Source: Arthrobacter bambusae
GTDB lineage: Bacteria > Actinomycetota > Actinomycetes > Actinomycetales > Micrococcaceae
Direction of reading: 5' to 3'
DNA: 64,000 bases
Assembly: GCF_022606295.1 (NCBI RefSeq)
Contig: NZ_JAHHZS010000004.1
Location: 62,001 to 126,000, forward strand
The notes under the pieces are model-generated. The model saw only the letters and a list, made by a program, of their open reading frames with translations, was not told the origin of the DNA and ran no database searches. Both the position numbers and the translations under genes were made by a program. Shown piece after piece: positions 1-64,000 of the stretch. Numbering within the stretch: the stretch's first letter is position 1; every line of letters begins with the position of its first letter.

Positions 1-2
1 GG

Positions 3-1301
3 TGGCTTCTGGTTGTCGTATTCATCGAAGCTGCGGTCGCCTTGTCTATCCGCCTGCCGTTGGCTTTCGGGCTTCCACCGTGGCTCAGCCTGGACGGATC
101 AACCGGATTCCCAGCCCTTCTAGCGCTGTTGATTGTGCCGCTGGTGGTGTTGGCGGCATGGCGTCTCATGCGGCAGCAGCAGCGGGAGCGCACCCAAGCG
201 TTCCGGACATCGCGTTTGATGGACACGGTGCTGCATACGAGCCAGGACTGGCTGTGGGCCACCGGGCCCGATGGGCGATTTACATTCTGCAGCCCGGCGT
301 GCAAGGACATCACGGGATACGAGCCTTCCGAACTGCTGGGAAGGAACATCACACGCATCATCGACCCCTGGGATCTGGCGGATGCGCGGCTGGACTGGAA
401 AGCCAGGGAAAGCGGTGACTCCTCATGGTCTCGGGTAGTCACCGTGTGCCGGCACCGGGACGGCAGCCGCGTCTTGGTTGACGTTGCCGGAAGGCCAATG
501 CGCGACAGGGAGGGCCGGGATCGCGGTTTCGAGGGCACCTGCCGTGTCTTGAATCCAGAGACAGCACGCATGCGTGCAGAAGTCAGCGCCCGCATCCAGG
601 AATTGCTCACTGACGGTTCAGTCATCACAGCATTCCAGCCGATCCTGTGCCTGGAAACGCGCAAAGTCGTTGGAGTCGAATCCCTGACAAGGTTCAGTGG
701 ATACCAGGAGTTGTCCCCGGAGGTGCGGTTCATTGAAGCTGCTTCGGTCGGCCTGGACGTCGAACTCGAAATCCTCGCACTCCGGACCGCACTCACTACC
801 GGTGCGTCGCTCCCGCCAGGGCTGTACGTCGCGGCAAATCTCTCGCCGCGCGCATGCCTTGACCCACGTTTGGCAGCTGCGATTGTGGAGTCGGCCGTCC
901 CCCCGCGGCGCATCGTGCTGGAGGTCACGGAACGCCATGAGGTCGGCAACTACGGACCGCTCGCGGACGCACTGGCACCGTTGCGGCGCGCGGGCCTGAG
1001 AATCGCCGTCGACGACGCCGGTGCCGGCTTCGCTTCGATGCGCCACATCCTGCAGCTCAAACCAGACCTCATTAAGCTCGATCGCGAGATCATCGCCGGC
1101 ATCGACACCGATCCGGCACAGCGGGCCCTGGGCGCTGCGATGGTCGGGTTTTCCTCCGAAATCGGAGCCGCCTTGGTGGCGGAAGGAATCGAAACCGAGG
1201 CAGAGCTGGCCGCGGTAACCGAACTCGGAATGACCGCAGCCCAGGGCTATCTGATCGGTCGCCCCTCGCTGAGCCCGGAGGACTGGGCGAGCTGGGGGTA
1301 G
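3..1301 (+). CDS. PAS-EAL domain protein, putative cyclic-di-GMP phosphodiesterase (5' partial)
   Basis: The reading frame is open to the left edge of the window, so the N-terminus is missing. The visible part begins with hydrophobic residues and a second membrane segment (about residues 38-54), then a PAS sensor domain (about 70-170), then an EAL domain (about 200-430) with no GGDEF domain between them. EAL enzymes hydrolyse cyclic-di-GMP. The signature glutamate lies in ESLTRF instead of the usual EALLR. The other expected motifs are present: NLSP, EVTER, DDAGAG, IKLD, AEGIE and QGYLIGRP, so activity is plausible. A TTG at 42 could be an internal start, but the membrane-like sequence before it argues that the gene begins outside the window. 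The ligand of the PAS domain is unknown. Confidence 0.85.
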   Translation, partial: WLLVVVFIEAAVALSIRLPLAFGLPPWLSLDGSTGFPALLALLIVPLVVLAAWRLMRQQQRERTQAFRTSRLMDTVLHTSQDWLWATGPDGRFTFCSPACKDITGYEPSELLGRNITRIIDPWDLADARLDWKARESGDSSWSRVVTVCRHRDGSRVLVDVAGRPMRDREGRDRGFEGTCRVLNPETARMRAEVSARIQELLTDGSVITAFQPILCLETRKVVGVESLTRFSGYQELSPEVRFIEAASVGLDVELEILALRTALTTGASLPPGLYVAANLSPRACLDPRLAAAIVESAVPPRRIVLEVTERHEVGNYGPLADALAPLRRAGLRIAVDDAGAGFASMRHILQLKPDLIKLDREIIAGIDTDPAQRALGAAMVGFSSEIGAALVAEGIETEAELAAVTELGMTAAQGYLIGRPSLSPEDWASWG

Positions 1302-1319
1302 CGGCGGCCGGTTCCCGCC

Positions 1320-1364
1320 TATACCCCCAGGGGGTACTTGATTTATACCCCTAGGGGGTATAAA
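1320..1364 (+). promoter_or_regulatory. Tandem CsoR-type operators overlapping a leaderless promoter
   Basis: Two palindromes of the TACCCC/GGGGTA type lie side by side: TACCCCCAGGGGGTA at 1322-1336 and TATACCCCTAGGGGGTATA at 1344-1362. This is the form known for copper-sensing CsoR operators. The second one fills the spacer between a possible -35 (TTGATT, 1338-1343) and -10 (TATAAA, 1359-1364). The csoR ATG begins 9 nt after that -10 and has no Shine-Dalgarno sequence, so the transcript is probably leaderless. Bound CsoR would block the promoter directly. Confidence 0.75.
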
Positions 1365-1372
1365 TTTGCACC

Positions 1373-1726
1373 ATGAGCACGATCGATGCGAATCCGGTGG
1401 ACCTGAACAACCCGGTTGACTTGAACAATGGCCAGCACGGCTACTCTCCCAACAAGGACGCATACCTGCGACGCCTTAAGCGGATCGAGGGCCAGGTGCG
1501 CGGCATTGCGCGCATGGTGGAAGAGGACAAATACTGCATCGACATCCTCACCCAAGTCGCTGCAGTCACTAAGGCATTGCATGCCGTGAGCCTTGGGCTC
1601 GTGGAGGAACATATCGGGCATTGCGTTGTCGGAGCTGCCTCCGAGTCGGATCCCGTCGTGCGCGCCGAGCAAATCGACATCAAGGTCAAGGAAGCAGCCG
1701 ACGCAATAGGGCGCCTGCTGCGGTAA
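1373..1726 (+). CDS. csoR: CsoR-family copper-sensing transcriptional repressor
   Basis: This 117-residue protein has the CsoR/DUF156 fold pattern. The three copper ligands have exactly the spacing of known CsoR proteins: C55 (in DKYCID), H80 and C84 (in EEHIGHC), which are 25 and 4 residues apart. The first 25 residues are an extra Asn/Asp-rich tail. CsoR binds its operator when copper-free and releases it on binding Cu(I). It lies directly ahead of copZ and copA, with its own operators just upstream, so it very likely represses the whole operon including itself. Nickel- or sulfide-sensing relatives exist, but the neighbours point to copper. Confidence 0.93.
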   Translation: MSTIDANPVDLNNPVDLNNGQHGYSPNKDAYLRRLKRIEGQVRGIARMVEEDKYCIDILTQVAAVTKALHAVSLGLVEEHIGHCVVGAASESDPVVRAEQIDIKVKEAADAIGRLLR

Positions 1727-1775
1727 TCCCGCAAGCACCCACCACACAATTCACATCACGACCAAGGAGCACTCC

Positions 1776-2015
1776 ATGGGCCACACCGCCACCATCCAGA
1801 CGAACGTCAGCGTTTCCGGCATGACCTGCGGGCACTGCGTTTCAGCCGTCAGCGAGGAAATCGAGTCCTTGGCGGGTGTGGAGAATGTCGAGATCGACCT
1901 GAATGCCGGCGGAATCTCCACGGTCACCATCACCTCCACCCAGGAACTATCGCCGTCGGAAATCGGCGAAGCTGTCGCGGAAGCCGGCTACCTGGTAGTC
2001 GCCAACGAGGCCTAG
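1776..2015 (+). CDS. copZ: Copper chaperone, HMA-domain protein
   Basis: The 79-residue protein is a single heavy-metal-associated domain with the metal-binding motif GMTCGHC (C18 and C21). Such chaperones carry Cu(I) in the cytoplasm and pass it to the exporter CopA or to CsoR. A good ribosome binding site (AAGGAG) lies 6-7 nt before the ATG. The gene sits 49 nt after csoR and 8 nt before copA, so the three are almost certainly one transcript. Confidence 0.93.
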   Translation: MGHTATIQTNVSVSGMTCGHCVSAVSEEIESLAGVENVEIDLNAGGISTVTITSTQELSPSEIGEAVAEAGYLVVANEA

Positions 2016-2023
2016 GGGCCAAT

Positions 2024-4456
2024 GTGAGCAATCACGATATCCTCCACCAAACGGGGACGCGAATCATCGAGCTCGACATCGAGGGGATGACATGCGCATC
2101 CTGCGTGGCCCGCGTGGAGCGGAAGCTGGGCAAGCTCGACGGCGTGGAAGCTTCAGTCAATCTCCCCCTCGAATCAGCCCACGTCACCGTCCCGGACAAC
2201 GTCACGGACCAACAAATCGTGGACACCGTCAACGCAACGGGCTACAAAGCCAGAATCCGCGCATCGAAGCCCAGCCCGGCCAGCGCTGAAGGCAGCGCCG
2301 GTGACAACGGTGCAACGGAACATGACCACAGCGACGGTGCCGGTGGTATGCGGCAGCATGCGTCTAAGCGAGGCACGAGCGAGCATGCAGAGCATGGCGC
2401 CGGTGCCGCCGCGGCCGGCGACCACAATGCGGGCACCCACGACGACCACATGCACCACGGACCCGCAGCGTCGAAATTGCGTCCCCGGCTGATCGCCGCG
2501 GCCATATTGACGGTCCCAGTCTTCGCCATCTCGATGATTCCAGCTTTGCAGTTCCCGCACTGGGGTTGGGTCGCCGCGTTGCTGGCCCTTCCCGTGGTGA
2601 CGTGGGCGGCGTGGCCCTTCCACCGCGCCGCCGCCATCAACGCACGCCATTTCGCCTCGACCATGGACACGCTCGTCTCCATTGGTGTCCTTGCCGCGTA
2701 CCTCTACTCTGCGTGGCAGCTCTTCGCGAACCCCATGATGACTGAACACCCCGGCATGGAGTCCACGGGGGGCATGGGCGGCGGACTGTACTTCGAAGTT
2801 GCGGCCGTGGTCACCACGTTCCTGCTCCTGGGCCGCTTTCTGGAGGCCAATGCCAAAGCGAAGGCCGGCGATGCCCTCAAGGCGCTGCTGAACCTGGGAG
2901 CCAAGGACGCAACGGTGGTGCGCGACGGCGTCGAGCACCAGATCCCGGCCGAGGAACTCGTAGCAGGGGACATCTTCGTGGTCCGCCCCGGAGAGAAGAT
3001 CGCCACGGACGGCTTGGTGACGAGTGGTTCGTCGGCCGTCGATGCCTCATTGGTCACCGGTGAATCGGTGCCCGTGGAGGTCGGCCCGGGAAGCCAGGTC
3101 ACGGGCGCCACCATCAATGCTTCGGGCCGTCTGCTGGTCCGGGCAACCCGCGTCGGTTCCGACACGACGCTCGCCCAGATGGGGCGGTTGGTCAGCCAGG
3201 CGCAGACGGGCAAGGCCCCGATCGCACGCCTCGCCGATCGCATCAGCGCCGTCTTCGTGCCGGTCGTATTGGTCATCGCCGTGGTTACTTTCGCAGTCTG
3301 GCTCGTCCTGAGCAGGGACCTCAATACCTCGTTCACCGCTGCTGTGGCAGTGCTCGTGATTGCGTGCCCGTGCGCGCTTGGGCTCGCGACGCCGGTTGGG
3401 CTCCTGACCGGGACCGGCCGGGGCGCTCAGCTCGGCATCCTGATCAAGGGGCCCCAGGTGCTTGAAGATACGCGCACGGTGGATGCCATCCTGTTGGACA
3501 AGACCGGTACCGTCACGAGCGGCAAGCTGGCCGTTGGACACACCCTGGCCTTGAACGGCCACTCCCCCGCCGATGTCCTGTCTCTCGCCGGCGCCGTCGA
3601 GGCAGCGTCGGAGCACCCCATCGCCCACGCCATTGCTGCTGCCGCCAAGTCCGCAATGCCCGACGCCGGTCCGCTCCCCGCTGTGAAGGACTTCAGTTCC
3701 GCCCCGGGCGGCGGAGTCCGGGGAATGGTCGCGCTGAACGGAGCCGGAAAGGGCGCCGAACGAACGGTCGTGGCAGGCAGGACCGGCTGGCTGGAACTCA
3801 ACGGAATTTTCCCTGACGACGCACAGCGCGAGGCACTGGCAACTGAGGAAGCCGGTGGCGCTACCGCCATCTGGGTGGCTGTGGACGGAAAGCCCGCTGG
3901 GATCGTGACCCTCAGGGACACCGTCAAACCCGGTTCGGCAGCGGCCATAGCGAAGCTCAAGGAACTCGGGATCCGTCCCCTGCTGCTGACCGGAGACAAC
4001 GCCGCCGTCGCCGCCCAAGTGGCCACCGCCGTCGGGATCGCCCCGGAAGACGTGTTCGCGGGGGTCCTGCCGGAAGGCAAAGTGGACGCAGTCCGGAAGC
4101 TTCAGTCCCAGGGGTCCACTGTGGCCATGGCGGGGGACGGGGTCAACGACGCCGCAGCCCTGGCACAGGCCGACCTGGGCATCGCGATGGGGTCGGGCAC
4201 GGACGTCGCCATCGAGGCCTCGGATCTGACCGTGATGGGCAGTGACCTCGGGCAGCTGGTGCAAGCCATCGAGCTGTCCCGGAAGACGCTCACCACCATC
4301 AAGACGAACCTGTTCTGGGCGTTCTTCTACAACGCCATAGGCATCCCTGTTGCTGCCTTTGGCTTGCTCAACCCGATGATCGCCGGTGCGGCCATGGCTG
4401 CGAGCTCGGTCCTGGTGGTCGCTAATTCGCTCCGGTTGCGCTCGTTCGCAAAGTAG
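2024..4456 (+). CDS. copA: P1B-type Cu(I)-exporting ATPase
   Basis: The 810-residue protein exports cytoplasmic Cu(I) using ATP. It has one N-terminal HMA domain (GMTCASC, C24 and C27), a histidine-rich linker (about residues 90-150), membrane segments, the transport-site CPC motif (C448 and C450), the phosphorylated aspartate in DKTGT (D492), the SEHP histidine-proline motif typical of P1B pumps and the hinge GDGVNDA. The start is GTG, 8 nt after copZ. The histidine-rich linker may add a metal-binding site. CPC plus csoR/copZ context supports copper; silver is a possible secondary substrate. Confidence 0.95.
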   Translation: MSNHDILHQTGTRIIELDIEGMTCASCVARVERKLGKLDGVEASVNLPLESAHVTVPDNVTDQQIVDTVNATGYKARIRASKPSPASAEGSAGDNGATEHDHSDGAGGMRQHASKRGTSEHAEHGAGAAAAGDHNAGTHDDHMHHGPAASKLRPRLIAAAILTVPVFAISMIPALQFPHWGWVAALLALPVVTWAAWPFHRAAAINARHFASTMDTLVSIGVLAAYLYSAWQLFANPMMTEHPGMESTGGMGGGLYFEVAAVVTTFLLLGRFLEANAKAKAGDALKALLNLGAKDATVVRDGVEHQIPAEELVAGDIFVVRPGEKIATDGLVTSGSSAVDASLVTGESVPVEVGPGSQVTGATINASGRLLVRATRVGSDTTLAQMGRLVSQAQTGKAPIARLADRISAVFVPVVLVIAVVTFAVWLVLSRDLNTSFTAAVAVLVIACPCALGLATPVGLLTGTGRGAQLGILIKGPQVLEDTRTVDAILLDKTGTVTSGKLAVGHTLALNGHSPADVLSLAGAVEAASEHPIAHAIAAAAKSAMPDAGPLPAVKDFSSAPGGGVRGMVALNGAGKGAERTVVAGRTGWLELNGIFPDDAQREALATEEAGGATAIWVAVDGKPAGIVTLRDTVKPGSAAAIAKLKELGIRPLLLTGDNAAVAAQVATAVGIAPEDVFAGVLPEGKVDAVRKLQSQGSTVAMAGDGVNDAAALAQADLGIAMGSGTDVAIEASDLTVMGSDLGQLVQAIELSRKTLTTIKTNLFWAFFYNAIGIPVAAFGLLNPMIAGAAMAASSVLVVANSLRLRSFAK

Positions 4457-4480
4457 CCCCTGCCCACCCAACTCACGGCC

Positions 4481-4550
4481 CACCCAACTAACTCGCAGTT
4501 GTTGTCGTTATGCGGCGTCAAAACGGCAACAACTGCCAGTCAGTTGGGGG
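4481..4550. repeat. Family A palindromic repeat, copy A1
   Basis: This is an imperfect hairpin of about 70 bp between the convergent copA and DUF2277 genes. It starts CACCCAACTAACTCGCAG and returns as CAACTGCCAGTCAGTTGG. Closely related hairpins lie at 32841-32902, 45305-45366 and 41178-41243. Partial arms are also visible just outside (CCACCCAACT near 4463 and CCAGTTGGGG near 4561). It probably serves as a two-way terminator as well as being a dispersed repeat. Confidence 0.75.
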
Positions 4551-4576
4551 AAGCTGGCCCAGCCAGTTGGGGAAAG

Positions 4577-4849
4577 TCAGGCCGTTCCGAAACGAACAGC
4601 CGCGCGGGCCCGGGCATTGGCCGCCTCCTCGTCGCGGTTGCGAGCGGGCGCGTGGGTCACGAGGGAATCGAGCAGATGCTGGGTGATATGCGCGATCTCA
4701 TGGACGGCCTCGGCGAAGGCCTCCTCGTTGGCCTTCGACGGCTTCGTCGTGCCACTGATCTTGCGCACGTATTGCAGTGCTGCAGCTTCCACCTCCGCTG
4801 AGGTGGCTCGTGGCTCGAAATTGTGGAGGGTGTGGATATTCCGGCACAT
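4577..4849 (-). CDS. DUF2277 family protein
   Basis: The 90-residue protein matches the small DUF2277 family, which starts MCRNI and has no known function. The N-terminal Cys-Arg-Asn-Ile and the pattern HNFEPRATSAEVEAAALQYV are the recognisable parts. It is soluble, largely helical by composition, and ends in an alanine- and arginine-rich tail. It is convergent with copA and probably transcribed alone. Confidence 0.8.
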   Translation of the reverse strand: MCRNIHTLHNFEPRATSAEVEAAALQYVRKISGTTKPSKANEEAFAEAVHEIAHITQHLLDSLVTHAPARNRDEEAANARARAAVRFGTA

Positions 4850-4889
4850 ATCAACATGCTAGGCCCTGGCCCTCCCTCAAGGCTCGGTT

Positions 4890-5921
4890 TTAGAGGACCC
4901 GCTCGGATGGAACCGGCTCGACGTCGTTTGCGTGGTCAAGCTCCAGGGCCGCGTGGAATGTACCGGACTCCACGGCATCGCGCTTGTCCGCACGTAGCTC
5001 GTCGATTCGAACCAACACCACTCCGCACACGATGAGCGCCCCGCCCACGAGCTGGATGGCTCCCGGCAATTCGGCCAGCAAAAGCCAGGCCCACACCACG
5101 GCGAACAGCACTTCGGTGAGCGAGACAAAGGATGCCACTTTGGAACCGAGGCTTCGTGCTGCCATGATCCCCGTGACGTAGGACAGCACGGTGGACAGGA
5201 TGACAAGGCCGGCGATCGAGACCCACCATGGCGTGGTCCACGGCCCGAGCTGCGTGTCCGCGGTAGCGAAATTCATGGACACCAGACCGGTTGCGCCGGC
5301 AATCCAAATGAGGATTGAACCGGCCATGAGACCGCCGGAAGCCAGGACAATGGGCGGCAATGTGTCGTTCTGCTTGGCCGTGATGAAGAAATAGATGACC
5401 AGGCAGACGGCCGCGGCCATGCCCCACAAGACGCCGACGAAGTCCACCTTCACGGAACCGGTGAGATCAAGCACCAGGACGAGTCCGCCGAGGGACAGCA
5501 GCGTTCCAATGGCCGTGAGGGCCCGGGGTCGGCGTCGGCTCGCGGCCCACAGCCACAGGACGATCATGGTTGGCGCGAGGTATTCGAGCAGGAGGGCGAC
5601 GCCCACGGACAGCCTGGACACCGCGTTGAAGTAGAAAAGCTGGCACCCCGCAACACCGATGACGCCGAACAACAGGATGGTGAGCCAGTTGTCCTTGAGT
5701 TGGTGCCAACGGCCCCGGAGGGCGACGACGGCCGGGATCACCAAGATGAGCGAAGCGCCGCTCAATCGGATGGCAACTGCCGCACCGGGGGTCCACCCCG
5801 TTTCCAGGAGGGACTTGGCGAACGAGCCTGACAAGCCGAAGACCGCTGAAGAAAAGAGCGCGAGCCCCAGGCCCGACGCCATGAAGCCCGCAGCACCAGC
5901 CCGGTTTGTTGCAGCTGACAC
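4890..5921 (-). CDS. EamA/DMT-family membrane transporter
   Basis: The 343-residue protein has about ten hydrophobic segments arranged as two EamA repeats, the layout of drug/metabolite exporters of the RhtA/YdcZ kind. A soluble, charged C-terminal tail of about 35 residues follows. The start is GTG with a strong ribosome binding site (CAGGAGG). The substrate cannot be read from sequence; relatives export amino acids or other small metabolites. It is divergent from the CGNR-type regulator at 5992, and the 70-bp gap must hold both promoters, so co-regulation is possible. Confidence 0.85.
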   Translation of the reverse strand: MSAATNRAGAAGFMASGLGLALFSSAVFGLSGSFAKSLLETGWTPGAAVAIRLSGASLILVIPAVVALRGRWHQLKDNWLTILLFGVIGVAGCQLFYFNAVSRLSVGVALLLEYLAPTMIVLWLWAASRRRPRALTAIGTLLSLGGLVLVLDLTGSVKVDFVGVLWGMAAAVCLVIYFFITAKQNDTLPPIVLASGGLMAGSILIWIAGATGLVSMNFATADTQLGPWTTPWWVSIAGLVILSTVLSYVTGIMAARSLGSKVASFVSLTEVLFAVVWAWLLLAELPGAIQLVGGALIVCGVVLVRIDELRADKRDAVESGTFHAALELDHANDVEPVPSERVL

Positions 5922-5991
5922 AGCAGCCTCCTGTCAGGAGTAAAATGGGTTACGCTGCTGACACTACCTCCGAGAGATGTAAGGAGTCAAA

Positions 5992-6540
5992 GTGCTTTTT
6001 GCACCTGACACTGAAGTGGCGCTTCGAAGTGTGGTCAATTTGATCAACACGGCTGCCAACGGCACCGAATCCCTCCCGGGTGTCGCCGAGCTCCATGCCT
6101 TCCTCGACGCGGAAGAATTCACTGGCGCCAGGGAAGGAAACGAGGCCGAATTAGCCAGCGTGAAGCGACTCCGGAGCCAGCTGGCTTCCTTGTGGACGGC
6201 CGATGAAGACGCGGCCGTGGAGACCGTCAACCAGCTCCTCATCGATGCGCGGGCCCTCCCCCAATTGGTCAAGCACGATCATTGGGATTGGCATTTGCAC
6301 GCCACTACCCCCGAGGCGCCCCTCGCGGAGCGCATGGGCACCGAAGCCGCCATGGCGCTCGTGGACGTCATCCGCAGCAAGGAAATGGACCGCCTGCGGG
6401 TGTGCGCGGCAGACGATTGCGACGCCGTCGTGTTGGACTTGAGCCGCAACCGATCCAAGCTCTATTGCGATACCGGCAACTGCGCCAACCGGACGCACGT
6501 GGCCGCCTACCGGGCCCGAAAGGCATCGGGGACGGAGTGA
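5992..6540 (+). CDS. CGNR zinc-finger (ABATE) putative regulator
   Basis: The 182-residue protein has an N-terminal ABATE-type helical region and a C-terminal zinc finger. The four likely ligands are in RVCAADDCDAV and YCDTGNCANR. The family-defining CGNR motif is altered here to CANR; the following THVAAYRAR is typical. Family members are thought to bind DNA and act as stress-related regulators, but few have been studied. The start is GTG with AAGGAG upstream. The divergent EamA transporter gene is the obvious candidate target. Confidence 0.82.
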   Translation: MLFAPDTEVALRSVVNLINTAANGTESLPGVAELHAFLDAEEFTGAREGNEAELASVKRLRSQLASLWTADEDAAVETVNQLLIDARALPQLVKHDHWDWHLHATTPEAPLAERMGTEAAMALVDVIRSKEMDRLRVCAADDCDAVVLDLSRNRSKLYCDTGNCANRTHVAAYRARKASGTE

Positions 6541-6555
6541 GGGGAGTAAGACGGC

Positions 6556-6900
6556 CTAGTTGGCGTCGGGGGTTTCCGTTTCGCTGCCCGCATGGGGGGC
6601 CGCGGATCCGTGACTCTGGCCCGGCTTCCTGGAACTTAGGTTGACGCCCGAGCCCTTGCCGAGGTGCTCGGCGTTTTCCTTGTAGCTCATGGAAAGCATG
6701 GCGGCGAGGACGAGGCTCACAATGAAGGCGATGCCGCCACCGGTAAAGGCGAGGTCAAAGCGCGGAGTGCGGGCACTGCCGCCGGAGGCGAAGATCAGCA
6801 CGGCGAAAAAGACCAAGACACCCCAAAACGCGGAGAACATCAGCGGTCCCTTAACCGAGGTCCGCATCTTGCGCGGCTCTCCTGGTTTCTGGTCAGCCAA
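6556..6900 (-). CDS. Conserved two-helix membrane protein, unknown function
   Basis: A small protein with two membrane helices (about residues 20-40 and 50-72 in GPLMFSAFWGVLVFFAVLIF and the following hydrophobic stretch) and a polar C-terminal tail. I do not recognise a named family. An ATG lies at 6906, but the ribosome binding site GGAGG is almost touching it. A TTG six bases further in has ideal spacing (7 nt), so I place the start there. It is convergent with the CGNR gene. Confidence 0.65.
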   Translation of the reverse strand: MADQKPGEPRKMRTSVKGPLMFSAFWGVLVFFAVLIFASGGSARTPRFDLAFTGGGIAFIVSLVLAAMLSMSYKENAEHLGKGSGVNLSSRKPGQSHGSAAPHAGSETETPDAN

Positions 6901-6973
6901 GGTCATTCCTCCAATGTGGGTGCTGGCGCCATACGCGCCTTGAGAGTTCTACGCAGGGTAGAACGTACGACTA

Positions 6974-7528
6974 CTAGTTTACGGCCTCGGCGGAGGGGGT
7001 TTGCCCATCGTGCCGCAGGCTCAACCCGGACAGCACCCACAAGACTCCCGAGATGATGGCGCCGCCGCCGGCGACGCCGAGAAGCGCGTGGGCTCCCAAG
7101 CTGATGAAGAACGGCAAGCCCACAGCAGTGCCGATGCCCACCACGCCGGAAATGATCCAGTCGCGCGCGAGCACGTGGCGTCCGCGCCGCCGGAATCCCT
7201 TGGCCAGTTCGAACGCCCCGAGCACCAGCAATCCCACGAGCGCTGAAACACCAACGCCCGTATCGGACTGCGTCATCAAGGCACCTACCCCTGCCAGGCC
7301 AACGAGGACGGCCGCCGCTGCCGGAATGCTCGCGGCCAGGAATGCCGCGCCCCCGGTTGCGAGCAGATAGAGCCCGGTAGCCCAGGCCAGAACGTGCACG
7401 GACGGCGAGCCCCAGAAGACAGTCACGGCTCCAAACACCAGCGCAACACCGGCGCGGAGAAGTACGGGCTTCCAGAGTCCGGTTGCCATGGGCGTGGATG
7501 AAGTCGCTGAAGAGGTGGGGAGAGTCAC
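6974..7528 (-). CDS. Multi-pass membrane protein, HdeD/DUF308-like
   Basis: The 184-residue protein has about six hydrophobic helices with many small residues and short charged loops, including FRRRGRHVLARDW near the middle. The overall look resembles the DUF308/HdeD group of small membrane proteins, but the match is loose. It begins 9 nt downstream of the MATE exporter stop on the same strand, so the two are probably cotranscribed. An ATG 13 codons inside the GTG start is an alternative start; neither has a clear ribosome binding site. Confidence 0.7.
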   Translation of the reverse strand: MTLPTSSATSSTPMATGLWKPVLLRAGVALVFGAVTVFWGSPSVHVLAWATGLYLLATGGAAFLAASIPAAAAVLVGLAGVGALMTQSDTGVGVSALVGLLVLGAFELAKGFRRRGRHVLARDWIISGVVGIGTAVGLPFFISLGAHALLGVAGGGAIISGVLWVLSGLSLRHDGQTPSAEAVN

Positions 7529-7537
7529 CAGTCCAGT

Positions 7538-8881
7538 TTAGTGCGAACCGAGGACCATCCATTTGTCAGACCGGGACCGCAGCCCCAAGGTGACCCCGCG
7601 GGCCGCCATGTAGCCCAGCGCGAACGCCACCCAGAGCCACACGAGCCCCGCCGCGCCGTCGGGCCTTGTCGCGTGGACTGCCGCCAAAAGCGGCAGATAG
7701 ACCGCGAGGTTCACGACGCCGGCAATCGCCAAGTAGCGGGCATCGCCCGCACCGATCAGGACGCCGTCCAGAACGAAGACGTAACCAGCGAGGGGCTGCC
7801 CGACGGCGAGCACCCACAGCGCCGCGGTGAGCGCGGACTGGACGCCGGCGTCGGAGGTGAAGAGGAATCCCGCCCACGGCGCAGCCAGCGCGAGGAGCAC
7901 ACCGGTCACGACGCCGAAGCCCGCACCCCAGCGGATCATGGTGCGGGTGAGTTCGCGCGCCCTCGCCGGGCGGGAGGCACCGAGTTCCTTGCCGATAAGG
8001 GCCTGCGCAGCAATCGCCAAGGCATCCAGGGCGAAGGCAAGGAAGGAGAAGATCGTCATGGCGAGCTGGTGCGCGGCGAGGTTGACGGACCCTTGGGAGG
8101 TGACCACCAGGACCGTGGCCAAGATAGCCAGGCGCAGGCTGAGTGTGCGGAGCATGAGCCATGAACCCACGGTGGTCATCGTGCGGATTCCGCGCCAATC
8201 AGGGCGCAGCGAAACGCCGTGACGCCGGGCATTCCGTCCCACCATCACCAAATAGACGGCAGCCATGGCCCATTGCGCGATGCTGGTTCCGATGGCCGAC
8301 CCAGCCACTGACAAGTGCAGCCCGTAGACGAGGATCCAGTTCAGGCCAATATTCGCGGCGAATCCCACTGTCGCGACGACCAAGGGGGTGCGGGTGTCCT
8401 GCAGTCCGCGGAGCACTCCGGTGCCGGCGAAGATCAGGAGCATGGCGACGAGTCCCGGCATGGACCAGCGCAAATAGTCCACCGCATATGTCCGCACCTC
8501 ACCACTGGCGCCAAGCAGCCCCACCAGCGGCTCAGCCGCGAGGAAGCCCGCCACCGCCAGAACTGCACCCAGCAGCAAGGCCAGCCAAGCGCCGTCGCGG
8601 CCTGCGGCCAGTGCTTTGGCGAGTTTTCCGTCCCCGATGGCCCGCGCCACCGCTGGAGTCGTTGAATATGCCAGAAAGACCATAAGTCCGACCGCCGTGT
8701 ACAGCAGGGTGGAGGCCAGTCCGACGCCGGCGAGTTGAGGCACTCCAAGGTGACCCACAATGGCGGAGTCGGCCAAGAGGAAGAGGGGTTCGGCGATGAG
8801 CGCCCCGAAGGCAGGGACAGCAAGGCGCAGGATCTCGCGGGCAGTGGAGGGCGCGGTGGGACGGGTCACTGTTTGGGGCAC
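7538..8881 (-). CDS. MATE-family (DinF-like) efflux transporter
   Basis: The 447-residue protein has twelve hydrophobic segments in two homologous halves. The N-terminal EPLFLLADSAIVGHLG and the later GVLRGLQDTRTPL are characteristic of MATE exporters of the DinF branch. These use H+ or Na+ gradients to expel cationic compounds. The start is GTG. The small membrane protein at 7528 follows at once and may be an accessory factor. Substrate unknown. Confidence 0.9.
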   Translation of the reverse strand: MPQTVTRPTAPSTAREILRLAVPAFGALIAEPLFLLADSAIVGHLGVPQLAGVGLASTLLYTAVGLMVFLAYSTTPAVARAIGDGKLAKALAAGRDGAWLALLLGAVLAVAGFLAAEPLVGLLGASGEVRTYAVDYLRWSMPGLVAMLLIFAGTGVLRGLQDTRTPLVVATVGFAANIGLNWILVYGLHLSVAGSAIGTSIAQWAMAAVYLVMVGRNARRHGVSLRPDWRGIRTMTTVGSWLMLRTLSLRLAILATVLVVTSQGSVNLAAHQLAMTIFSFLAFALDALAIAAQALIGKELGASRPARARELTRTMIRWGAGFGVVTGVLLALAAPWAGFLFTSDAGVQSALTAALWVLAVGQPLAGYVFVLDGVLIGAGDARYLAIAGVVNLAVYLPLLAAVHATRPDGAAGLVWLWVAFALGYMAARGVTLGLRSRSDKWMVLGSH

Positions 8882-8962
8882 TTTCCCAGACTAGCGGGGG
8901 GCGCCGACACTGCCGACCCGGGTCCGCACCGTCATACAACGCGCCGGGATCCGCGCCGTCGA

Positions 8963-8974
8963 TACACTCTCGTC
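8963..8974 (+). promoter_or_regulatory. Putative -10 element of a leaderless transcript
   Basis: TACACT at 8963-8968 lies 6 nt before the ATG of the thioesterase gene, and no ribosome binding site is present. This spacing fits a -10 box that starts transcription at or next to the ATG, as is common in actinobacteria. No convincing -35 is visible. Confidence 0.4.
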
Positions 8975-9943
8975 ATGAGCGAGCTTCCCTCCCACTCCGT
9001 CACGCTGCGGTTCCTTGCTTCTCCCACCGACGTCGGACACAGCGGGTCCGTCGACGCTGGCACAGTCCTTGAGTGGGTGGACAAGGCCGCCTACGCGGCA
9101 GCTGTTGGCTGGGCGAAGTCCTATTGCGTCACCGCATACGTGGGCAACATCCATTTCGCCGACCCGGTCAACAGCGGAGACATGGTCGAGGTCGAAGCGA
9201 CCATCGTCTATACGGGCCGCTCTTCCATGCATATCCGGACCACCGTGTCCTCGGGCGACCCCAAGGGCGGCCCAGCCACGATGCGCAGCCAGTGCCTGGT
9301 GATCTTCGTTGCGGTTGGTCCCGACGGCCGCCCGGTTTCAGTCCCCCAGTTCGAGCCCTCGACGCCGGAGGAAGTCGAGCAGCGCGACAACGCCCTCGCG
9401 CGGATCGCCGTGCGGGAGAAAATCGTCGAAGCCATGAACGCGCAGGAATATACGGACGCCGGCACTGCCGAGCGCGTTGTTCTCCGCTTCATGGCGGCCC
9501 CCACCGATGTGAACTGGGGCGGAAAGGTCCACGGCGGCATTGTCATGAAGTGGATCGACGAGGCCGCTTACGTCTGCGCTTCACGGTATTGCGGCAAGGA
9601 CACCGTGGCGGTGTTCTCCGGGGGCGTGCGCTTCTACCGGCCGCTCTTGATCGGCGACGTGGTGGAAGTAGAAGCCCGTCTCGTCTACACAGGCTACAAA
9701 GGCATGCATATCGCTGTGCACGTGCGCTCCGGAAACCCGAAGAGCCGTGAGATGAACCTGACCACGTACTGCCTCACGGTCATGGTGGCCAGGGATGAAA
9801 CCGGCACGTCCGTACCGATCCCACCCTGGGTGCCGGAAACCGACGAGGACAGGCGCCTTCACGCCCACGCCCGCGAACTCCTGGAGATCCGAGGACGGGC
9901 TCCCGGAAACCGGATGCCCGATCATTTGCTCAACGGCGGGTAG
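8975..9943 (+). CDS. Acyl-CoA thioesterase with two hotdog domains
   Basis: The 322-residue protein contains two hotdog domains, residues about 5-150 and 165-315. Each carries the same core pattern: LRFLASPTDVGHSGSV...EWVDKAAYAAA in the first and LRFMAAPTDVNWGGKVHGG...KWIDEAAYVCA in the second. This is the double-hotdog layout of BACH/Acot-type acyl-CoA hydrolases, which release fatty acids and CoA in the cytoplasm. The reading frame extends upstream of 8975, but homology to the family starts at MSELPSH. Natural acyl chain length is unknown. Confidence 0.88.
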   Translation: MSELPSHSVTLRFLASPTDVGHSGSVDAGTVLEWVDKAAYAAAVGWAKSYCVTAYVGNIHFADPVNSGDMVEVEATIVYTGRSSMHIRTTVSSGDPKGGPATMRSQCLVIFVAVGPDGRPVSVPQFEPSTPEEVEQRDNALARIAVREKIVEAMNAQEYTDAGTAERVVLRFMAAPTDVNWGGKVHGGIVMKWIDEAAYVCASRYCGKDTVAVFSGGVRFYRPLLIGDVVEVEARLVYTGYKGMHIAVHVRSGNPKSREMNLTTYCLTVMVARDETGTSVPIPPWVPETDEDRRLHAHARELLEIRGRAPGNRMPDHLLNGG

Positions 9944-10405
9944 GCGTTCCGCGAGGGTCTGGCGCCGCGACGTCCTAGGCCGCGCGGCTTCGCGCACGCC
10001 ATGGGCCAGCTCGTCGCTGCGCGCAAACACTGCGCTAGGCAGGTCGGCACCCTCCAGCAATGCCGTCGCGGCACCCCCGGCGGCAAGCCGTGGGTCGTCG
10101 TCAGCGATCACGATCCGGAGACTCAACCCGGGCCTGCCGAATGGCCGCCAAGTATGGAGGACAGCGGTCCTCGTGCCCCTTGTAGCCCCGACCGGTGACG
10201 TAGGCGATCCGCGGTGCGAGCGGGAGGCCCCTGGGCGGGAACCCGTCAGACCTTGGGCTTGGGCGAGGCGTCGAAGTGATCCCATCTCGACATTGATCGG
10301 TTGGAATGAGGGTCACAAACGTGCTGGAAGATATGCGCTGATGACCAGCGGCCGCTCTTTGTTGCACTGTCCGATTGTGGCTGTCCAGTAGAGGAGGTAC
10401 TTCCC
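9944..10405. other. Intergenic segment with probable gene debris
   Basis: About 460 bp with no convincing intact gene. The left part contains a possible response-regulator remnant on the minus strand (separate entry). The rest shows short frames that start and stop without family resemblance. Base composition falls toward the right as the bacteriocin locus is approached, which suggests an insertion boundary. Confidence 0.5.
9960..10126 (-). pseudogene. Possible remnant of a response-regulator receiver domain
   Basis: From a TTG at 10126 the minus strand encodes LRIVIADDDPRLAAG, followed after a few residues by ALLEGA and later ELAHGVREA. This resembles the first 45 residues of LuxR-type response regulators (RIVIADD, then LLxxA, then VRxxxP). 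The expected phospho-aspartate segment and the DNA-binding domain do not follow; the frame runs into the antisense of the thioesterase gene. I read it as a broken fragment, but chance resemblance is possible. Confidence 0.3.
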
Positions 10406-10537
10406 GTGTCGCAGGATGCATCCAGCATGGGCGTCGAGCTTATTGGACCTTCGGCGCCTACCCTGCTCGATGCTGAGACGCCTGAGTGTGAAGGCAGGAA
10501 CATGCTCCGCATTCTTTACGCCTTTACTTCGCAGTAA
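10406..10537 (+). CDS. Candidate 43-residue peptide ORF upstream of the bacteriocin
   Basis: A GTG-started frame of 43 codons follows a strong ribosome binding site (GAGGAGG, 10391-10397, 8 nt spacing). The peptide begins MSQDASSMGVELIGPS and ends RILYAFTSQ. It has one cysteine and no signal peptide or membrane helix. I recognise no family. It could be a leader or signalling peptide for the bacteriocin locus that begins 182 bp further on, or a remnant. The strong ribosome binding site is the main argument that it is translated. Confidence 0.4.
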   Translation: MSQDASSMGVELIGPSAPTLLDAETPECEGRNMLRILYAFTSQ

Positions 10538-10718
10538 TTGATTGCTTTCGGCAATAGTAATCTTGCTGTTTAAAACTTAGTAATTGTTGTTACCGAGTCG
10601 TTACTGATCTTGGGTTGAATGCTGGGAGTATCCTGATAGCTTTCTTTGTGGGGGATATATCTGAACGTTGACATTCCCCCCATCTCGCATTCGCATTAAT
10701 AAATTCGGGGGAATTTGT
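10538..10718 (+). promoter_or_regulatory. AT-rich leader and promoter region of the bacteriocin gene
   Basis: This stretch is clearly richer in A and T than its surroundings. Near-repeats built on AGTAAT or GTTACT occur several times (10533-10538, 10557-10562, 10579-10584, 10600-10605), some in inverted orientation, and could bind a regulator. TTGACA at 10668-10673 could be a -35, but no matching -10 sits at normal distance. GGGGGA at 10707-10712 is the ribosome binding site for the bacteriocin ATG. Confidence 0.4.
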
Positions 10719-11009
10719 ATGAATCTGAAGAAGACGTTGGCAGGTATCGCGCTCACGGGTGCGCTGTGTTCCGTGGCAGGAGCTGCGGTCGCTGGCACCC
10801 AGTATCCCGCCGAAGGCGGCACGTGGAACTACGGCTACAACACCGGTATCTATTCCGATTACATGCACGGAAGTCGGTGCCATGGCTCATCGGTTCGGAA
10901 CGACTGGGGCTACAACAGCAGTATTAATACCGCTGGCGGTTACTGGGCGAACGCTTGGCACTCCGGAAACATCTGGACACACAACTCCTGGTACTACCGG
11001 GTCTGCTAA
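10719..11009 (+). CDS. Lactococcin-972-family bacteriocin precursor
   Basis: The 96-residue precursor has a Sec signal peptide (MNLKKTLAGIALTGALCSVA, likely cut after AVA near residue 26), leaving about 70 residues. The mature part matches the lactococcin 972 pattern: GGTWNYGY near its start, YSDYMHGS in the middle and an aromatic end (NSWYYRVC). Lactococcin 972 blocks septum formation by binding lipid II. Two cysteines (in SRCHGSS and at the last residue) could form a disulfide, unlike lactococcin 972 as I recall it. The ATG is chosen because of the GGGGGA ribosome binding site and the signal peptide. Membrane and ABC genes of the matching cassette follow. Confidence 0.85.
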   Translation: MNLKKTLAGIALTGALCSVAGAAVAGTQYPAEGGTWNYGYNTGIYSDYMHGSRCHGSSVRNDWGYNSSINTAGGYWANAWHSGNIWTHNSWYYRVC

Positions 11010-11037
11010 CCGGAAGGTATTCCTGCCTGGCTAATGG

Positions 11038-11071
11038 CCGCCCGGCGGACCTTCCACGTCCCGCCGGGCGG
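11038..11071 (+). other. Strong hairpin between bacteriocin and ABC genes
   Basis: Perfect 11-bp arms, CCGCCCGGCGG (11038-11048) and CCGCCGGGCGG (11061-11071), enclose a 12-nt loop. No T run follows, so it is not a clean intrinsic terminator. It could attenuate read-through or stabilise the 3' end of the bacteriocin message so that the precursor is made in excess over the immunity/transport proteins. Confidence 0.6.
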
Positions 11072-11101
11072 ATTCCCCACCATTTTGAGGACCCGTCCTA
11101 A

Positions 11102-13105
11102 ATGTTAAAGTTACTTGTACGAATTACCTCATTGGGCATAGCCGTGTTCTTGTCGGTGTTGGCAGGAATCTATATATCGACAGCCGAGGAAGCATTCCCC
11201 CGAGGTTCCGAATTTACGGCGAGCCTTGATTTCTCCCAAGTGCAAATGCCCAAAGCCCACGTCATTTCCGAGTTGGATTCACTGGCGGACGCAACAGGTC
11301 TTCACCTGGCCAAAGTCGTTGCAGATCCTGAGGACTTCTTCAATTCACGATCGCTGTACGCCTTCGGCAAGGAAGCGCCGCTGACCGCGCAGGAGCTTGA
11401 ATGGTTCAAACCCGGCATGCATGGTCAGCTACGGTCCGCGCATGAACTCGGTACCGCCTCCCTGAGCGGCCCCTACGTCTACTCGGGGTCCGAGAGCGCG
11501 ACGCTGCATCTGACGCAATGGCTGGACACCCACCTTGTGAAGCGCAACATTTCCGCAAAGGACACCGTCGGTGTCCTCCAACAGGCACTGTTGGGCACGG
11601 GCGCTTGGCTGACCTTCCTGACGTGTCTGGTCCTCCTCATTACCCTGGTGATCGCGTGGTACGTCCTGCGTGCCAAGGCACGCACACTGAAGGTCTTATG
11701 CGGTACCCCCGCCAGCAAGATCGTCCTCGAGGACCTCCTCTCCCTGTTCCGGGTCGTGGCGATTCCCGCGGTCGTCGGCGTCCTTGTAGCCCTTGTCGTC
11801 CTTACTGCCCAAGGCAAGGCCTCCTATCTGACCTCCTTCACGCTCACTAGCGCCGCGTTCCTAAGCTGCGCCCTGGCCATGATGGTCCTGTGTGCGCTGC
11901 TGGTGAGTGCGTTGACGTGGCCGTCCGTGGACGGTATCGCTTCGCGCCAGCCTCCCGAGAGACATTTCCAGCGGATCAGCGAACTACTCAAGGCAGCGAC
12001 CCTTGTCTTGGTGACTGTGACGCTGCCCGTCGTCGGAGCATCCATCGCCGAGGCGACGAACCTTTCAAACCAAGGCGCCCAGTGGGAGGTCTTGAAAGAC
12101 CAGGTCTCACTGCGCGTAGGCGTCCGTTCGGATGCCGAGTTTCAGAGCCGGCAAGCAGAACTGCACAACCTTGCCGACGCCGCTTCCAGCACCGGCAAGC
12201 TGACCCTTTCCTACGCCATCAAGCCCGAATACCTTGTCAGACAGGACGAGACCGGGTCGGCCGACCTCGGCGGCTACGACGGAGTGGTCATCGCAAATCC
12301 CAACTACCTCAAGGCGATCTCGCCGCTCATCGCTTCTGATCCTTCCACGGGCGACCCGCTCGGGGCGCAAGGTACGAAGGTTTCCTTCGATGAACTCCCG
12401 GCAACCCTCAAGGACTATCTGACCAGACAGTTCCCACTGTGGAATCGAGCCGGCGACAACCTCAACGGGCTGGACCAGTCGCTCCAAATCTACCGATACA
12501 CGGGGCAGCAAGAATTCCCTGCACTTGCGCCCGTTCTTGGCGAGATGACCCATTTCCGGAACCCTCTCGTCATCGTCGTGGCCGACCCCGCCAAGACTTT
12601 CAACAACAGCACCATCGGCGGCTTCCTTACCACGGCGAATCTCACCTTCAACGACGCAGGCTGGGTCCGTGACTACCTCGCCGGACATTCCCTGGGGAGC
12701 GTGGTTCTCTCGGTGGACCGCATTTCGGACGCCGCCCTCTACAACAGCCAGCTCCAAAACCAGTCCGCGGGCATGAAGACACTATCCTTCACCCTGGTCC
12801 TCCTCGCACTCACCATGAGCACTGCGGTTTCGGCCCTCGTCTACGCCCTCTCCAAAGCCCGGCGCATCTTCGTGCAACGCACTTCAGGCTGGACGTGGCT
12901 CAAATCCCTCACCCGCCGCCTGGCGTGGGAGGGCGCGCTGGCCCTGGTGCTGGCAGTCGCCATGTACTTCACCCTCGGCGCCGGCGCCCGTCCGGACGTT
13001 TGGTGGGCCTTGATCGCCGTCCCGCTCTATGTGCTCATCAGTCTCACCATGCATATCAGCTCGGCACGAGGAGTGTTCAGACGGCTCCTTTCCCGGGCAG
13101 CCTGA
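11102..13105 (+). CDS. Bacteriocin-associated integral membrane protein (DUF1430-like), putative immunity/export
   Basis: The 667-residue protein has an N-terminal membrane helix, a large extracytoplasmic stretch (about 30-150), four helices (about 160-315), a second large soluble region (about 320-550) and three C-terminal helices. This layout and its position match the large membrane proteins found beside lactococcin-972-type bacteriocins, which resemble FtsX/MacB permeases. With the ATPase at 13135 it probably forms an ABC complex for self-immunity or export. The ATG begins 92 nt after the bacteriocin stop. Whether the role is immunity or secretion cannot be told from sequence; the Sec signal on the bacteriocin favours immunity. 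Confidence 0.8.
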   Translation: MLKLLVRITSLGIAVFLSVLAGIYISTAEEAFPRGSEFTASLDFSQVQMPKAHVISELDSLADATGLHLAKVVADPEDFFNSRSLYAFGKEAPLTAQELEWFKPGMHGQLRSAHELGTASLSGPYVYSGSESATLHLTQWLDTHLVKRNISAKDTVGVLQQALLGTGAWLTFLTCLVLLITLVIAWYVLRAKARTLKVLCGTPASKIVLEDLLSLFRVVAIPAVVGVLVALVVLTAQGKASYLTSFTLTSAAFLSCALAMMVLCALLVSALTWPSVDGIASRQPPERHFQRISELLKAATLVLVTVTLPVVGASIAEATNLSNQGAQWEVLKDQVSLRVGVRSDAEFQSRQAELHNLADAASSTGKLTLSYAIKPEYLVRQDETGSADLGGYDGVVIANPNYLKAISPLIASDPSTGDPLGAQGTKVSFDELPATLKDYLTRQFPLWNRAGDNLNGLDQSLQIYRYTGQQEFPALAPVLGEMTHFRNPLVIVVADPAKTFNNSTIGGFLTTANLTFNDAGWVRDYLAGHSLGSVVLSVDRISDAALYNSQLQNQSAGMKTLSFTLVLLALTMSTAVSALVYALSKARRIFVQRTSGWTWLKSLTRRLAWEGALALVLAVAMYFTLGAGARPDVWWALIAVPLYVLISLTMHISSARGVFRRLLSRAA

Positions 13106-13134
13106 CCGCCACCACGACCATTCGAAAGGTTCTC

Positions 13135-13782
13135 ATGGACATCAAAGCAGACAATGTCACCGTCACCATCGAAGGAAAAAAGGTCTTGGACGGACAAAGC
13201 GCCCACGGCCTGCCTGGAAAGACTCTGGCGCTGATCGGGCCTAGCGGGTCCGGAAAGACCACCCTTCTCAACGTTCTCGGCCAACTCCTCCGCGTCGATG
13301 GTGGCCGCGTAACCGTCGGTGGGCAAGACGCCACCAAATGGGATGACCGGCGCAGGCGCCGCTTTTGGCAGCAACACGCTGCGTTCGTCTTCCAGGATTA
13401 CGGGCTCATTGACGAAGAATCAGTCGAATACAACGTCGCCCTCTCACATCTTTCACTCCTCGGACTTCAGCGGCGCCAGAAAGCCGCCGTCGGGGAGGCG
13501 CTCGAACGAGTAGGGCTCACCGGCCGCGGCAAGGAGAAAGTATCAACCCTCAGCGGCGGCGAAAAGCAACGCGTCGGCCTGGCCCGGGCGATGTTCCGCT
13601 CCGCCGACATCATTTTCGCCGACGAGCCCACCGCGTCCCTCGACTTGGATAACCGGAACCTCGTCACAGGCTTCCTCCAGCAAGAGGCCGCCCGCGGCGC
13701 CGCTGTCGTTATTGCCACCCACGATGAGGCCCTCATGAACGCCTGCGACACAACACTTCGACTAGGACTCGAGCGGAGCTAG
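13135..13782 (+). CDS. ABC transporter ATP-binding protein of the lactococcin-972-type cassette
   Basis: The 215-residue ATPase has Walker A GPSGSGKTT, the Q-loop in FVFQDYG, signature LSGGEKQR, Walker B IIFADEPT and the switch histidine in ATHD. These sequences are close to the LolD/MacB-type ATPases that pair with FtsX-like permeases. It starts 29 nt after the membrane protein with AAAGG upstream. Its last bases overlap the end of the convergent dnaB gene by 4 bp (CTAG), so the bacteriocin locus ends exactly at dnaB. Confidence 0.88.
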   Translation: MDIKADNVTVTIEGKKVLDGQSAHGLPGKTLALIGPSGSGKTTLLNVLGQLLRVDGGRVTVGGQDATKWDDRRRRRFWQQHAAFVFQDYGLIDEESVEYNVALSHLSLLGLQRRQKAAVGEALERVGLTGRGKEKVSTLSGGEKQRVGLARAMFRSADIIFADEPTASLDLDNRNLVTGFLQQEAARGAAVVIATHDEALMNACDTTLRLGLERS

Positions 13783-15158
13783 AACCCGCCGCCAGTCTCG
13801 CCGGCCATGTTGGCGAAGCGGGAGTAGTGGCCCTGGAACGCAACCACGATGTCCTTGGTGGGACCGTTACGGTGCTTGGCGATGAGGATGTCGGCCTCGC
13901 CGGCACGGGGAGACTCTTTGTCGTAGACGTCTTCGCGGTGTAACAGGATGACCATGTCCGCGTCCTGCTCGATGGAGCCCGATTCACGCAGGTCCGAGAC
14001 CATGGGCCGCTTGTCCTGGCGCTGTTCGGACCCACGGTTGAGCTGCGAGAGCGCGATGACCGGAACCTGGAGCTCCTTGGCCAACAGCTTGAGCGCACGC
14101 GAGAATTCGGAGACTTCCTGCTGACGGGATTCCACCTTCTTGCCGGAACTCATGAGCTGGAGGTAGTCAAGGATCACCAGTTTGAGGTCGTGCTGCTGCT
14201 TCAGGCGGCGGCACTTGGCCCTGATTTCCATGAGGGACATATTGGGGCTGTCATCGATGAACAGAGGGGCGTCGTTCATGCGTCCCATGGTGGTGGCGAT
14301 CTTGGACCACTGTTCGTCCTTGATGGTGCCCTTGCGCAGGTCCTGGAGGCCAATGGTGGCTTCCGCGGACAGCAGGCGCATCGCGATTTCGTTGCGTCCC
14401 ATTTCCAGGGAGAACATCACGGTGGCGAGGTTGTTCTTGATCGCGGCGGAACGGGCGAAGTCAAGCGCGAACGTGGACTTACCGACGGCGGGGCGCGCGG
14501 CGATGACGATCATCTGGCCCGGGTGCAGACCGTGCGTGAGCTCATCGAGTTCGTAGAACCCGGTGGGGACGCCCGTCATGCCTTCTCCGCGGTGGCCGGA
14601 TGCCTCGATCTCGTCAACGGTGGATTCCATGACGTCCTTGAGCGCCACGTAGTCTTCCGCAGTACGGCGTTCAGCCACGGCGTAGATCTCGGCCTGGGCC
14701 TGGTTGACGAGGTCTTCCACCTCTCCGTCCTGGCCGTAGCCCATCTGGACGATCTTGGTGCCGGCGTTGACGAGCCTGCGCAGGACAGCGCGCTCAGCCA
14801 CGATTTCTGCGTAGTAGCCGGCGTTGGCCGCCGTAGGCACGGTCTGGATGAGCTCGTGCAGGTAGGCGGGGCCGCCGATCCTGTTGATCTCGCCGCGTTT
14901 GGTCAGCTCATCGGACACTGTGACGGCGTCGGCGGGTTCGCCGCGGCCGTAGAGATCGATGATGGACTCGTAGATCGTTTCGTGGGCCGGACGGTAGAAG
15001 TCGTGGCCGCGGACAATCTCCACGACGTCGGCAATGGCGTCCTTGGACAGCATCATGCCGCCGAGAACCGATTGTTCAGCGGGAATGTCCTGGGGAGGTT
15101 TGCGGCTGGCGTCCGATGTCCGGCCGCCCTCGATCGAATCCAAGTGCGTAACTGACAA
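13779..15158 (-). CDS. dnaB: Replicative DNA helicase DnaB
   Basis: DnaB unwinds DNA ahead of the replisome as a hexamer. The N-terminal primase-interacting domain starts at PPQDIPAEQSVLGGMMLS, a linker follows, and the C-terminal RecA-like ATPase holds Walker A ARPAVGKST, Walker B VILDYLQLM and the H4 segment GSIEQDAD. The upstream frame is open for 72 more codons, but a TTG preceded by GGAGG gives a protein of 459 residues, the usual length, beginning with SVTHLDS. No intein is present. The upstream region carries DnaA-box-like sites. Confidence 0.95.
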   Translation of the reverse strand: MSVTHLDSIEGGRTSDASRKPPQDIPAEQSVLGGMMLSKDAIADVVEIVRGHDFYRPAHETIYESIIDLYGRGEPADAVTVSDELTKRGEINRIGGPAYLHELIQTVPTAANAGYYAEIVAERAVLRRLVNAGTKIVQMGYGQDGEVEDLVNQAQAEIYAVAERRTAEDYVALKDVMESTVDEIEASGHRGEGMTGVPTGFYELDELTHGLHPGQMIVIAARPAVGKSTFALDFARSAAIKNNLATVMFSLEMGRNEIAMRLLSAEATIGLQDLRKGTIKDEQWSKIATTMGRMNDAPLFIDDSPNMSLMEIRAKCRRLKQQHDLKLVILDYLQLMSSGKKVESRQQEVSEFSRALKLLAKELQVPVIALSQLNRGSEQRQDKRPMVSDLRESGSIEQDADMVILLHREDVYDKESPRAGEADILIAKHRNGPTKDIVVAFQGHYSRFANMAGETGGGF

Positions 15159-15786
15159 AGCCGTCCTCCATTTGTACCGCGGCAGATAACTGTTTCCGGC
15201 GGTGCGGTAGGCCAATGCCCCGGTATGGGTTGCTCCGACCGCGCCGTTGATGCCGGCTGGTCCAAACTGTCCCTCAAGGCACCGACAATTTTGGTTTCCC
15301 CGAGATTTCCACAACTTATCCACAGACGGGTCCGCGGGCGCGCTGCTTACCGACAGCACCAACGCGCAGTCCATGAGAAACAGGGGTTTTCCAAGTACCT
15401 AAAGCAGGTACTCAGCCACGTTAGCCCTGCTTTTCCGGGGCACCAAGCCGGGCCTGTGGATAAAGTGTGGAATACGTACCCCTACTTGTGCACAGTCTGT
15501 GCATGACCCTGTGGAAAGAGAAATTCTTTTGGCCGCAAATAGCCTCTGAGCTGGGAAAACGTTTTTCGTTGCATGTGGAACAAAAGTATTTTCTTCAGCG
15601 GATCATCCACAGGCCTATATGCGCAATCCACACCCGGCCCCGTACCCAACGGCCCGGAGGGCCGTAAATATGCCAGAAAAGTGATACTCCCCACAATGCC
15701 TTCCGGAATTTGACAGACGGCTCTCAGAAGCTATGCCAAAGCAGGAATGTGCTGTGGATAACTGCGTTCTGACATAAGCTCTAGGT
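15159..15786. promoter_or_regulatory. dnaB upstream region with DnaA-box-like sequences
   Basis: About 630 bp without a supported gene, between divergent dnaB and the 15787 gene. It contains three perfect 9-mers of the DnaA-box type: TTATCCACA at 15316-15324 and TGTGGATAA at 15455-15463 and 15753-15761. Several near matches also occur (TGTGGAAA near 15511, TGTGGAAC near 15576, TCATCCACA at 15603-15611). TTGACA at 15710-15715 with TATGCC 16 nt later is a weak promoter candidate for the 15787 gene. The sites may regulate dnaB by DnaA or reserve DnaA near the origin. Confidence 0.55.
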
Positions 15787-16266
15787 ATGGGTTTCACTGT
15801 GGGGGATGTACTGCTGGTCGCAACGCCTGTTGTCATCCTTGTGGCTGTGATTTGGGCCCTGACGGCGGCATTCAAACCACGTAACTCCGGGTTGTCCGAC
15901 GCTGAGCGCTATCAACGGGAGCTGGCTGTCCGCTCGGCAGCCCACCAGGCCGCCCAAGTGCAGGCCGCAACGGCGGCACGCGCCCGCATCGATGCGTCCA
16001 CCAGGCCGAGCCAGAACGCGCAGCAGCAGTCCCAGCAGGACAGCCAGTCGCGGGCGGCACTAAGGGCGCAAGCCGGGGCAGGCCCGGGGGTCGGCCAGGC
16101 AGGCTACAACACCCCTATCCTGCCCAACGGGCAGTTGAACCCACAGTTCGCCCTGCAATTGCAGGGCATGGTCCGCAGCGGGCAGAAGATTCAGGCCATC
16201 AAGCTCCTGCGCCAGCAAACCCACTCGGACTTGTTGACCGCCAAGAACTATATAGATCGGCTTTAG
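15787..16266 (+). CDS. Membrane-anchored protein with L7/L12-like C-terminal segment
   Basis: The 159-residue protein has one N-terminal membrane helix (about residues 5-28), a Gln/Ala-rich low-complexity region (about 45-105) and a compact C-terminal segment. That segment, SGQKIQAIKLLRQQ followed by LLTAKNYID, resembles the helix-turn-helix core of the ribosomal protein L7/L12 C-terminal domain (AIKxxR, then LKEAKDxV). In L7/L12 this surface binds translation factors. The gene is divergent from dnaB and three bases ahead of a second gene with the same motif. Function unknown. Confidence 0.75.
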   Translation: MGFTVGDVLLVATPVVILVAVIWALTAAFKPRNSGLSDAERYQRELAVRSAAHQAAQVQAATAARARIDASTRPSQNAQQQSQQDSQSRAALRAQAGAGPGVGQAGYNTPILPNGQLNPQFALQLQGMVRSGQKIQAIKLLRQQTHSDLLTAKNYIDRL

Positions 16267-16269
16267 CGC

Positions 16270-16845
16270 ATGTCATCCCTACTTGTTCCGGTCTTGATCC
16301 TGGCGGCCGTCGTCGTCGGGGTGCTCTTGATCAGCCGCGTCCTCTCCCGCCGCTCCGCGGAGCTCCGCGGCACTGCCGCCACGGACAAAGCGGCCGTGGA
16401 CCCTGTCGAACTGGCCCGCGAGGCCGCTGCGAAGCTCACGGAAGATCAACACCGGCAGTTGTACTCCCTGATCGCCCAAGGTCAGGCCATGGCGGCCATC
16501 AAGCTGTACCTCAGCGCCACCGGAGAAGGCCTGCGCGCCTCACGGGACGCCGTCGGCGCCCTTGCGGCGCACCCACAGCCTTTCCGCAAGCCCGAACCGG
16601 CCCCGCAGGACCTCATGCCTGACGACGACGAACCAGAGCACTTCCCGTACCGTTACCGCGCAATCGTCAGCAAGGGCGACGTGACACGCGAAGTGAGCAG
16701 CAACATGCTCAACGACGAGATCTACGGACGGATCCGCACCCTGGCCAAGAGCGGCGACGTCGAAGCGGCAGCCTTGGCCCTCACCAAGCATTCCGACATC
16801 AGCATGAAGCAGGCCCGGGAGTTCATCGAGCTGCTGGACGACTAG
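16270..16845 (+). CDS. Membrane-anchored protein with L7/L12-like repeats
   Basis: The 191-residue protein has an N-terminal membrane helix (about residues 3-23), then two helical segments of the L7/L12 type. The first is clear, QGQAMAAIKLYLSATGEGLR and the following SRDAVGAL (about 75-105). The second is weaker, SGDVEAAALALTKHSDISMK then AREFIELL, at the C-terminus. A Pro/Asp-rich linker separates them. The ATG starts 3 nt after the previous stop, without its own ribosome binding site, so translation is probably coupled. The two proteins may act together at the membrane. Confidence 0.75.
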   Translation: MSSLLVPVLILAAVVVGVLLISRVLSRRSAELRGTAATDKAAVDPVELAREAAAKLTEDQHRQLYSLIAQGQAMAAIKLYLSATGEGLRASRDAVGALAAHPQPFRKPEPAPQDLMPDDDEPEHFPYRYRAIVSKGDVTREVSSNMLNDEIYGRIRTLAKSGDVEAAALALTKHSDISMKQAREFIELLDD

Positions 16846-16874
16846 CGCCAGGAGCGTGCGCAGGCCAGGCTCGG

Positions 16875-17501
16875 CTAGCGTCCCGCGGTGATCCCCGCGA
16901 GCAGCTGCTCAAAAGGCAGGGATTCCATCGCGTCCGCCTTGCGGTGCGGCTGTTCGCCGCTCAGGAGCCGGGCCAGCTCGCCCGCCGCCCGGTCCACGCG
17001 GACCGACAGCGGCGACGCGCCGTCGTCGGTGTTTCCCCAGTCCTGGGGTCCCGCGAAAACCGACGTCTGCGTGATCCGGGTGCGGAGGTAGGTGAAGAGC
17101 GGCCGCATGGCGTAGTCGAGTACCATCTGGTGCCGATCGGTGCCGCCCGTGGCACCGAGAAGGACCGCTTTGCCGTCCAGGGACTTCGGGTCCAGAACGT
17201 CGATGAAGGACTTGAACAGACCGCTGTAAGACGCGCTGAAGACGGGCGTGACGGCGATAATGCCATCGGAATCCTCGACGCCGGCGATCACCTCCGCGAG
17301 GCGCGGTGCGGCATAGCCGGTGACGAAGTTGTTGGCGATATCCACCGCCAGGTCCCGGAGTTCGATGACATCCACCCGCACCTCGTACCCGGCATCCCGT
17401 AGCTGGCGCTTGGCGGACGCGGCGAGCTGGTCTGCAAGAAGCCTGCTCGACGACGGTACGCCAAGTCCGGCGGAAAGGACGGTTATGCGGCGGGTCTCCA
17501 T
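16875..17501 (-). CDS. NADPH-dependent FMN reductase, CE1759 family
   Basis: The 208-residue flavodoxin-like protein has the FMN-binding start SAGLGVPSSSR and the central TPVFSASYSGLFKSFID and LLGATGGTDRHQ motifs of flavin reductases. The whole resembles the CE1759 group, which supplies reduced flavin to luciferase-like monooxygenases. No such monooxygenase is adjacent here. The ATG has a strong ribosome binding site (CAGGAG). A palindrome at 17549-17560 in its upstream region may be an operator. Confidence 0.82.
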   Translation of the reverse strand: METRRITVLSAGLGVPSSSRLLADQLAASAKRQLRDAGYEVRVDVIELRDLAVDIANNFVTGYAAPRLAEVIAGVEDSDGIIAVTPVFSASYSGLFKSFIDVLDPKSLDGKAVLLGATGGTDRHQMVLDYAMRPLFTYLRTRITQTSVFAGPQDWGNTDDGASPLSVRVDRAAGELARLLSGEQPHRKADAMESLPFEQLLAGITAGR

Positions 17502-17548
17502 GGCGATCTCCTGTTGCTGGGCGGTTCGATGGCTTCAAACCAGAGTAC

Positions 17549-17560
17549 ATGCGTTTGCAT
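17549..17560. promoter_or_regulatory. Candidate operator upstream of the FMN reductase
   Basis: ATGCGTTTGCAT has self-complementary arms (ATGC/GCAT) and sits about 50 bp before the reductase ATG. On the minus strand a TATAGAT -10-like sequence lies beside it. MarR- and TetR-type repressors often use such sites. No regulator gene is adjacent. Confidence 0.4.
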
Positions 17561-17600
17561 CTATACTCCCAAACCGTGGCCCATCCCCTTTTATTCCCTG

Positions 17601-18437
17601 CTACAGACGGACGGTCCCCTGGATGCACATGACCGAGCTTCCACCCACCCAGATGTCGCCGTCTTCCGCTTTGACGTGGATGCGTCCCGCCCGGCCCAGC
17701 GCCGTCCCCTGCGCGGCGAGGTATTGCTCCGGTGCCCGGCCGCTGCCGATCAGCCACTGGGCAGCCCCGGCGTTGAAGCTTCCCGTGACCGGGTCCTCCA
17801 CCATGGCGTCTCCGGGAATGAACGTCCGGACTTCGAAATCGACGCCGGCACCCGCTTCATGGGGACCGATCACGCCGACCTTCAGATCCCCCAACGCCGC
17901 AAGGTCAGGCTCAAGGCCCAGGACCTGCTCAGCCGATTCGAGCAGCACACCGATCCATTGCGGGCCGTTGACCAGCCAGGAGGCATCCAAGAGCGCCGCT
18001 TGGGGCAGGCGGAGTCCGGCGGCCAACTGTTCCATGATTGCCTCGCCCACGGGCCCGGAGCGGGTCAGCGGCGGCGCCGCGAAGGCGAGCCGGCCGCCGT
18101 CGAGCTTTACCTTGACCAATCCTGCGCCACATTCCTGGACAAGCATCCCGTCCTGTTTCGGCACTCCGCCGGCCGCGAGCCAAGCGTGCGCCGAGCCGAG
18201 CGTCGGATGTCCCGCGAAAGGAAATTCCTCGCTGCCCGTGAAGATCCGGACGCGGTAATCGGCCATGGGGTCGCTCGGCGGCAGCAGGAAGGTGGTCTCG
18301 GACAGATTGGTCCAGTTGGCAAAGTGCTGCATCTGCCCGGCGCTGAGCCCCTCAGCATCGACGACGACGGCAAGCGGATTGCCGAGGTACGGCACGTCCG
18401 TGAAGACATCCACTTGCGAGAAGGGCCTGGTGCGCAT
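17601..18437 (-). CDS. PhzF-family isomerase/epimerase-like protein
   Basis: The protein of about 278 residues starts RPFSQVDVFTDVPYLGNPLAV, typical of PhzF proteins. The likely catalytic glutamate is in NLSETTF, and GHPTLGSA and the later DPVTGSFN complete the family motifs. PhzF folds like diaminopimelate epimerase; apart from phenazine synthesis, most members have unknown substrates. There are no other phenazine genes here, so a housekeeping or detoxifying role is more likely. A GTG five codons upstream is an alternative start; ATG is chosen because family homology begins there. Confidence 0.85.
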   Translation of the reverse strand: MRTRPFSQVDVFTDVPYLGNPLAVVVDAEGLSAGQMQHFANWTNLSETTFLLPPSDPMADYRVRIFTGSEEFPFAGHPTLGSAHAWLAAGGVPKQDGMLVQECGAGLVKVKLDGGRLAFAAPPLTRSGPVGEAIMEQLAAGLRLPQAALLDASWLVNGPQWIGVLLESAEQVLGLEPDLAALGDLKVGVIGPHEAGAGVDFEVRTFIPGDAMVEDPVTGSFNAGAAQWLIGSGRAPEQYLAAQGTALGRAGRIHVKAEDGDIWVGGSSVMCIQGTVRL

Positions 18438-18489
18438 GGTTTCAAGGTTCACCGCTGCAGGCTACCACCGCATACCCGGGAGCAAAGCA

Positions 18490-18528
18490 AAGGACCCCCG
18501 CCTCCGGAAACCGGGAACGGGGGTCCTT
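18490..18528 (-). terminator. Intrinsic terminator of the rpsF-rplI operon
   Basis: Arms AAGGACCCCCG and CGGGGGTCCTT form an 11-bp stem, with a smaller CCGG/CCGG pair inside the loop. On the minus strand the stem is followed by TTGCTTTGCT. It lies 17 bp after the rplI stop, the expected place for the end of the operon. Confidence 0.8.
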
Positions 18529-18544
18529 CGAGCTATGTCAGAGA

Positions 18545-18997
18545 CTACTTCCCTGCAACGACCTCGAGGTCGATGACAGCGGAAACATCCTCGTGCAGGC
18601 GGACGTTGGCCTGGTACGAACCAAGGGACTTGATGTGGTTCGGCAGTTCAACGTTGCGCTTGTCGATGGAGCCGAGGCCAGCGGCCTCAACTGCAGCAGC
18701 GACATCAGCCGGCTTGACGGTGCCGAAGAGACGACCGGACTCGCCGGCCTTCACTACGAGCTTGACCTTCTTGGAAGAAAGCGCAGAGGCCTGGGCCTGT
18801 GCAGCTTCAACCGAAGCGTGGGCACGAGCAGCGCGGGCAGCCTTGATGGACTCAACCTGCTTCTCGCCACCCTTGGTCCAGGTCAGAGCGAAGCCGCGGG
18901 GCAGCAGGAAGTTACGTGCGTAACCGTCCTTGACCTCGACAACATCGCCAGCAGCACCGAGACCGGTTACTTCGTGGGTCAGAATGAGCTTTGCCAT
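18545..18997 (-). CDS. rplI: 50S ribosomal protein L9
   Basis: The 150-residue protein is the usual length of L9. The N-terminal rRNA-binding domain is clear: [20 protein letters not shown], then [17 protein letters not shown] long helix rich in alanine and lysine (about 45-80) links it to the C-terminal domain. It is the last gene of rpsF-ssb-rpsR-rplI, 17 nt after rpsR, and an intrinsic terminator follows. Confidence 0.97.
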
Positions 18998-19014
18998 GTT
19001 AGTTAATCCCTTCC

Positions 19015-19254
19015 TTAGCCGCGGCCAGCGCCGGAGTAAGGCAGCAGAGCAACTTCGCGGGCGTTCTTGATTGCCTGGGCGATTTTGCGCTGTTCCTGCA
19101 CCGTGACGCCAGTGACGCGACGGGCGCGGATCTTTCCGCGGTCGGAGATGAACTTGCGCAGCAATGCTACGTCCTTGTAGTCGATGACGGTGATGTCAGC
19201 GGCCTTCAAGGGGTTGGACTTTGGTTTGGGCTTACGGAGTTCAGCCTTAGCCAT
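19015..19254 (-). CDS. rpsR: 30S ribosomal protein S18
   Basis: The 79-residue protein has the S18 core [20 protein letters not shown] followed by [19 protein letters not shown]. It lacks the zinc-binding cysteines of CXXC-type S18 paralogues. S18 pairs with S6 in the small-subunit platform. A strong ribosome binding site (AAAAGGAG) precedes the ATG. Confidence 0.97.
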
Positions 19255-19277
19255 CGTGGAGCTCCTTTTCTATGGAG

Positions 19278-19298
19278 CCCGTGGAATGGATCCACGGG
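19278..19298 (-). other. Hairpin between ssb and rpsR
   Basis: Arms CCCGTGGA and TCCACGGG enclose a 5-nt loop, 24 bp upstream of the rpsR start. The 124-bp ssb-rpsR gap is longer than the other gaps in the operon. The hairpin may be an RNA processing or attenuation element that gives ribosomal proteins and SSB different levels. Confidence 0.5.
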
Positions 19299-19378
19299 AT
19301 GGTGGTGCCCGACGGCGGTCGCCACCCGGGTGCCTCGCGGCACGTCGGCGGGTTCCGGCGTCGAGCTTTTATGGGTGT

Positions 19379-19954
19379 TTAGAAGGGAGGTTCGGAATCC
19401 GGGCCGTTGCCCCATCCGCCCGCATTGCTGACGCCCGGGGTAGCCCAGGGGTCTTCCTGCGGTGCGGATTGGCCGCCGCCCCATGTTCCGCCGGAGTTGC
19501 CGCCCTGGTTTGCACCAGCGCCGCCACCTCCGAAGCCGCCGCTGTTGTTGCCGCCGCCGAAGCCGCCCTGGCCACCCTGACCGCCGGAGCGCTGGGTGCG
19601 GTTGACCTTGGCGTTGGCGTAACGCAGGCTCGGGCCGATTTCATCGACTTCGAGCTCGATAACGGTGCGCTTCTCGCCTTCCTTGGTTTCGTAGGAACGG
19701 CTCTTCAGGCGGCCCGAAACGATCACGCGCATGCCCTTGGTGAGGGATTCGGCGACGTTTTCGGCTGCTTCGCGCCAGACCGAAGCGCGGAGGAACAGGG
19801 TTTCCCCGTCCTTCCACTCGTTGGACTGGCGGTCGAAGGTCCGGGGAGTAGAAGCGATGGTGAAGTTCGCTACCGCCGAGCCTGACGGTGTGAACCGCAG
19901 TTCGGGGTCATTGGTGAGATTACCGATGACCGTAATAGTGGTTTCGCCTGCCAT
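19379..19954 (-). CDS. ssb: Single-stranded DNA-binding protein
   Basis: The 191-residue SSB has the N-terminal OB fold ([21 protein letters not shown], later [18 protein letters not shown] and [11 protein letters not shown]). A long Gly/Gln/Asn-rich linker (about 115-180) follows, ending in the acidic tip DSEPPF that binds replication and repair partners. It coats single-stranded DNA as a tetramer. Its position between rpsF and rpsR is the standard one. Confidence 0.96.
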
Positions 19955-20009
19955 CTACTGCCTCCTTGTTCGTTCCTGCGGGGTAAAGAATGAAAGCTTG
20001 GAGCTGAGA

Positions 20010-20315
20010 TTACTCAGCAACGACCTTCTGCTCTTCGGGGCGGGTGATCTTGGTGCGCATGATGGTCTCATTGAGACTCAGCTGGCGGTCAAGTTCCTTG
20101 GCGGTTTCCGGCTTGGCGGTGAAGTTCACCACAGCGTAGATACCTTCGGACTTCTTCTTGATGTCGTAAGCGAGGCGACGGCGGCCCCAGATGTCAACCT
20201 TCTCGATGGTTCCACCATCGGTGGTGATGACATTGAGGAACTTCTGAAGCGACGGCTCTACGGTACGCTCTTCGACCTCGGGGTCGATGATTACCATCAA
20301 TTCGTAAGGACGCAT
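20010..20315 (-). CDS. rpsF: 30S ribosomal protein S6
   Basis: The 101-residue protein starts [20 protein letters not shown] and has the S6 ferredoxin-like pattern, including [24 protein letters not shown] four codons upstream overlaps the ribosome binding site AAAGGAGG, so the ATG at 20315 is the true start. First gene of the operon with ssb, rpsR and rplI. Confidence 0.96.
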
Positions 20316-20420
20316 ATGTGAACCCACCTCCTTTGGGCTAAGCGGTTACGGCATTTCCGTAACAGGAGGTTCATTTGCGATGAACAGTGCTGGTGACCGC
20401 TTCCAGAAGCGGAAGCAGGG
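20316..20420 (-). promoter_or_regulatory. Structured rpsF leader, possible S6:S18 autoregulation
   Basis: The leader holds two clear hairpins: CCGCTTC/GAAGCGG (20400-20415) and GTTACGG/CCGTAAC (20344-20362), plus a TTCAT/ATGAA pair (20371-20385). The ribosome binding site follows the second hairpin. Bacterial rpsF leaders often bind the S6:S18 complex to shut down translation; the structure here would allow that, but I cannot confirm the consensus fold by eye. Confidence 0.4.
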
Positions 20421-20505
20421 CGCAGCACAGACTTCAATATCTTAGTCTATTTCCCGTGTCTAAGCCTATTCGGCGTGTCGACAAGGTGGAATGAGCCGCA
20501 TCGCC

Positions 20506-20536
20506 TATGTGGATAACCCAGGTATGTGGATAACCC
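20506..20536. repeat. Twin DnaA-box-like repeat upstream of the YnfA gene
   Basis: TATGTGGATAACCC occurs twice, at 20506-20519 and 20523-20536, a 17-bp period. Each copy contains a perfect TGTGGATAA (complement of TTATCCACA). It lies between divergent rpsF and the YnfA gene. Confidence 0.6.
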
Positions 20537-20575
20537 GCGTGGAACGGCGACGCCAGGCTCAGGCAGACTGAACCC

Positions 20576-20914
20576 ATGACCGTCCTCAAATCCGTCGCGC
20601 TCTTTGTCCTCGCGGCCATCGCCGAGATCGGCGGGGCCTGGCTCGTGTGGCAATCGATCAGGGAGGCCAAACCATGGTGGTGGGCAGGCCTGGGGATTGC
20701 GGCGCTGGGCATCTACGGCTTCGTGGCGGCGTTCCAGCCGGACGCACACTTTGGCCGTGTCCTCGCAGCATACGGCGGGGTGTTCATCGCCGGATCATTG
20801 GCTTGGGGAATGCTCCTTGATGGATTCCGACCGGACCGCTGGGACATCATCGGCGCCCTGATCTGCCTTCTGGGCGTCGCCGTCATCATGTTCGCGCCCC
20901 GGCCGGGCAGCTAA
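20576..20914 (+). CDS. YnfA/UPF0060-family membrane protein
   Basis: The 112-residue protein has four membrane helices and the family motifs [23 protein letters not shown] and [15 protein letters not shown], with [16 protein letters not shown] at the last helix. YnfA proteins resemble small multidrug transporters, and efflux has been suggested, but their role is not settled. It is a stand-alone gene just right of the divergent rpsF operon. Confidence 0.92.
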
Positions 20915-21051
20915 GCCGTCACGCCGCGCAACTTTCGGGACCGTCCGACGTCGGGATCTTCAGGTTTTCCGGGACGCGGCTCCCCACAGGCTGCCAAAAG
21001 TCTGCGTGGCGTGACGCCGGAGCCCGCAGTCGGGCGTGCCATGATCGGACT

Positions 21052-21723
21052 ATGAACGCCGCAGCAAAGAACCAGCGTCCGAAGTCTGCCCGTGCCAAAC
21101 GCTCCCGATTGCGATTCGGGCTCATGCTCCTCACCGGCATTGCAGCTGCGGTGGCGACCGGGATCTGGGGTCAGTGGATCTACGCGCCGGCCGCGGGTTG
21201 GGCAGTGGCAGCGGCGGTCTACAACATTTCCGTGTGGACGGTCATCACCCCGATGAAGGCCGATCAGACGAGAACCCATGCCAGGGAGGAAGATCCGCGG
21301 CGCTCCACCGCCGATCTTCTCATCCTGTGTGCCGCCGTCGGCTCCCTGGCAGCCTTCGTCCTGGTAATGCTGGGGGCCAAGGATGCGCACGGTCTCGACA
21401 AATTCATGCTCGCCCTGCTGGCCCTGGGCGGTGCGGTGGCGTCGTGGCTCCTGGTGCACACCCTCTTCACGCTGCGCTACGCCGAGGTGTACTACACGTC
21501 GGATCCGCCCCAAGGCATCGAATTCAACCAAAAAGAACCGCCGCAATACACGGATTTCGCCTACATGGCGTTCAGCCTCGGGATGACCTACCAAGTCTCG
21601 GATACGTCGATCACCACCAGGGCAATGCGGTCTGCAGCCTTGCGGCACAGCCTGCTCGCCTACGTTTTCGGCGTCGGGATCCTCGCCACCACCATCAACC
21701 TCGTGGTGAGCCTCGCATCCTGA
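21052..21723 (+). CDS. DUF1345 family membrane protein
   Basis: The 223-residue protein has a positively charged N-terminus, then about five membrane helices. The segment QYTDFAYMAFSLGMTYQVSD near residue 165 is the hallmark of DUF1345, and ALRHSLLAYVFGVGILATT is the typical C-terminal helix. Function unknown. It runs convergent with the aminopeptidase gene, whose stop lies 2 bp away. Confidence 0.85.
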   Translation: MNAAAKNQRPKSARAKRSRLRFGLMLLTGIAAAVATGIWGQWIYAPAAGWAVAAAVYNISVWTVITPMKADQTRTHAREEDPRRSTADLLILCAAVGSLAAFVLVMLGAKDAHGLDKFMLALLALGGAVASWLLVHTLFTLRYAEVYYTSDPPQGIEFNQKEPPQYTDFAYMAFSLGMTYQVSDTSITTRAMRSAALRHSLLAYVFGVGILATTINLVVSLAS

Positions 21724-21724
21724 G

Positions 21725-23026
21725 CTAGATTGCCGTGCGGAAGAACAACTCGGCCACCGTGGCCAGGTGGCGCGGGTCCTCAACGCCGCATAGCTCGCGT
21801 GCCGAGTGCATCGACAGAAGAGGCACTCCGACGTCGACCGTCCGGATCCCCAGGCGGGTAGCCGTCAGCGGGCCGATGGTCGAGCCGCATGGGACGTCGT
21901 TGTTGGAAACGAACTCCTGGTAGGGGACGCCCGCGTCGCCGCACAGCCGCGCCCAGAATGCCGCGCCGGTAGCGTCCGTCGCGTAGCGCTGGTTGGCGTT
22001 GATCTTGAGGAGCGGTCCGCCGTTGAGGATGGGACGGTTGGCGGGATCGTGCCGCTCGGGGTAGTTGGGGTGGACGGCGTGGCCGGCATCCGCGGAAACA
22101 CAGAACGACGCCGACAACGCCTGGCGCCGTTCACTCACCGTCGCGCCCAATCCGTCGGAGATCCGGGTGAGGATGTCTTCGAGGATGGGTCCGCAGGCGC
22201 CTGAACGCGAGGCGGAGCCGATTTCTTCGTGGTCGAAGGCGGCCAGGACCGCGATGGGGCCATCGGCCGGCGCTCCCGAGGCGGAGTGCGCAATGAGGGT
22301 CGCGAGACCGGCGTGTGTCGAAGAGAGGTTGTCGAGGCGTCCCGAAGCGAAGAGCTCGCCTTTGGCACCGAACTGCTCAGGCGCCTGCGTGTCCGCGACC
22401 ACGATGTCATAACCGCCGATCCGCGCCGGATCCACGGAAGCCCCGGCCACGGAGTCCGCCAGGATGGCCAGGACGTCCGCGCTATCGGGATCACCGAGGC
22501 CGAACACCGGGTTCATGTGCTGTTGCTTGTCCAGCGTGAGGCCGTCATTGACGGCCCGGTCCAGGTGGATGGCCAACTGCGGAAAACGCAGGAGCGGCCC
22601 GGTAGCCGTGAGGTGCTGGGTGCCGTCCATCATCACGAGCCGTCCGGCGAGCCGCAGCTCACGGTCAAGCCAGGAGTTCAACAAGGGACCGCCGTACACC
22701 TCCACGCCCGCCTGGAGCCAGCCGAATTTGCCCGTTGTCGGCTTGGGCTTGAGCTTGAAGGACGGAGAATCCGTGTGGGCGCCAAGGATGTTGAATGCGG
22801 TGGTGGCGGTGGCGCCTTCCGGTGTCACCCAAGCGATGAGGGCGCCGTCCCGGATCACGTAGAAGCTGCCCGCGCCGCCTTCCCATGGCTGAAGTTCATC
22901 AAGGGCCGTGAAACCGGCCACATCGAGCCGGCGCGCGGCCTCGTGGACGGCGTGAAAGCTCGACGGCGATGCGCTCACATACGCGCCGAGGTCCTGGATG
23001 TGTTCTGCAGCGGAGTTCGAAGGCAT
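21725..23026 (-). CDS. M18-family aspartyl aminopeptidase
   Basis: The 433-residue metallopeptidase has the zinc-site motifs of family M18: GAHTDSPSFKLKP near residue 87, GRLDNLSS near 230 and AFDHEEIGSASRSGA near 265, with a last histidine in PLLSMHSARELCG near the end. Such cytosolic enzymes remove acidic N-terminal residues and form large dodecamers. Length and motifs are normal. It appears to be transcribed alone. Confidence 0.92.
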   Translation of the reverse strand: MPSNSAAEHIQDLGAYVSASPSSFHAVHEAARRLDVAGFTALDELQPWEGGAGSFYVIRDGALIAWVTPEGATATTAFNILGAHTDSPSFKLKPKPTTGKFGWLQAGVEVYGGPLLNSWLDRELRLAGRLVMMDGTQHLTATGPLLRFPQLAIHLDRAVNDGLTLDKQQHMNPVFGLGDPDSADVLAILADSVAGASVDPARIGGYDIVVADTQAPEQFGAKGELFASGRLDNLSSTHAGLATLIAHSASGAPADGPIAVLAAFDHEEIGSASRSGACGPILEDILTRISDGLGATVSERRQALSASFCVSADAGHAVHPNYPERHDPANRPILNGGPLLKINANQRYATDATGAAFWARLCGDAGVPYQEFVSNNDVPCGSTIGPLTATRLGIRTVDVGVPLLSMHSARELCGVEDPRHLATVAELFFRTAI

Positions 23027-23080
23027 GGCTCCGAGTCTAGCCGCGGCCGCGGATGACGCCGGCCACGCAGTATCCGCGTC

Positions 23081-23776
23081 CTAATAATCCGGATTGCTCG
23101 GGATCACGAGCCCTGTTTCGTACGCGTAGACCACCACTTGGACCCGGTCCCTTAAGTGCAGCTTGGTGAGGATCCGCCTTACGTGGGTCTTGACCGTGGC
23201 CTCGGACAGGAAGAACTTGTGCGCGATTTCCGCGTTGGACAGCCCTCCGGCGATCGCCTCGAGCATCTCGGTTTCGCGGGGCGTCAATTCTTCGAGCAAT
23301 GGATCGCGGGGCTGCGCCGTGGGCTGGCCGGGCACACGGCCTCCGCGGACGTAGGTCTCCAGAAGCCGCTGGGTGACCCTCGGAGCCACCACGGCATCGC
23401 CGCTCGCCACGAGCCGGACGCCCTGGACGAGCTCGGCAGGCGCAACGTCCTTGAGCAGGAAGGCGGAGGCGCCTGCCTGCAGGCCGGAGAACGCATATTC
23501 ATCGAGGTCGAAAGTGGTCAGGATGATGATCCGGGCATTGGAGGCCGAAGCCGTGATCCGCCGCGTGGCTTCGATTCCATCCATGGCAGGCATCCGGACG
23601 TCCATGAGCACCACGTCCGGTTCCAGTTCCGCCACCTTCCGCACAGCCTCGGCGCCGTCCGACGCTTCGCCCACCACCTCGAGGTCGCCTTCGCCTTCCA
23701 GGATGAGCCGAAATCCCATGCGCAGCAGGGGTTGGTCGTCCACCAGCAGAACCCTGGTGGGAGCGTTGTCACTCAT
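23081..23776 (-). CDS. NarL/LuxR-family response regulator
   Basis: The 231-residue regulator has a receiver domain with acidic pocket VDDQ, phospho-aspartate in VVLMDVRMP (D57 or nearby), conserved T in IILTTFD and K in LLKDV. The C-terminal HTH has ELTPRETEMLEAIAGGLSNAEIA. Its ATG overlaps the kinase stop (ATGA), so the pair is translationally coupled; the frame upstream of the ATG is antisense noise. It is the last gene of the four-gene operon 26994-23081 and probably controls the ABC genes there. Confidence 0.93.
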   Translation of the reverse strand: MSDNAPTRVLLVDDQPLLRMGFRLILEGEGDLEVVGEASDGAEAVRKVAELEPDVVLMDVRMPAMDGIEATRRITASASNARIIILTTFDLDEYAFSGLQAGASAFLLKDVAPAELVQGVRLVASGDAVVAPRVTQRLLETYVRGGRVPGQPTAQPRDPLLEELTPRETEMLEAIAGGLSNAEIAHKFFLSEATVKTHVRRILTKLHLRDRVQVVVYAYETGLVIPSNPDY

Positions 23777-25059
23777 GATTTCACCTTGTCGCCGTTCCAC
23801 TTCAGTTCCGCATGGACACGCCACCCGCCGGGAGTGCCGGGACCGGCATCCACGGATCCAGCATAAATTCCCGCACGTTCACGCATCCCCGCGATTCCCT
23901 GGCCCGTTCCCAGCGCCGCCTCTTCGGTTCCCGGATCCCGGGAGCCCCGGCCGTCGTCGAGCACGTCGATGGTGACCGAGTCGCCCTCCCGCACGATCCG
24001 CACCTCCACTTGGCTTAAGGAGCGCCCGTACCTGAGCACGTTGGTCAGGGATTCCTGCACGATCCGGTACACGGTGAGTTGGAACGCCGGGTCTTCAGGA
24101 AGGGCTGGTCCCGTGTGCGAATAGTGCAACGGCAACCCCGCCGTCCGGAATCCATCCAGCAGCTTGCTCAGGTCGTGCCCGGAAACCAAGGGCTCCAGCG
24201 GCGCCGACCTGGGAGTGTCGTCCCGCAGCACGCCGAGGACGCGGCGCATATCGGCCAGCGCAGTCCTGCCGGTGCGGGACAGTTCGCCAAGCACCTCGCC
24301 GGCGCGCTCCGGATCCTTCTTGACCACGACGGCGGCGCCGTCCGAGAGGCTGATCATGACCGTCAGGGAGTGGGCCACGACGTCGTGCATCTCCCGGGCG
24401 ATCCGGTTCCGTTCGGTGACCGACCCCAGGCGGGCCGTGCGGGCTGCCCACGCCCTGATTTCGCTCTCATGCTCACGTCGCTGCCGAACGGAAATGCCGA
24501 TGCCGGTGGCGATCAGGTTGGACAACAATATGCTGACCGCGGCCGCGATGTTGCTGATGAGGTGGAAGTTCTCCGGAATCGCCTCTCCATTGGACGGGGC
24601 AACCGGGCTGGTCCACATGAAAAGGTACACGAGGGTCAGCGGCAGGCTTGCGGCGCCAAACACTATCAACGCGAAGGTCCGCGCCCTCCCCACGGCCACG
24701 GAATATAGCGCAAACCATAGTCCCGCCGAGACGTTCGAACCCCATGGATTCAGCAGCGTCACAGCCACTTCGAGGACCGCAACGGCCGCAGTGACACTGA
24801 GCGGATTGCGGCGCCGAAGGAACAGGATGGCGGCGATGGCAACGAGGAGCAGTGCGGCGAACCACTTGCCGTCCACGATGGAGCTGATGAACGTGGCCAG
24901 TGCCAGCAACGAATAGCAAAGCACCACCACCGCGTCCATGACCCGCGGGTGCTCGAAGAGATAGCGGCGGATCCTGCCACGGCGGCGCAGCGTGATTTCA
25001 GCAAAGGACGCGTCGGCTCCGTGGGCCGACGCGTCCTGTGCTGGCAACTCTTCACTCAT
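23773..25059 (-). CDS. Sensor histidine kinase, HisKA_3 type
   Basis: The 428-residue kinase has a cytoplasmic N-terminus, about five membrane helices (about 35-190), the HisKA_3 phospho-site RIAREMHDVVAHSL and an ATPase domain with ESLTNVLRYG, DDGRGS and GQGIAGMRERA. There is almost no extracellular domain, as in intramembrane-sensing kinases that respond to envelope stress or antibiotics. It is downstream of ABC genes and coupled to the response regulator. Confidence 0.92.
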   Translation of the reverse strand: MSEELPAQDASAHGADASFAEITLRRRGRIRRYLFEHPRVMDAVVVLCYSLLALATFISSIVDGKWFAALLLVAIAAILFLRRRNPLSVTAAVAVLEVAVTLLNPWGSNVSAGLWFALYSVAVGRARTFALIVFGAASLPLTLVYLFMWTSPVAPSNGEAIPENFHLISNIAAAVSILLSNLIATGIGISVRQRREHESEIRAWAARTARLGSVTERNRIAREMHDVVAHSLTVMISLSDGAAVVVKKDPERAGEVLGELSRTGRTALADMRRVLGVLRDDTPRSAPLEPLVSGHDLSKLLDGFRTAGLPLHYSHTGPALPEDPAFQLTVYRIVQESLTNVLRYGRSLSQVEVRIVREGDSVTIDVLDDGRGSRDPGTEEAALGTGQGIAGMRERAGIYAGSVDAGPGTPGGWRVHAELKWNGDKVKS

Positions 25060-25108
25060 GGCTTGAGCCTAGTGGCCTTGCCTTGAGCGGGTGTCCCTGA
25101 AGTGCGAA

Positions 25109-25999
25109 TCAGACGTCGCGCTTCTTGAGGGCAATGAGGGCAGGAACCATGAACAGGATGACGTAGCCGAGGAACACGAGGCCGCCCGCCCACGGATCCA
25201 GGGTGCCGTCTACGTGGCCGATCGACAGGAAGCGGCCACCGGCCTCGCTGGGCAGGTACTGCGGGACGTACTTCCAAAAGTCACCGGGCGCGAGGCTGAG
25301 GAACTGGCCGGCGAACGGGAGGACGAACATGATGCCCACCAGGACGGTGATTCCGCCGGCCGGGTTCTTCAGCAGTGTTCCGAGGGAGAGGCCGATCAGC
25401 GCAACACCGGAGACGTACAGGCCGCCGGTGAAAACGCTGTAGAGGACGCCGTCCGTGTTCCAGCCGAGGTCAAGGGAGAAGTTGGCGAACATGGGTGACG
25501 CCAACAGGAAGGTCACCACGCCGGCCACGACCGACAGGACGTAGGAGACCACAACCAGGACCACGGCCTTGGCGCCGAACGTGGAGAGCCTGCCCGGAGC
25601 CGCGTTCATGGTCGACCGGATCATGCCGGTGGCGTACTCAGAGGCGATGAAGAGTACGGCCAGCGATCCCATGACCAGGATGCCGATGTTGAGTCCGGCG
25701 TTCGGCAGGTTGTACAGGCTGAACCCCGATCCGGGAGGGAAGGAGTCAACGGCCTGCTGCACCGTTTCCTTGTGACCCTGCCGGCCGACTTCGACCATCT
25801 GGTTGATGAAGTTCCAGCGGACCAAGGCGGACAGCAGGCCGATGCCGACAATGGCCACGAAGGTCAGGACCAACAGGAGTTTCGTGCTCATGAGGGTCCG
25901 GAACTTGATGGCTTCGGAGTTCAACACCCTGAGGAAAGTGACGCCACCGGTCCCGGCTGACGGGACCGCATGTTTCTTGCTGACGGTGGTGGTGCTCAT
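25109..25999 (-). CDS. ABC transporter permease (ABC-2 type)
   Basis: The 296-residue protein has six membrane helices and a loop after the first helix, the pattern of ABC-2 permeases. The segment IASEYATGMIRSTMNAAPGR is the conserved cytoplasmic EYxxG...RS region that contacts the ATPase. Its ATG overlaps the stop of the ATPase gene (ATGA). Together they form an exporter, likely for a peptide or other amphiphile. Confidence 0.9.
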   Translation of the reverse strand: MSTTTVSKKHAVPSAGTGGVTFLRVLNSEAIKFRTLMSTKLLLVLTFVAIVGIGLLSALVRWNFINQMVEVGRQGHKETVQQAVDSFPPGSGFSLYNLPNAGLNIGILVMGSLAVLFIASEYATGMIRSTMNAAPGRLSTFGAKAVVLVVVSYVLSVVAGVVTFLLASPMFANFSLDLGWNTDGVLYSVFTGGLYVSGVALIGLSLGTLLKNPAGGITVLVGIMFVLPFAGQFLSLAPGDFWKYVPQYLPSEAGGRFLSIGHVDGTLDPWAGGLVFLGYVILFMVPALIALKKRDV

Positions 26000-26994
26000 G
26001 ACTGGATCCCTTCCATGGTGGCAGCGGGGGTGGCGCCGACGCCGGCGGGGTTTGCGTCCAGCGGCCCGCCTGGTGCCGTCGGTCCACCGGTGATGTGCGA
26101 GTGGTACTCCACCTCGTCCTTGGTCAGCTGGAAATAGGCCTCTTCCAGCGACGACGTGAGCGGCGTGAGCTCGTAAACCAGCACCCGGTTGTCGAGGGCG
26201 AGTTCGGCGATGCGGAGCGGCTCCACCCCGTATACCTCCAGGGTTTCCCGTTCGTTCTGTTCCACGCGGACACCGTCGCGTGCCAGCAACTCGGACAAGC
26301 GCGTCGTCTCCGAGGTACGGACCAAAGTGCGCTTGCGGGACTGGCTCTCGATCAGCGCATCCACCGTGGTGTCGGCGATGATCTTGCCGCGACCGATCAC
26401 AATGAGGTGGTCCGCGGTCTGGGCCATCTCGGACATGAGGTGGCTGGAGATGAAGATGGTCTTGCCCTGGCTTGCCAGGTAGCGTGCGAGGTTCCTGACC
26501 CACTGGACGCCTTCGGGATCGAGTCCGTTGACCGGTTCGTCGAGGATGAGCGTCTGGGGATCACCGAGGAGTGCGTTGGCGATGCCAAGCCGCTGGCCCA
26601 TGCCGAGGGAGAACCCTCCGGCCTTCTTCTTGGCTACCGCGGTGAGGCCGGTCATCTCGATGACTTCCTCGACGCGTGAGTTCGGAATCCCGTGGGTTGC
26701 GGCCATGGCGCGCAGGTGGTTGTACGCGCTGCGGCTGGTGTGCACCGCCTTGGCATCGAGCAGCGCTCCCACTTGGTGGAGCGGGGCTTTGTGCTGGGAG
26801 TAGTGCCGGCCGTTGACGATGACGTCGCCCGAGGTCGGGCGGTCCAGGCCCATGATCATGCGCATGGTGGTGGATTTGCCGGCGCCGTTCGGGCCAAGGA
26901 AGCCCGTGACTTTCCCGGGCTGTACGGTGAAGCTGATTCCGTCCACGGCTGTCTTTGCGCCGTAGACCTTCCTCAAGCCTGTTGCCTCAATCAT
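25996..26994 (-). CDS. ABC transporter ATP-binding protein (DrrA/BcrA-like)
   Basis: The 332-residue ATPase has Walker A GPNGAGKST, signature FSLGMGQR, Walker B LILDEPVNGLDPEG and switch ISSHLMSEM. The C-terminal extension beyond residue 220 is typical of exporters of the bacitracin/daunorubicin type. It is the first gene of the operon with permease, kinase and regulator. A GAGGG ribosome binding site precedes the ATG. Confidence 0.92.
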   Translation of the reverse strand: MIEATGLRKVYGAKTAVDGISFTVQPGKVTGFLGPNGAGKSTTMRMIMGLDRPTSGDVIVNGRHYSQHKAPLHQVGALLDAKAVHTSRSAYNHLRAMAATHGIPNSRVEEVIEMTGLTAVAKKKAGGFSLGMGQRLGIANALLGDPQTLILDEPVNGLDPEGVQWVRNLARYLASQGKTIFISSHLMSEMAQTADHLIVIGRGKIIADTTVDALIESQSRKRTLVRTSETTRLSELLARDGVRVEQNERETLEVYGVEPLRIAELALDNRVLVYELTPLTSSLEEAYFQLTKDEVEYHSHITGGPTAPGGPLDANPAGVGATPAATMEGIQS

Positions 26995-27158
26995 GGAAGC
27001 GTTCCCTCCGCTTGCTGCAGCTAGGTGGTGACTGTAGGTACAACGCTAGCTACCGGGAGGGCCGAATTCGCCGGTCTCAGGGATGATTCAGGGGTCACTC
27101 AGGGTAGTCCCTATGGATGACTCCGGCTTGGGCCAGGGATCCCACCGCTGGGAAAGCA

Positions 27159-28655
27159 TTAGTAAAGCGGTGAATACACCCGTAGCGCCCGGCGCTTCAC
27201 GGTGAAGTCGGCGGTCCGCACGCCGGGCAACGGCTCGCCGTCGACCGCGATCACGAGCGGTTCTCCGGACGCCTCGATCCTGAGCTCCGCCGCTTCGCTG
27301 AGATGGGTGACTTTGGACGTGTCCACGGTTCCGGTGAGGACCGCCCACAGCAGACGCAACCGTGCGAAAGGCTCATCGGCCGTCACCATGCGGATGTCCA
27401 GCACCCCGTCGTCGAGCACGGGACGGGTCAGCGGCGCCAGGTCCCGCGGGTAGTAACGGCCGCGGCCCAGGTAGAGGATCCACAACTTGTGGGGGACACC
27501 GTTGATCCGGAGAGTGGTGGGCCGTGCCGCGCCGAACGTCCGCAAGCCGGCGACGAGTCCCGCCAGGGGCTTCCCCAAGGCGGGCTGCAGCCGTTCGCGT
27601 CGTCGCACCAGGTTGGGGTAGACACCGACGCTCGCGGTATTGAGCATGATGAGTTCGGCGGTTTCGTCCTTGCCGTCGATGCCGCGGCCCGCGCTCACAT
27701 GGCCCAGGTCCGTCCATGCTGCTGCTCCCGTTTTGGCAGCCTTGAGGGCCCCTTCGAGGGATCGGGCATCCACGTCGCGCGCGAAATGGTTGAGCGTCCC
27801 GCCAGGCAGCACCAGCAAGGGCAGATCGTGCTCGACGGCGGCGGCAGCGGCGGCGCCGACAGTTCCGTCACCACCCCACACGCCCAGGGCCTTCGTCCCG
27901 GGGCGCCCTGCCGCGGCCCGGACTTCGGCAACTACATCGTCGCCGTCGGAAATCAGTCTTATATGCGATTTGGGGAATATTTCCCGAAGCTGGGCCTCGG
28001 TCTCCGGCGAGTAGGAACCGCCAAGTGCGTTGACCACAATGCTGAGCCCCTCGCCGTCGCCGACTGCAGGCGCGTCGGCCGGTGAACGGTCCGTGTCCGG
28101 AACCGGGGGCCGGGCAGGCCACCACTTTCGCGTGAGCAGCGCCGCTCCTGCGCCGATTGCCGAGCCGAGCATCACGTCGGAGGGCCAGTGGGCGCCGGTA
28201 TGAACCCTGGAATACGCCACACCTGCCGCAACCGGAGCCAAGGTCGCTCCGAGGCGGGGGCTCACCAGCGCGACGCCAAGAGTGAACGCAACCGCGGACG
28301 CCGAATGGCCCGAAGGCATCGAGGAGCTTGTGGGTTGCGGATTGACAAACCGGAATGCCGGAAGGAGTTCGGGCAATGGACGCGTCCGCGGAAGAAGCGC
28401 CTTGAACCCGAGATTGGTGACCGCCGACGCAATGCCGAGGGCCAGGAGTCCGTGGATCCCTGCGTTGCGGGGCTTCCCCGGAAATGCCGCACAAACGCCA
28501 GCCACGGCAAACCAGAGCTTGCCCTTGGTTGCGGCCCGCGAGAGGGTTTTCCACACGTCGTCATGCGGGCCTTCCGGCCACCGCGAGACCGCCCGGACCG
28601 CCGCCCGATCCAATCGCGCTATCCGGTCCGGCCCCCATCGCAGCATGCTTCGCAT
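27159..28655 (-). CDS. PAP2 phosphatase-diacylglycerol kinase fusion protein
   Basis: The 498-residue protein joins two lipid enzymes. Residues 1-185 form a PAP2 phosphatase with the three motifs KALLPRTRPLP, MPSGHSAS and SRVHTGAHWPSD, in several membrane helices. Residues about 200-498 form a diacylglycerol-kinase-like catalytic domain with VVNALGG, GGDGTVGAAA and LPGGTLNHFARDV. The first removes phosphate from lipid phosphates and the second phosphorylates diacylglycerol or related lipids, so the fusion may recycle lipid carriers or modify membrane lipids. A 16-bp inverted repeat overlaps the start region. Confidence 0.9.
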   Translation of the reverse strand: MRSMLRWGPDRIARLDRAAVRAVSRWPEGPHDDVWKTLSRAATKGKLWFAVAGVCAAFPGKPRNAGIHGLLALGIASAVTNLGFKALLPRTRPLPELLPAFRFVNPQPTSSSMPSGHSASAVAFTLGVALVSPRLGATLAPVAAGVAYSRVHTGAHWPSDVMLGSAIGAGAALLTRKWWPARPPVPDTDRSPADAPAVGDGEGLSIVVNALGGSYSPETEAQLREIFPKSHIRLISDGDDVVAEVRAAAGRPGTKALGVWGGDGTVGAAAAAAVEHDLPLLVLPGGTLNHFARDVDARSLEGALKAAKTGAAAWTDLGHVSAGRGIDGKDETAELIMLNTASVGVYPNLVRRRERLQPALGKPLAGLVAGLRTFGAARPTTLRINGVPHKLWILYLGRGRYYPRDLAPLTRPVLDDGVLDIRMVTADEPFARLRLLWAVLTGTVDTSKVTHLSEAAELRIEASGEPLVIAVDGEPLPGVRTADFTVKRRALRVYSPLY

Positions 28656-28694
28656 CCCACCAGACTATCGGCGGGTCGGATAGTCTGGTGGGAT
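28654..28694. promoter_or_regulatory. Perfect 16-bp inverted repeat at the start of the PAP2-DAGK gene
   Basis: ATCCCACCAGACTATC (28654-28669) and GATAGTCTGGTGGGAT (28679-28694) are perfect complements with a 9-nt loop. The left arm reaches into the ATG of the fusion gene on the minus strand. It could be an operator or an RNA hairpin hiding the translation start. Confidence 0.6.
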
Positions 28695-28836
28695 GGCCGG
28701 TGGTCATTTACCCGTGCACGCGTCTCGCAGCCCCCCGCGGGCATGGCTCAAGCGACACGCCTGGCAGGGCGTCACATAGGGTAAACCATCAGGTAGCACT
28801 CGGCATGCTCCAAGACAGCCACCATAGTCTTCGGGC

Positions 28837-30378
28837 ATGCTCTCAAAACCTCAACTCATCAACAGCGGCATCGGGGTGGTCGTTGTCGGCCTTGCCGCCG
28901 GTGCCTTCTTCGTGCTGAACGGCGTGCCGCAGACGGCTTCAGACACCACCGCCCGCACGGTCTCGGTCAGCGCAGCGGACCTCACCGCAGTATCTACCGC
29001 AAGCGGAAACGTCTCGCCCGCGAGCACCACGGTCATCAACGCGCAGAACTGCACCGGGCCCATCGCCACGGTCTCCGCGGTGACAGGCCAGCAGGTCACG
29101 GCCGGGCAGGTACTCGTCACCATTGATCCGACGAACGCGCAAAACGCCCTGGCGGTTGCGCAGGCCCAGCTGGATTCCGCCGCGGCGCAGGCAAACCAAC
29201 AGCAGGCCTCAGCCAGCAACCAGGTAGCTTCAGCGAGCCAAAGCCTCACCAACGCCCAGCAAACGGCCAACCTGGACGCGAGCCAGCAAGCCAGTGCCGT
29301 GGCCGCCGCGCAGACGGCCGTGAACAATGACAATGCAACCGTCGCTTCTGCGCAGGCCACCGCCAGTGCCCAGCCGAAAAGCCAACCCGCGCAATCCGCC
29401 CTCAGCGCTGCACAGGCCCAGCTGGCGAAGGACAACCAAGCACTGACCCAGGCAGCCAACCAGCAAGCCAGCTCGGCCCTCAAGGACAAAGAGCAGGTCG
29501 CCTCGGCCGCGACCGCCCTCAATTCCGCCCAGAGCGGCGGCGGCGCCACGTCCAACACGACTTCTGCCCAGATTGCGGTCGACACTGCGACCAAGAACCT
29601 GGCGGCCTGCTCACTCGCGGCCCCGGTTTCAGGTACGGTCACCGCCGTGAACGCCGTCGTCGGAGGCAACGCCGGTAGTGGCAGCTCCGGTTCATCCGCT
29701 TCCGGATCCTCCTCTTCCGGGGCGTCCGCTTCCTCCGGCAGCGCTTCCACAAGCGCCGCGAGCACCTCGTCCTCCGGGCTGATCACGATCAGCGACACGG
29801 CGCACCTGCAGGTCATCGCCAATTTCGCCGAATCGGACATCGCCGCCATGAAGACCGGCGACTCGGCCACCTTCACCTTCCCGGCACTCAAGACCGACCC
29901 GTCCGCGGCACCGGTCACCGGTACCATCACGGCAATCGCCCAGAACGCCACAACCACCAACAACGTTGTCAGCTATCCCGTGACGATCTCCATCAAGAAC
30001 CCCCCGGCTGACCTCCGGCTCGGCCAGAGCGCAAATATCTCCGTGACCACGGCGACCGCCAAGAACGCTTTGGCGGTGCCTTCGCTGGCGATCACCACCA
30101 CCGGAACCAAGCAGACCGTCAATGTCATGAAGAACGGGACCACGACGGCGGTGACCATCACCACCGGGATCACGGACAACGGCCGCACCCAGGTGCTCAC
30201 CGGGCTCAGCGCGGGCGATCAGATTGAGCTCCCGGCCATCTCCTCAACTCTTGACACCACCGGCACCACCGGACGAACCGGTGCGGGCGGATTCGGCGGC
30301 ACGGGTGGATTCGGTGGAACAGGCGGCGCCGGAGTTACGGGCGGCGGCACCGGTGGCACACGCGGAAATGGCGGGTAA
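28837..30378 (+). CDS. HlyD/MacA-like efflux adaptor
   Basis: The 513-residue protein has an N-terminal signal anchor (about residues 8-27), a lipoyl-like half (GQQVTAGQVLVTIDPTNAQN), a long Ala/Gln-rich helical hairpin (about 105-250), the second half VSGTVTAVNAVVGG and a beta-barrel region. A Ser/Gly linker interrupts the barrel near residue 285 and the C-terminus is a Gly/Thr/Phe repeat tail. In Gram-positives such adaptors work with MacB-type ABC pumps. The MacB-like ATPase follows after 6 nt. Confidence 0.88.
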   Translation: MLSKPQLINSGIGVVVVGLAAGAFFVLNGVPQTASDTTARTVSVSAADLTAVSTASGNVSPASTTVINAQNCTGPIATVSAVTGQQVTAGQVLVTIDPTNAQNALAVAQAQLDSAAAQANQQQASASNQVASASQSLTNAQQTANLDASQQASAVAAAQTAVNNDNATVASAQATASAQPKSQPAQSALSAAQAQLAKDNQALTQAANQQASSALKDKEQVASAATALNSAQSGGGATSNTTSAQIAVDTATKNLAACSLAAPVSGTVTAVNAVVGGNAGSGSSGSSASGSSSSGASASSGSASTSAASTSSSGLITISDTAHLQVIANFAESDIAAMKTGDSATFTFPALKTDPSAAPVTGTITAIAQNATTTNNVVSYPVTISIKNPPADLRLGQSANISVTTATAKNALAVPSLAITTTGTKQTVNVMKNGTTTAVTITTGITDNGRTQVLTGLSAGDQIELPAISSTLDTTGTTGRTGAGGFGGTGGFGGTGGAGVTGGGTGGTRGNGG

Positions 30379-30384
30379 TCAGCC

Positions 30385-31113
30385 GTGAACGACGCTGTCA
30401 TCCAACTGGACTCCGTGAGCAAGATCTATGGCAAAGGGGAGGCCGAAGTACGGGCGCTTGATTCCGTCAGCATCTCCATTGACCGGGGCGACTTCGTAGC
30501 CATCATCGGTGCCTCGGGCTCCGGAAAGTCCACCATGATGAACATCATCGGTTGCCTCGACGGCGCCACCCAGGGGACTTATCACCTGGACGGCATCGAT
30601 ACCGGGACCTTGGACGAATTCCAGCTCGCCCAGATCCGCAACCGGAAGATCGGCTTCGTCTTCCAGAACTTCAACCTGATACCGCGCACGCGGGCCGTGG
30701 ACAACGTCTCCATGCCGCTCGCGTACGCAAAGGTGCACCGCAAGGAACGGCGCGAGCGGGCCCTGGAAGTGCTCGCTTCGGTGGGTTTGGCGGAACGCGC
30801 CGACCACAAGCCTTCGCAGCTCTCGGGTGGACAGCAGCAGCGCGTTGCCATCGCCCGGGCGCTTGTGACCAACCCCGTATTGTTGTTGGCCGACGAGCCG
30901 ACGGGAGCCTTGGACACCAAGTCCTCGCACGAAATACTGGATCTCTTCGAGTCCTTGCACGCCAACGGCCGGACCATCGTGATGATTACCCACGAGACGG
31001 ACGTCGCGGCGCGGGCCAACCGTGTTGTGCGATTCCAGGACGGACACATCATTGAGGACCACCGGCTTCGGGACGTCCACGCCCACCCGGTAGCCACGGC
31101 GGTGCCGGCATGA
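30385..31113 (+). CDS. MacB/LolD-type ABC ATP-binding protein
   Basis: The 242-residue ATPase has Walker A GASGSGKST, Q-loop FVFQNFNLI, signature LSGGQQQR, Walker B LLLADEPTGALD and switch MITHETD. This is the close-knit LolD/MacB group that powers mechanotransmission through FtsX-like permeases. Start is GTG. Its stop overlaps the permease ATG (ATGA). Confidence 0.92.
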   Translation: MNDAVIQLDSVSKIYGKGEAEVRALDSVSISIDRGDFVAIIGASGSGKSTMMNIIGCLDGATQGTYHLDGIDTGTLDEFQLAQIRNRKIGFVFQNFNLIPRTRAVDNVSMPLAYAKVHRKERRERALEVLASVGLAERADHKPSQLSGGQQQRVAIARALVTNPVLLLADEPTGALDTKSSHEILDLFESLHANGRTIVMITHETDVAARANRVVRFQDGHIIEDHRLRDVHAHPVATAVPA

Positions 31114-32354
31114 TGATCGCCGAATCCGTCCGCTTCGCCCTGACAGGGGTGATGGCCAACAAGATGCGCTCCATCCTCACCACGTTGGGCATCTTGATCG
31201 GCATCGCATCCGTCATCATCCTGCTGGCCGTAGGCGCCGGAACCTCCAACGCCATCAAGACCCAGATCGGCAAGCTGGGAACCAACGTGCTTACCGTGAG
31301 CCGCCAGACGACAGCCGGCGGCCGAGCCGCAGGCGGACAAGCCGTCACCGGTCCGCGGTCCCGTGGCACCAACCTCACGCTCCAGGACATGGCAGCGCTG
31401 ACGGATCCCGTGATGGCCCCCGACGTCGCCGCAACGGCGCCGGTGGTCACGGCACAGAACGTCACGGGTACTTACCAGGACGCAACCCACGCGGTCGCAA
31501 CATTCGTGGGGACCACGCCGTCGTACTTTTCCATTTCGAACGACACGCTCGCGGCGGGATCCTACTTCAGCGATGGTGACGCCAGCAGCGGCACCGCAGT
31601 GGCCGTGATCGGCAACACCGTGGCGCAGGACCTGGTGGGCAGCTCGGTGACCTCGGCCGTGGGGCAGACCATCGCCCTCAATGGCCAGAACTTCGTGGTC
31701 TCCGGCGTCTTGGCTCAAAAGGGGTCCTCGGGCCTCAACGATCCGGATGACATTGTGGTAATCCCCTACAGCGCAGCCCAGGACAAGTTCACGGGGTACT
31801 CGCCGTCCCTCGCCTCGATCACGGTCCAGGCGAAGTCAGCGGACGTGATGAACCAGGCCCAGAACGAGGTTCAAATGATCCTCGATGCCAGGCACAACGT
31901 CACCTCCGCCAACCGTGACTATCAAGTGCGGAACCAGGCGCAGATCCTCACGACCGCCACCACCACGACGGCGACGCTGACCGTGCTCTTGGGAGCCGTG
32001 GCCGGCATTTCGCTCCTGGTGGGCGGGATCGGCGTCATGAACATCATGCTCGTCACGGTCACCGAACGTACCCGCGAAATCGGCATCCGCAAGGCGATCG
32101 GAGCTTCGCGGGGCAGCATCGTGAGCCAATTCCTGATCGAATCGCTCATCATTTCGCTGATCGGCGGAGTGCTCGGAATCGCCGCCGGCTATATCGGCAG
32201 CGCCTTCCCCCTGCTGGGAACACAGCCCGAAGTCCAGTGGTGGACCGTGTGGCTGTCGTTCCTGGTATCCGCGGCGATCGGCTTGGTATTCGGAATCTAC
32301 CCGGCCAACAAGGCGGCGAAACTCCGGCCGATCGACGCCCTGCGGTACGAATAG
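31110..32354 (+). CDS. MacB-like ABC transporter permease
   Basis: The 414-residue protein has the MacB layout: one helix at the N-terminus (with RSILTTLGILIGIASVI), a large extracytoplasmic domain (about 50-280) and three C-terminal helices. The MNIMLVTVTERTREIGIRKA and GASRGSIVSQFLIES segments are signatures of FtsX/MacB permeases. It overlaps the ATPase gene and completes an adaptor-ATPase-permease efflux operon. Substrate unknown; antimicrobial peptides or macrolide-like compounds are typical. Confidence 0.92.
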   Translation: MMIAESVRFALTGVMANKMRSILTTLGILIGIASVIILLAVGAGTSNAIKTQIGKLGTNVLTVSRQTTAGGRAAGGQAVTGPRSRGTNLTLQDMAALTDPVMAPDVAATAPVVTAQNVTGTYQDATHAVATFVGTTPSYFSISNDTLAAGSYFSDGDASSGTAVAVIGNTVAQDLVGSSVTSAVGQTIALNGQNFVVSGVLAQKGSSGLNDPDDIVVIPYSAAQDKFTGYSPSLASITVQAKSADVMNQAQNEVQMILDARHNVTSANRDYQVRNQAQILTTATTTTATLTVLLGAVAGISLLVGGIGVMNIMLVTVTERTREIGIRKAIGASRGSIVSQFLIESLIISLIGGVLGIAAGYIGSAFPLLGTQPEVQWWTVWLSFLVSAAIGLVFGIYPANKAAKLRPIDALRYE

Positions 32355-32412
32355 CCGCCCACAGTTCCACTCCCCAGCAACTAAAGAAAACAGCCAAACA
32401 GGAGATCCCTAA

Positions 32413-32820
32413 ATGTCCTACTCAGCACCGGAGCCCGGCACCACCAACCAGCCGGAACCCCAGCCGCCCTACACCCAGCAGCCGCACGCCGGACAGCCGA
32501 CCGCGGTCCTGCAAGCCACCGGCCAGGAACCCAGCGGACAGGGCTGGGGCCAGCCCCAGCCGTCGGAGCCGTTCGTGCCCAAGAAGCGCTTCAAGATGGG
32601 TCGCTTGACGCAGATCCTCCTTGCAGTGCTGCTGGTTGCCGTCGGGTTCTTTGCGGGCGTCGGCGTCACCAAGGCAATGGACGCGGGCCAGGCCCGTCCC
32701 GGCCGCGGCCAGTTCCAGAACTTCAACGGCGGCCAGGGCCGGAACCGGCAGAGCGGCGCTCCGACCAACGGGGCATCGCCGACCGCCATTCCTTCGGCAC
32801 CCGCCACCTCGGCTCCGTAA
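32413..32820 (+). CDS. Pro/Gln/Gly-rich single-pass membrane protein
   Basis: The 135-residue protein has a disordered Pro/Gln-rich N-terminus (1-58), one membrane helix (about 66-87, LTQILLAVLLVAVGFFAGVG) and a Gly/Asn/Arg then Ser/Ala/Pro-rich outer tail. No family is recognised. AGGAG precedes the ATG, and the gene lies 58 bp after the MacB-like permease in the same direction, so it may be an accessory of that efflux system. Confidence 0.75.
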   Translation: MSYSAPEPGTTNQPEPQPPYTQQPHAGQPTAVLQATGQEPSGQGWGQPQPSEPFVPKKRFKMGRLTQILLAVLLVAVGFFAGVGVTKAMDAGQARPGRGQFQNFNGGQGRNRQSGAPTNGASPTAIPSAPATSAP

Positions 32821-32840
32821 CTACCGCCGCCGTAGCCACC

Positions 32841-32902
32841 CAACTGACTCGCAGTTGTTGTCGTTTTGACGCTTCATAACGACAACAACTGCGAGTCAGT
32901 TG
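32841..32902. repeat. Family A palindromic repeat, copy A2 (perfect)
   Basis: Perfect 25-bp arms at 32841-32865 and 32878-32902 enclose a 12-nt loop. The arm starts CAACTGACTCGCAGTTG. It lies between convergent genes, and the MFS gene's stop codon (TGA, 32896-32898 on the minus strand) lies inside the right arm. It is the best-preserved copy of the family and can act as a two-way terminator. Confidence 0.85.
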
Positions 32903-34089
32903 CTTTTACCGAGGGGCTTCGCGGCGCCTGCCAACCACAGGGCAATCAGGATCGGAACACCGATGGCAAGCAGGGCCATGTGGATTCCGGTGTGGTCGCC
33001 CAAGTAACCGAGGAGCGGCGGACCGGCGAGAAACGCGACATAACCGATGGTCGAGACCACCGACACGCGTGCGGCTGCGCGTTTCGGATCATCCGCAGCA
33101 GCGGACATGCCCATCGGAAAGGCCAGGGCTGCGCCGATGCCCCAAAGGGCCGCACCCGCCCCGGCAAGGACCAGGTTTCCCGCGAAGACGAAGAGCGTCA
33201 GGCCCACTGCAGCGGCGGCCATGCTGACCCGCAGCACGGATACGCGCCCGAACCTGTCGATCGCGCGGCCGCCGAAGAAACGCATGAGTGTCATCGCGGC
33301 CACAAAGAGCGCAAACAAAAGAGCGCCCGTCGATTCGGAAGCATTCAGGCCATCCACCGACGCCTTGGCGATCCAGTCGTTTCCGGCGCCTTCCGTGAGG
33401 GTCGCCCCGAGGACCACGACGCCGATCAACAGGGTGCGGGAGTCCCGCCAGGCCGAGGGGCCCTTCACGGCGGGCGCGCCGTCGTCGGGCATCGTTCCCG
33501 TGGTTTCGTGGGGCATGAAGTAACGGGGTGCGATCAAGGTGAGAAGAACCACGACGCCGGCGATGACCAGCAAGTGCTCCGGAAGTCCAACGCCGATCTG
33601 GGAAAGCCACGCACCAACCACCGCACCCACAAAGGCGCCCCCGCTAAAAGCCGCGTGGAACTGCGGCATGATGGTGCGCCCGAGGCGATGTTCGACGTCG
33701 GCCCCTTCGATATTCTGCGACACATCCCATAGCCCGACCCCCACGCCGAAGAAAAACAGCGCAAGCGCGGTGGCGGCCACGGAGCCGGCCATCAAGGAGA
33801 ACGCGATGGCCGCTCCGGCAGAGGCGGCCAGCAGACCGGCAGCGCGGACGGTATCGGCCGTACCGATCCTGCCGACAACCCACCCCGCGGAGGGCAGCGC
33901 CACAAGGGACCCGACGGCGGTGCACAGCAGCAGGGTGCCCATCTGGCCTGACGTCAGGTGCAGGGTCTGGGTGACGGCGGGTATCCGGGCCGCCCAACTG
34001 GCAAAAACCAGCCCGTTCATTCCGAAGACCAGGAAGGTGGCGATTGCTGCGGCTTTGACGTTCGGGGCGGTTCGGGTGCTGGTGGTCAT
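32896..34089 (-). CDS. MFS transporter
   Basis: The 397-residue protein has twelve hydrophobic segments in two halves of six. Features include NGLVFASWAARIPAVTQTL after the first helix and GGRAIDRFGRVSVLR in the second half, as in the sugar/FucP-like YbjJ group of the major facilitator superfamily. Its stop lies inside a family A repeat. The ATG overlaps the stop of the DeoR-type regulator (ATGA), so the two are coupled. The substrate may be a sugar or sugar-like compound judging by the regulator family. Confidence 0.88.
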   Translation of the reverse strand: MTTSTRTAPNVKAAAIATFLVFGMNGLVFASWAARIPAVTQTLHLTSGQMGTLLLCTAVGSLVALPSAGWVVGRIGTADTVRAAGLLAASAGAAIAFSLMAGSVAATALALFFFGVGVGLWDVSQNIEGADVEHRLGRTIMPQFHAAFSGGAFVGAVVGAWLSQIGVGLPEHLLVIAGVVVLLTLIAPRYFMPHETTGTMPDDGAPAVKGPSAWRDSRTLLIGVVVLGATLTEGAGNDWIAKASVDGLNASESTGALLFALFVAAMTLMRFFGGRAIDRFGRVSVLRVSMAAAAVGLTLFVFAGNLVLAGAGAALWGIGAALAFPMGMSAAADDPKRAAARVSVVSTIGYVAFLAGPPLLGYLGDHTGIHMALLAIGVPILIALWLAGAAKPLGKSN

Positions 34090-34862
34090 ACGGTCACAAC
34101 TTCCACGGAGAGATTTTCAAGTAGGGTGCGTTCTTCAGTGCTTGGCTTCCGGTCCGTCACAATGACATCTACCGCATCCATGGCTGCAACCAGAGCCACG
34201 GCCTGTGCATTCCATTTACTTCCCGTGCAGGCCACGATTACCCGGCCGGCCGATTCCAGGCCTGCCCGTTTGATCGCGGCGTCCTCGAGATCGTGCGCCA
34301 GCAGGCCGTCCTTGAGGTTGATGGCACAGGGCGTGACGATTGCGGCGTCGAAACGCAAGGAGCGGATGTTGGCCTCTGCCATCGGCCCACGGAACGACTG
34401 CTCGCCGGGAACCAGGCTGCCGCCAGGCAACAAGAGACCGGGACGCCGTCCAGAGGGAATGTCGGCGGCCAGGAATTCCACCGCACGAAGGGACATCGGC
34501 ATGATGGTCAGTTCCCGCTGCGCGAGCCGGCGCGCGATTTCCGTTGCCGTGGAACCGCTGTCCAGCCACACGTGATCGCGGTCGCGGAGCAGCCGTTCGA
34601 CGCCGACGGCGATTCTCTCCTTAGCGTCCTGGTCCTCGAGTTCGCGCTGCCCATAGCCCGGGTTGTCACCGCGGTCCACGAGGCTGCGGGCCCCGCCATG
34701 CACGCGGCGCAGGACGCCGTGGGAAGCGAGGATTTCCAGGTCGCGCCGAATAGTGGCCCCCGAGGCTCCGCATTCGGCAACGAGCTCGTCAACCGTGATC
34801 TCTTCACGCTCACGCAGCAGCTCGCCAATGAGCCGGTGGCGGTCAGCAGTTCTCATGCTCAT
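34086..34862 (-). CDS. DeoR-family transcriptional regulator
   Basis: The 258-residue repressor has the DeoR HTH near the N-terminus (TVDELVAECGASGATIRRDL, then LRRVHGGA) and a C-terminal sugar-phosphate-sensing domain (DHVWLDSGSTATEIAR, later ACTGSKWNAQ and IVTDRK). DeoR proteins usually repress sugar uptake and catabolic genes. It is cotranscribed with the MFS gene, which is the likely target. An inverted repeat overlaps its start. MRTADRH, two codons in, is an alternative start. Confidence 0.9.
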   Translation of the reverse strand: MSMRTADRHRLIGELLREREEITVDELVAECGASGATIRRDLEILASHGVLRRVHGGARSLVDRGDNPGYGQRELEDQDAKERIAVGVERLLRDRDHVWLDSGSTATEIARRLAQRELTIMPMSLRAVEFLAADIPSGRRPGLLLPGGSLVPGEQSFRGPMAEANIRSLRFDAAIVTPCAINLKDGLLAHDLEDAAIKRAGLESAGRVIVACTGSKWNAQAVALVAAMDAVDVIVTDRKPSTEERTLLENLSVEVVTV

Positions 34863-34883
34863 ATGCTATCCAAGAATGAGCAT
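34855..34883. promoter_or_regulatory. Inverted repeat at the DeoR gene start, candidate operator
   Basis: ATGCTCAT (34855-34862) and ATGAGCAT (34876-34883) are perfect complements with a 13-nt spacer. The position at the translation start and promoter suits autorepression by the DeoR-type protein. Confidence 0.5.
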
Positions 34884-34986
34884 TTAATCATCAGTCGTGA
34901 TCATATGGGCGAGTGGTTTGGACGTGCCCGGCGCGAGAGCGGGGCGCGGAGTGGATGTGGAACTCGCCCTGCGTGACACCGGCTCA

Positions 34987-35120
34987 GACGCTCGCTCACC
35001 TATGCGGCACTTCCGGTAGACGCTCGCTCACCTATGCGGGGTTTCAAGCTGACGCTCGCTCACCCATTCAAGACGTGAGCGGACGTTCCCGAAAAAACCA
35101 CCAAAGGTGAGCGGGCGTCG
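34987..35120. repeat. Family B 32-bp-period repeat array, copy B1
   Basis: Three direct units starting GACGCTCGCTCACC begin at 34987, 35019 and 35051, exactly 32 bp apart. Two inverted units (GTGAGCGGACGT from 35075 and GTGAGCGGGCGTC from 35107) follow, also 32 bp apart. The array fills the gap downstream of the ABC-F gene and upstream of the DeoR gene. The direct and inverted halves can fold on each other. Confidence 0.8.
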
Positions 35121-35134
35121 GTGGCGCCTGGAGG

Positions 35135-36817
35135 CTAGCGCGCCCGCTCTACCCGGGACTCGTCCCAGACGGGCTCTGCGGACTCGTAGACTTTGCCGTC
35201 GGATCCGAAGACGAGGAAGCGGTCGAAGGACTTCGCGAACCAGCGATCGTGGGTGACAGCCAGGACGGTGCCTTCGAACGCGTCGATGGCACGTTCCAAG
35301 GCTTCGCCCGAGTGCAGGTCCAGGTTGTCCGTCGGTTCGTCGAGGAGCAGGAGCGTGGCGCCCGACAGTTGGAGGAGCAGGATCTGGAAACGCGCCTGCT
35401 GGCCGCCGGAGAGCGACTCATACTTCTGTTCCGCCGAGCCCACCAGCCCGTAGGAGTCGAGCGCGCCGGAAGCAGCCTCGCGGCCCAGCCCGGAACGGTG
35501 TTCGTCACCCCGGTGCAGGATGTCCAGGAGCGTCCGGCCGATGAGGTCCGGGCGGGAATGGGTCTGCGCGAAGAATCCGGGACGGATCCTGGCACCCAGT
35601 TTGACGGTTCCTTCGTGCGGAACTTCGGCGATCTCGACGTCGGAAACGGGCAAGTGCTCGCGCTCCGGGTCGGTGCCGCCAGCGGCGAGGAGCCGCAGGA
35701 AGTGGCTCTTGCCCGAACCGTTGGAACCCAGCACGCCCACGCGGTCGCCGAACCAGATTTCGGTGGAGAACGGCTTCATCAGGCCCGTAAGTTCAAGCTT
35801 TTCAGCCACCACCGCTCGTTTGGCCGTCCGGCCTCCCTTGAGGCGCATGTTGACGTTCTGCTCCAGCGGCAAGGCCTCGGGCGGCCCGGCCTCCAGGAAC
35901 TTGGCGAGCCGCGTCTGGGCAGCCTGGTACTTGTTGGCCATGTCCGAGCGGAACGCCGCCTTGGTTTTGTACATGATGACGAGTTCCTTGAGCTTCAAGT
36001 GCTCCTCGTCCCAGCGTTTGCGCAGTTCCTCGAAGCGCGCGTTGCGGTCGATGCGCGCGTCCACGTAGGTGCCGAAGCCGCCGCCGTGCACCCAGGCCCC
36101 GGCGCCGTTGATGCCGGGTTCCAGCGTCACGATGCGGCCAGCGGCGTTGTTGAGCAGCTCGCGGTCGTGGCTGATGAAGAAGACCGTCTTCTTGGATTCA
36201 TTGAGCTTGCTTTCGAGCCATCGCTTGCCCGGAACATCGAGGTAGTTGTCCGGCTCGTCGAGGAGCAGGAGCTGATCCGGTCCGGAGAACAGTGCCTCGA
36301 GCACCAAGCGCTTTTGCTCGCCGCCCGAAAGGCTCGACGCCGGTCGGTGCTGCGCGCGGTCGAAGGGGATGCCCAGCGCTGCCATGCAGACTTCGTCCCA
36401 GACGGTCTCGACGTCGTATCCTCCGGCGTCTCCCCAGTCCACGATCGCCTGGGCGTACCGCATTTGGGTGGGCTCGTCGTCGTGCTCCATCATGGCGAGC
36501 TCGGCGTCCTCGACCGCCTTCGCGGCGGCGGCGAGAGCTGGCGGCGCGGCGGAGACGAGCAGGTCCCGCACGGTTGATTCATCGCGGACCTGGCCGACGA
36601 ATTGGCGCATGATGCCCATGGTGCCGGAGCGTCCCACCACTCCTTCGTCAGGCGTGAGATCGCCGGCGATGATCTTGAACAGGGTGGTCTTTCCCGTTCC
36701 GTTGGGCCCGATCAGGGCTGTTTTGCTGCCGTCCGGGACCTTGAAGGTCACGCCGTTGAGCAGTTGGGTGCCGTCGGAGAGGAAGTAGTCGATGCCTGAA
36801 ACGTCAATATGGGCCAC
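35135..36817 (-). CDS. ABC-F family ATP-binding protein
   Basis: The 560-residue protein has two ABC domains in tandem and no membrane helices. The first has GPNGTGKTT, LSGGEQKR and LLLLDEPDNYLD; the second has GSNGSGKSH, LSGGQQAR and LLLLDEPTDNLD. A charged linker (about 240-310) lies between them. ABC-F proteins bind the ribosome and relieve stalls or antibiotic block. The start is the GTG at 36817 with GGGAAGA upstream; the longer frame is unsupported. Whether it gives antibiotic resistance is not visible. Confidence 0.9.
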   Translation of the reverse strand: MAHIDVSGIDYFLSDGTQLLNGVTFKVPDGSKTALIGPNGTGKTTLFKIIAGDLTPDEGVVGRSGTMGIMRQFVGQVRDESTVRDLLVSAAPPALAAAAKAVEDAELAMMEHDDEPTQMRYAQAIVDWGDAGGYDVETVWDEVCMAALGIPFDRAQHRPASSLSGGEQKRLVLEALFSGPDQLLLLDEPDNYLDVPGKRWLESKLNESKKTVFFISHDRELLNNAAGRIVTLEPGINGAGAWVHGGGFGTYVDARIDRNARFEELRKRWDEEHLKLKELVIMYKTKAAFRSDMANKYQAAQTRLAKFLEAGPPEALPLEQNVNMRLKGGRTAKRAVVAEKLELTGLMKPFSTEIWFGDRVGVLGSNGSGKSHFLRLLAAGGTDPEREHLPVSDVEIAEVPHEGTVKLGARIRPGFFAQTHSRPDLIGRTLLDILHRGDEHRSGLGREAASGALDSYGLVGSAEQKYESLSGGQQARFQILLLQLSGATLLLLDEPTDNLDLHSGEALERAIDAFEGTVLAVTHDRWFAKSFDRFLVFGSDGKVYESAEPVWDESRVERAR

Positions 36818-36851
36818 GCGTTCAATCTTCCCACGGACCGCGGGGGGCTCC

Positions 36852-37457
36852 TCAGCCGCCCAGGTGGTCCGCACCGACGGCACCAGTGAGATATCGCTGG
36901 ATGGTCGGCCCCAGCGCTCGGGCGACGACGGCGTGCGGCGTCGAAGCGATCGGCTCCAGCTTGATCAGGTAGCGGGTCAGGATAAGTCCGGAAATCTGCG
37001 ACGCCACCAGGTTTCCGCGCCACGACGCCTCTTCCGCGGACACCCCGAGGCCGGCCAGAAGCGGGTTGATGGCGCGGTTGAGGATGAACTCGCGGACCAG
37101 CGCGGCACTCCACTCATGTTGCATCGCCGTCCGCAGAACCGCGACGCCGGCTGCCCCCGCGGGCGAGTCCCACACGGTCAGGACACGCATTACCAACCTC
37201 TCCCCGACCCCTTCCGGCGGACCGCTGAGGACCGCCGTGATGTGGTCCTTGGGGTCCACGGGGGACTCAAGCGCAGCCATGAACAGCTGCTCCTTGGTTC
37301 CGAAATGGTGGTTGATCATGGACGGATCCACGCCGGCCTCCGCCGCGATGGCCCGGACAGTCGCGGCGTCATATCCTTTACGGCTGAACTGTTCGCGAGC
37401 CGCACTGAGAACCGCGTCCCGGCTGCTCACGCGTCCGGGCCGCCGCCCTCTGTTCAC
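36852..37457 (-). CDS. TetR-family transcriptional regulator
   Basis: The 201-residue protein has a TetR HTH (SRDAVLSAAREQFSRKGYDA, then TVRAIAAEAGVDPSMINHHF) and a helical ligand-binding half. The GTG start overlaps the stop of the flavin monooxygenase gene (GTGA), so both are in one transcript and the regulator probably represses it. A perfect palindrome at 38768-38789 ahead of the monooxygenase is the probable operator. The frame upstream of the GTG is antisense noise. Confidence 0.9.
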   Translation of the reverse strand: MNRGRRPGRVSSRDAVLSAAREQFSRKGYDAATVRAIAAEAGVDPSMINHHFGTKEQLFMAALESPVDPKDHITAVLSGPPEGVGERLVMRVLTVWDSPAGAAGVAVLRTAMQHEWSAALVREFILNRAINPLLAGLGVSAEEASWRGNLVASQISGLILTRYLIKLEPIASTPHAVVARALGPTIQRYLTGAVGADHLGG

Positions 37458-38734
37458 AGCGATTTCCGGTTCGCGGCGGCCTTCCGGCGCGCAAAGTCCG
37501 GGGCGTGTTCCGGCCGCGGCCCGAAAGCGATCATGAGGGCTGGAAGTTTCCGGAACCACGGCACGTGGCGGGCGATAAAGACCACCGGACTGGGCGGGCC
37601 CATCAACTGGCCTTTCACTGCGGGGCCGAAAACGGCTTTCTGGATGAGGAGCTGAACATTCTGGATCACCACCGTGGGGAACCATCGCCGCTTCTGCACC
37701 GAGGCCAGGTCGGCTTCGCCCAGGGTGCCCTGAAGCAAAGGGCGGGCAAGGCGCTGGGCTGCCGCGACTGCGTCCTGGATGGCCAGGTTGATCCCCACAC
37801 CGCCTGCGGGCGACATGGCGTGGGCCGCGTCTCCGATGAGGAGCAGCCCGGGTTTGTGCCATGGCTTGATCCGGTTGAGCTTCACGTCGAGCAAATGGAG
37901 ATCGTCCATGGACCTGATTTCGTCCACGCGGTCCGCCAGGTCCGGGCGGATGCGGGCCACGCGTGCACGGAAACTCTCCACCCCTTCGGCCCGCAATTTC
38001 GGATCCTTGCCCTTCTCCGCGATATAGGCGATCTGGTAGAAGTCCTTGCGGGTCAGGCTGAGGAGCACATCGACGCCGGAGAAGCGGGGCACGATCGAAG
38101 CCAACTGTTCCTGTTCATCCGCACGCCGGGACAGCCTGAACCACCACGTGTCGAACGGCACGGGGAACTCACGGGGGACGAGGCCCGCCTTCTGCCGGAG
38201 CACCGAGCTGCGGCCGTCACATGCCACCGTCAACGTCGCGCGAAGCTCCCCCGTTCCGATTTCGACGCCGGACGCCGCGTCCCGGGTGCGGTACGCCACC
38301 CCGGCGACTTTCCCGCCGTCGTCGTACAGCAGATCCGTGGCCTCGGTGTTCATCCGGAGCGTGAACTCCGGCTCTTGCTGTGCGGCGTCCACCAGGAAGT
38401 TCAGGAGGTCCCACTGCGGAACCATGGCTACGTAATCGTAGGGTGGCTTGAGGCGGTCGAAGTCGGCCAGGGTGACCTCCTTGCCGCCCGTGGGGAGTTT
38501 GAAATTGCCGAGCTTGCTTTGGGGCAAGGCCCGGAATCCTTCGCCCAGCCCAAGCTCATCCAACAGTCGGATGGTGGAGGCATGGACGGTGTCGCCGCGG
38601 AAGTCGCGCAGGAAGTCGGCGTGCTTTTCAAGGATCGTGACCTCGACGCCGGCCCGCGCCAAGAGGAGTCCGAGCATCACCCCGGCGGGTCCCCCGCCCG
38701 CGATGACGCATGTGGTGCTTTCAGGCTGGTCCAT
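37454..38734 (-). CDS. FAD-dependent monooxygenase (aromatic hydroxylase type)
   Basis: The protein of about 426 residues is a class A flavoprotein hydroxylase. It has the FAD fingerprint GGGPAGVMLG, the DG motif ACDGRSSVLR and the GD motif LLIGDAAHAMSPAGGVGINL. Such enzymes use NAD(P)H and O2 to hydroxylate aromatic or polyketide substrates. ATG at 38734 has GGGAG five bases upstream and is preferred over the GTG at 38740. It is in an operon with the TetR regulator. Relatives include tetracycline- and rifampicin-modifying enzymes, but the substrate cannot be inferred. Confidence 0.88.
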   Translation of the reverse strand: MDQPESTTCVIAGGGPAGVMLGLLLARAGVEVTILEKHADFLRDFRGDTVHASTIRLLDELGLGEGFRALPQSKLGNFKLPTGGKEVTLADFDRLKPPYDYVAMVPQWDLLNFLVDAAQQEPEFTLRMNTEATDLLYDDGGKVAGVAYRTRDAASGVEIGTGELRATLTVACDGRSSVLRQKAGLVPREFPVPFDTWWFRLSRRADEQEQLASIVPRFSGVDVLLSLTRKDFYQIAYIAEKGKDPKLRAEGVESFRARVARIRPDLADRVDEIRSMDDLHLLDVKLNRIKPWHKPGLLLIGDAAHAMSPAGGVGINLAIQDAVAAAQRLARPLLQGTLGEADLASVQKRRWFPTVVIQNVQLLIQKAVFGPAVKGQLMGPPSPVVFIARHVPWFRKLPALMIAFGPRPEHAPDFARRKAAANRKSL

Positions 38735-38767
38735 GGCCACTCCCGGAGTTGAACTTCATTCCGCAAC

Positions 38768-38789
38768 TAATTCAACAAGCGTTGAATTA
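38768..38789. promoter_or_regulatory. TetR-type operator upstream of the monooxygenase
   Basis: TAATTCAAC and GTTGAATTA are perfect 9-bp arms with a 4-bp spacer, located 34-55 bp before the monooxygenase ATG. The AT-rich palindrome stands out in the high-GC surroundings and is the probable binding site for the coupled TetR repressor. Confidence 0.7.
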
Positions 38790-39082
38790 AGTGTGCACCC
38801 GCCTCGCGGTCGTGTCCAGAGGCTGCGACGCCCGCTCACATACCGAGCCACGTTACCAACCGAGAATCTTTCCCTCCTGGGCCGCTGCAACTGCCCCATG
38901 CTGACGGGGGCGCGATCGGACGGTGGTGGGTAAGCGGGGCTGAAATCCTTGCTGCGGCGTCGACGTGGGTTCCCCTTGATGCTGTTGCTCTTTGGCTTTA
39001 CCTTCCAGCAGAAGGCGCGGCGGGACAGCCTGAGAACACGTCCATCCAGAGGACGAACACCAGCGGTCTGCGGGCCGCGAGT
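38790..39082. other. Intergenic region with a solitary family B unit
   Basis: About 290 bp between the monooxygenase operon start and the end of the transpeptidase gene. A single family B unit, GACGCCCGCTCACATACCG, lies at 38827-38845. No second unit follows at 32 bp. No convincing gene or terminator is seen in the rest. Confidence 0.55.
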
Positions 39083-41083
39083 TCAGCCGGCGGCGGTCAG
39101 GAACGATTTGAGCAGCGGACCGCTGGTAGTCGCACCGAGGCCGCCGTCTTCCACGAACACTGCGACCGCCAGGTCTCCATGCACTGCAACGATCCAGGCG
39201 TGAGTCTTGGGCGGGTTGTCATTTCCGAATTCGGCCGTTCCGGTCTTCGCGCCAACGGGCGCCCCTGGCACTGACGCCAGGAAACCGGCATGGCCGGAGG
39301 TCACCACCGCCCTCATCATGTCGGTCAGCGCGGCTGCCTCAGCCGGGGTGACCGGTTTGTCGGACGCTGCCGCGATGGGGGACTCCGAGGCACCGGGGGA
39401 CGCCGACGACGGCGGGCCGGACGGCGTCGGCGTGGCACCTGCGGAGGGCGGGACTGCGCCGGGGTTCAGGACGAGTTGCGGCGACACCGGCGCGCCGTGG
39501 GCCACCGATGCTGCCATGATGGCCGCCGCGAGCGGCGAAAGAAGCACTTTGCCCTGGCCGATCATCGAAGCTGCGTGCTCGGTGCCATCAGCGTTTCCCG
39601 GTACGGAGCCCAGGAAGGCGTCAGCCCCCAGCTTCGGGGCTTGGACTGCCACCCCCAGCGAGGTTGCCGCAGACTCGAGCTGGGCTTGGCTCACTTTGTC
39701 GCGGGAACTGATGAAGGCCGTGTTGCACGAATGCGCAAAAGCGTCCCGCAATTCAACAGAACCCAGGGACGACGCCGGGTAGCCTTCGGCGTTCTTGAAG
39801 GTCCGGCCATCCACCGTGATTGTGGGCGTGCACTCAACCTTGGAATCCGGCGTCATTCCATTGCGGATCAAGGCGAGGGAATCGACGATCTTGAACGTGG
39901 ACCCCGGCGCGTACTGGCCGAGCATGGCCGTGTTGTAGCCGTTGCTGCCGGGACCGGAGGCCGCTGCGAGGACGGCGCCGGTGGAGGGACGGAGTGCCAC
40001 AATTGCCGAGGCCGGCCCAACACCGGCCAAGGTGTCTTCGGCGAGCTGCTGCAAGCGCGGATCCAGGGTGGTCTTCAACGGGTCGCCGGGCTTCGCATCG
40101 ACGGCAAAAAGCACTCGGCGCGGATCCGGATTTGCTGCCTTGATCTGGTCGTCTGTCATGCCTTGCGGCCGGGCTTTGATGGAGACCCCGTCCTGGCCTC
40201 GGAGTTGAGTGTCATATTGCTCCTGCAGGCCACCGGATCCGACGGTGTCTCCCACCTTGAGGGCGCCCCCGGACTTTTGGATCTGTTCGGCGCTTGCCTC
40301 GGCCGCGGTCCCCAAGACGGCGCGGGCGAAGGTGCGGGTTGGTGCCAAAGGCAGAAAATCGCGGATGCCACGGGCGCCGGGAATCGCGGCAATCTGCTGG
40401 TCTGTGACCGTCCGGCTGCCGTCCTCGCGCAGCGTGATGGCACTGACGAAGGCCTGCGGGCCGGAAGCCTGGACCTGTTTCACATACGCGCCTTCGTCCA
40501 CGCCCACCAGTTGCGCGAGCTTCGCCGCGGACGCTGCAGGATCGGCCGATCCAATCGTTGTCTTGTCGATCCCCACGTGAACCACCGGACGGTAGCTGAC
40601 CAATTTCGCGTCCCCTGCGCCGAGGATGTCGGCCCTGGATGGCGAATTGACGGTCTTGTCCAGGACCTCGCCGTCCTTAAGGTCCGGCTCCAGGAGTGCC
40701 GAATTCCATTGGACCGCCCATTTGTCGCCGGACTTCTTCAGTGCAGCCTGGGAGGTGTACTTCCACTCCGCGGTCCCGATCTTCCATGTGAAGTTGAGCG
40801 GGACGGACGCTTTGTCGCCGTCGAGCGTCACCGCGCCGCTCTCAACGGAAGGCTTGGCCGGATCAAGGGCCGCGAACACCGCTTTGAGCTGCTCGTTTGC
40901 CGCCGAGGCATCCTTGCCGTCAACGGCGAGCGATCCGACGTCGAACGCCGCCAAAGAGGAGGCGAGCTGCTTGGCCGCGCCCTCCGCCCCGGAGCGGCCG
41001 TCATCGCAAGAGGTCAGCGACCCGGCAATCATCAGGGCGGCAAGCCCCAGGACAATGTTTTTAGTTTTCCCCATTCGCGCCAT
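39083..41083 (-). CDS. Lipoprotein penicillin-binding protein (class B transpeptidase, MecA-N domain)
   Basis: The 666-residue protein cross-links peptidoglycan outside the membrane. It has a lipoprotein signal with lipobox LTSC (cysteine near residue 26), an NTF2-like MecA-N domain (about 30-155), a PBP dimer-type domain and a transpeptidase domain with the active-site motifs STFK (S395), SCN (S452) and KTG (K613). A Pro/Ser-rich insert (about 550-585) precedes KTG. A lipid anchor in place of a membrane helix is the notable point. MecA-N is also found in resistant PBP2a, but it is widespread and does not show resistance. Confidence 0.9.
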   Translation of the reverse strand: MARMGKTKNIVLGLAALMIAGSLTSCDDGRSGAEGAAKQLASSLAAFDVGSLAVDGKDASAANEQLKAVFAALDPAKPSVESGAVTLDGDKASVPLNFTWKIGTAEWKYTSQAALKKSGDKWAVQWNSALLEPDLKDGEVLDKTVNSPSRADILGAGDAKLVSYRPVVHVGIDKTTIGSADPAASAAKLAQLVGVDEGAYVKQVQASGPQAFVSAITLREDGSRTVTDQQIAAIPGARGIRDFLPLAPTRTFARAVLGTAAEASAEQIQKSGGALKVGDTVGSGGLQEQYDTQLRGQDGVSIKARPQGMTDDQIKAANPDPRRVLFAVDAKPGDPLKTTLDPRLQQLAEDTLAGVGPASAIVALRPSTGAVLAAASGPGSNGYNTAMLGQYAPGSTFKIVDSLALIRNGMTPDSKVECTPTITVDGRTFKNAEGYPASSLGSVELRDAFAHSCNTAFISSRDKVSQAQLESAATSLGVAVQAPKLGADAFLGSVPGNADGTEHAASMIGQGKVLLSPLAAAIMAASVAHGAPVSPQLVLNPGAVPPSAGATPTPSGPPSSASPGASESPIAAASDKPVTPAEAAALTDMMRAVVTSGHAGFLASVPGAPVGAKTGTAEFGNDNPPKTHAWIVAVHGDLAVAVFVEDGGLGATTSGPLLKSFLTAAG

Positions 41084-41177
41084 TATGCCTTCTTGGACCG
41101 ACAGGAATGATCCAAATCACAGCACGTTGCGCTTTTGTGATGCTTCAGGGGTTCGAGAACAGCGCGTAGCCACTTTC

Positions 41178-41243
41178 CCCAAGTAACGCGCAGTAGGTGT
41201 CGTTTTCGACCCCCAGAACGACACCTACTGCCAGTCATTTGGG
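41178..41243. repeat. Family A palindromic repeat, variant copy A4
   Basis: Imperfect arms of 27 bp at 41178-41204 and 41217-41243 enclose a 12-nt loop. The outer part (CCCAAGTAACGCGCAG) differs from the other copies, but the inner GTGTCGTT/AACGACAC matches their design. It lies between the response regulator stop and the transpeptidase promoter and may terminate the two-component operon. Confidence 0.7.
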
Positions 41244-41275
41244 TCCGCGAGGCACCCGGGGTGCGCGCGCCGACT

Positions 41276-41932
41276 CTACTGACTGCGGATGATCCTGCGC
41301 TGCGTCGCCGCCGCGATGGCCGCGGTCCGGTTGTCGACGCCCAGCTTGCCGTAAATGTGCACCAAATGGGTCTTGACCGTTGCCTCGGAAATGAAGAGTT
41401 GCCTCGCCATCGCACGGTTGCTCATCCCAGTGGCGAGGAGCTCCACGAGTTGCACTTCACGGGCACTCAAGGCGTTCACCGGATTGCGGATCCGCCCCAT
41501 GAGCCGGGCGGCAACCTCGGGTGCAAGGGCCGTCTGACCCGCCGCCGCAGACACCACGGCCTGCCGGATTTGCTCAGGTGGCGCGTCCTTAAGCATGTAT
41601 CCGCTGGCACCGGCCTCTACCGCGGCGAGGATGTCGGCGTCGTTGTCGTAAGTGGTCAGGATCAGGACCGGCGGCGGGGGAGTCCCGGCTTCCCCGGCTT
41701 TGATCTTGCCCGTGGCGGTGACGCCGTCCATGCCCGAGCCCATTTGCAAGTCCATGAGAACCACGTCGACGGGTTCGCCGAGGGTGTGGAGCTTCGATAG
41801 TTCCGCCAATGCGGCGGTGCCGTCGGAGGCTTCCGCCACCACGCGGACGCCTTCGAAGTCGGAAAGCATGGCCCGGAGCCCAGCGCGGACCACGGGATGA
41901 TCGTCAACAAGCAGGACCCTGATGGTGGTCAC
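41276..41932 (-). CDS. NarL/LuxR-family response regulator
   Basis: The 218-residue regulator has the receiver pocket VDDH, phospho-site VVLMDLQMG, T in LILTTYD and K in MLKDAPPE. The HTH has LSAREVQLVELLATGMSNRAMA. Its GTG start overlaps the kinase stop (GTGA). It probably activates the divergent ABC genes at 43482-45311. Confidence 0.93.
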   Translation of the reverse strand: MTTIRVLLVDDHPVVRAGLRAMLSDFEGVRVVAEASDGTAALAELSKLHTLGEPVDVVLMDLQMGSGMDGVTATGKIKAGEAGTPPPPVLILTTYDNDADILAAVEAGASGYMLKDAPPEQIRQAVVSAAAGQTALAPEVAARLMGRIRNPVNALSAREVQLVELLATGMSNRAMARQLFISEATVKTHLVHIYGKLGVDNRTAAIAAATQRRIIRSQ

Positions 41933-43287
41933 GGGGTCCCCTCCAGGGCTGCGTTGCCGGTCCCCAGCGGCAGCCGGATTGCCACCACGGTCCCCTCCCC
42001 GGGAGCCGACTCGACGTCGAGCGTTCCGTTGAGGGCAGCGAGCCGCTCGCGCAGGCTTTTGAGCCCGACGCCGGTTCCGTCGTCGCGGGTTGCTGCGGCA
42101 GCCGCCGCTTCGGGATCAAAGCCCGCACCGTCGTCGAACACATCCATGGTCACCTCGGCGTCCAGGAAGGAAAGGGTCACGACGGCGGCGCCCGCCTGGG
42201 CATGCGCCCACACGTTCGCCAGGGAAGACTGAGCCGCGCGCAACAGGGTGGTCCGGTAAGGGTTGGGCAGCGGCACCGGCGTGCCTTGGAGCTCGAAGCG
42301 GCAGCGCAGCGTGGCTCCCCGGGCGGAAGCCTCGGCCTCGGTCTTGGTGCAGAGGCGCCGCAGGGTGTCCGCCAGCTCAGACTCATCCAGTTCGGGGGAT
42401 CCAAGACCGCGGACAAAGTTGCGAGCCTCCGCCAGGTTGCTGGCTGCTGTCTCACGGACGGTCCTGAGCCGGTCGCGGGCCGCGGCGTTGTCACCGGCGT
42501 CGAGGGCCTTCTCCGCCGAGCGCCCCATCAGGACGATGCTCGAGAATCCCTGCGCCAGGGTGTCGTGGATTTCGCGGGCGAGCCTTTCGCGCTCTGCCAG
42601 CACACCGGCGTCGTGTTGGCTTCGTGCCAATTCGGCCCGGGTTCGGCGCAATTCCTCGGCGGCAAGGCGTTGGTTCTCCGCCTCGACGTAAAGCGCCCGA
42701 TAAGCCAGGCCGGTGACAACCGCGAAGGCGGCCCCGAAAACAGGCCCGAGGACCATGGCAAGTTGCAGGGCATCCGCCCCGGCACCCCGGTTATGGAACC
42801 ACATCGCCGCGATCAGGAGCGCGGTACTGGCAGCGATCGCGGGAAGAGCGAAACGCCGCGGCAGGATATGCAGCTGCAGGAAGAACAGCGGGAAAGCTAT
42901 CCACGCGAAGTCCGGACTGATGAGCATGAGCAGCAGCCATAGGAATCCGACGACGGCGAGCCACCAGCGCGCGTATGGCTTCGGATTGAAACGCTCGGAA
43001 TGGCCGGCGTGCCGCTTCTCGAGAACCGTCCCTGCGAGGTAGACAGCAGTCAGTAGCAGCGACAGGCCGAGGCCTGCCCCGGTGGCGAAAGGCGAAAGGC
43101 CCGCGACTGCAAGCCTGACGACCGCCACCAACAAGAGCACCGCAAAACCGACGTGCAGGCTGACGCGCAGGACACGCAAAATCACGGCGGAACCAATGGG
43201 CTGCGTGTCATTGGGCTGCGCCGTGTCACCTGTTTGCTGCCGCGGCGCAGGCGGCGCGGCGACTTGCTGCGAATCGTCTCCCTGCAT
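41929..43287 (-). CDS. Sensor histidine kinase, HisKA_3 type
   Basis: The protein of about 452 residues has six or so membrane helices (about 30-210), a short coiled-coil, the phospho-site RLAREIHDTLAQGFSSIV and an ATPase domain with QSSLANVWAHA, DDGAGFD and GVGLKSLRER. There is little extracellular sequence, so it probably senses a membrane signal. The ATG at 43287 has GGAGG only 2 nt upstream, so a GTG at 43317 remains possible. It is coupled to the response regulator and divergent from an ABC operon. Confidence 0.9.
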   Translation of the reverse strand: MQGDDSQQVAAPPAPRQQTGDTAQPNDTQPIGSAVILRVLRVSLHVGFAVLLLVAVVRLAVAGLSPFATGAGLGLSLLLTAVYLAGTVLEKRHAGHSERFNPKPYARWWLAVVGFLWLLLMLISPDFAWIAFPLFFLQLHILPRRFALPAIAASTALLIAAMWFHNRGAGADALQLAMVLGPVFGAAFAVVTGLAYRALYVEAENQRLAAEELRRTRAELARSQHDAGVLAERERLAREIHDTLAQGFSSIVLMGRSAEKALDAGDNAAARDRLRTVRETAASNLAEARNFVRGLGSPELDESELADTLRRLCTKTEAEASARGATLRCRFELQGTPVPLPNPYRTTLLRAAQSSLANVWAHAQAGAAVVTLSFLDAEVTMDVFDDGAGFDPEAAAAAATRDDGTGVGLKSLRERLAALNGTLDVESAPGEGTVVAIRLPLGTGNAALEGTP

Positions 43288-43349
43288 GCCCTCCAGCGTA
43301 GCCTCGCCCTCCGACACTTTTGCCCCGGTTCCGCCGTATTCGGCTCCAA

Positions 43350-43379
43350 TCAACCAAACGGTTGATCCCGCGGTCAACC
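43350..43379. promoter_or_regulatory. Candidate response-regulator binding site
   Basis: TCAACC and GGTTGA form an inverted repeat (43350-43365, 4-bp spacer), and a third half-site TCAACC follows at 43374-43379. The site lies in the gap between the kinase and ABC permease genes, so the response regulator could act on both. Confidence 0.5.
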
Positions 43380-43481
43380 AAGGCGATCGGATGGGTCCAT
43401 CCACTTCACGATGCTTCAGCCGCCAACTGCCGGGAAAGTTGAAGCAGGACCAGAAAATCGCCTCCGAACCAAAGGAATTCC

Positions 43482-44573
43482 ATGTTTCTCGCAGTGCGCG
43501 ACATCCGCTTCGCCAAGGGCCGCTTCGCCCTCATGGGAAGCGTCGTCGCCCTCATCACACTCCTCCTCGTCATGCTCTCCGGACTGACCGCGGGCCTCGG
43601 TGACCAGTCCACGTCGGCCATCTCAGCCCTTCCGGCGCAGCAAATCGCCTTCGGCGCCCCAGCCGGGGGCGAGGCCAAGGCCTCCTACACGGAATCGGAA
43701 GTCTCCAACAAGCAGCTTGAAGCCTGGCGGAACCAGCCGGGTGTTGCTTCTGTCGAAGCGGTGGGTATCACCCAGACGCGGTTCCAATCCCTCGATTCCT
43801 CCAATAATGCCGCCGGCACTGCCAACGTCGCGGTCTTCGGGGCCGACGGCGGCATCTCGCCAGTGGCGGTCAGGGACGGCGAGGTGGTGGTCGGGGAGGC
43901 CTTGGCGAAGGAACTCGCGCTGAGTACCGGGAGCAGCGTGACCGTGGGCGGTACCAGCCTGACGGTTTCCGCCGTTACCCAGGATGAGTGGTATTCGCAC
44001 ACCGGGGTTGTCTGGACTTCCCGGGCGACGTGGCAAAAGCTCGCACATATTCCTGCCGGGGAATCGATTGGGACGGTCCTCGCGGTGACCTACGACGCCG
44101 GAGCCTCCGTGGACCCCGACGCCGCCAACGCAGCAGCCGGCACGGTGAGCGCCACGCCTAGTGGCTCGTTCCAGGCCCTCGGTTCCTACAAGAGCGAAAA
44201 CGGCTCCCTCATGCTGATGCAGGCCTTCCTCTACGGTATCTCGGCGCTTGTCATCGTGGCGTTCCTGACCGTCTGGACTGTGCAGCGCACACGCGATATC
44301 GCGGTGCTCAAAGCCATGGGCGCTTCGTCCGGCTACGTCGTGCGCGACGCCTTGGTCCAAGCGGGAATCGTTTTGCTCGCAGGGGCGGGACTGGGCGGCG
44401 GCGTTGGCGTGGTTGGCGGCTTCTTTGCTGCCAAGGCTGCCCCGTTCCTCGTGACTCCACTGACGACGCTCGTCCCGATTGCCGGAATCGTGATCCTCGG
44501 GCTTGGCGGTGCGGCGCTGGCCGTACGCAGCATCACCAAGGTGGATCCGCTCATCGCCCTTGGCGGCAACTAG
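43482..44573 (+). CDS. FtsX/MacB-like ABC transporter permease
   Basis: The 363-residue protein has an N-terminal helix (ALMGSVVALITLLLVMLSGL), an extracytoplasmic domain (about 45-240) and three C-terminal helices. VQRTRDIAVLKAMGASSGYV is the cytoplasmic segment typical of FtsX-type permeases. With the ATPase 39 nt downstream it forms an exporter or lipid-handling ABC complex, probably controlled by the divergent two-component system. Confidence 0.9.
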   Translation: MFLAVRDIRFAKGRFALMGSVVALITLLLVMLSGLTAGLGDQSTSAISALPAQQIAFGAPAGGEAKASYTESEVSNKQLEAWRNQPGVASVEAVGITQTRFQSLDSSNNAAGTANVAVFGADGGISPVAVRDGEVVVGEALAKELALSTGSSVTVGGTSLTVSAVTQDEWYSHTGVVWTSRATWQKLAHIPAGESIGTVLAVTYDAGASVDPDAANAAAGTVSATPSGSFQALGSYKSENGSLMLMQAFLYGISALVIVAFLTVWTVQRTRDIAVLKAMGASSGYVVRDALVQAGIVLLAGAGLGGGVGVVGGFFAAKAAPFLVTPLTTLVPIAGIVILGLGGAALAVRSITKVDPLIALGGN

Positions 44574-44612
44574 GCCAACGCCAAAACCTAATATTCCATG
44601 AAAGGCATATCA

Positions 44613-45311
44613 ATGAACCCCGTACTGAACCTCGTCAACGCCACCCTGGAGTACCCGGACGGAGACTCCACCCTCAAGGCCCTGGACGCCGTGGATCTCA
44701 GCGTGGACGCCGGCGAGTTCTTTTCCCTCGTGGGCCCGTCGGGCTCCGGGAAGTCCTCGCTTCTTGCCGTGGCGGCAACACTCGTTCGGCCGGGTTCCGG
44801 GCTCGTCATCATCGACGGCACGGATGCCACTGGACTCAAGGACCCCGAACTCACTTCCCTGCGCCGGGAAAAAGTGGGCATCATCTTCCAGCAACCCAAC
44901 CTCCTGCCGTCGCTGACCGCCGTCGAGCAGTTGATCATCGGCGACCACTTCCGGGGAAAGCCTGCCAAAGCGGCACGTGAGCGCGCTACGGAACTGCTCG
45001 ACGTCGTCGGGCTCGGGAGTTCGCTCAACAAGAGGCCGCACCAGCTCTCCGGAGGGCAGCGGCAGCGGGTAAACATCGCGAGGGCGCTCATGGGCCAACC
45101 CCGGGTGCTGCTTGTCGACGAGCCGACCGCGGCATTGGATCACGAACGCAGTGAATCGATCGTGCGGCTACTGCGTCAAGTCACCGACGAGTTCGCGACG
45201 GCGACCGTCATGGTCACGCACGACACCGAGTTCCTCCCGCTCACCGACTCCGTCGCCACTATGCGGGACGGGCGCCTCAGTGCGCGCGTCCCTGTCGGCA
45301 CACCCAACTGA
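44613..45311 (+). CDS. LolD/MacB-type ABC ATP-binding protein
   Basis: The 232-residue ATPase has Walker A GPSGSGKSS, Q-loop IIFQQPNLL, signature LSGGQRQR, Walker B LLVDEPTAALD and switch VTHDTE. ATG at 44613 has AAAGG at good spacing, so it is preferred over the ATG at 44598. Its last codon and stop (AAC TGA) come from a family A repeat. Confidence 0.92.
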   Translation: MNPVLNLVNATLEYPDGDSTLKALDAVDLSVDAGEFFSLVGPSGSGKSSLLAVAATLVRPGSGLVIIDGTDATGLKDPELTSLRREKVGIIFQQPNLLPSLTAVEQLIIGDHFRGKPAKAARERATELLDVVGLGSSLNKRPHQLSGGQRQRVNIARALMGQPRVLLVDEPTAALDHERSESIVRLLRQVTDEFATATVMVTHDTEFLPLTDSVATMRDGRLSARVPVGTPN

Positions 45312-45367
45312 CTCGCATTTGTTGTCGTTCTGAGGCCTCAAAACGACACTTACTGCGAGCCAGTTGG
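45301..45367. repeat. Family A palindromic repeat, copy A3
   Basis: Imperfect 25-bp arms at 45305-45329 and 45342-45366 enclose a 12-nt loop. The left arm starts CAACTGACTCGCATTTG and supplies the TGA stop of the ABC ATPase gene. It sits between convergent genes (ABC ATPase and HxlR regulator). Confidence 0.8.
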
Positions 45368-45382
45368 CGAAGGCCGGAAGGG

Positions 45383-45775
45383 TCAGTCCCGGATCACGGC
45401 CTCGTCCTGGGCATCGTCATAGGCGTCGCGGGCCTTGAGAATGCTGGGCACGTGATCCTCCGCCCAGAGACGCAAAAGGGTCAAGGGCTCCAGCAAGGAA
45501 GCTCCGAGCTCGGTCAGTTCATAGTCGACGCGAGGGGGTACCTGCGCGTGGACGGTCCTGGTGATGAGACCGTCCCGCTCCAGGGTTCGAAGGGTCTGGG
45601 TGAGCACCTTCGGCGTCACTACATGGACCATCTTGCGAAGCTCGGAGAACCGGATCGGGCCGTCCGCGAGGACCTGGACCACCAACGAAGCCCACTTGTC
45701 GCCGATGCGTTGAAAGATCACCCGCGACGGGCAGTCCGGGTCGAGGATGTTTGCTGGCAGGTCGCTGGTATCCAT
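45383..45775 (-). CDS. HxlR-family transcriptional regulator
   Basis: The 130-residue protein has the HxlR winged helix: an N-terminal cysteine in LDPDCPSR, then GDKWASLVVQVLADGPIRFS, PKVLTQTLRTLERDGLITR and a DYELTELG wing. The cysteine is often redox- or aldehyde-sensing in this family. The ATG at 45775 starts the conserved part; the frame beyond it overlaps the operator. It is divergent from an NAD(P)-binding protein that it probably controls. Confidence 0.9.
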   Translation of the reverse strand: MDTSDLPANILDPDCPSRVIFQRIGDKWASLVVQVLADGPIRFSELRKMVHVVTPKVLTQTLRTLERDGLITRTVHAQVPPRVDYELTELGASLLEPLTLLRLWAEDHVPSILKARDAYDDAQDEAVIRD

Positions 45776-45802
45776 GAGGTAACTAAGTTCCTTTGAAGCT
45801 AT

Positions 45803-45821
45803 CAGTATCAATTAGATACTG
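45803..45821. promoter_or_regulatory. HxlR-type operator
   Basis: CAGTATC and GATACTG are perfect 7-bp arms around AATTA. It lies in the gap between divergent HxlR and NAD(P)-binding genes. GTAT/ATAC-type palindromes like this are usual HxlR sites. Confidence 0.7.
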
Positions 45822-45857
45822 TTTTGATATCGCAAGAATAGCAACCCAAGGAGAGTC

Positions 45858-46463
45858 ATGAAAATCGCAGTTTACGGCGCAACAGGCATGGTCGGAAGCC
45901 AGATCGTCAACGAATCCCTCACCCGCGGCCACGAAGTCACCGCGATCTCCCGTAAGGGCTCGGAGGTTGCTGGAGCGAAGGCCCTCGCCGCCGACCTCGC
46001 TGATGGCCAGAGCTTCGCGGAGGTCGCCAAAGAGCACGACGCCGTCATCCTCGCCACCGGTCCCAGCCGCACCGGCGGAGACCACGGGGAGTGGCTGGCG
46101 GCAATGGACACCGCGTACAGCAACGCGGAAGGTACACGTCTCATGATCGTCGGCGGCGCAGGCACCCTGGAGATCGACGGCGTCCGCCTCCTCGATTCGC
46201 CCGACTTCCCTGAGGCATACAAGGCCGAAGCAACCACGGCCGCGGCCGCTTTCGCCGCCGTCAAGGAAGCTCCCGAGAGCCTGGACTGGACCGTACTCGC
46301 ACCTGCGCCGGTCATCCAGCCGGGTGAGCGCACCGGGAACTACTCCACTGCAAAGGATTCTCCGGCCGGCAACACCATCTCCACCCAGGACTACGCTGTG
46401 GCCATGCTGGACGAAATCGAAACTCCTGCCCACCGCCGGGCACGCTTCACGGCAGCCAACTAG
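45858..46463 (+). CDS. NAD(P)H-binding NmrA/YwnB-like protein
   Basis: The 201-residue protein has a Rossmann fold with GATGMVGSQIV at the N-terminus, ILATGPSR and LMIVGGAGTLEI. It resembles short atypical dehydrogenases that pair with HxlR regulators (as YwnB, or quinone/aldehyde-related enzymes). AAGGAG precedes the ATG. A role in electrophile or redox defence is inferred from the partner, not proven. Confidence 0.85.
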   Translation: MKIAVYGATGMVGSQIVNESLTRGHEVTAISRKGSEVAGAKALAADLADGQSFAEVAKEHDAVILATGPSRTGGDHGEWLAAMDTAYSNAEGTRLMIVGGAGTLEIDGVRLLDSPDFPEAYKAEATTAAAAFAAVKEAPESLDWTVLAPAPVIQPGERTGNYSTAKDSPAGNTISTQDYAVAMLDEIETPAHRRARFTAAN

Positions 46464-46467
46464 CCCA

Positions 46468-46590
46468 ACGCCCGCTCACCTATGACGGCACATTCACCAA
46501 CACCCGCTCACCTCTGACGGAAAACGCGGGCCGCTCCTGTACGCAAGTGAGCGAGCGTTTCGGATTTTGGCGACATAAGTGAGCGGGCGT
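46468..46590. repeat. Family B 32-bp-period repeat array, copy B2
   Basis: Direct units with CCCGCTCACCT begin at 46468 and 46500, 32 bp apart. Inverted units AAGTGAGCGAGCG and AAGTGAGCGGGCG begin at 46545 and 46577, again 32 bp apart. The array fills the gap between the convergent NmrA-like and FAD-oxidoreductase genes, starting 5 bp after the former's stop. Confidence 0.8.
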
Positions 46591-46598
46591 CGCAGGGG

Positions 46599-48044
46599 TC
46601 ATGCGCCTAGGCCAAGCCCGGGTATCGGCAGGCCGAACATGTCTTTCAGGGCATATTCAGCAGCATGGTACCCGGGCATTCCTGTTACTCCAGGTCCTGG
46701 AGGCGTAGACGAGGAACACAGGTACACCCCTGGCAGAGGCGTCCGCCACGGCACTGAGGAGAGCACGGGACGCTGTACCAGTCCTCGGATATCCATGGTC
46801 CCCGCGCTAAAATCGCCACCCACGTAGTTCGCGTTGTAGTCGGCCAAGCCCGCCGCCGTTGTCGTCTTCCAGCCGACCACCACGTCGCGGAAACCCGGCG
46901 CAAATTCCTCGATCCGGGACATGATCGCCTCGGCCATGTCCACCGTGGAACCTTTGGGAACATGACAATAGGACCAGAGAATGTGCCGCCCTACGGGAGC
47001 GCGCCCCGGATCCACTATGGATGGCTGGGCCACAAGGACATACGGCTTCGCGGGATGCCGGCCCGCAGCTACAAGGTTCTCGGCCTCCGCCATGGCGGCA
47101 CGCGTGCCGCCCACATGCACCGTCCCGGCGTCGGCCAAACCTGGAGCCGTCCAAGGCACCGGCCCGGACAGGATGAAATCCACCTTGCATGCCGCATTCC
47201 CAAAACGGAATGTTTCCAGCGACTTCCTATAGCGGGCGGGAAGCGCGGCGCCCGCCATGCGCAGCAGTCCTGGTGGTGCGACATCCAGCAGGATGGCCTT
47301 CGCGGGACGCAGCTCTTCCAAGGAATCGATCCGCACACCGGTCTCGACCACTCCGCCGTGGGCCTCGATGTCCCGCACCATCGCGTCCGCTATGGCCACG
47401 GATCCACCAACCGGAATGGGCCAGCCACCGGCATGGGCCAGCGCACCCAGGAGGAGTCCCGCCCCTGCGGCTGTGGGAGAAGGAAGGGGAGACAAAGCAT
47501 GCGCCGCCACACCTGTCAGCAGTGCGGGCGCCGCATCCCCGATGAACCGCCGGTTCCACCACGGTGAACCTTGCTCCAAGGTTGCCAGGCCGAGGCGTAG
47601 CGCGGCGATCGGACGGGCCGGCATCCGCAGCAACTGGTTCTGCGTCACGTCAAGAACGCCGCCCAGATGCTCCACCAACGGTCCCATGAGGCGGGTAAAT
47701 GCTGCTCCATCGGCCCCGAGTTCACAAGCCGTCCGCTCCAGCGAGCGATACGCGAGAACTGCCCTGCCGCCGTCGAGCGGTGTTCCGTATTGGACCTCCG
47801 GCAAACGCAGCTCCACACGCCGTTCGAGCTCAAAATCCCGGAAGAAACGCGAAGCCAGCGCCATGGGGTGCACAGCGGAGCAGACGTCGTGGATATGCCC
47901 CGGCTCCAGCAGTTCAGTCGTCCGCGTTCCACCACCGATCGTCTCGGCGGCCTCGTACACCCGGACAGCCAGGCCCGCCCGGGCCATCACTACCGCGGCG
48001 GCCAAACCGTTCGGTCCGGAGCCGACGACGGCGACCTCAGCCAT
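46599..48044 (-). CDS. Phytoene-dehydrogenase-like FAD oxidoreductase
   Basis: The 481-residue protein has a dinucleotide-binding start (VAVVGSGPNGLAAAVVMARAG, then EAAETIGGGTR) and a conserved C-terminal segment with PLPGVYLCSSSTPPGPGVTG. This is the CrtI-like COG1233 group, whose members desaturate or isomerise lipid-like substrates. No carotenoid genes are nearby, so the substrate is unknown. Its start overlaps the end of the GT87 gene by 8 bp, so the two are cotranscribed. Confidence 0.85.
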   Translation of the reverse strand: MAEVAVVGSGPNGLAAAVVMARAGLAVRVYEAAETIGGGTRTTELLEPGHIHDVCSAVHPMALASRFFRDFELERRVELRLPEVQYGTPLDGGRAVLAYRSLERTACELGADGAAFTRLMGPLVEHLGGVLDVTQNQLLRMPARPIAALRLGLATLEQGSPWWNRRFIGDAAPALLTGVAAHALSPLPSPTAAGAGLLLGALAHAGGWPIPVGGSVAIADAMVRDIEAHGGVVETGVRIDSLEELRPAKAILLDVAPPGLLRMAGAALPARYRKSLETFRFGNAACKVDFILSGPVPWTAPGLADAGTVHVGGTRAAMAEAENLVAAGRHPAKPYVLVAQPSIVDPGRAPVGRHILWSYCHVPKGSTVDMAEAIMSRIEEFAPGFRDVVVGWKTTTAAGLADYNANYVGGDFSAGTMDIRGLVQRPVLSSVPWRTPLPGVYLCSSSTPPGPGVTGMPGYHAAEYALKDMFGLPIPGLGLGA

Positions 48045-49632
48045 GGCGTTCGCCGTCGCCTTGCGTGGAGCTCACTGAGTCGCGGGGAGTTCCGGAGGTG
48101 TCGCGCCCGGATTGCGGCTCGCGCCCGGAACGGTCCTCAGCGGAGTTCACCTCAACGCGCCGCCAGGGGAGCACCGAGGCCGTCGGATTCTTGAGGTCCA
48201 CCCGAAACCAATCCTTCGCGCCATCGAACAGGCCACCGTGGGGATCGTCCACACCCTGGACCCGGAGGGGATCAAGGTGTGGATCCCAGATGTCCCATGC
48301 AACCCTCAACATCAAATATGCCGTTACGGCCATATGCAGCACCACGGCCATGACGTAGTACGGCATATCGATGTTGTTCTGCGCCGCCCCGCCGCTACTG
48401 ACCTGACCCAGATACATCCAGGTGGCAGCCCAATGCAACGCCTCAGCTGCCTGCCAGACCAGGAAGTCGAGCCAGCGGGGTCTGGCCAATGCCAGCAAGG
48501 GCACCAGCCAGAGCACATATTGCGGGGAATAGACCTTATTGCTCAGCACGAAGGCTGCCACGATCAGGAAGGTCAACTGGGCAAGCCGCGGGCGCCGCGG
48601 CGCCGCCAATGCCAATACGGCAATCAGAACGCACGCAAGGAGGAACATGTCCATCGCCAAGGCATTGATGGCGTCGGGGCCAAGTTTGGCCAGTCGGAGG
48701 CGTTCGGCAACGAGGTTATACGCGAACCACAAGGAGCTGTACCCCGCGGGGCGATCACGGGTGTAATCGAAAAAGTAGCGCCAACCGGCTGGGTTGATGG
48801 CCGCGATCGGGACGTTGACTGCCAGCCAAGCGACCGCGGCTGACACGGTGGTCACAAAGAAGCCCCGCAGGCGGCCGCTTCGCAAGGCGAGCAGGAGGAT
48901 CGCGCCGAGGATAAGCAGCGGATAAAGCTTGGTGGCCGTTCCGAGGCCGATGAACAGGCCCGCCATGACGAGACGGTCCTTCGAGAAGAAGTACATCCCC
49001 ACGGCGAGCATGGCAACTGCCCACATGTCCCAATTAATGACTCCGGCCAGGACAATCCCGGGCGCGAGGGCCACCATTGCCGCATCCCAAGGCCGGCGAC
49101 GATTGATGCGCGCGGTAGCCAGAACCACCACGATCCACATGGCCGCAATCAGGGTGGCGTTCACGTCGAAGTAGCCCAGGATCCGATCGGGGGTGGCGCC
49201 ATGGCCCGGGACCAACCGTGCGGTAGCACCGGCTATCAGCCCGATGATCACCGGATATTCGAACATGCTTTTCGGATCAAGGAACGGGAAGACGCCGTCG
49301 GCGAAGCCCCTGCTGCTGAAAAGTTCGGGGAAATCCGAGTAGCAGGTGGCATAGAACTGCTGTGGGGTGTGCCAGCCGTTGACGCGGCAATAGCCCTTGA
49401 TCATGATCGACACGATGGCGGCGACGATCGTGAGGATGACCAGGACCCGCTCCACGGTGAAGAATCCGGGGGAGATGGCCCCGGGGGAGGACCGCCGTCC
49501 GAGGGGTCCCCCGATCAACTCGGTGAAGTTCCTGAGCAAGTAATCACTACGGCTGGGAACCACAAAGCGCGCACGCTTTTGCTGGATGTGCGGCTTTGTC
49601 TCCTGCATGGAATCGAGCTTACCTTCAGGCAC
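48037..49632 (-). CDS. GT87-family mannosyltransferase-like membrane protein
   Basis: The 531-residue protein has about ten membrane helices and the DUF2029/GT87 pattern, with FEYPVIIGL in the first luminal region, GLGTATKLYPLL and NKVYSPQYVLWLVPLLAL. GT87 enzymes use polyprenyl-phosphate-mannose to extend cell-envelope glycans in actinobacteria. The GTG at 49632 has GGAGG eight bases upstream and is chosen over longer frames. Three small ORFs with strong ribosome binding sites lie upstream. Confidence 0.88.
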   Translation of the reverse strand: MPEGKLDSMQETKPHIQQKRARFVVPSRSDYLLRNFTELIGGPLGRRSSPGAISPGFFTVERVLVILTIVAAIVSIMIKGYCRVNGWHTPQQFYATCYSDFPELFSSRGFADGVFPFLDPKSMFEYPVIIGLIAGATARLVPGHGATPDRILGYFDVNATLIAAMWIVVVLATARINRRRPWDAAMVALAPGIVLAGVINWDMWAVAMLAVGMYFFSKDRLVMAGLFIGLGTATKLYPLLILGAILLLALRSGRLRGFFVTTVSAAVAWLAVNVPIAAINPAGWRYFFDYTRDRPAGYSSLWFAYNLVAERLRLAKLGPDAINALAMDMFLLACVLIAVLALAAPRRPRLAQLTFLIVAAFVLSNKVYSPQYVLWLVPLLALARPRWLDFLVWQAAEALHWAATWMYLGQVSSGGAAQNNIDMPYYVMAVVLHMAVTAYLMLRVAWDIWDPHLDPLRVQGVDDPHGGLFDGAKDWFRVDLKNPTASVLPWRRVEVNSAEDRSGREPQSGRDTSGTPRDSVSSTQGDGERHG

Positions 49633-49645
49633 GGGGCGCTCCTCC

Positions 49646-49723
49646 CTAAGCCCCCGCTTTAAAGGGCGGAAGCCCACGCGTAGCCGCGCGGGCTTCCGGG
49701 GCGAACGGTCCGATGTGTGCCAT
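49646..49723 (-). CDS. Candidate 25-residue peptide ORF ahead of GT87
   Basis: An ATG with GGAGG at 5-nt spacing opens a 25-codon frame that starts MAHIGPFAPEARAATRG and ends FKAGA. Its TAG stop is followed at once by the GGAGG of the GT87 gene. The peptide has four basic residues, no cysteine and no membrane helix. It may be a leader peptide whose translation couples to GT87, or a true product. Confidence 0.55.
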   Translation of the reverse strand: MAHIGPFAPEARAATRGLPPFKAGA

Positions 49724-49755
49724 CAGTCCCTCCTGTAGTGCAGTGGTGGGGACAC

Positions 49756-49896
49756 TCAGCGGATGATGCCCATTTGATGCAGGACGACGTAGACGTCTTC
49801 CCGGCGTTGATCCAACAGTTGTCCGTTGAAGAGGGTCTTGTCTTTGACGACGGGCTTGCTGTTGAAGACCATCAAGTCCCTGAGGCGCTTGGCCAA
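49756..49896 (-). CDS. Candidate 46-residue basic peptide ORF
   Basis: A TTG preceded by AAAGGAGG at 7-nt spacing opens a 46-codon frame starting MAKRLRDLMVFNSKPVVKD and ending VLHQMGIIR. An ATG at 49944 is in frame, but the ribosome binding site lies within that extension, so the TTG is favoured. The peptide has many Lys/Arg residues and could form an amphipathic helix. No family is recognised. It lies on the strand of GT87, 32 bp upstream of the next small ORF. Confidence 0.65.
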   Translation of the reverse strand: MAKRLRDLMVFNSKPVVKDKTLFNGQLLDQRREDVYVVLHQMGIIR

Positions 49897-50239
49897 GGGT
49901 TCACCTCCTTTCGTTATTGAAGAGAATTGCCGGAATTCAGGCATGACAATTAAGCCCCCTGAATTCGAAGAAAACAGCGGCGGAATTAGGCGCGTGAATG
50001 CCAGGCAATGAGGGGTGGATTAAGCGGATTTCTCGAACGACCGTGTCCGTACCGGAGCATGGAACTCCGATAGGGGTATCCAGGGGCAGCCGTCCCCAAC
50101 AAGAAGCTGGTTCCGAACTATGAGGAAACTGCGCACCACGTCAATCGCGTGATACCGCTCAATGGCAGGCCCAACTCGGAGCCTGATTGCCCCTTGATCA
50201 GCCCTGAAACATCAGGGGGAAGAAGGAAATCAGGAGAAG
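49897..50239. other. Low-GC spacer between small ORFs
   Basis: About 340 bp with no strong gene. An inverted repeat with arms GAATTCAGG (49933-49941) and CCTGAATTC (49958-49966) lies just before the 46-residue ORF. A CCTGA/TCAGG hairpin occurs near 50203-50216 downstream of the 26-residue ORF and may be a weak terminator or attenuator. A 24-codon frame from an ATG near 50061 has only a poor ribosome binding site. Confidence 0.45.
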
Positions 50240-50320
50240 TTAGGCCGCAGGACGGCGTCGAACAGCGAAGGCCGGGGTGCCAGCAACGGTCATCTTCCAT
50301 CCGCTAGTCAAAGTAATCAT
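50240..50320 (-). CDS. Candidate 26-residue peptide ORF
   Basis: An ATG preceded by AAAAGGAGG at 8-nt spacing opens a 26-codon frame starting MITLTSGWKMTVAGTP and ending VRRRPAA. The ribosome binding site is among the strongest in the window. Composition is basic with a hydrophobic middle. It resembles no family I know; a RiPP-like precursor, a signalling peptide or a regulatory leader are all possible. Together with the ORFs at 49896 and 49723 it forms a small-peptide group. Confidence 0.6.
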   Translation of the reverse strand: MITLTSGWKMTVAGTPAFAVRRRPAA

Positions 50321-50345
50321 TTTCCCAACCTCCTTTTCTGTTTTG

Positions 50346-50376
50346 GCGCTACCGCAGATGACTGACTGGGTAGCGC
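50346..50376. promoter_or_regulatory. Hairpin upstream of the 26-residue ORF
   Basis: GCGCTACC (50346-50353) and GGTAGCGC (50369-50376) are perfect arms with a 15-nt spacer, 26 bp before the ORF's ATG. The AT-rich stretch beyond it (50405-50475) probably holds the promoter. It could be an operator or a leader hairpin. Confidence 0.45.
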
Positions 50377-50475
50377 ACGCCTCAATCCCGGCAGATTGCT
50401 CTGGGATCAAAAATAAAGTTACACCATGAATCGCACTGTTGACCAGCCAATTACAAACAATTTAGAAATTAATTC

Positions 50476-51060
50476 TTACAATCCCCAGCGGAGAATGGCC
50501 GGCGTCCGCTTGTCCCATCCCAAGGTACAAACTTTGGCCGTTCCCAAGACAAAGTGGCGTCCTTCCCTCGCGTCCAATTCGAGCCAACGGGCCGTGAGGA
50601 TGCGGGAAAAATGGCCGTGCGCGACAATCAGGACGTTGTCCATTCCGGACTCGAGGACGCGGGCAATGATCTTGTCGGCCCGGGCCGCCACAGAGTCGAG
50701 TGTCTCGCCGTTGGGAACGCCGTCGGTCCAGATGAGGTAATCCGGGTTGTCCTTGCGGATGAGATCCGAGCTGATGCCTTCGTAATCGCCGTAGTTCCAC
50801 TCCACAGCCAGCGGCTCATGAACGGCGTCGGGGAAGCCCGCCAATTCCGCGGTACGGCGGGCCCGGCGCAGCGGCGATGTCAGGACCAGGTCGAAGTCGA
50901 TGCCTTCCAGGATTTTGCGCGCTTCCACGGCCTGCTGCTCTCCCTCGACCGTCAAGGGAAGGTCCGTCAAACCGGTGTATTGGCCGCTCTTGGACCATTC
51001 GGTCTCGCCGTGACGCATGATCCAGAGCTGTGGCCGGGAGAGTTTGGCTGCAGGGTTCAC
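50476..51060 (-). CDS. Histidine phosphatase family protein
   Basis: The 194-residue protein has the catalytic LWIMRHGETEWS at the N-terminus, SPLRRARRTAEL, and the second histidine in LIVAHGHFSR, as in phosphoglycerate-mutase-like phosphatases. Substrate unknown; relatives act on sugar phosphates or other small phosphates. The GTG start directly follows the TAA of cca (TAAGTG), so it is coupled to cca. Confidence 0.92.
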   Translation of the reverse strand: MNPAAKLSRPQLWIMRHGETEWSKSGQYTGLTDLPLTVEGEQQAVEARKILEGIDFDLVLTSPLRRARRTAELAGFPDAVHEPLAVEWNYGDYEGISSDLIRKDNPDYLIWTDGVPNGETLDSVAARADKIIARVLESGMDNVLIVAHGHFSRILTARWLELDAREGRHFVLGTAKVCTLGWDKRTPAILRWGL

Positions 51061-52557
51061 TTAGGACTCCTCTGGTTCGGCGGTGCCTGCTTTGGCATCG
51101 ACGGCTGGTTCCGATGAAAGTTCGACGGCGGACTCGGGTTGGCCGGTCCACCATCCCAGGAGCTTGGACTCGGCCTCTTCCTGGGACAGCGGACCGTTTT
51201 CCATGCGCTCCTCCAAGAGGAACTTGTAGGCGCGGCCAACCACGGGTCCGGGCTTGAGTCCCAGCAAATCCATGATCTGCGCTCCGTCCAGGTCCGGCCG
51301 GATGGCATTGAGCGATTCCTGTTCGGCCAGGACTTCGATCCGTTGCTCAAGGTCATCGTAAGCAAAGGAGAGCCGCTCGGCCTTGCGCTGGTTACGCGTG
51401 GTGACGTCGGACCGGGTCAACCGGTGCAGGCGCTCCAGCAAGGGGCCGGCGTCTGCGACGTAGCGGCGGACGGCGGAATCGGTCCAGCCGGCGTCGCCGT
51501 AACCGTAGAAACGCATGTGAAGCTCCACGAGCCGCGCCACGGCCTTGATGGTGTCGTTGTCGAAGCGCAGGGCCTTCATGCGTTTTGCGGTCAGTTTGGA
51601 GCCCACCATGTCGTGGTGGCGGAAGCTCACCGCGCCGCCCGGTTCGAAACGGCGCGTCGCCGGCTTCCCGACGTCGTGCATGAGCGCGGCGAAGCGCAAC
51701 ACAAAGTCCGGACCCGGCACCGGGCCGTCCGGGCCCGTCTCAAGCGACGCAGCCTGCTCCAGGACCTGCAAGGAGTGCTGGTAGACGTCCTTGTGCCGGT
51801 GGTGCTCATCGGCTTCAAGGCGCAGCGCGGAGACCTCGGGGAGGACGAATTCGGCAAGTCCGGTTTCCACGAGGAGGTCGATGCCCGCACGCGGGTGCGC
51901 ACCGTTAATGAGCTTGACGAGTTCCTCGCGCACGCGTTCGGCGGAAATGATCTTGATCCGCTCGGCCATCCCGGACATGGCGAGGCGGACGTCGTCGTGC
52001 ACGGCAACGCCGAGCTGCGCGGCGAAACGGGCAGCACGCATCATGCGAAGGGGATCATCGGAGAATGACGCTTCGGGTGCTCCCGGGGTGGCGAGGACCG
52101 AGGCGTGGAGGTCGCGGACCCCGCCGAAAGGATCCACGAGTTCCAGCGACGGCAGCCGGAGCGCCATGGCGTTGATGGTGAAGTCGCGGCGCAGGAGGTC
52201 GTCCAGGAGCGACGAGCCAAAGGCCACCGCGGGCTTGCGGGAATCGGCGTCGTAAGCCTCGGCGCGGTAGGTCGTGATCTCGATCTGGAAGCCGGACTTC
52301 TTCATCCCGATCGTTCCAAAGGCGCGTCCGATTTCCCAGAAATTGTCGGCCCACCTCTTGATGATCGAGAGGGTCTGGTCCGGAGAGGCGTCAGTGGTGA
52401 AATCCAGGTCCGGCGAGACACGTCCGAGGAAGAGATCCCGCACCGGCCCGCCAACCAGCGACAGTTCGAATCCAGCGTCCACGAAACGCCGACCGAGGTC
52501 CAGGACCACTGGATCCATCTGGAAATTAACTGAAGAACTGTCCAATACTTGCGCCAT
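51061..52557 (-). CDS. cca: CCA tRNA nucleotidyltransferase
   Basis: The 498-residue enzyme adds CCA to tRNA 3' ends. It has the nucleotidyltransferase motifs LVGGPVRDLFLG and DLDFTTDA, RRDFTINAMA, the RNA-binding region DPLRMMRAARFAAQLG and an HD domain (HHRHKDVYQHSL and LMHDVGKPAT). The C-terminal about 20 residues are low complexity. This class with an HD domain is usual in actinobacteria, next to murJ. It is divergent from the NUDIX gene. Confidence 0.94.
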   Translation of the reverse strand: MAQVLDSSSVNFQMDPVVLDLGRRFVDAGFELSLVGGPVRDLFLGRVSPDLDFTTDASPDQTLSIIKRWADNFWEIGRAFGTIGMKKSGFQIEITTYRAEAYDADSRKPAVAFGSSLLDDLLRRDFTINAMALRLPSLELVDPFGGVRDLHASVLATPGAPEASFSDDPLRMMRAARFAAQLGVAVHDDVRLAMSGMAERIKIISAERVREELVKLINGAHPRAGIDLLVETGLAEFVLPEVSALRLEADEHHRHKDVYQHSLQVLEQAASLETGPDGPVPGPDFVLRFAALMHDVGKPATRRFEPGGAVSFRHHDMVGSKLTAKRMKALRFDNDTIKAVARLVELHMRFYGYGDAGWTDSAVRRYVADAGPLLERLHRLTRSDVTTRNQRKAERLSFAYDDLEQRIEVLAEQESLNAIRPDLDGAQIMDLLGLKPGPVVGRAYKFLLEERMENGPLSQEEAESKLLGWWTGQPESAVELSSEPAVDAKAGTAEPEES

Positions 52558-52712
52558 AGTTCCTTAAGCTTGTCAGATTTCACCGCGCCATCACACCGGA
52601 TCCTCGTCATTGCGCTGCGATTGGGTGGGAACAACACCGGGATCACGGTCTCACGCCATCCGCACGTCACCGTGAGTCCATGTCCCGGTCATCACCAACG
52701 GGCAAGAGTCGT

Positions 52713-52725
52713 TAGAGTGGACTTC
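52713..52725 (+). promoter_or_regulatory. Putative -10 element of the NUDIX gene
   Basis: TAGAGT at 52713-52718 lies 7 nt before the ATG, without a ribosome binding site. The spacing suggests a leaderless transcript. Confidence 0.4.
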
Positions 52726-53274
52726 ATGGCCAACCCGATCCCGAGTGCTCCTGGCAGGAGGACGAACGCACCATTGCCGTCGGCAATTGGTGCCCACGTC
52801 GCGCCCGCTCCGCACCCGGCCCAGGCCGCCCTTCCGACGGTGGAGGAAGTCTCTGCCGGCGGCGTCGTCGTAGACACGTCCGACGGCGAACTAAGGGTTG
52901 CGATCATCGCCCGCCTTAATAGGGGTGGCCGGCTCGAGTGGTGCCTGCCGAAAGGGCATCCGGAGGGCAAGGAAAACAACGAGGAAGCAGCCGTCCGCGA
53001 GATCGCTGAAGAAACCGGAATCGAGGGCGACGTCCTCGCTCCGCTCGGCAGCATCGACTATTGGTTCACCGTGAGCGGGCACCGCGTCCACAAAACCGTG
53101 CACCATTTCCTCCTGCGCGCCACGGGCGGGGAGCTGACCATCGAGAACGATCCCGACCAAGAGGCCATCGATGCCGCGTGGGTTCCCCTCCAGGAATTGG
53201 CCCGCAAATTGTCCTTTCCCAATGAGCGGCGCATCGCCGATCTCGCCCGGGAAGTCCTGCCCGAACACCTCTAA
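52726..53274 (+). CDS. NUDIX hydrolase
   Basis: The 182-residue protein has the NUDIX box GHPEGKENNEEAAVREIAEE followed by TGIEG, after an N-terminal Pro/Ala-rich extension of about 40 residues. It hydrolyses a nucleoside diphosphate linked to another group. The gene lies between cca and murJ, its standard place in these bacteria. The ATG at 52726 follows a -10-like element; the upstream frame is not supported. Confidence 0.92.
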   Translation: MANPIPSAPGRRTNAPLPSAIGAHVAPAPHPAQAALPTVEEVSAGGVVVDTSDGELRVAIIARLNRGGRLEWCLPKGHPEGKENNEEAAVREIAEETGIEGDVLAPLGSIDYWFTVSGHRVHKTVHHFLLRATGGELTIENDPDQEAIDAAWVPLQELARKLSFPNERRIADLAREVLPEHL

Positions 53275-53339
53275 CGCGGGCCTTTCCTTCCGGCGGACGC
53301 CGGTTTGACGCAACAGGCAGCCCGGCTCATGGGACGATA

Positions 53340-55415
53340 ATGACAATGTCTGCCGCCAAAACAACCCAGTCACCCCAGTCCGGAGAAACCCGTTCCAGCG
53401 CCGTCATGGCCGCAGGGACGCTTGTTTCACGGTTCCTCGGCTTCGCCAAAACCTGGATGCTTGGCGCCGCACTGGGCCTGGGATCGACGGTCAACGACAC
53501 CTTCATCAATGCCAACAACCTGCCGAACCTGATCTTCCTCCTGGTGGCCGGTGGCGTATTCAACGCTGTGCTGGTCCCGCAGATCATCAAAGCCAGCAAG
53601 GGTCCGGACCGCGGCGCGGACTACATCAGCCGGCTCCTGACCCTCGCTGTGCTGGTTCTCTTGACGCTGACCACCCTGGTCACCCTGGCCGCGCCGATGG
53701 TCATCGACCTCACCACCCAGGGCTATTCACCCCAGCAGAAATCGCTGGCCGTAACCTTCGCGTTCTATTGCCTGCCGCAGATCTTCTTCTACGGTCTGTA
53801 TGCGCTGCTGACCCAGGTCCTCAACGCCAACGGTGCCTTCGGCCCCGCGATGTGGGCTCCCATTTTGAACAACGTGGTGGCCATCGCCGGACTGGGCATG
53901 TTCATCTGGATCCTCGGCGCCAACAACACCAACCCCCACACCTTGGACAATTGGGGGCCAGTCCAGACGTTCCTGATCGCCGGCCTCTCCACTGTCGGCG
54001 TGCTCGCTCAGACCGCCATACTCCTTGTCCCGGTGATCCGCCTGCGGCTCGGGCTCCGGCCCCGCTTCGGCTGGAGGGGCGTCGGACTGGGCCAGGCAGC
54101 GAAACTGAGCGTGTGGACGCTCCTGACCGCCGCCGTCGGGCAGCTCGCGTTCCTTTACGTCATGAGGATCGCCACGATTCCCGGCTCCGAGCGGCTTCGG
54201 CTGGAGCATGCGCAAGACCCGGCGGCCGCCACTCTCCCGGGTAACGCGGTCCTGGAAGTCGCCAGCCAGCTCTACCTGCTCCCGCACTCGATCATTGCGT
54301 TGTCGCTCGCCACTGTGCTGTTCAACCGGATGGCCCATGCCTCCCAGGCGGGCAACAAAGCCGAACTGCGCGAAGCCCTGTCGCACGGGCTGCGGACCAT
54401 GGCCGTCGCCACTGTCTTCGGGGCACTGGCCCTGTTCGCCCTCGCCGGACCGCTGGGCATGTTCTTCTCCGGCGGGAAACCCCAGGACGGCGTCATGCTC
54501 GCCCAGACGCTGACGATCCTCGCGCTGAGCACCCCGTTCATGAGCGCCAACTTCATGATGTCGCGTGTCTTCTACGCCAATGAAGACGCCCGGACCCCTT
54601 TCTACATCCAGCTCATCCTTGCGCTGGTCAACGTTGTGGGCGCGTTCATCATCCAGTTCCTGCCGGTCGGGCGGATCATCTTCGCGATCGCCGTCCTGTA
54701 TACCCTCGGAAACATCCTTTCCGTGGTGATCAGCGTCTGGTTCCTGCGACGACTTCTCGGCCACGTGGACGGTCCGCGCATCGCAAACTCGTACATCCGC
54801 ATGGGCTACGCCGCGTTGGGCTCGGCGATCGCCGGCGCCGTGGCACTGTGGCTCCTGGGCAGCTATCACGCCGACGGCTTCGCCTGGAGCAGCCGGCCTG
54901 CCGCATTGGTGACGGTGGTCGTCGTCGGGCCCGTCATGCTGCTTGCATACCTTTTCCTGCTGCGCGTCTTCCACGTCAGTGAGCTCCGCGATTTGCTCCG
55001 TCCGGTGCTTGGCCGGCTCGGCCGGGGCGTTCCGGTTGCGAAAGCACCGTCCGCGGGTGGAGAGCAGACCCCGACGGCGGCCCGCGCCACGGTTTCCGAC
55101 GACACCGGACTCATTCCGCGCATCTCGGGGGAGTTCGACGCAGCATCCTTCCGCGCCGGTCCGGCCGTGCAGACCATGCCTTCGAAGGACGGGTGGGATG
55201 ACAACCGCGATGCCGATGGAGCCATTGCGGAGGGCAAGGACAAGGTGGATGCCTGGTCCGACGTCGAGAAGTCATACCTGCCCGATGAAGACCTCCCCAG
55301 CACCGCGCAACGGGGCGCAGGCCGCCCAGGGATCCCGTTGCCCGGTCGCCGCACCTATCAGGGAACACTGGGAAACAACCCCTATTTCCGCGGTGGATCA
55401 CGCCGCAAAAGGTGA
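53340..55415 (+). CDS. murJ: Lipid II flippase MurJ
   Basis: The 691-residue protein has fourteen membrane helices with the MviN/MurJ start SSAVMAAGTLVSRFLGFAKT and NDTFINANNLPNLIFLLVAGG. It flips lipid II across the membrane for cell-wall synthesis. A cytoplasmic, charged tail of about 150 residues follows the helices. Two ATGs (53340 and 53346) are close; a GATAAT -10-like sequence overlaps the first, so the second may be used in a leaderless message. A MurJ-associated protein gene follows. Confidence 0.95.
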   Translation: MTMSAAKTTQSPQSGETRSSAVMAAGTLVSRFLGFAKTWMLGAALGLGSTVNDTFINANNLPNLIFLLVAGGVFNAVLVPQIIKASKGPDRGADYISRLLTLAVLVLLTLTTLVTLAAPMVIDLTTQGYSPQQKSLAVTFAFYCLPQIFFYGLYALLTQVLNANGAFGPAMWAPILNNVVAIAGLGMFIWILGANNTNPHTLDNWGPVQTFLIAGLSTVGVLAQTAILLVPVIRLRLGLRPRFGWRGVGLGQAAKLSVWTLLTAAVGQLAFLYVMRIATIPGSERLRLEHAQDPAAATLPGNAVLEVASQLYLLPHSIIALSLATVLFNRMAHASQAGNKAELREALSHGLRTMAVATVFGALALFALAGPLGMFFSGGKPQDGVMLAQTLTILALSTPFMSANFMMSRVFYANEDARTPFYIQLILALVNVVGAFIIQFLPVGRIIFAIAVLYTLGNILSVVISVWFLRRLLGHVDGPRIANSYIRMGYAALGSAIAGAVALWLLGSYHADGFAWSSRPAALVTVVVVGPVMLLAYLFLLRVFHVSELRDLLRPVLGRLGRGVPVAKAPSAGGEQTPTAARATVSDDTGLIPRISGEFDAASFRAGPAVQTMPSKDGWDDNRDADGAIAEGKDKVDAWSDVEKSYLPDEDLPSTAQRGAGRPGIPLPGRRTYQGTLGNNPYFRGGSRRKR

Positions 55416-55558
55416 CGGATCCGCGCAAACCGGGAGCCGGAACGGCCCAATCAGCTAGGATCAGAAACTAATACAGGTAGTTGCAGACCACGGGTCACCC
55501 GGCTGGCCGGATCCCGTATTCAGGACCCGCAGCTTCCGGACAGTCTTAGGAGGAACCC

Positions 55559-57202
55559 GTGTCCCACCCGATCGATGTCGGATCAGTGCTTGGCGGCCGC
55601 TACAAAGTCACAGCCACCGTGTTGACTTCGCACGACCAGGATCTGGTGCTCGACGGCATGGACCAGGTCCTCAACAGGCCTGTCAGCATCCTCGTGGCTG
55701 GCCCCGGAAACGCCGATCAGGTTGCCAAGAGCGCCCGCGAGGTCGCCACCGGCGAACGGCCCGGACATGTCCAGATCCTCGACCTCGGGGTCAGCGACAG
55801 CACCACGTACCTCATTACGAACCACAGCAGCGCGCCCGACCTGCTGGACCTGGTGGTGGCCACCAACCCTCCTTACGTCGAACCGTTCTTCACGGACACG
55901 CTTGGCAGCGAGATCTTCGGCCAGGCCCGTTCCCACGAACCCGAGACCTACGACGGACTCTACGACGACGACGAGCACGACGCCGAGTACATCAGTTACG
56001 ACGAGGTCGAGCCCCATCCCGCTGGCGAATCGCTGCCGGCTGCCGCTGACCCGCACCGCCCGGTGGTTCCTCCCATGCCCGCTGGCCGGCCGGCGTCGGC
56101 CTCCGGGGGCTTTGGTTCCCGCATCGCTGCTGCGGCAGCGGGGGCAGGGGCTGCTGCCGCAGCGGCCGCGGCCGCCGTAAACGGCAGCGGCAAGTCAAAC
56201 AGCGACGACGGCCAAGCCGCGCCTTCGGGGAGGCCCGCGTCCACTTCGACCGCCGAGGCGAGCCGGACCGCTCCCCAGCAAATCCAAGCGGCGCCCGCCA
56301 CCCAGGCTGTTCCAGCATCCACTCCTCAGGCGCCTACTTCTGCAACCCCGGCCCAGGAATCCAAAGTCTCTCTCTGGTCCGAGGACGACTATGGCTTCGT
56401 TAACGACGACGGCGGAGCGCGCGGCACGGGCGCTTCCCGCGATGCGGCCGCGGCTGCCGCCGGATACAGCCGGGGAGCCTCGAGCTTCCCGTCGAACGCG
56501 CGCGAGCAAGCAGGGCCCCTCGACGAGGACGAATATTACGACGAGGAGCCGGTTCGCGAGCCCCGTTCCTTCCGTTGGCTCGTAGGCGGGGTCCTTGCCG
56601 CCGTGTTGATCGTAGGTTTGATCCTTGCTGTCACCAATCTCGGCAACCTCATCCCCGGCGGGGCTCCCGCGGCCAAGCAGTCCTCTTCGGCGTCTCAAAC
56701 CGTAACTGGACAGCCGAGCAGCACAGGTACCGCCTCGGCGCCGCCGGTCGCAGCGCCGCCGGTCATCGATGGAGTCACCCGTATGGGCGATTTCGATTTC
56801 GCAGCAACTTACGACAAGGACCTGGTCAAGGCATACGACGGCAATGCCGCCAGTTACTGGTCGGACATGGAATTCGCCACGGCGGACTGGGGTGGACTCG
56901 CACCCGATGGAGTGTCGCTGCTGGTCAAGCTCAAGACACCCTCGCAGGTGACGTCCGTCACTTTGAGCCAGTTGGGCGCATCCGGTGGAAACATCAGCGT
57001 TTACACCAATGATCGTCCGGCCTTGGACGGTGCCAAGCTGGTGGGCACCAACAGCTTCACCTCACCGGAGCTCACCATGCCGCTCAGTGCCCCTGTAACG
57101 GCCCAATACGTGATTATCTCCATCAAGGCCCTGCCCAAACTGACCGCCCCCAAGACGCGCTACGGCTACGGCCTGCGCCTTGCGGAGATCAAGGTCCAGT
57201 AG
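55559..57202 (+). CDS. MurJ-associated membrane protein with pseudokinase-like N-terminus
   Basis: The 547-residue protein has a cytoplasmic N-terminus like the first lobe of a Ser/Thr kinase (GSVLGGRYKVTATV, later VLNRPVSILVAGPG) without visible catalytic motifs. A long acidic then Ala/Pro/Ser-rich linker (about 115-330), one membrane helix (about 340-362) and an outer discoidin-like domain (about 400-545) follow. In mycobacteria a similar pseudokinase and outer domain are fused to MviN itself, where the phosphorylated pseudokinase binds FhaA. Here it is a separate gene just after murJ. GTG start with AGGAGG. Confidence 0.75.
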   Translation: MSHPIDVGSVLGGRYKVTATVLTSHDQDLVLDGMDQVLNRPVSILVAGPGNADQVAKSAREVATGERPGHVQILDLGVSDSTTYLITNHSSAPDLLDLVVATNPPYVEPFFTDTLGSEIFGQARSHEPETYDGLYDDDEHDAEYISYDEVEPHPAGESLPAAADPHRPVVPPMPAGRPASASGGFGSRIAAAAAGAGAAAAAAAAAVNGSGKSNSDDGQAAPSGRPASTSTAEASRTAPQQIQAAPATQAVPASTPQAPTSATPAQESKVSLWSEDDYGFVNDDGGARGTGASRDAAAAAAGYSRGASSFPSNAREQAGPLDEDEYYDEEPVREPRSFRWLVGGVLAAVLIVGLILAVTNLGNLIPGGAPAAKQSSSASQTVTGQPSSTGTASAPPVAAPPVIDGVTRMGDFDFAATYDKDLVKAYDGNAASYWSDMEFATADWGGLAPDGVSLLVKLKTPSQVTSVTLSQLGASGGNISVYTNDRPALDGAKLVGTNSFTSPELTMPLSAPVTAQYVIISIKALPKLTAPKTRYGYGLRLAEIKVQ

Positions 57203-57282
57203 CCGACGCTTCTCGCTTCCATGCCCTGCACTGCCAGAAGGTACCCTGAATGGTGGTGGATATTAGGGTCCCCGGAAACATC

Positions 57283-57308
57283 GGAATATTCCGCGCCGCC
57301 ATAGGGTT
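57283..57308 (+). promoter_or_regulatory. SigR/SigH-type promoter of trxB-trxA
   Basis: GGAAT (57283-57287), then exactly 18 bp, then GTT (57306-57308). This matches the disulfide-stress sigma factor consensus (GGAAT-N18-GTT) known from Streptomyces SigR and mycobacterial SigH, whose classic target is trxBA. It lies about 60 bp before the trxB start. Confidence 0.65.
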
Positions 57309-57368
57309 GTGCCATGTGGCCGGCCGCAAGGAACCGGTGCATCGATTAAGGAAGAGGTTCACCCAACA

Positions 57369-58325
57369 GTGAGCAACGCAGAAAACACCGCGTCCATCGT
57401 ACGTGATGTCATTATCGTAGGCTCCGGGCCTGCCGGTTACACGGCGGCCGTCTACACGGCACGGGCCAACATGAACCCGCTTCTCATCGCCGGTTCCGTG
57501 ACGGCCGGTGGCGAACTGATGAACACGACAGACGTCGAGAACTACCCCGGCTTCCCCGAAGGCGTCATGGGACCCGATCTCATGGAGAACTTCGAAAAGC
57601 AGGCGGCACGCTTTGGGACGGAGATTCAGTTTGAGGATGTCACCGAACTGGACCTCGACGGCGACATCAAGTCCGTGACTATCGGCACGGGGGAGAAGTT
57701 CATGGCACGCGCCATCATTCTGTCCACGGGTTCCGCATACCGTGAGCTCGGCCTCGAGAATGAAAAACGCCTTTCCGGCCACGGGGTGAGCTGGTGTGCA
57801 ACCTGTGACGGTTTCTTCTTCAAAGACCAGGACATCGCAGTGATCGGCGGTGGCGACTCTGCCATGGAGGAAGCCCTCTTCCTCACCAAGTTCGCCAAGT
57901 CGGTCACCGTGGTACATCGCCGCGACACCCTCAAGGCTTCCAAGATCATGGGTGACCGCGCCCAGGCCCACGAAAAGATCAACTTCGTGTGGAATACCGC
58001 CGTCGAGGACGTCATCGGCGGGGACAAGGTCACTGGCCTGAAGCTGAAGAACCTCGTCGACGGCACCGAGTCGGAGCTCGCCGTCACTGGAGTTTTCGTG
58101 GCCATTGGCAACGATCCCCGCACCGAACTCGTCAAGGGAAAACTGGAGCTCGCTCCTGAAGGCACCATCGCCGTCGACGGCCGCAGCTCCAAGACCAGCA
58201 TCAAGGGCGTCTTCGCCGCCGGCGATGTCGTGGACCCGACCTACCGCCAGGCCATCACGGCAGCCGGATCCGGTTGTGTCGCTGCCTTGGACGTCGAGCA
58301 CTATCTTGCAGACCTGCACGCCTAA
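57369..58325 (+). CDS. trxB: Thioredoxin-disulfide reductase
   Basis: The 318-residue flavoprotein passes electrons from NADPH to thioredoxin. It has the FAD motif IIVGSGPAGYTAAVYTAR, redox pair WCATCDG (C143 and C146), NADPH motif IGGGDSAMEEALF and C-terminal AAGDVVDPTYRQ. The start is the GTG at 57369 with an AAGGAAGAGG stretch upstream. trxA follows 36 nt later. A SigR-type promoter lies upstream. Confidence 0.96.
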   Translation: MSNAENTASIVRDVIIVGSGPAGYTAAVYTARANMNPLLIAGSVTAGGELMNTTDVENYPGFPEGVMGPDLMENFEKQAARFGTEIQFEDVTELDLDGDIKSVTIGTGEKFMARAIILSTGSAYRELGLENEKRLSGHGVSWCATCDGFFFKDQDIAVIGGGDSAMEEALFLTKFAKSVTVVHRRDTLKASKIMGDRAQAHEKINFVWNTAVEDVIGGDKVTGLKLKNLVDGTESELAVTGVFVAIGNDPRTELVKGKLELAPEGTIAVDGRSSKTSIKGVFAAGDVVDPTYRQAITAAGSGCVAALDVEHYLADLHA

Positions 58326-58361
58326 CCGGCACAGCAGCCATCCATTCGAAGGGAAAGAATT

Positions 58362-58688
58362 ATGAGCAACGCGAAAAACGTTACCGACGCCAGTTTCAGC
58401 ACCGACGTCCTGGCCGCTGAAAAGCCGGTCATTGTGGACTTCTGGGCAGAGTGGTGCGGCCCGTGCCGTAAGTTGGGTCCAATCCTCGATGAGATCTCGG
58501 TTGAATACGGAGACAAGGTCGATGTCGTCAAGCTGAATGTCGACGACAACCCCGCCATAGCCGCCGAGTACGGCATCACGTCCATCCCAGCCGTTTACCT
58601 CTTCAGCGGGGGAGAAGTGAAGAGCACAGTTATCGGTGCAAAGCCGAAGCAGTTCTTCGAAAAGGAATTTGAATCCGTCCTGTCCTAG
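58362..58688 (+). CDS. trxA: Thioredoxin
   Basis: The 108-residue protein has the active site FWAEWCGPCRK (C32 and C35), the cis-proline segment ITSIPAVYLF and normal family length. It reduces protein disulfides in the cytoplasm and is recharged by TrxB. Last gene of the window with clear support; a strong terminator follows 37 bp after its stop. Confidence 0.97.
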   Translation: MSNAKNVTDASFSTDVLAAEKPVIVDFWAEWCGPCRKLGPILDEISVEYGDKVDVVKLNVDDNPAIAAEYGITSIPAVYLFSGGEVKSTVIGAKPKQFFEKEFESVLS

Positions 58689-58725
58689 GACATGCGGCGC
58701 GCCTGTAAGGCCTGCTTCCCGATTG

Positions 58726-58765
58726 AGCCGGTGGTTTCGCTGTTGAGCGAGACCGCCGGCTTTTT
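58726..58765 (+). terminator. Intrinsic terminator after trxA
   Basis: A 16-bp stem with few mismatches (AGCCGG...TCGCT and AGCGA...CCGGCT) closes a 4-nt loop and is followed by TTTTT. Strong terminator for the trxB-trxA transcript. Confidence 0.9.
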
Positions 58766-59118
58766 CATGTCTTTGGGTACACGCTATTGAGTTCGAGACC
58801 CGAGCCTCGTGGTTTCGGCTGGTGATATTGAGAGGCGCAGTGAACGCCCGCTGCCAGTCTCGGTTTTTATTCCTATTTCTGAACCTTTTTCACTTTCAAA
58901 AGGGGCAGTTCTTCGCTGGAACGGCCCAGACGGCCACTGAAACTTCGGCCCCCGGAGACGGGCCGGAGTGGGTGAACTAATTCCGCCTTCGAATGCTGGA
59001 ATGTTTACTAAGCAATAGTTGCGCCCGACTGACTCATGCATCGCCGCGGACGCAGGGAGATTCCATTCAGGCTGCCGAGTCACTACGTTCGATACGAAGG
59101 GCAAGTATGTGATCCGGT

Positions 59119-59134
59119 CGTTTCACGTGAAACC
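59119..59134. promoter_or_regulatory. parS site 1
   Basis: cGTTTCACGTGAAACc: perfect 14-bp core of the ParB-binding site, with the outer pair C/C. Confidence 0.85.
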
Positions 59135-59213
59135 GTGCTACCCGTGCGTTGGAGCCCACGATCCCTCGCTATTGAATTCGAAACAGGTCGAACCATACGT
59201 TCAACACATGCAC

Positions 59214-59229
59214 TGTTTCACGTGAAACA
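59214..59229. promoter_or_regulatory. parS site 2 (perfect)
   Basis: TGTTTCACGTGAAACA, an exact match to the 16-bp parS consensus. Confidence 0.92.
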
Positions 59230-59329
59230 CGGCTCGTTGATGAGGGAGTAAAAGTGCTTTGGGTGCCGGGTTCATTGCTGGATGACCTGAGCCTCGCGCA
59301 GGCAGATCGCGGGACAGTGGCGATTGGAC

Positions 59330-59345
59330 GGTTTCACGTGAAACC
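59330..59345. promoter_or_regulatory. parS site 3
   Basis: gGTTTCACGTGAAACc: perfect 14-bp core with G/C outer bases. Confidence 0.87.
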
Positions 59346-59557
59346 GCGCTGGTACTACTGGGTGCGGGGGTTACGGCTTGCCGCCGAGCCGGGGCGTCGT
59401 CCCTTATTCATTGCGGCTTTCCAGGTCGATCAACCCCCGTCAAGAACCACGCCGCGGCTTGTTCGGTGCTAGGCCATGACCGGCGCACCGGGGGTCGCCG
59501 CAAACCACCCTCCTTGGCACGGGATGAACGTCCTATTGAAAATCCCCATATCAGCGA

Positions 59558-59573
59558 TGTTTCACGTGAAACA
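59558..59573. promoter_or_regulatory. parS site 4 (perfect)
   Basis: TGTTTCACGTGAAACA, an exact match to the 16-bp consensus. Confidence 0.92.
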
Positions 59574-60087
59574 CCGCGGTGTCCCGAGAGCCGGCCGGGC
59601 ACTTCTTCAGGCCTGCGATCAATACGGACACTTCCGTCGGCACGTGACAGACAGGCGCGTCAAGTGGCTACCAGCAACTCTCGCAAGGCGTAAAGCTATC
59701 CGGACACCGGACAAACGAGTGCCTGGCGACGTCGGCCGGCAGAAGGCCCGACCGTTAGTACTAATAGGTCCGTAAACAATTAATTCAGGTTGCTTCGTCC
59801 CTTGGGACGCGGCCCACCCCGTCCATTGCTCCGTCCGTCATCACGAGTAGCCTTCGATCCCAGTAACCCTTGGACATGCATCGAGGCTGAGGAGGCCGCT
59901 TGTTGGCCGTCAATCGGGGGAGGAGTTCGCCATTGCCCTGCGCCACAATACAGTTCCTTGGAATGGCCCCTTGGCACCGTGAGGCTTGGGAGCAGGCGCC
60001 GTGTGGACGCCTTCATCCTCACGGCGTGAGAAGGTCGACGGACTATGGGTGCCGGGTTGTGGGTGGCTCTATCGACAGCCCCCTATT

Positions 60088-60113
60088 GATCCGTAACGCC
60101 GATCCGTAACGGC
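60088..60113 (+). repeat. 13-bp tandem repeat
   Basis: GATCCGTAACGCC is followed directly by GATCCGTAACGGC. Two near-identical copies; no known role. Confidence 0.6.
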
Positions 60114-61197
60114 GTAGACGTGAACGTGGCTGAATGAGCCGAAGTGTGCGGCATCAGACCCTCTCAGACGGCAGGACCTGAGGCCAGCGGCTGCACAGTC
60201 AGGACAAAGGTGTCGCAGCCACACACTACATGTCAGGCCCTAGGACGGCCAGGCCTTCTTCGCTCGCCGGCGCACGTGGTCCCAGAGCGGGCCGTTAGGC
60301 AATCACGTGGTCCGTTCGAGGGATTCAGACTGATTGTGGGAGTACCCATCCAGGATCCCTGCCGACACGGTGAAGTACCTTGGGCGGGCTGTCTTGCAGT
60401 CAGACTCGACTCAGCCGACTACGCTATCTTGAACCCGCCACCCACAGCTTTGGGCATTGGTTCCCCGTACACAAACTCGCCTGAGCCGCGCCGGGGTGGC
60501 CCTGACGTCTTCCTGCACCCGAGGATCGTGGACGTATGGCAATGGGGGAGACAGAGTCTCAAACGAGCAACTAGAGCTACGTCCACGGAAATTGCCTCCC
60601 AGCACGAGAGCCTGGGTTCAAGCCCGCCTCAGCGGGACAAGAAGTCCGGCAAGGCGGAGCGCCGCCAAATGATCAGCCTGGAGGCAGCAATTTCCCTGGG
60701 CATCCCTCACACAAGCCCCTTCCTGCAACGAGGCGAGAAGCGCTAACAATTGAACCCCAAGGCAGGTCAACTCGACCGGCCAAGGTGGGGTTGGTTGCTT
60801 TTGGCGAGGTTGTCCGGGGTAGACGGGGCGATCTGGAGCGCCTGCTCAATCCAAGAGAACGGAGGAGGTCCCTCTAACCGGGAGCAATGATTGGCCCGAC
60901 TACCCTCATGAACGAAGCTGAACTACGAGAAGCGACATGCCTACACGGCCGCCCGGTCCGGGATTTAGAAACCAAGGCTGGCCGCAATCTAGTGGCTCAA
61001 CCGCGTTTCCGCGTGACTGAACCGCGCCCGATTAGGTAACCCGCGGGCCAATAGATGCCAGCAGTGCTTCTCCGAATGTCAGCAGGCGCTCCCGCTGCAG
61101 TCACGCTCCTGGAGTCCTCCGGTCTCGGTCGTTGCCACCGGCCCTTGCCCACCGACAGTGGAAGGTGTCGGGTGATCGGCAGCCTTCGATTCGGTCG

Positions 61198-61213
61198 CGT
61201 TTCACGTGAAACA
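61198..61213. promoter_or_regulatory. parS site 5
   Basis: cGTTTCACGTGAAACA: one outer base differs from the consensus. Confidence 0.88.
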
Positions 61214-61360
61214 TGCAGCGACCGTCGAATTCAAGAGCGCTCACACGGGGCGCAGGCGGAATAGAAGATCCCGAGAGCACCAAGCCGAGCCGAGTCGAGC
61301 CGGGCACTGGCGAGGAACATGGAGGCAAGATTCCACTTCATCTGGCTCTTCGCTGGGAGG

Positions 61361-61415
61361 GATATCCACCGACCGGCCAAAAGTTATACACACGGTTATC
61401 CACAACGATATCCAC
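61361..61415 (+). promoter_or_regulatory. DnaA-box-like cluster, left
   Basis: Four sites lie in one 55-bp stretch: GATATCCAC (61361-61369), TTATACACA (61384-61392), perfect TTATCCACA (61396-61404) and GATATCCAC (61407-61415). All point the same way. Confidence 0.55.
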
Positions 61416-61596
61416 GGGCGCAAAGAACCACTTCGACTAGCTTCTCCCGGACGGTTGGGGAGCATGTCCGGCGCGGAACGCAGCAAAGCTTAGCCAGCCA
61501 GATGAGATCAGATTTGATACGGACCGGAAAGCTTTCAGAAGCCCGTGAATCTGCCAATATTGGTCCCAAACGGGGTAAATCTGGTTGATCTACAGG

Positions 61597-61630
61597 CGCT
61601 GGCTCTGTTTCACGTGAAACAGAGCCAGCG
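61597..61630. repeat. Perfect 34-bp palindrome centred on parS site 6
   Basis: The parS 16-mer TGTTTCACGTGAAACA (61606-61621) is extended on both sides by CGCTGGCTC/GAGCCAGCG, giving 17-bp perfect arms with no spacer. No other parS copy here has this extension. Confidence 0.92.
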
Positions 61631-61670
61631 AGCGACCTCAGGACCACACGAATACCGACGCCGACCGACG

Positions 61671-61785
61671 AGATACCCACAGAGCTCAGGCCTGAGCTCC
61701 CGCAGTCCCACCGAATTATCAACAAAGTTATCCACAGCGATATCCACCGCTGCTCTCAGACTTTTCAACAGCGAGATACACACTC
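61671..61785 (+). promoter_or_regulatory. DnaA-box-like cluster, right
   Basis: Sites in order: GATACCCACA (61672-61681), TTATCAACA (61716-61724), perfect TTATCCACA (61728-61736), GATATCCAC (61739-61747) and GATACACAC (61775-61783). The order TTATCCACA then GATATCCAC with 2-bp spacing repeats the left cluster. Confidence 0.55.
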
Positions 61786-63417
61786 CACACGGCTAAGCTT
61801 TCTCGGATCGTCTGCGTTCAGATTCGTCGATACCGCCCCGCCCGCCCGTGGAAGTATTGGCCTGTAGCGTCGGCGATCCGATGGCAAGCTCAGCCGAAGC
61901 CACATCGGGTCCTCCTAACTCTCGCGCTTTAGCTAGCCGGAGCTCGGGGGATGGATGCCCGCTAAGACGAACCCCTTCTGAATCTTTTGCAGGAATCGAA
62001 CTCAGGACGCCCCAGCCACGGACGCCCCGTGGGCTGGATCATTCGGCAGACCGAAGTGTGTGGAGTGTCCATGAAGAGATTCTGTGCGCTGCCAACCAGG
62101 ACTGAGAGCCATCCGGACATCCTCGGCGCGCTTGTCGCCGCGCCGGCAAGCAGTACAGCAAGCGAGCCTCACCTGAGGACAGCGCGGCACGAGGACGACC
62201 GCGGCCAGGATGCCAGGATTTCAATCCCGTCGCACGACGTCTCCGGGGGAGCCGGCGTCCCACCACCGCTCGATCCAAGTTCACCGCAAGTCGGCACACC
62301 AGGTACAGGGGTCCTCTGTGCTGCGTCCAGACGCCGGTCGGGGCACGCACCTAAGTCCGCGTAGGCGCAGGCACCGGCGACTGGAGCCAGTGCCGACACC
62401 ACACACCACACACCACGAGATCCAGTCTCTCCTGTGAGTTCCGTGGTCCACAGGAGGACTTCGATCAGATTCTCCCTGAGGCCGTCTTGCGGTGCTGACT
62501 TATTCGGGGTCCAATCGCACTTCCCGAGCTCTGGAATTCGATGACAAGGTCCGGGGGACCCGCGAACCGTCTTGGACGCCTCCGAACATGGATGATGGAA
62601 TGGGCTCCTAGTCCGGATAGGACATCGCCCAAGCCATGCCGCCTCGCCGCAATCCACGAGCTCAGGGGCTGTTGCCACGCGGCAGCCGGACGACGATCGA
62701 GCTCCCAGGGATCTGTTCCCTTCCAGGCGGACTCCCTTCCAGCCGCACTGCCACACTGCCACACTCAAACGAGCTCAGGGAACGGTTTGCCACCCGCCGG
62801 TCCTATGTCGCCGTGAAGGCGGGAACGCAACACGATCGTCGAAGTCGACCAATACCGCGTCCATAAGATCCTGAAGATGTTCGGCATCGTTCGGTTCGGC
62901 GCACCCGTCGTCATTTGGTCACCGGGAAATGGTGGTTCGTGGCTGTCACTGGCGCAGACACACAGATAGCCCCCTAAGACCGCAGACAGACGTATGCACC
63001 CGCCACTGAATTCGCGCCGAGTACGGCCCACCGTAGGTGAAAGCAGACAGTGGCTGGGGTACTGATACCCAACAACTAGCTGGAAACTGGAAGGCCCGCG
63101 TCCTGGCAACATCGCACGCAGCGGGATGGCCGGACCTGTTACGCCCGTCGAGGTGCAACCAACGCCGAAAGGGGAGCACAAGCAGGCCAAGACACACCGC
63201 ATCATAAAGTGATGTGCCACCGCATCCTGAAATGGTGGGCTCGAGTTCCGGAGGGGCAGATGGCCTAGTTGAAACCATCGATACTCCGAGCAACTGTTTA
63301 CTTTGCGCCCAGGGCACACCGCCACGTTGCAGGGAATTTGCTCCGAACTGCGAGTTGACTACCAATTACTGGTACGCCGAGCTTTGGCTCGATTGCGATG
63401 GACTCCATCGCCGCTCC

Positions 63418-63433
63418 TGTTTCACGTGAAACC
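63418..63433. promoter_or_regulatory. parS site 7
   Basis: TGTTTCACGTGAAACc: one outer base differs from the consensus. Confidence 0.88.
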
Positions 63434-63526
63434 TAGCCTGGCGGCGATCCATAGAGTTGGCCCCATCAACCGGAAGATTCACGCGCTGTCAAACGGATTT
63501 CCCCGGCACACGTCGGCAGACTCGGC

Positions 63527-63542
63527 TGTTCCACGTGAAACA
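63527..63542. promoter_or_regulatory. parS site 8 (degenerate)
   Basis: TGTTcCACGTGAAACA: one inner mismatch. It lies 109 bp from site 7. Confidence 0.65.
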
Positions 63543-63927
63543 TTCGCAGGCTGCCCACGCTCGAGAGGCATCATCCGAGAAGTCTGTGGAGATGTATCAC
63601 TCAAAGAACAAGGCCCAGCCTCCGGGATGGCTGACGTCAGGCTCTCTGGCAAACAATTGCGCGTGCTGCCCGAACTTCGAATGCGGAGGATCAAGGGAAC
63701 CGTCAACCATGGGCAAACCTTGTTAGTCAATGCAGGAATCAAGAATGTAGCCACGAGGCAACGGTGGCTAGCGCGAGGTTAAGGGACATCGTCTCGATGC
63801 GCGATCGTGTCGACTTCTAAAGCAGCGGCCAACTGAACTCGATACTGGCTTCTCCGAGCGACATGGGGGACCCCGTTGGGTGCGAAAAGGTACTGATCTT
63901 CCAGTACCTCAGGCCTATACGACTGCC

Positions 63928-63943
63928 CGTTTCACGTGAAACA
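63928..63943. promoter_or_regulatory. parS site 9
   Basis: cGTTTCACGTGAAACA: one outer base differs from the consensus. Last site before the window edge. Confidence 0.88.
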
Positions 63944-64000
63944 CCGTCCCAAAAGCACCACGCCTCACTCCGGCCCCAGGGAACGAGTCCACCAGCACAC

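Follow-up and report, generated by a model that had tools for sequence, protein, structure and literature searches.

Three short open reading frames, here called P1, P2, and P3, lie on the minus strand of the window (the whole stretch of 64,000 nucleotides of Arthrobacter bambusae DNA that was analyzed), in a unit bounded by a histidine phosphatase gene (HP; 51060->50476, minus strand; Pfam His_Phos_1, E = 4e-45) and a GT87 glycosyltransferase gene (Pfam GT87, E = 1.3e-12). An earlier note, made from the letters of the window alone, had described three frames with strong GGAGG-type ribosome binding sites in a region of reduced GC content and several inverted repeats. This description holds: each frame has such a site 5 to 8 nt before its start, GC content in 200-base windows is 0.45 to 0.58 across 49.7 to 50.6 kb, compared to mostly 0.59 to 0.71 in the flanks, and there are inverted repeats, of which the longest at short range (49667-49698) is a terminator-like stem within P3. 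A second dip in GC content, to 0.545, lies outside the unit at 52.5 to 52.7 kb. Comparison between loci shows the region to be an autonomous, structured unit in which one small frame is constrained as a protein. The anatomy assigned to it, comprising P1, P2, P3, hairpins, and terminator (Table 1), is well supported by the same comparison, with promoter, transcription start site, and terminator being putative.

Table 1. Predicted features of the unit and of the adjacent GT87 start
Feature	Position	Strand	Description
P1	50320->50240	minus	ATG start, 26 codons; leader ORF MITLTSGWKMTVAGTPAFAVRRRPAA; SD AAAAGGAGGTTGGG
P2	49896->49756	minus	TTG start, 46 codons; small protein; SD GAAAGGAGGTGAA
P3	49723->49646	minus	ATG start, 25 codons; SD CAGGAGGG; reads through terminator stem
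Putative -10 (TAACTT) of the unit's own promoter	50416..50421	minus	TANNTT at a fixed place before H1
Hairpin H1 (GATCCC...GGGATT)	50384..50408	minus	Probable 5' end of the RNA; co-varies, 54 loci
Hairpin H2 (GCGCTA...TAGCGC, inner stem)	50346..50376	minus	Two-sided changes in 8 of 10 modelled pairs
P1 Shine-Dalgarno (SD) arm GGAGGTTGGG	50324..50333	minus	Near-invariant, 54 loci; predicted to pair with 50267-50276
Anti-SD arm CCCGGCCTTC within P1	50267..50276	minus	10-bp duplex; between-genus co-variation with SD arm
Element E2 CATAGTTCGGAACCAGCTTCTTGTTGGG, P1-P2 spacer	50095..50122	minus	Recurs in congeneric loci
Element E3 hairpin GAATTCAGG...CCTGAATTC, loop CTTAATTGTCAT	49933..49966	minus	Inverted repeat
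P2 SD GAAAGGAGGTGA	49901..49912	minus	12 nt matching the 16S 3' end
Intrinsic-terminator-like stem, then CCCTTT	49667..49698	minus	14-bp stem
-10-like TAAGCT of GT87 (neighbor, outside the unit)	49616..49621	minus	TANNNT near ATG

Distribution of the unit

When 59 relatives were searched at the DNA level, 36 genomes contained the region, i.e., the window's own and 35 of 36 congeners, and none of 22 genomes from other families contained it. The P1 pattern with fixed spacing occurred in 44 of 395 family genomes, all of them among the 77 of the window's genus (0 of 318 others). P1 and the P2 frame are present in the same order in all 54 distinct congeneric loci (duplicates L031, L038, L043, L054, L057, and L058 having been dropped), a proportion that is not an unbiased presence rate, since a match to the region or to P1 was the basis on which loci were gathered. 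A search of 245 family genomes with a P2 profile recovered 17 of 18 congeners, all four members of genus g40 (E of about 1e-4), and no other genome. The frames are conserved in relatives, so the absence that the earlier note had named as evidence against its reading was not found.

The stretch downstream of HP was read in 16 other genera (74 loci) and contains P1-like frames in 39 loci, P2-like frames in 31, and at least one of the two in 44. Counted by genus, 12 of these 16 have P1 and P2 and one has P1 alone; neither frame was found in g30, g41, or g45, and occurrence is patchy in g29, g49, and g52. Five loci (L134, L141, L150, L153, and L155) have P2 without P1 at the SD cutoff used. In the window's genus the unit thus appears to follow HP, as it does in a patchy manner elsewhere in the family, and named relatives carrying it belong to Arthrobacter, Paenarthrobacter, and Pseudarthrobacter. 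Occurrence outside the family is unsupported: the P1-P2 pair was absent from all 20 HP loci taken, from 10 families, out of 39 other-family HP places, and the single strong-SD frames in L260, L262, and L266 were judged unrelated.

Neither P1, P2, nor P3 matches a Pfam or NCBIfam family, in line with the earlier note, which knew of no family for the peptides. Rfam gave no match at gathering score in the window or in 13 loci, and the four matches from a relaxed scan of the region were all far below gathering scores; a known riboswitch was rejected on the absence of matches at gathering score. A plasmid origin is likewise unsupported, as the whole region gave no match when compared with plasmids. 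Literature searches by locus, taxa, or mechanism produced no paper on this locus among the matches listed.

P1 and the structured 5' part of the RNA

P1 has two differently constrained parts. Codons 2 to 8 have a pS of 0.000 and a pN of 0.090 (1,431 pairs), and from codon 9 onward pN/pS is 0.67 (77 close pairs) to 0.95 (1,155 pairs); the start is thus held as nucleotides and the tail barely as protein. As judged from these substitution patterns, P1 is mostly RNA, its start being constrained as nucleotides rather than amino acids.

A 10-bp duplex can form between the SD arm GGAGGUUGGG (50333-50324) and CCCGGCCUUC (50276-50267) within P1. Within the genus, 96.5% of cells in this SD/anti-SD helix are paired and changes are one-sided only. 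Between genera both arms change, from UUGG/CCGG in the window's genus to UUGC/GCAG in g40, with GGCCACG and CGUGGCC as the arms in g50, and GGAGGCC and GGCCUCU, in a different reading frame, in g49. Pairing of each locus's own arms was compared with that of swapped arms after removal of row and column effects, using 300 draws for the per-genus version. With one locus per genus (13 genera), the median z was −3.5 (P = 0.002), and with 26 distinct arms P was 5e-5, P1 sites in the other genera having been hand-picked from a candidate list that favored strong SDs. The control region beyond P1 gave a z of +1.1. Own-locus pairing was also favored for a control arm upstream of the SD (z = −2.55; P = 0.01), a signal that we tentatively attribute to the same helix reaching further (in the window, AACAG opposite CUGUU). 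Two g34 loci, L127 and L179, noticed only after the first of these tests and with frames ∼0.8 kb from HP, have P1-like frames with SD/anti-SD duplexes of 9 and 11 bp (P = 0.008 and 0.002), namely, GGAGGCGAG with CUCGCCUCC and GGAGGCGAAGA with UCUUCGCCUUC; including g34 (14 genera), z was −4.1 and P was 0.002. L182, which has no GGAG before its P1, was left out of the pairing tests, and the near-copies L132 and L153 were excluded from these and from P2 set A4. The P1 sites of L137 and L158 are >1 kb from HP, and the 59- to 60-codon frames of L163, L164, and L173 are doubtful.

In single loci, with the first GGAGG used, SD pairing exceeded that of shuffles at P ≤ 0.05 in 60 of 91 cases but in none of those from g28 (0/7), g53 (0/8), g49 (0/2), or g50 (0/1). 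The predicted probability that the P1 SD is unpaired has a mean of 0.10 and a median of 0.04, compared to a mean of 0.19 when the downstream part is shuffled, and the SD is predicted to be less accessible than in its own shuffles in 42 of 54 loci; the P1 AUG is placed in a loop (0.81 unpaired). The hallmark of a leader with a sequestered SD, namely, an SD held in a conserved, co-varying hairpin, is therefore seen between genera and is supported by predicted accessibility. The suggestion of the earlier note that the frames include leader peptides is borne out to the extent that P1 behaves like a leader ORF, and its further proposal of control over GT87 and a FAD oxidoreductase is considered below.

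A TANNTT hexamer occupies a fixed position just before H1 in the congeneric alignment, and TAACTT in the window is a putative −10 element by the consensus for such elements. The 26-pair structure comprising H1, H2, and the SD helix was set by hand from L007; RNAalifold on a MAFFT alignment missed H1 and H2. This structure has 65 two-sided cells, against 21.0 ± 3.9 in shuffled alignments and at most 16 when slid, and a covariation score of 0.195 versus 0.144 in shuffles, with two of five measures not above shuffles (two-sided pairs, 11 versus 9.5; pair types, 30 versus 30.7). All two-sided changes within the genus fall in H1 and H2 and none in the SD helix; those in H1 affect three of its six modelled pairs (54 loci). 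A role for one H1 strand as an anti-anti-SD was rejected by eye, as the pairing fits some loci and is broken in others.

The spacer between P1 and P2 has a median length of 327 nt in the 54 congeneric loci, and C exceeds G in every one of them (median C/G ratio of 1.33, for the spacer measured alone). E2 recurs in 18 of 54 loci with ≤3 mismatches and no gap; some 14 further loci have it, as judged by eye, if a small insertion is allowed. The best-scoring candidate for the E3 motif lies 51 to 62 nt upstream of the P2 start codon in 36 of the 54 loci and 46 to 47 nt upstream of it in 4; a −35 or −10 promoter role for E3 was rejected, as no consistent partner hexamer was seen by eye. Three g40 loci (L078, L079, and L080) have an extra ORF between P1 and P2 (MIIVAFDDP... 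in L079 and L080), whose stop overlaps the P2 start (ATGA), which suggests translational coupling.

The silence of synonymous sites in P1 codons 2 to 8, the co-varying 5' hairpins, the recurring E2 and E3, and the combination of 5' hairpin with terminator would also be expected of a transcript acting mainly in trans, or as a dual-function structured RNA, with P1 a relic or accessory and with the P1 start and the E2 and E3 loops as contact sites. We regard this explanation as rather unlikely: P2 is constrained as a protein, P1 keeps its start, SD, and open frame wherever it was counted as present, and no target is known.

P2, P3, and the neighboring GT87 gene

The earlier note had proposed synonymous/nonsynonymous ratios as a check on the frames, and these favor P2 as a protein and not the P1 tail. 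The pN/pS of P2 is 0.22 in 101 close pairs and 0.62 over 1,218 pairs with far-diverged synonymous sites, and P2 appears to be a real, previously undescribed small protein. There is an in-frame ATG upstream, at 49944, but the strong SD serves the TTG; across the 54 congeneric loci, the P2 start codon is ATG in 34, TTG in 16, and GTG in 4. This SD is unusually long, with 12 nt that match the 16S 3' end, and it is also mostly paired in prediction (unpaired mean of about 0.19 to 0.20; 52 loci). P2 proteins of other genera have 36 to 48 residues. Their N terminus is mostly basic, the middle frequently resembles D..RI...R[DE], and the majority end in [IL][RK], so that a related C-terminal pattern extends across genera. 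In four loci (L007, L018, L023, and L024), P2 has an in-frame N-terminal extension from a GTG ∼57 nt after E3, and a second strong SD precedes the usual start. L052, in which a GRA tandem repeat is inserted in the variable region of P2, was left out of set A3.

When 36 P2 members were compared with Pfam, NCBIfam, PADLOC, and PDB, isolated weak matches were the only result. Two of the 36 (set A4) match phrog_35516, of unknown function, with a best E of 5.4e-4, which is a weak lead; the P2 proteins of the window and of L118 had no match by tblastn against phages, and a phage origin is unsupported. AlphaFold returned a low-confidence helical model of P2 (mean pLDDT, 63.9; pTM, 0.30).

The earlier note had also suggested a peptide signaling or antimicrobial system or RiPP-like precursors. 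P1 tails are indeed small, basic, and variable, as would be expected of secreted signaling, antimicrobial, or RiPP precursor peptides, but no signal peptide or double-glycine motif was seen by eye in P1 or P2, and the loci read have no maturation, export, sensor, or immunity gene as a consistent neighbor, the adjacent genes being HP and variable ones. The conserved part of P1 is constrained as nucleotides and not as amino acids, so a conserved peptide leader is lacking and there is no sign of a RiPP or a signal, and the loose constraint on the P1 tail described above also speaks against such peptides. A RiPP precursor or antimicrobial peptide was rejected on these grounds, and we hold the whole class of secreted peptides to be very improbable.

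P3 starts 24 to 45 nt (mode, 30) before the GCCC of the GC-rich stem, and a short U run follows the stem in most loci. Of 33 congeneric loci, 30 have P3 in phase with the stem, and the figure is 37 of 44 when 11 rows from other genera are added; counted by genus-by-distance class, phase is kept in 9 of 14 classes against about 4.7 expected, which is moderate support. Outside the genus, 12 of the 31 P2-bearing loci were used (those with a P3-like frame, plus L178, less L124), of which L178 gave no row. Fifteen of the 54 congeneric loci have the hairpin and no P3 start by rule (L033 has one by eye), six have no hairpin by rule, and in several loci the stem directly follows P2. The stem consensus, with three mismatches allowed, has a single match in the window's genome. 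In L015, L041, L044, and L055, P3 continues in frame through the terminator into the GT87 start. Suppression of an intrinsic terminator by a gene that ends a short way upstream is reported for tR2 (PMC4824070).

In 40 of 44 loci the in-frame stop of P3 comes >12 nt after the stem, and in no locus does it precede the stem end. This position would suit an ORF truncated by its terminator (nonstop) that reports on ribosome rescue, like arfA or brfA, and would make the unit a translation-stress gene. We consider this unlikely, given the 15 congeneric loci with a hairpin and no P3 start by rule, the fall in phase support when classes are counted, the stop within 8 nt of the stem in three loci, and the length of P3, which is too short for an ArfA-like factor.

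GT87 lies behind the unit in 50 of 54 congeneric loci, the exceptions being L005, L009, L013, and L050, in which it was not found within roughly 1.5 kb, and behind 13 of 31 P2-bearing loci from other genera (g39, g40, g49, and six of seven in g47). It was not found in the 0.75 to 1.5 kb behind the other 18, and in six GT87-less loci the next long frame is of four kinds: a family-4 type glycosyltransferase (g52 and g53), formate-tetrahydrofolate ligase (g29 and g38), an ABC transporter (g46), and, by a weak match, a trypsin-like protein (g28). Conversely, GT87 occurs without the unit: in congener G163 (L275), GT87 with its −10-like hexamer directly follows HP and the whole unit is absent, representing either a natural deletion or the ancestral state, and GT87 likewise stands without the unit in g45 (L117). 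Of 80 family genomes, 73 carry a relative of GT87 (E ≤ 1e-60), and only 3 of 26 GT87 loci from other genera lie behind HP within 1.5 kb.

GT87 may also have a start of its own. TAAGCT ends 7 nt before the ATG at 49608, and TANNNT lies 5 to 9 nt before the ATG in all 50 congeneric loci in which GT87 was located; by a looser rule, a candidate −10-like hexamer is found in 16 of 26 GT87 loci from other genera. The upstream GTG/VPEGKLDS extension of GT87 overlaps this hexamer. The GT87 start is probably the ATG at 49608, not the upstream GTG, and translation probably uses a leaderless mRNA whose 5' end is this ATG.

These observations bear on the proposal that P1, P2, and P3 are leader peptides and that the stem at 49667-49698 serves as an attenuator, acting in cis on GT87 (and on the FAD oxidoreductase). 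The frequent position of GT87 after the unit and the in-phase overlap of P3 with the terminator, as in pyrL-type attenuation, favor it. Nevertheless, there are units with no GT87 found behind them in the stretch read and GT87 genes without the unit, so the unit is probably not a GT87 leader, and the hexamer beside the GT87 ATG and the rarity of GT87 behind HP in other genera point the same way. Control of GT87 and the oxidoreductase, the remaining part of the leader-peptide suggestion, is consequently not supported, as GT87 was not found within 0.75 to 1.5 kb behind every unit; we consider it quite improbable, and the unit is probably not a GT87 control region.

Proposed mechanism and its parallels

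We give roughly an even chance to the reading in which the region is a self-contained unit of ∼0.7 kb made up of a structure-gated P1 leader ORF, an mRNA for P2, and a translated terminator (P3). The comparison places the co-varying hairpins at the start of the RNA and the P1 start within a hairpin whose stem holds the SD, the other arm being P1's own codons. With this hairpin closed, ribosome loading at the 5' end would be low, and Rho or decay would have access to the C-rich spacer. The hairpin might be opened by an excess of free ribosomes, by temperature, or by an unknown RNA or protein, whereupon P1 would be translated, the RNA spared, and P2, the functional product, made. Ribosomes on P3 would then meet the terminator and either reduce termination or end on RNA without a stop codon. 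Gating by P1, exposure of the spacer to Rho or decay, and an influence of P3 on termination or rescue are thus inferred. A more far-reaching version, to which we assign only a small chance, is that of an autonomous, family-wide sensor of translation status, in which the self-sequestered start of P1 would measure ribosome loading, a near-perfect SD would drive synthesis of P2 as a new small effector protein, and P3, translated into the terminator, would tie transcript ending or ribosome rescue to translation.

Parallels with several known systems are partial. In erm-type translational attenuators, a leader ORF precedes a gene whose SD is hidden in a hairpin. They share with the unit a short 5' ORF, an SD held in a hairpin, and a strong SD, but the SD hidden there is that of the downstream gene, whereas here the leader's own SD is predicted to be hidden by its own codons, and no antibiotic-methylase gene was seen downstream of the unit in the loci read. 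The Escherichia coli pyrBI leader, pyrL, is translated through an intrinsic terminator stem, and P3 likewise runs through an intrinsic-terminator-like stem; unlike pyrL, however, the unit has no fixed downstream operon, and P3 closes a separate unit as its final ORF. The arfA and brfA mRNAs are of the nonstop type, with the terminator or 3' end inside the reading frame. This property is shared by P3 as far as sequence can tell, but P3 has only about 25 codons, and the conserved protein of the unit is P2, not P3. Peptides of the ApdA/SecM type are arrest peptides (PMC7897499). Like them, P2 has a variable N terminus and a more conserved C terminus ending at the stop codon. In contrast to them, P2 has no RAPP/RAPG or SecM-like motif by eye, and no protein-export gene was seen downstream of the unit.

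This analysis adds a small-protein family and a structured RNA of many Micrococcaceae, for which the RNA and protein family libraries searched gave no convincing match, and it suggests a corrected start for GT87. If the anatomy works as proposed, the unit would combine an ORF that hides its own SD with its own codons and a frame in phase with an intrinsic terminator. If true, this would permit sharp genetic tests of the coupling between translation start and transcription end in high-GC Gram-positive bacteria.
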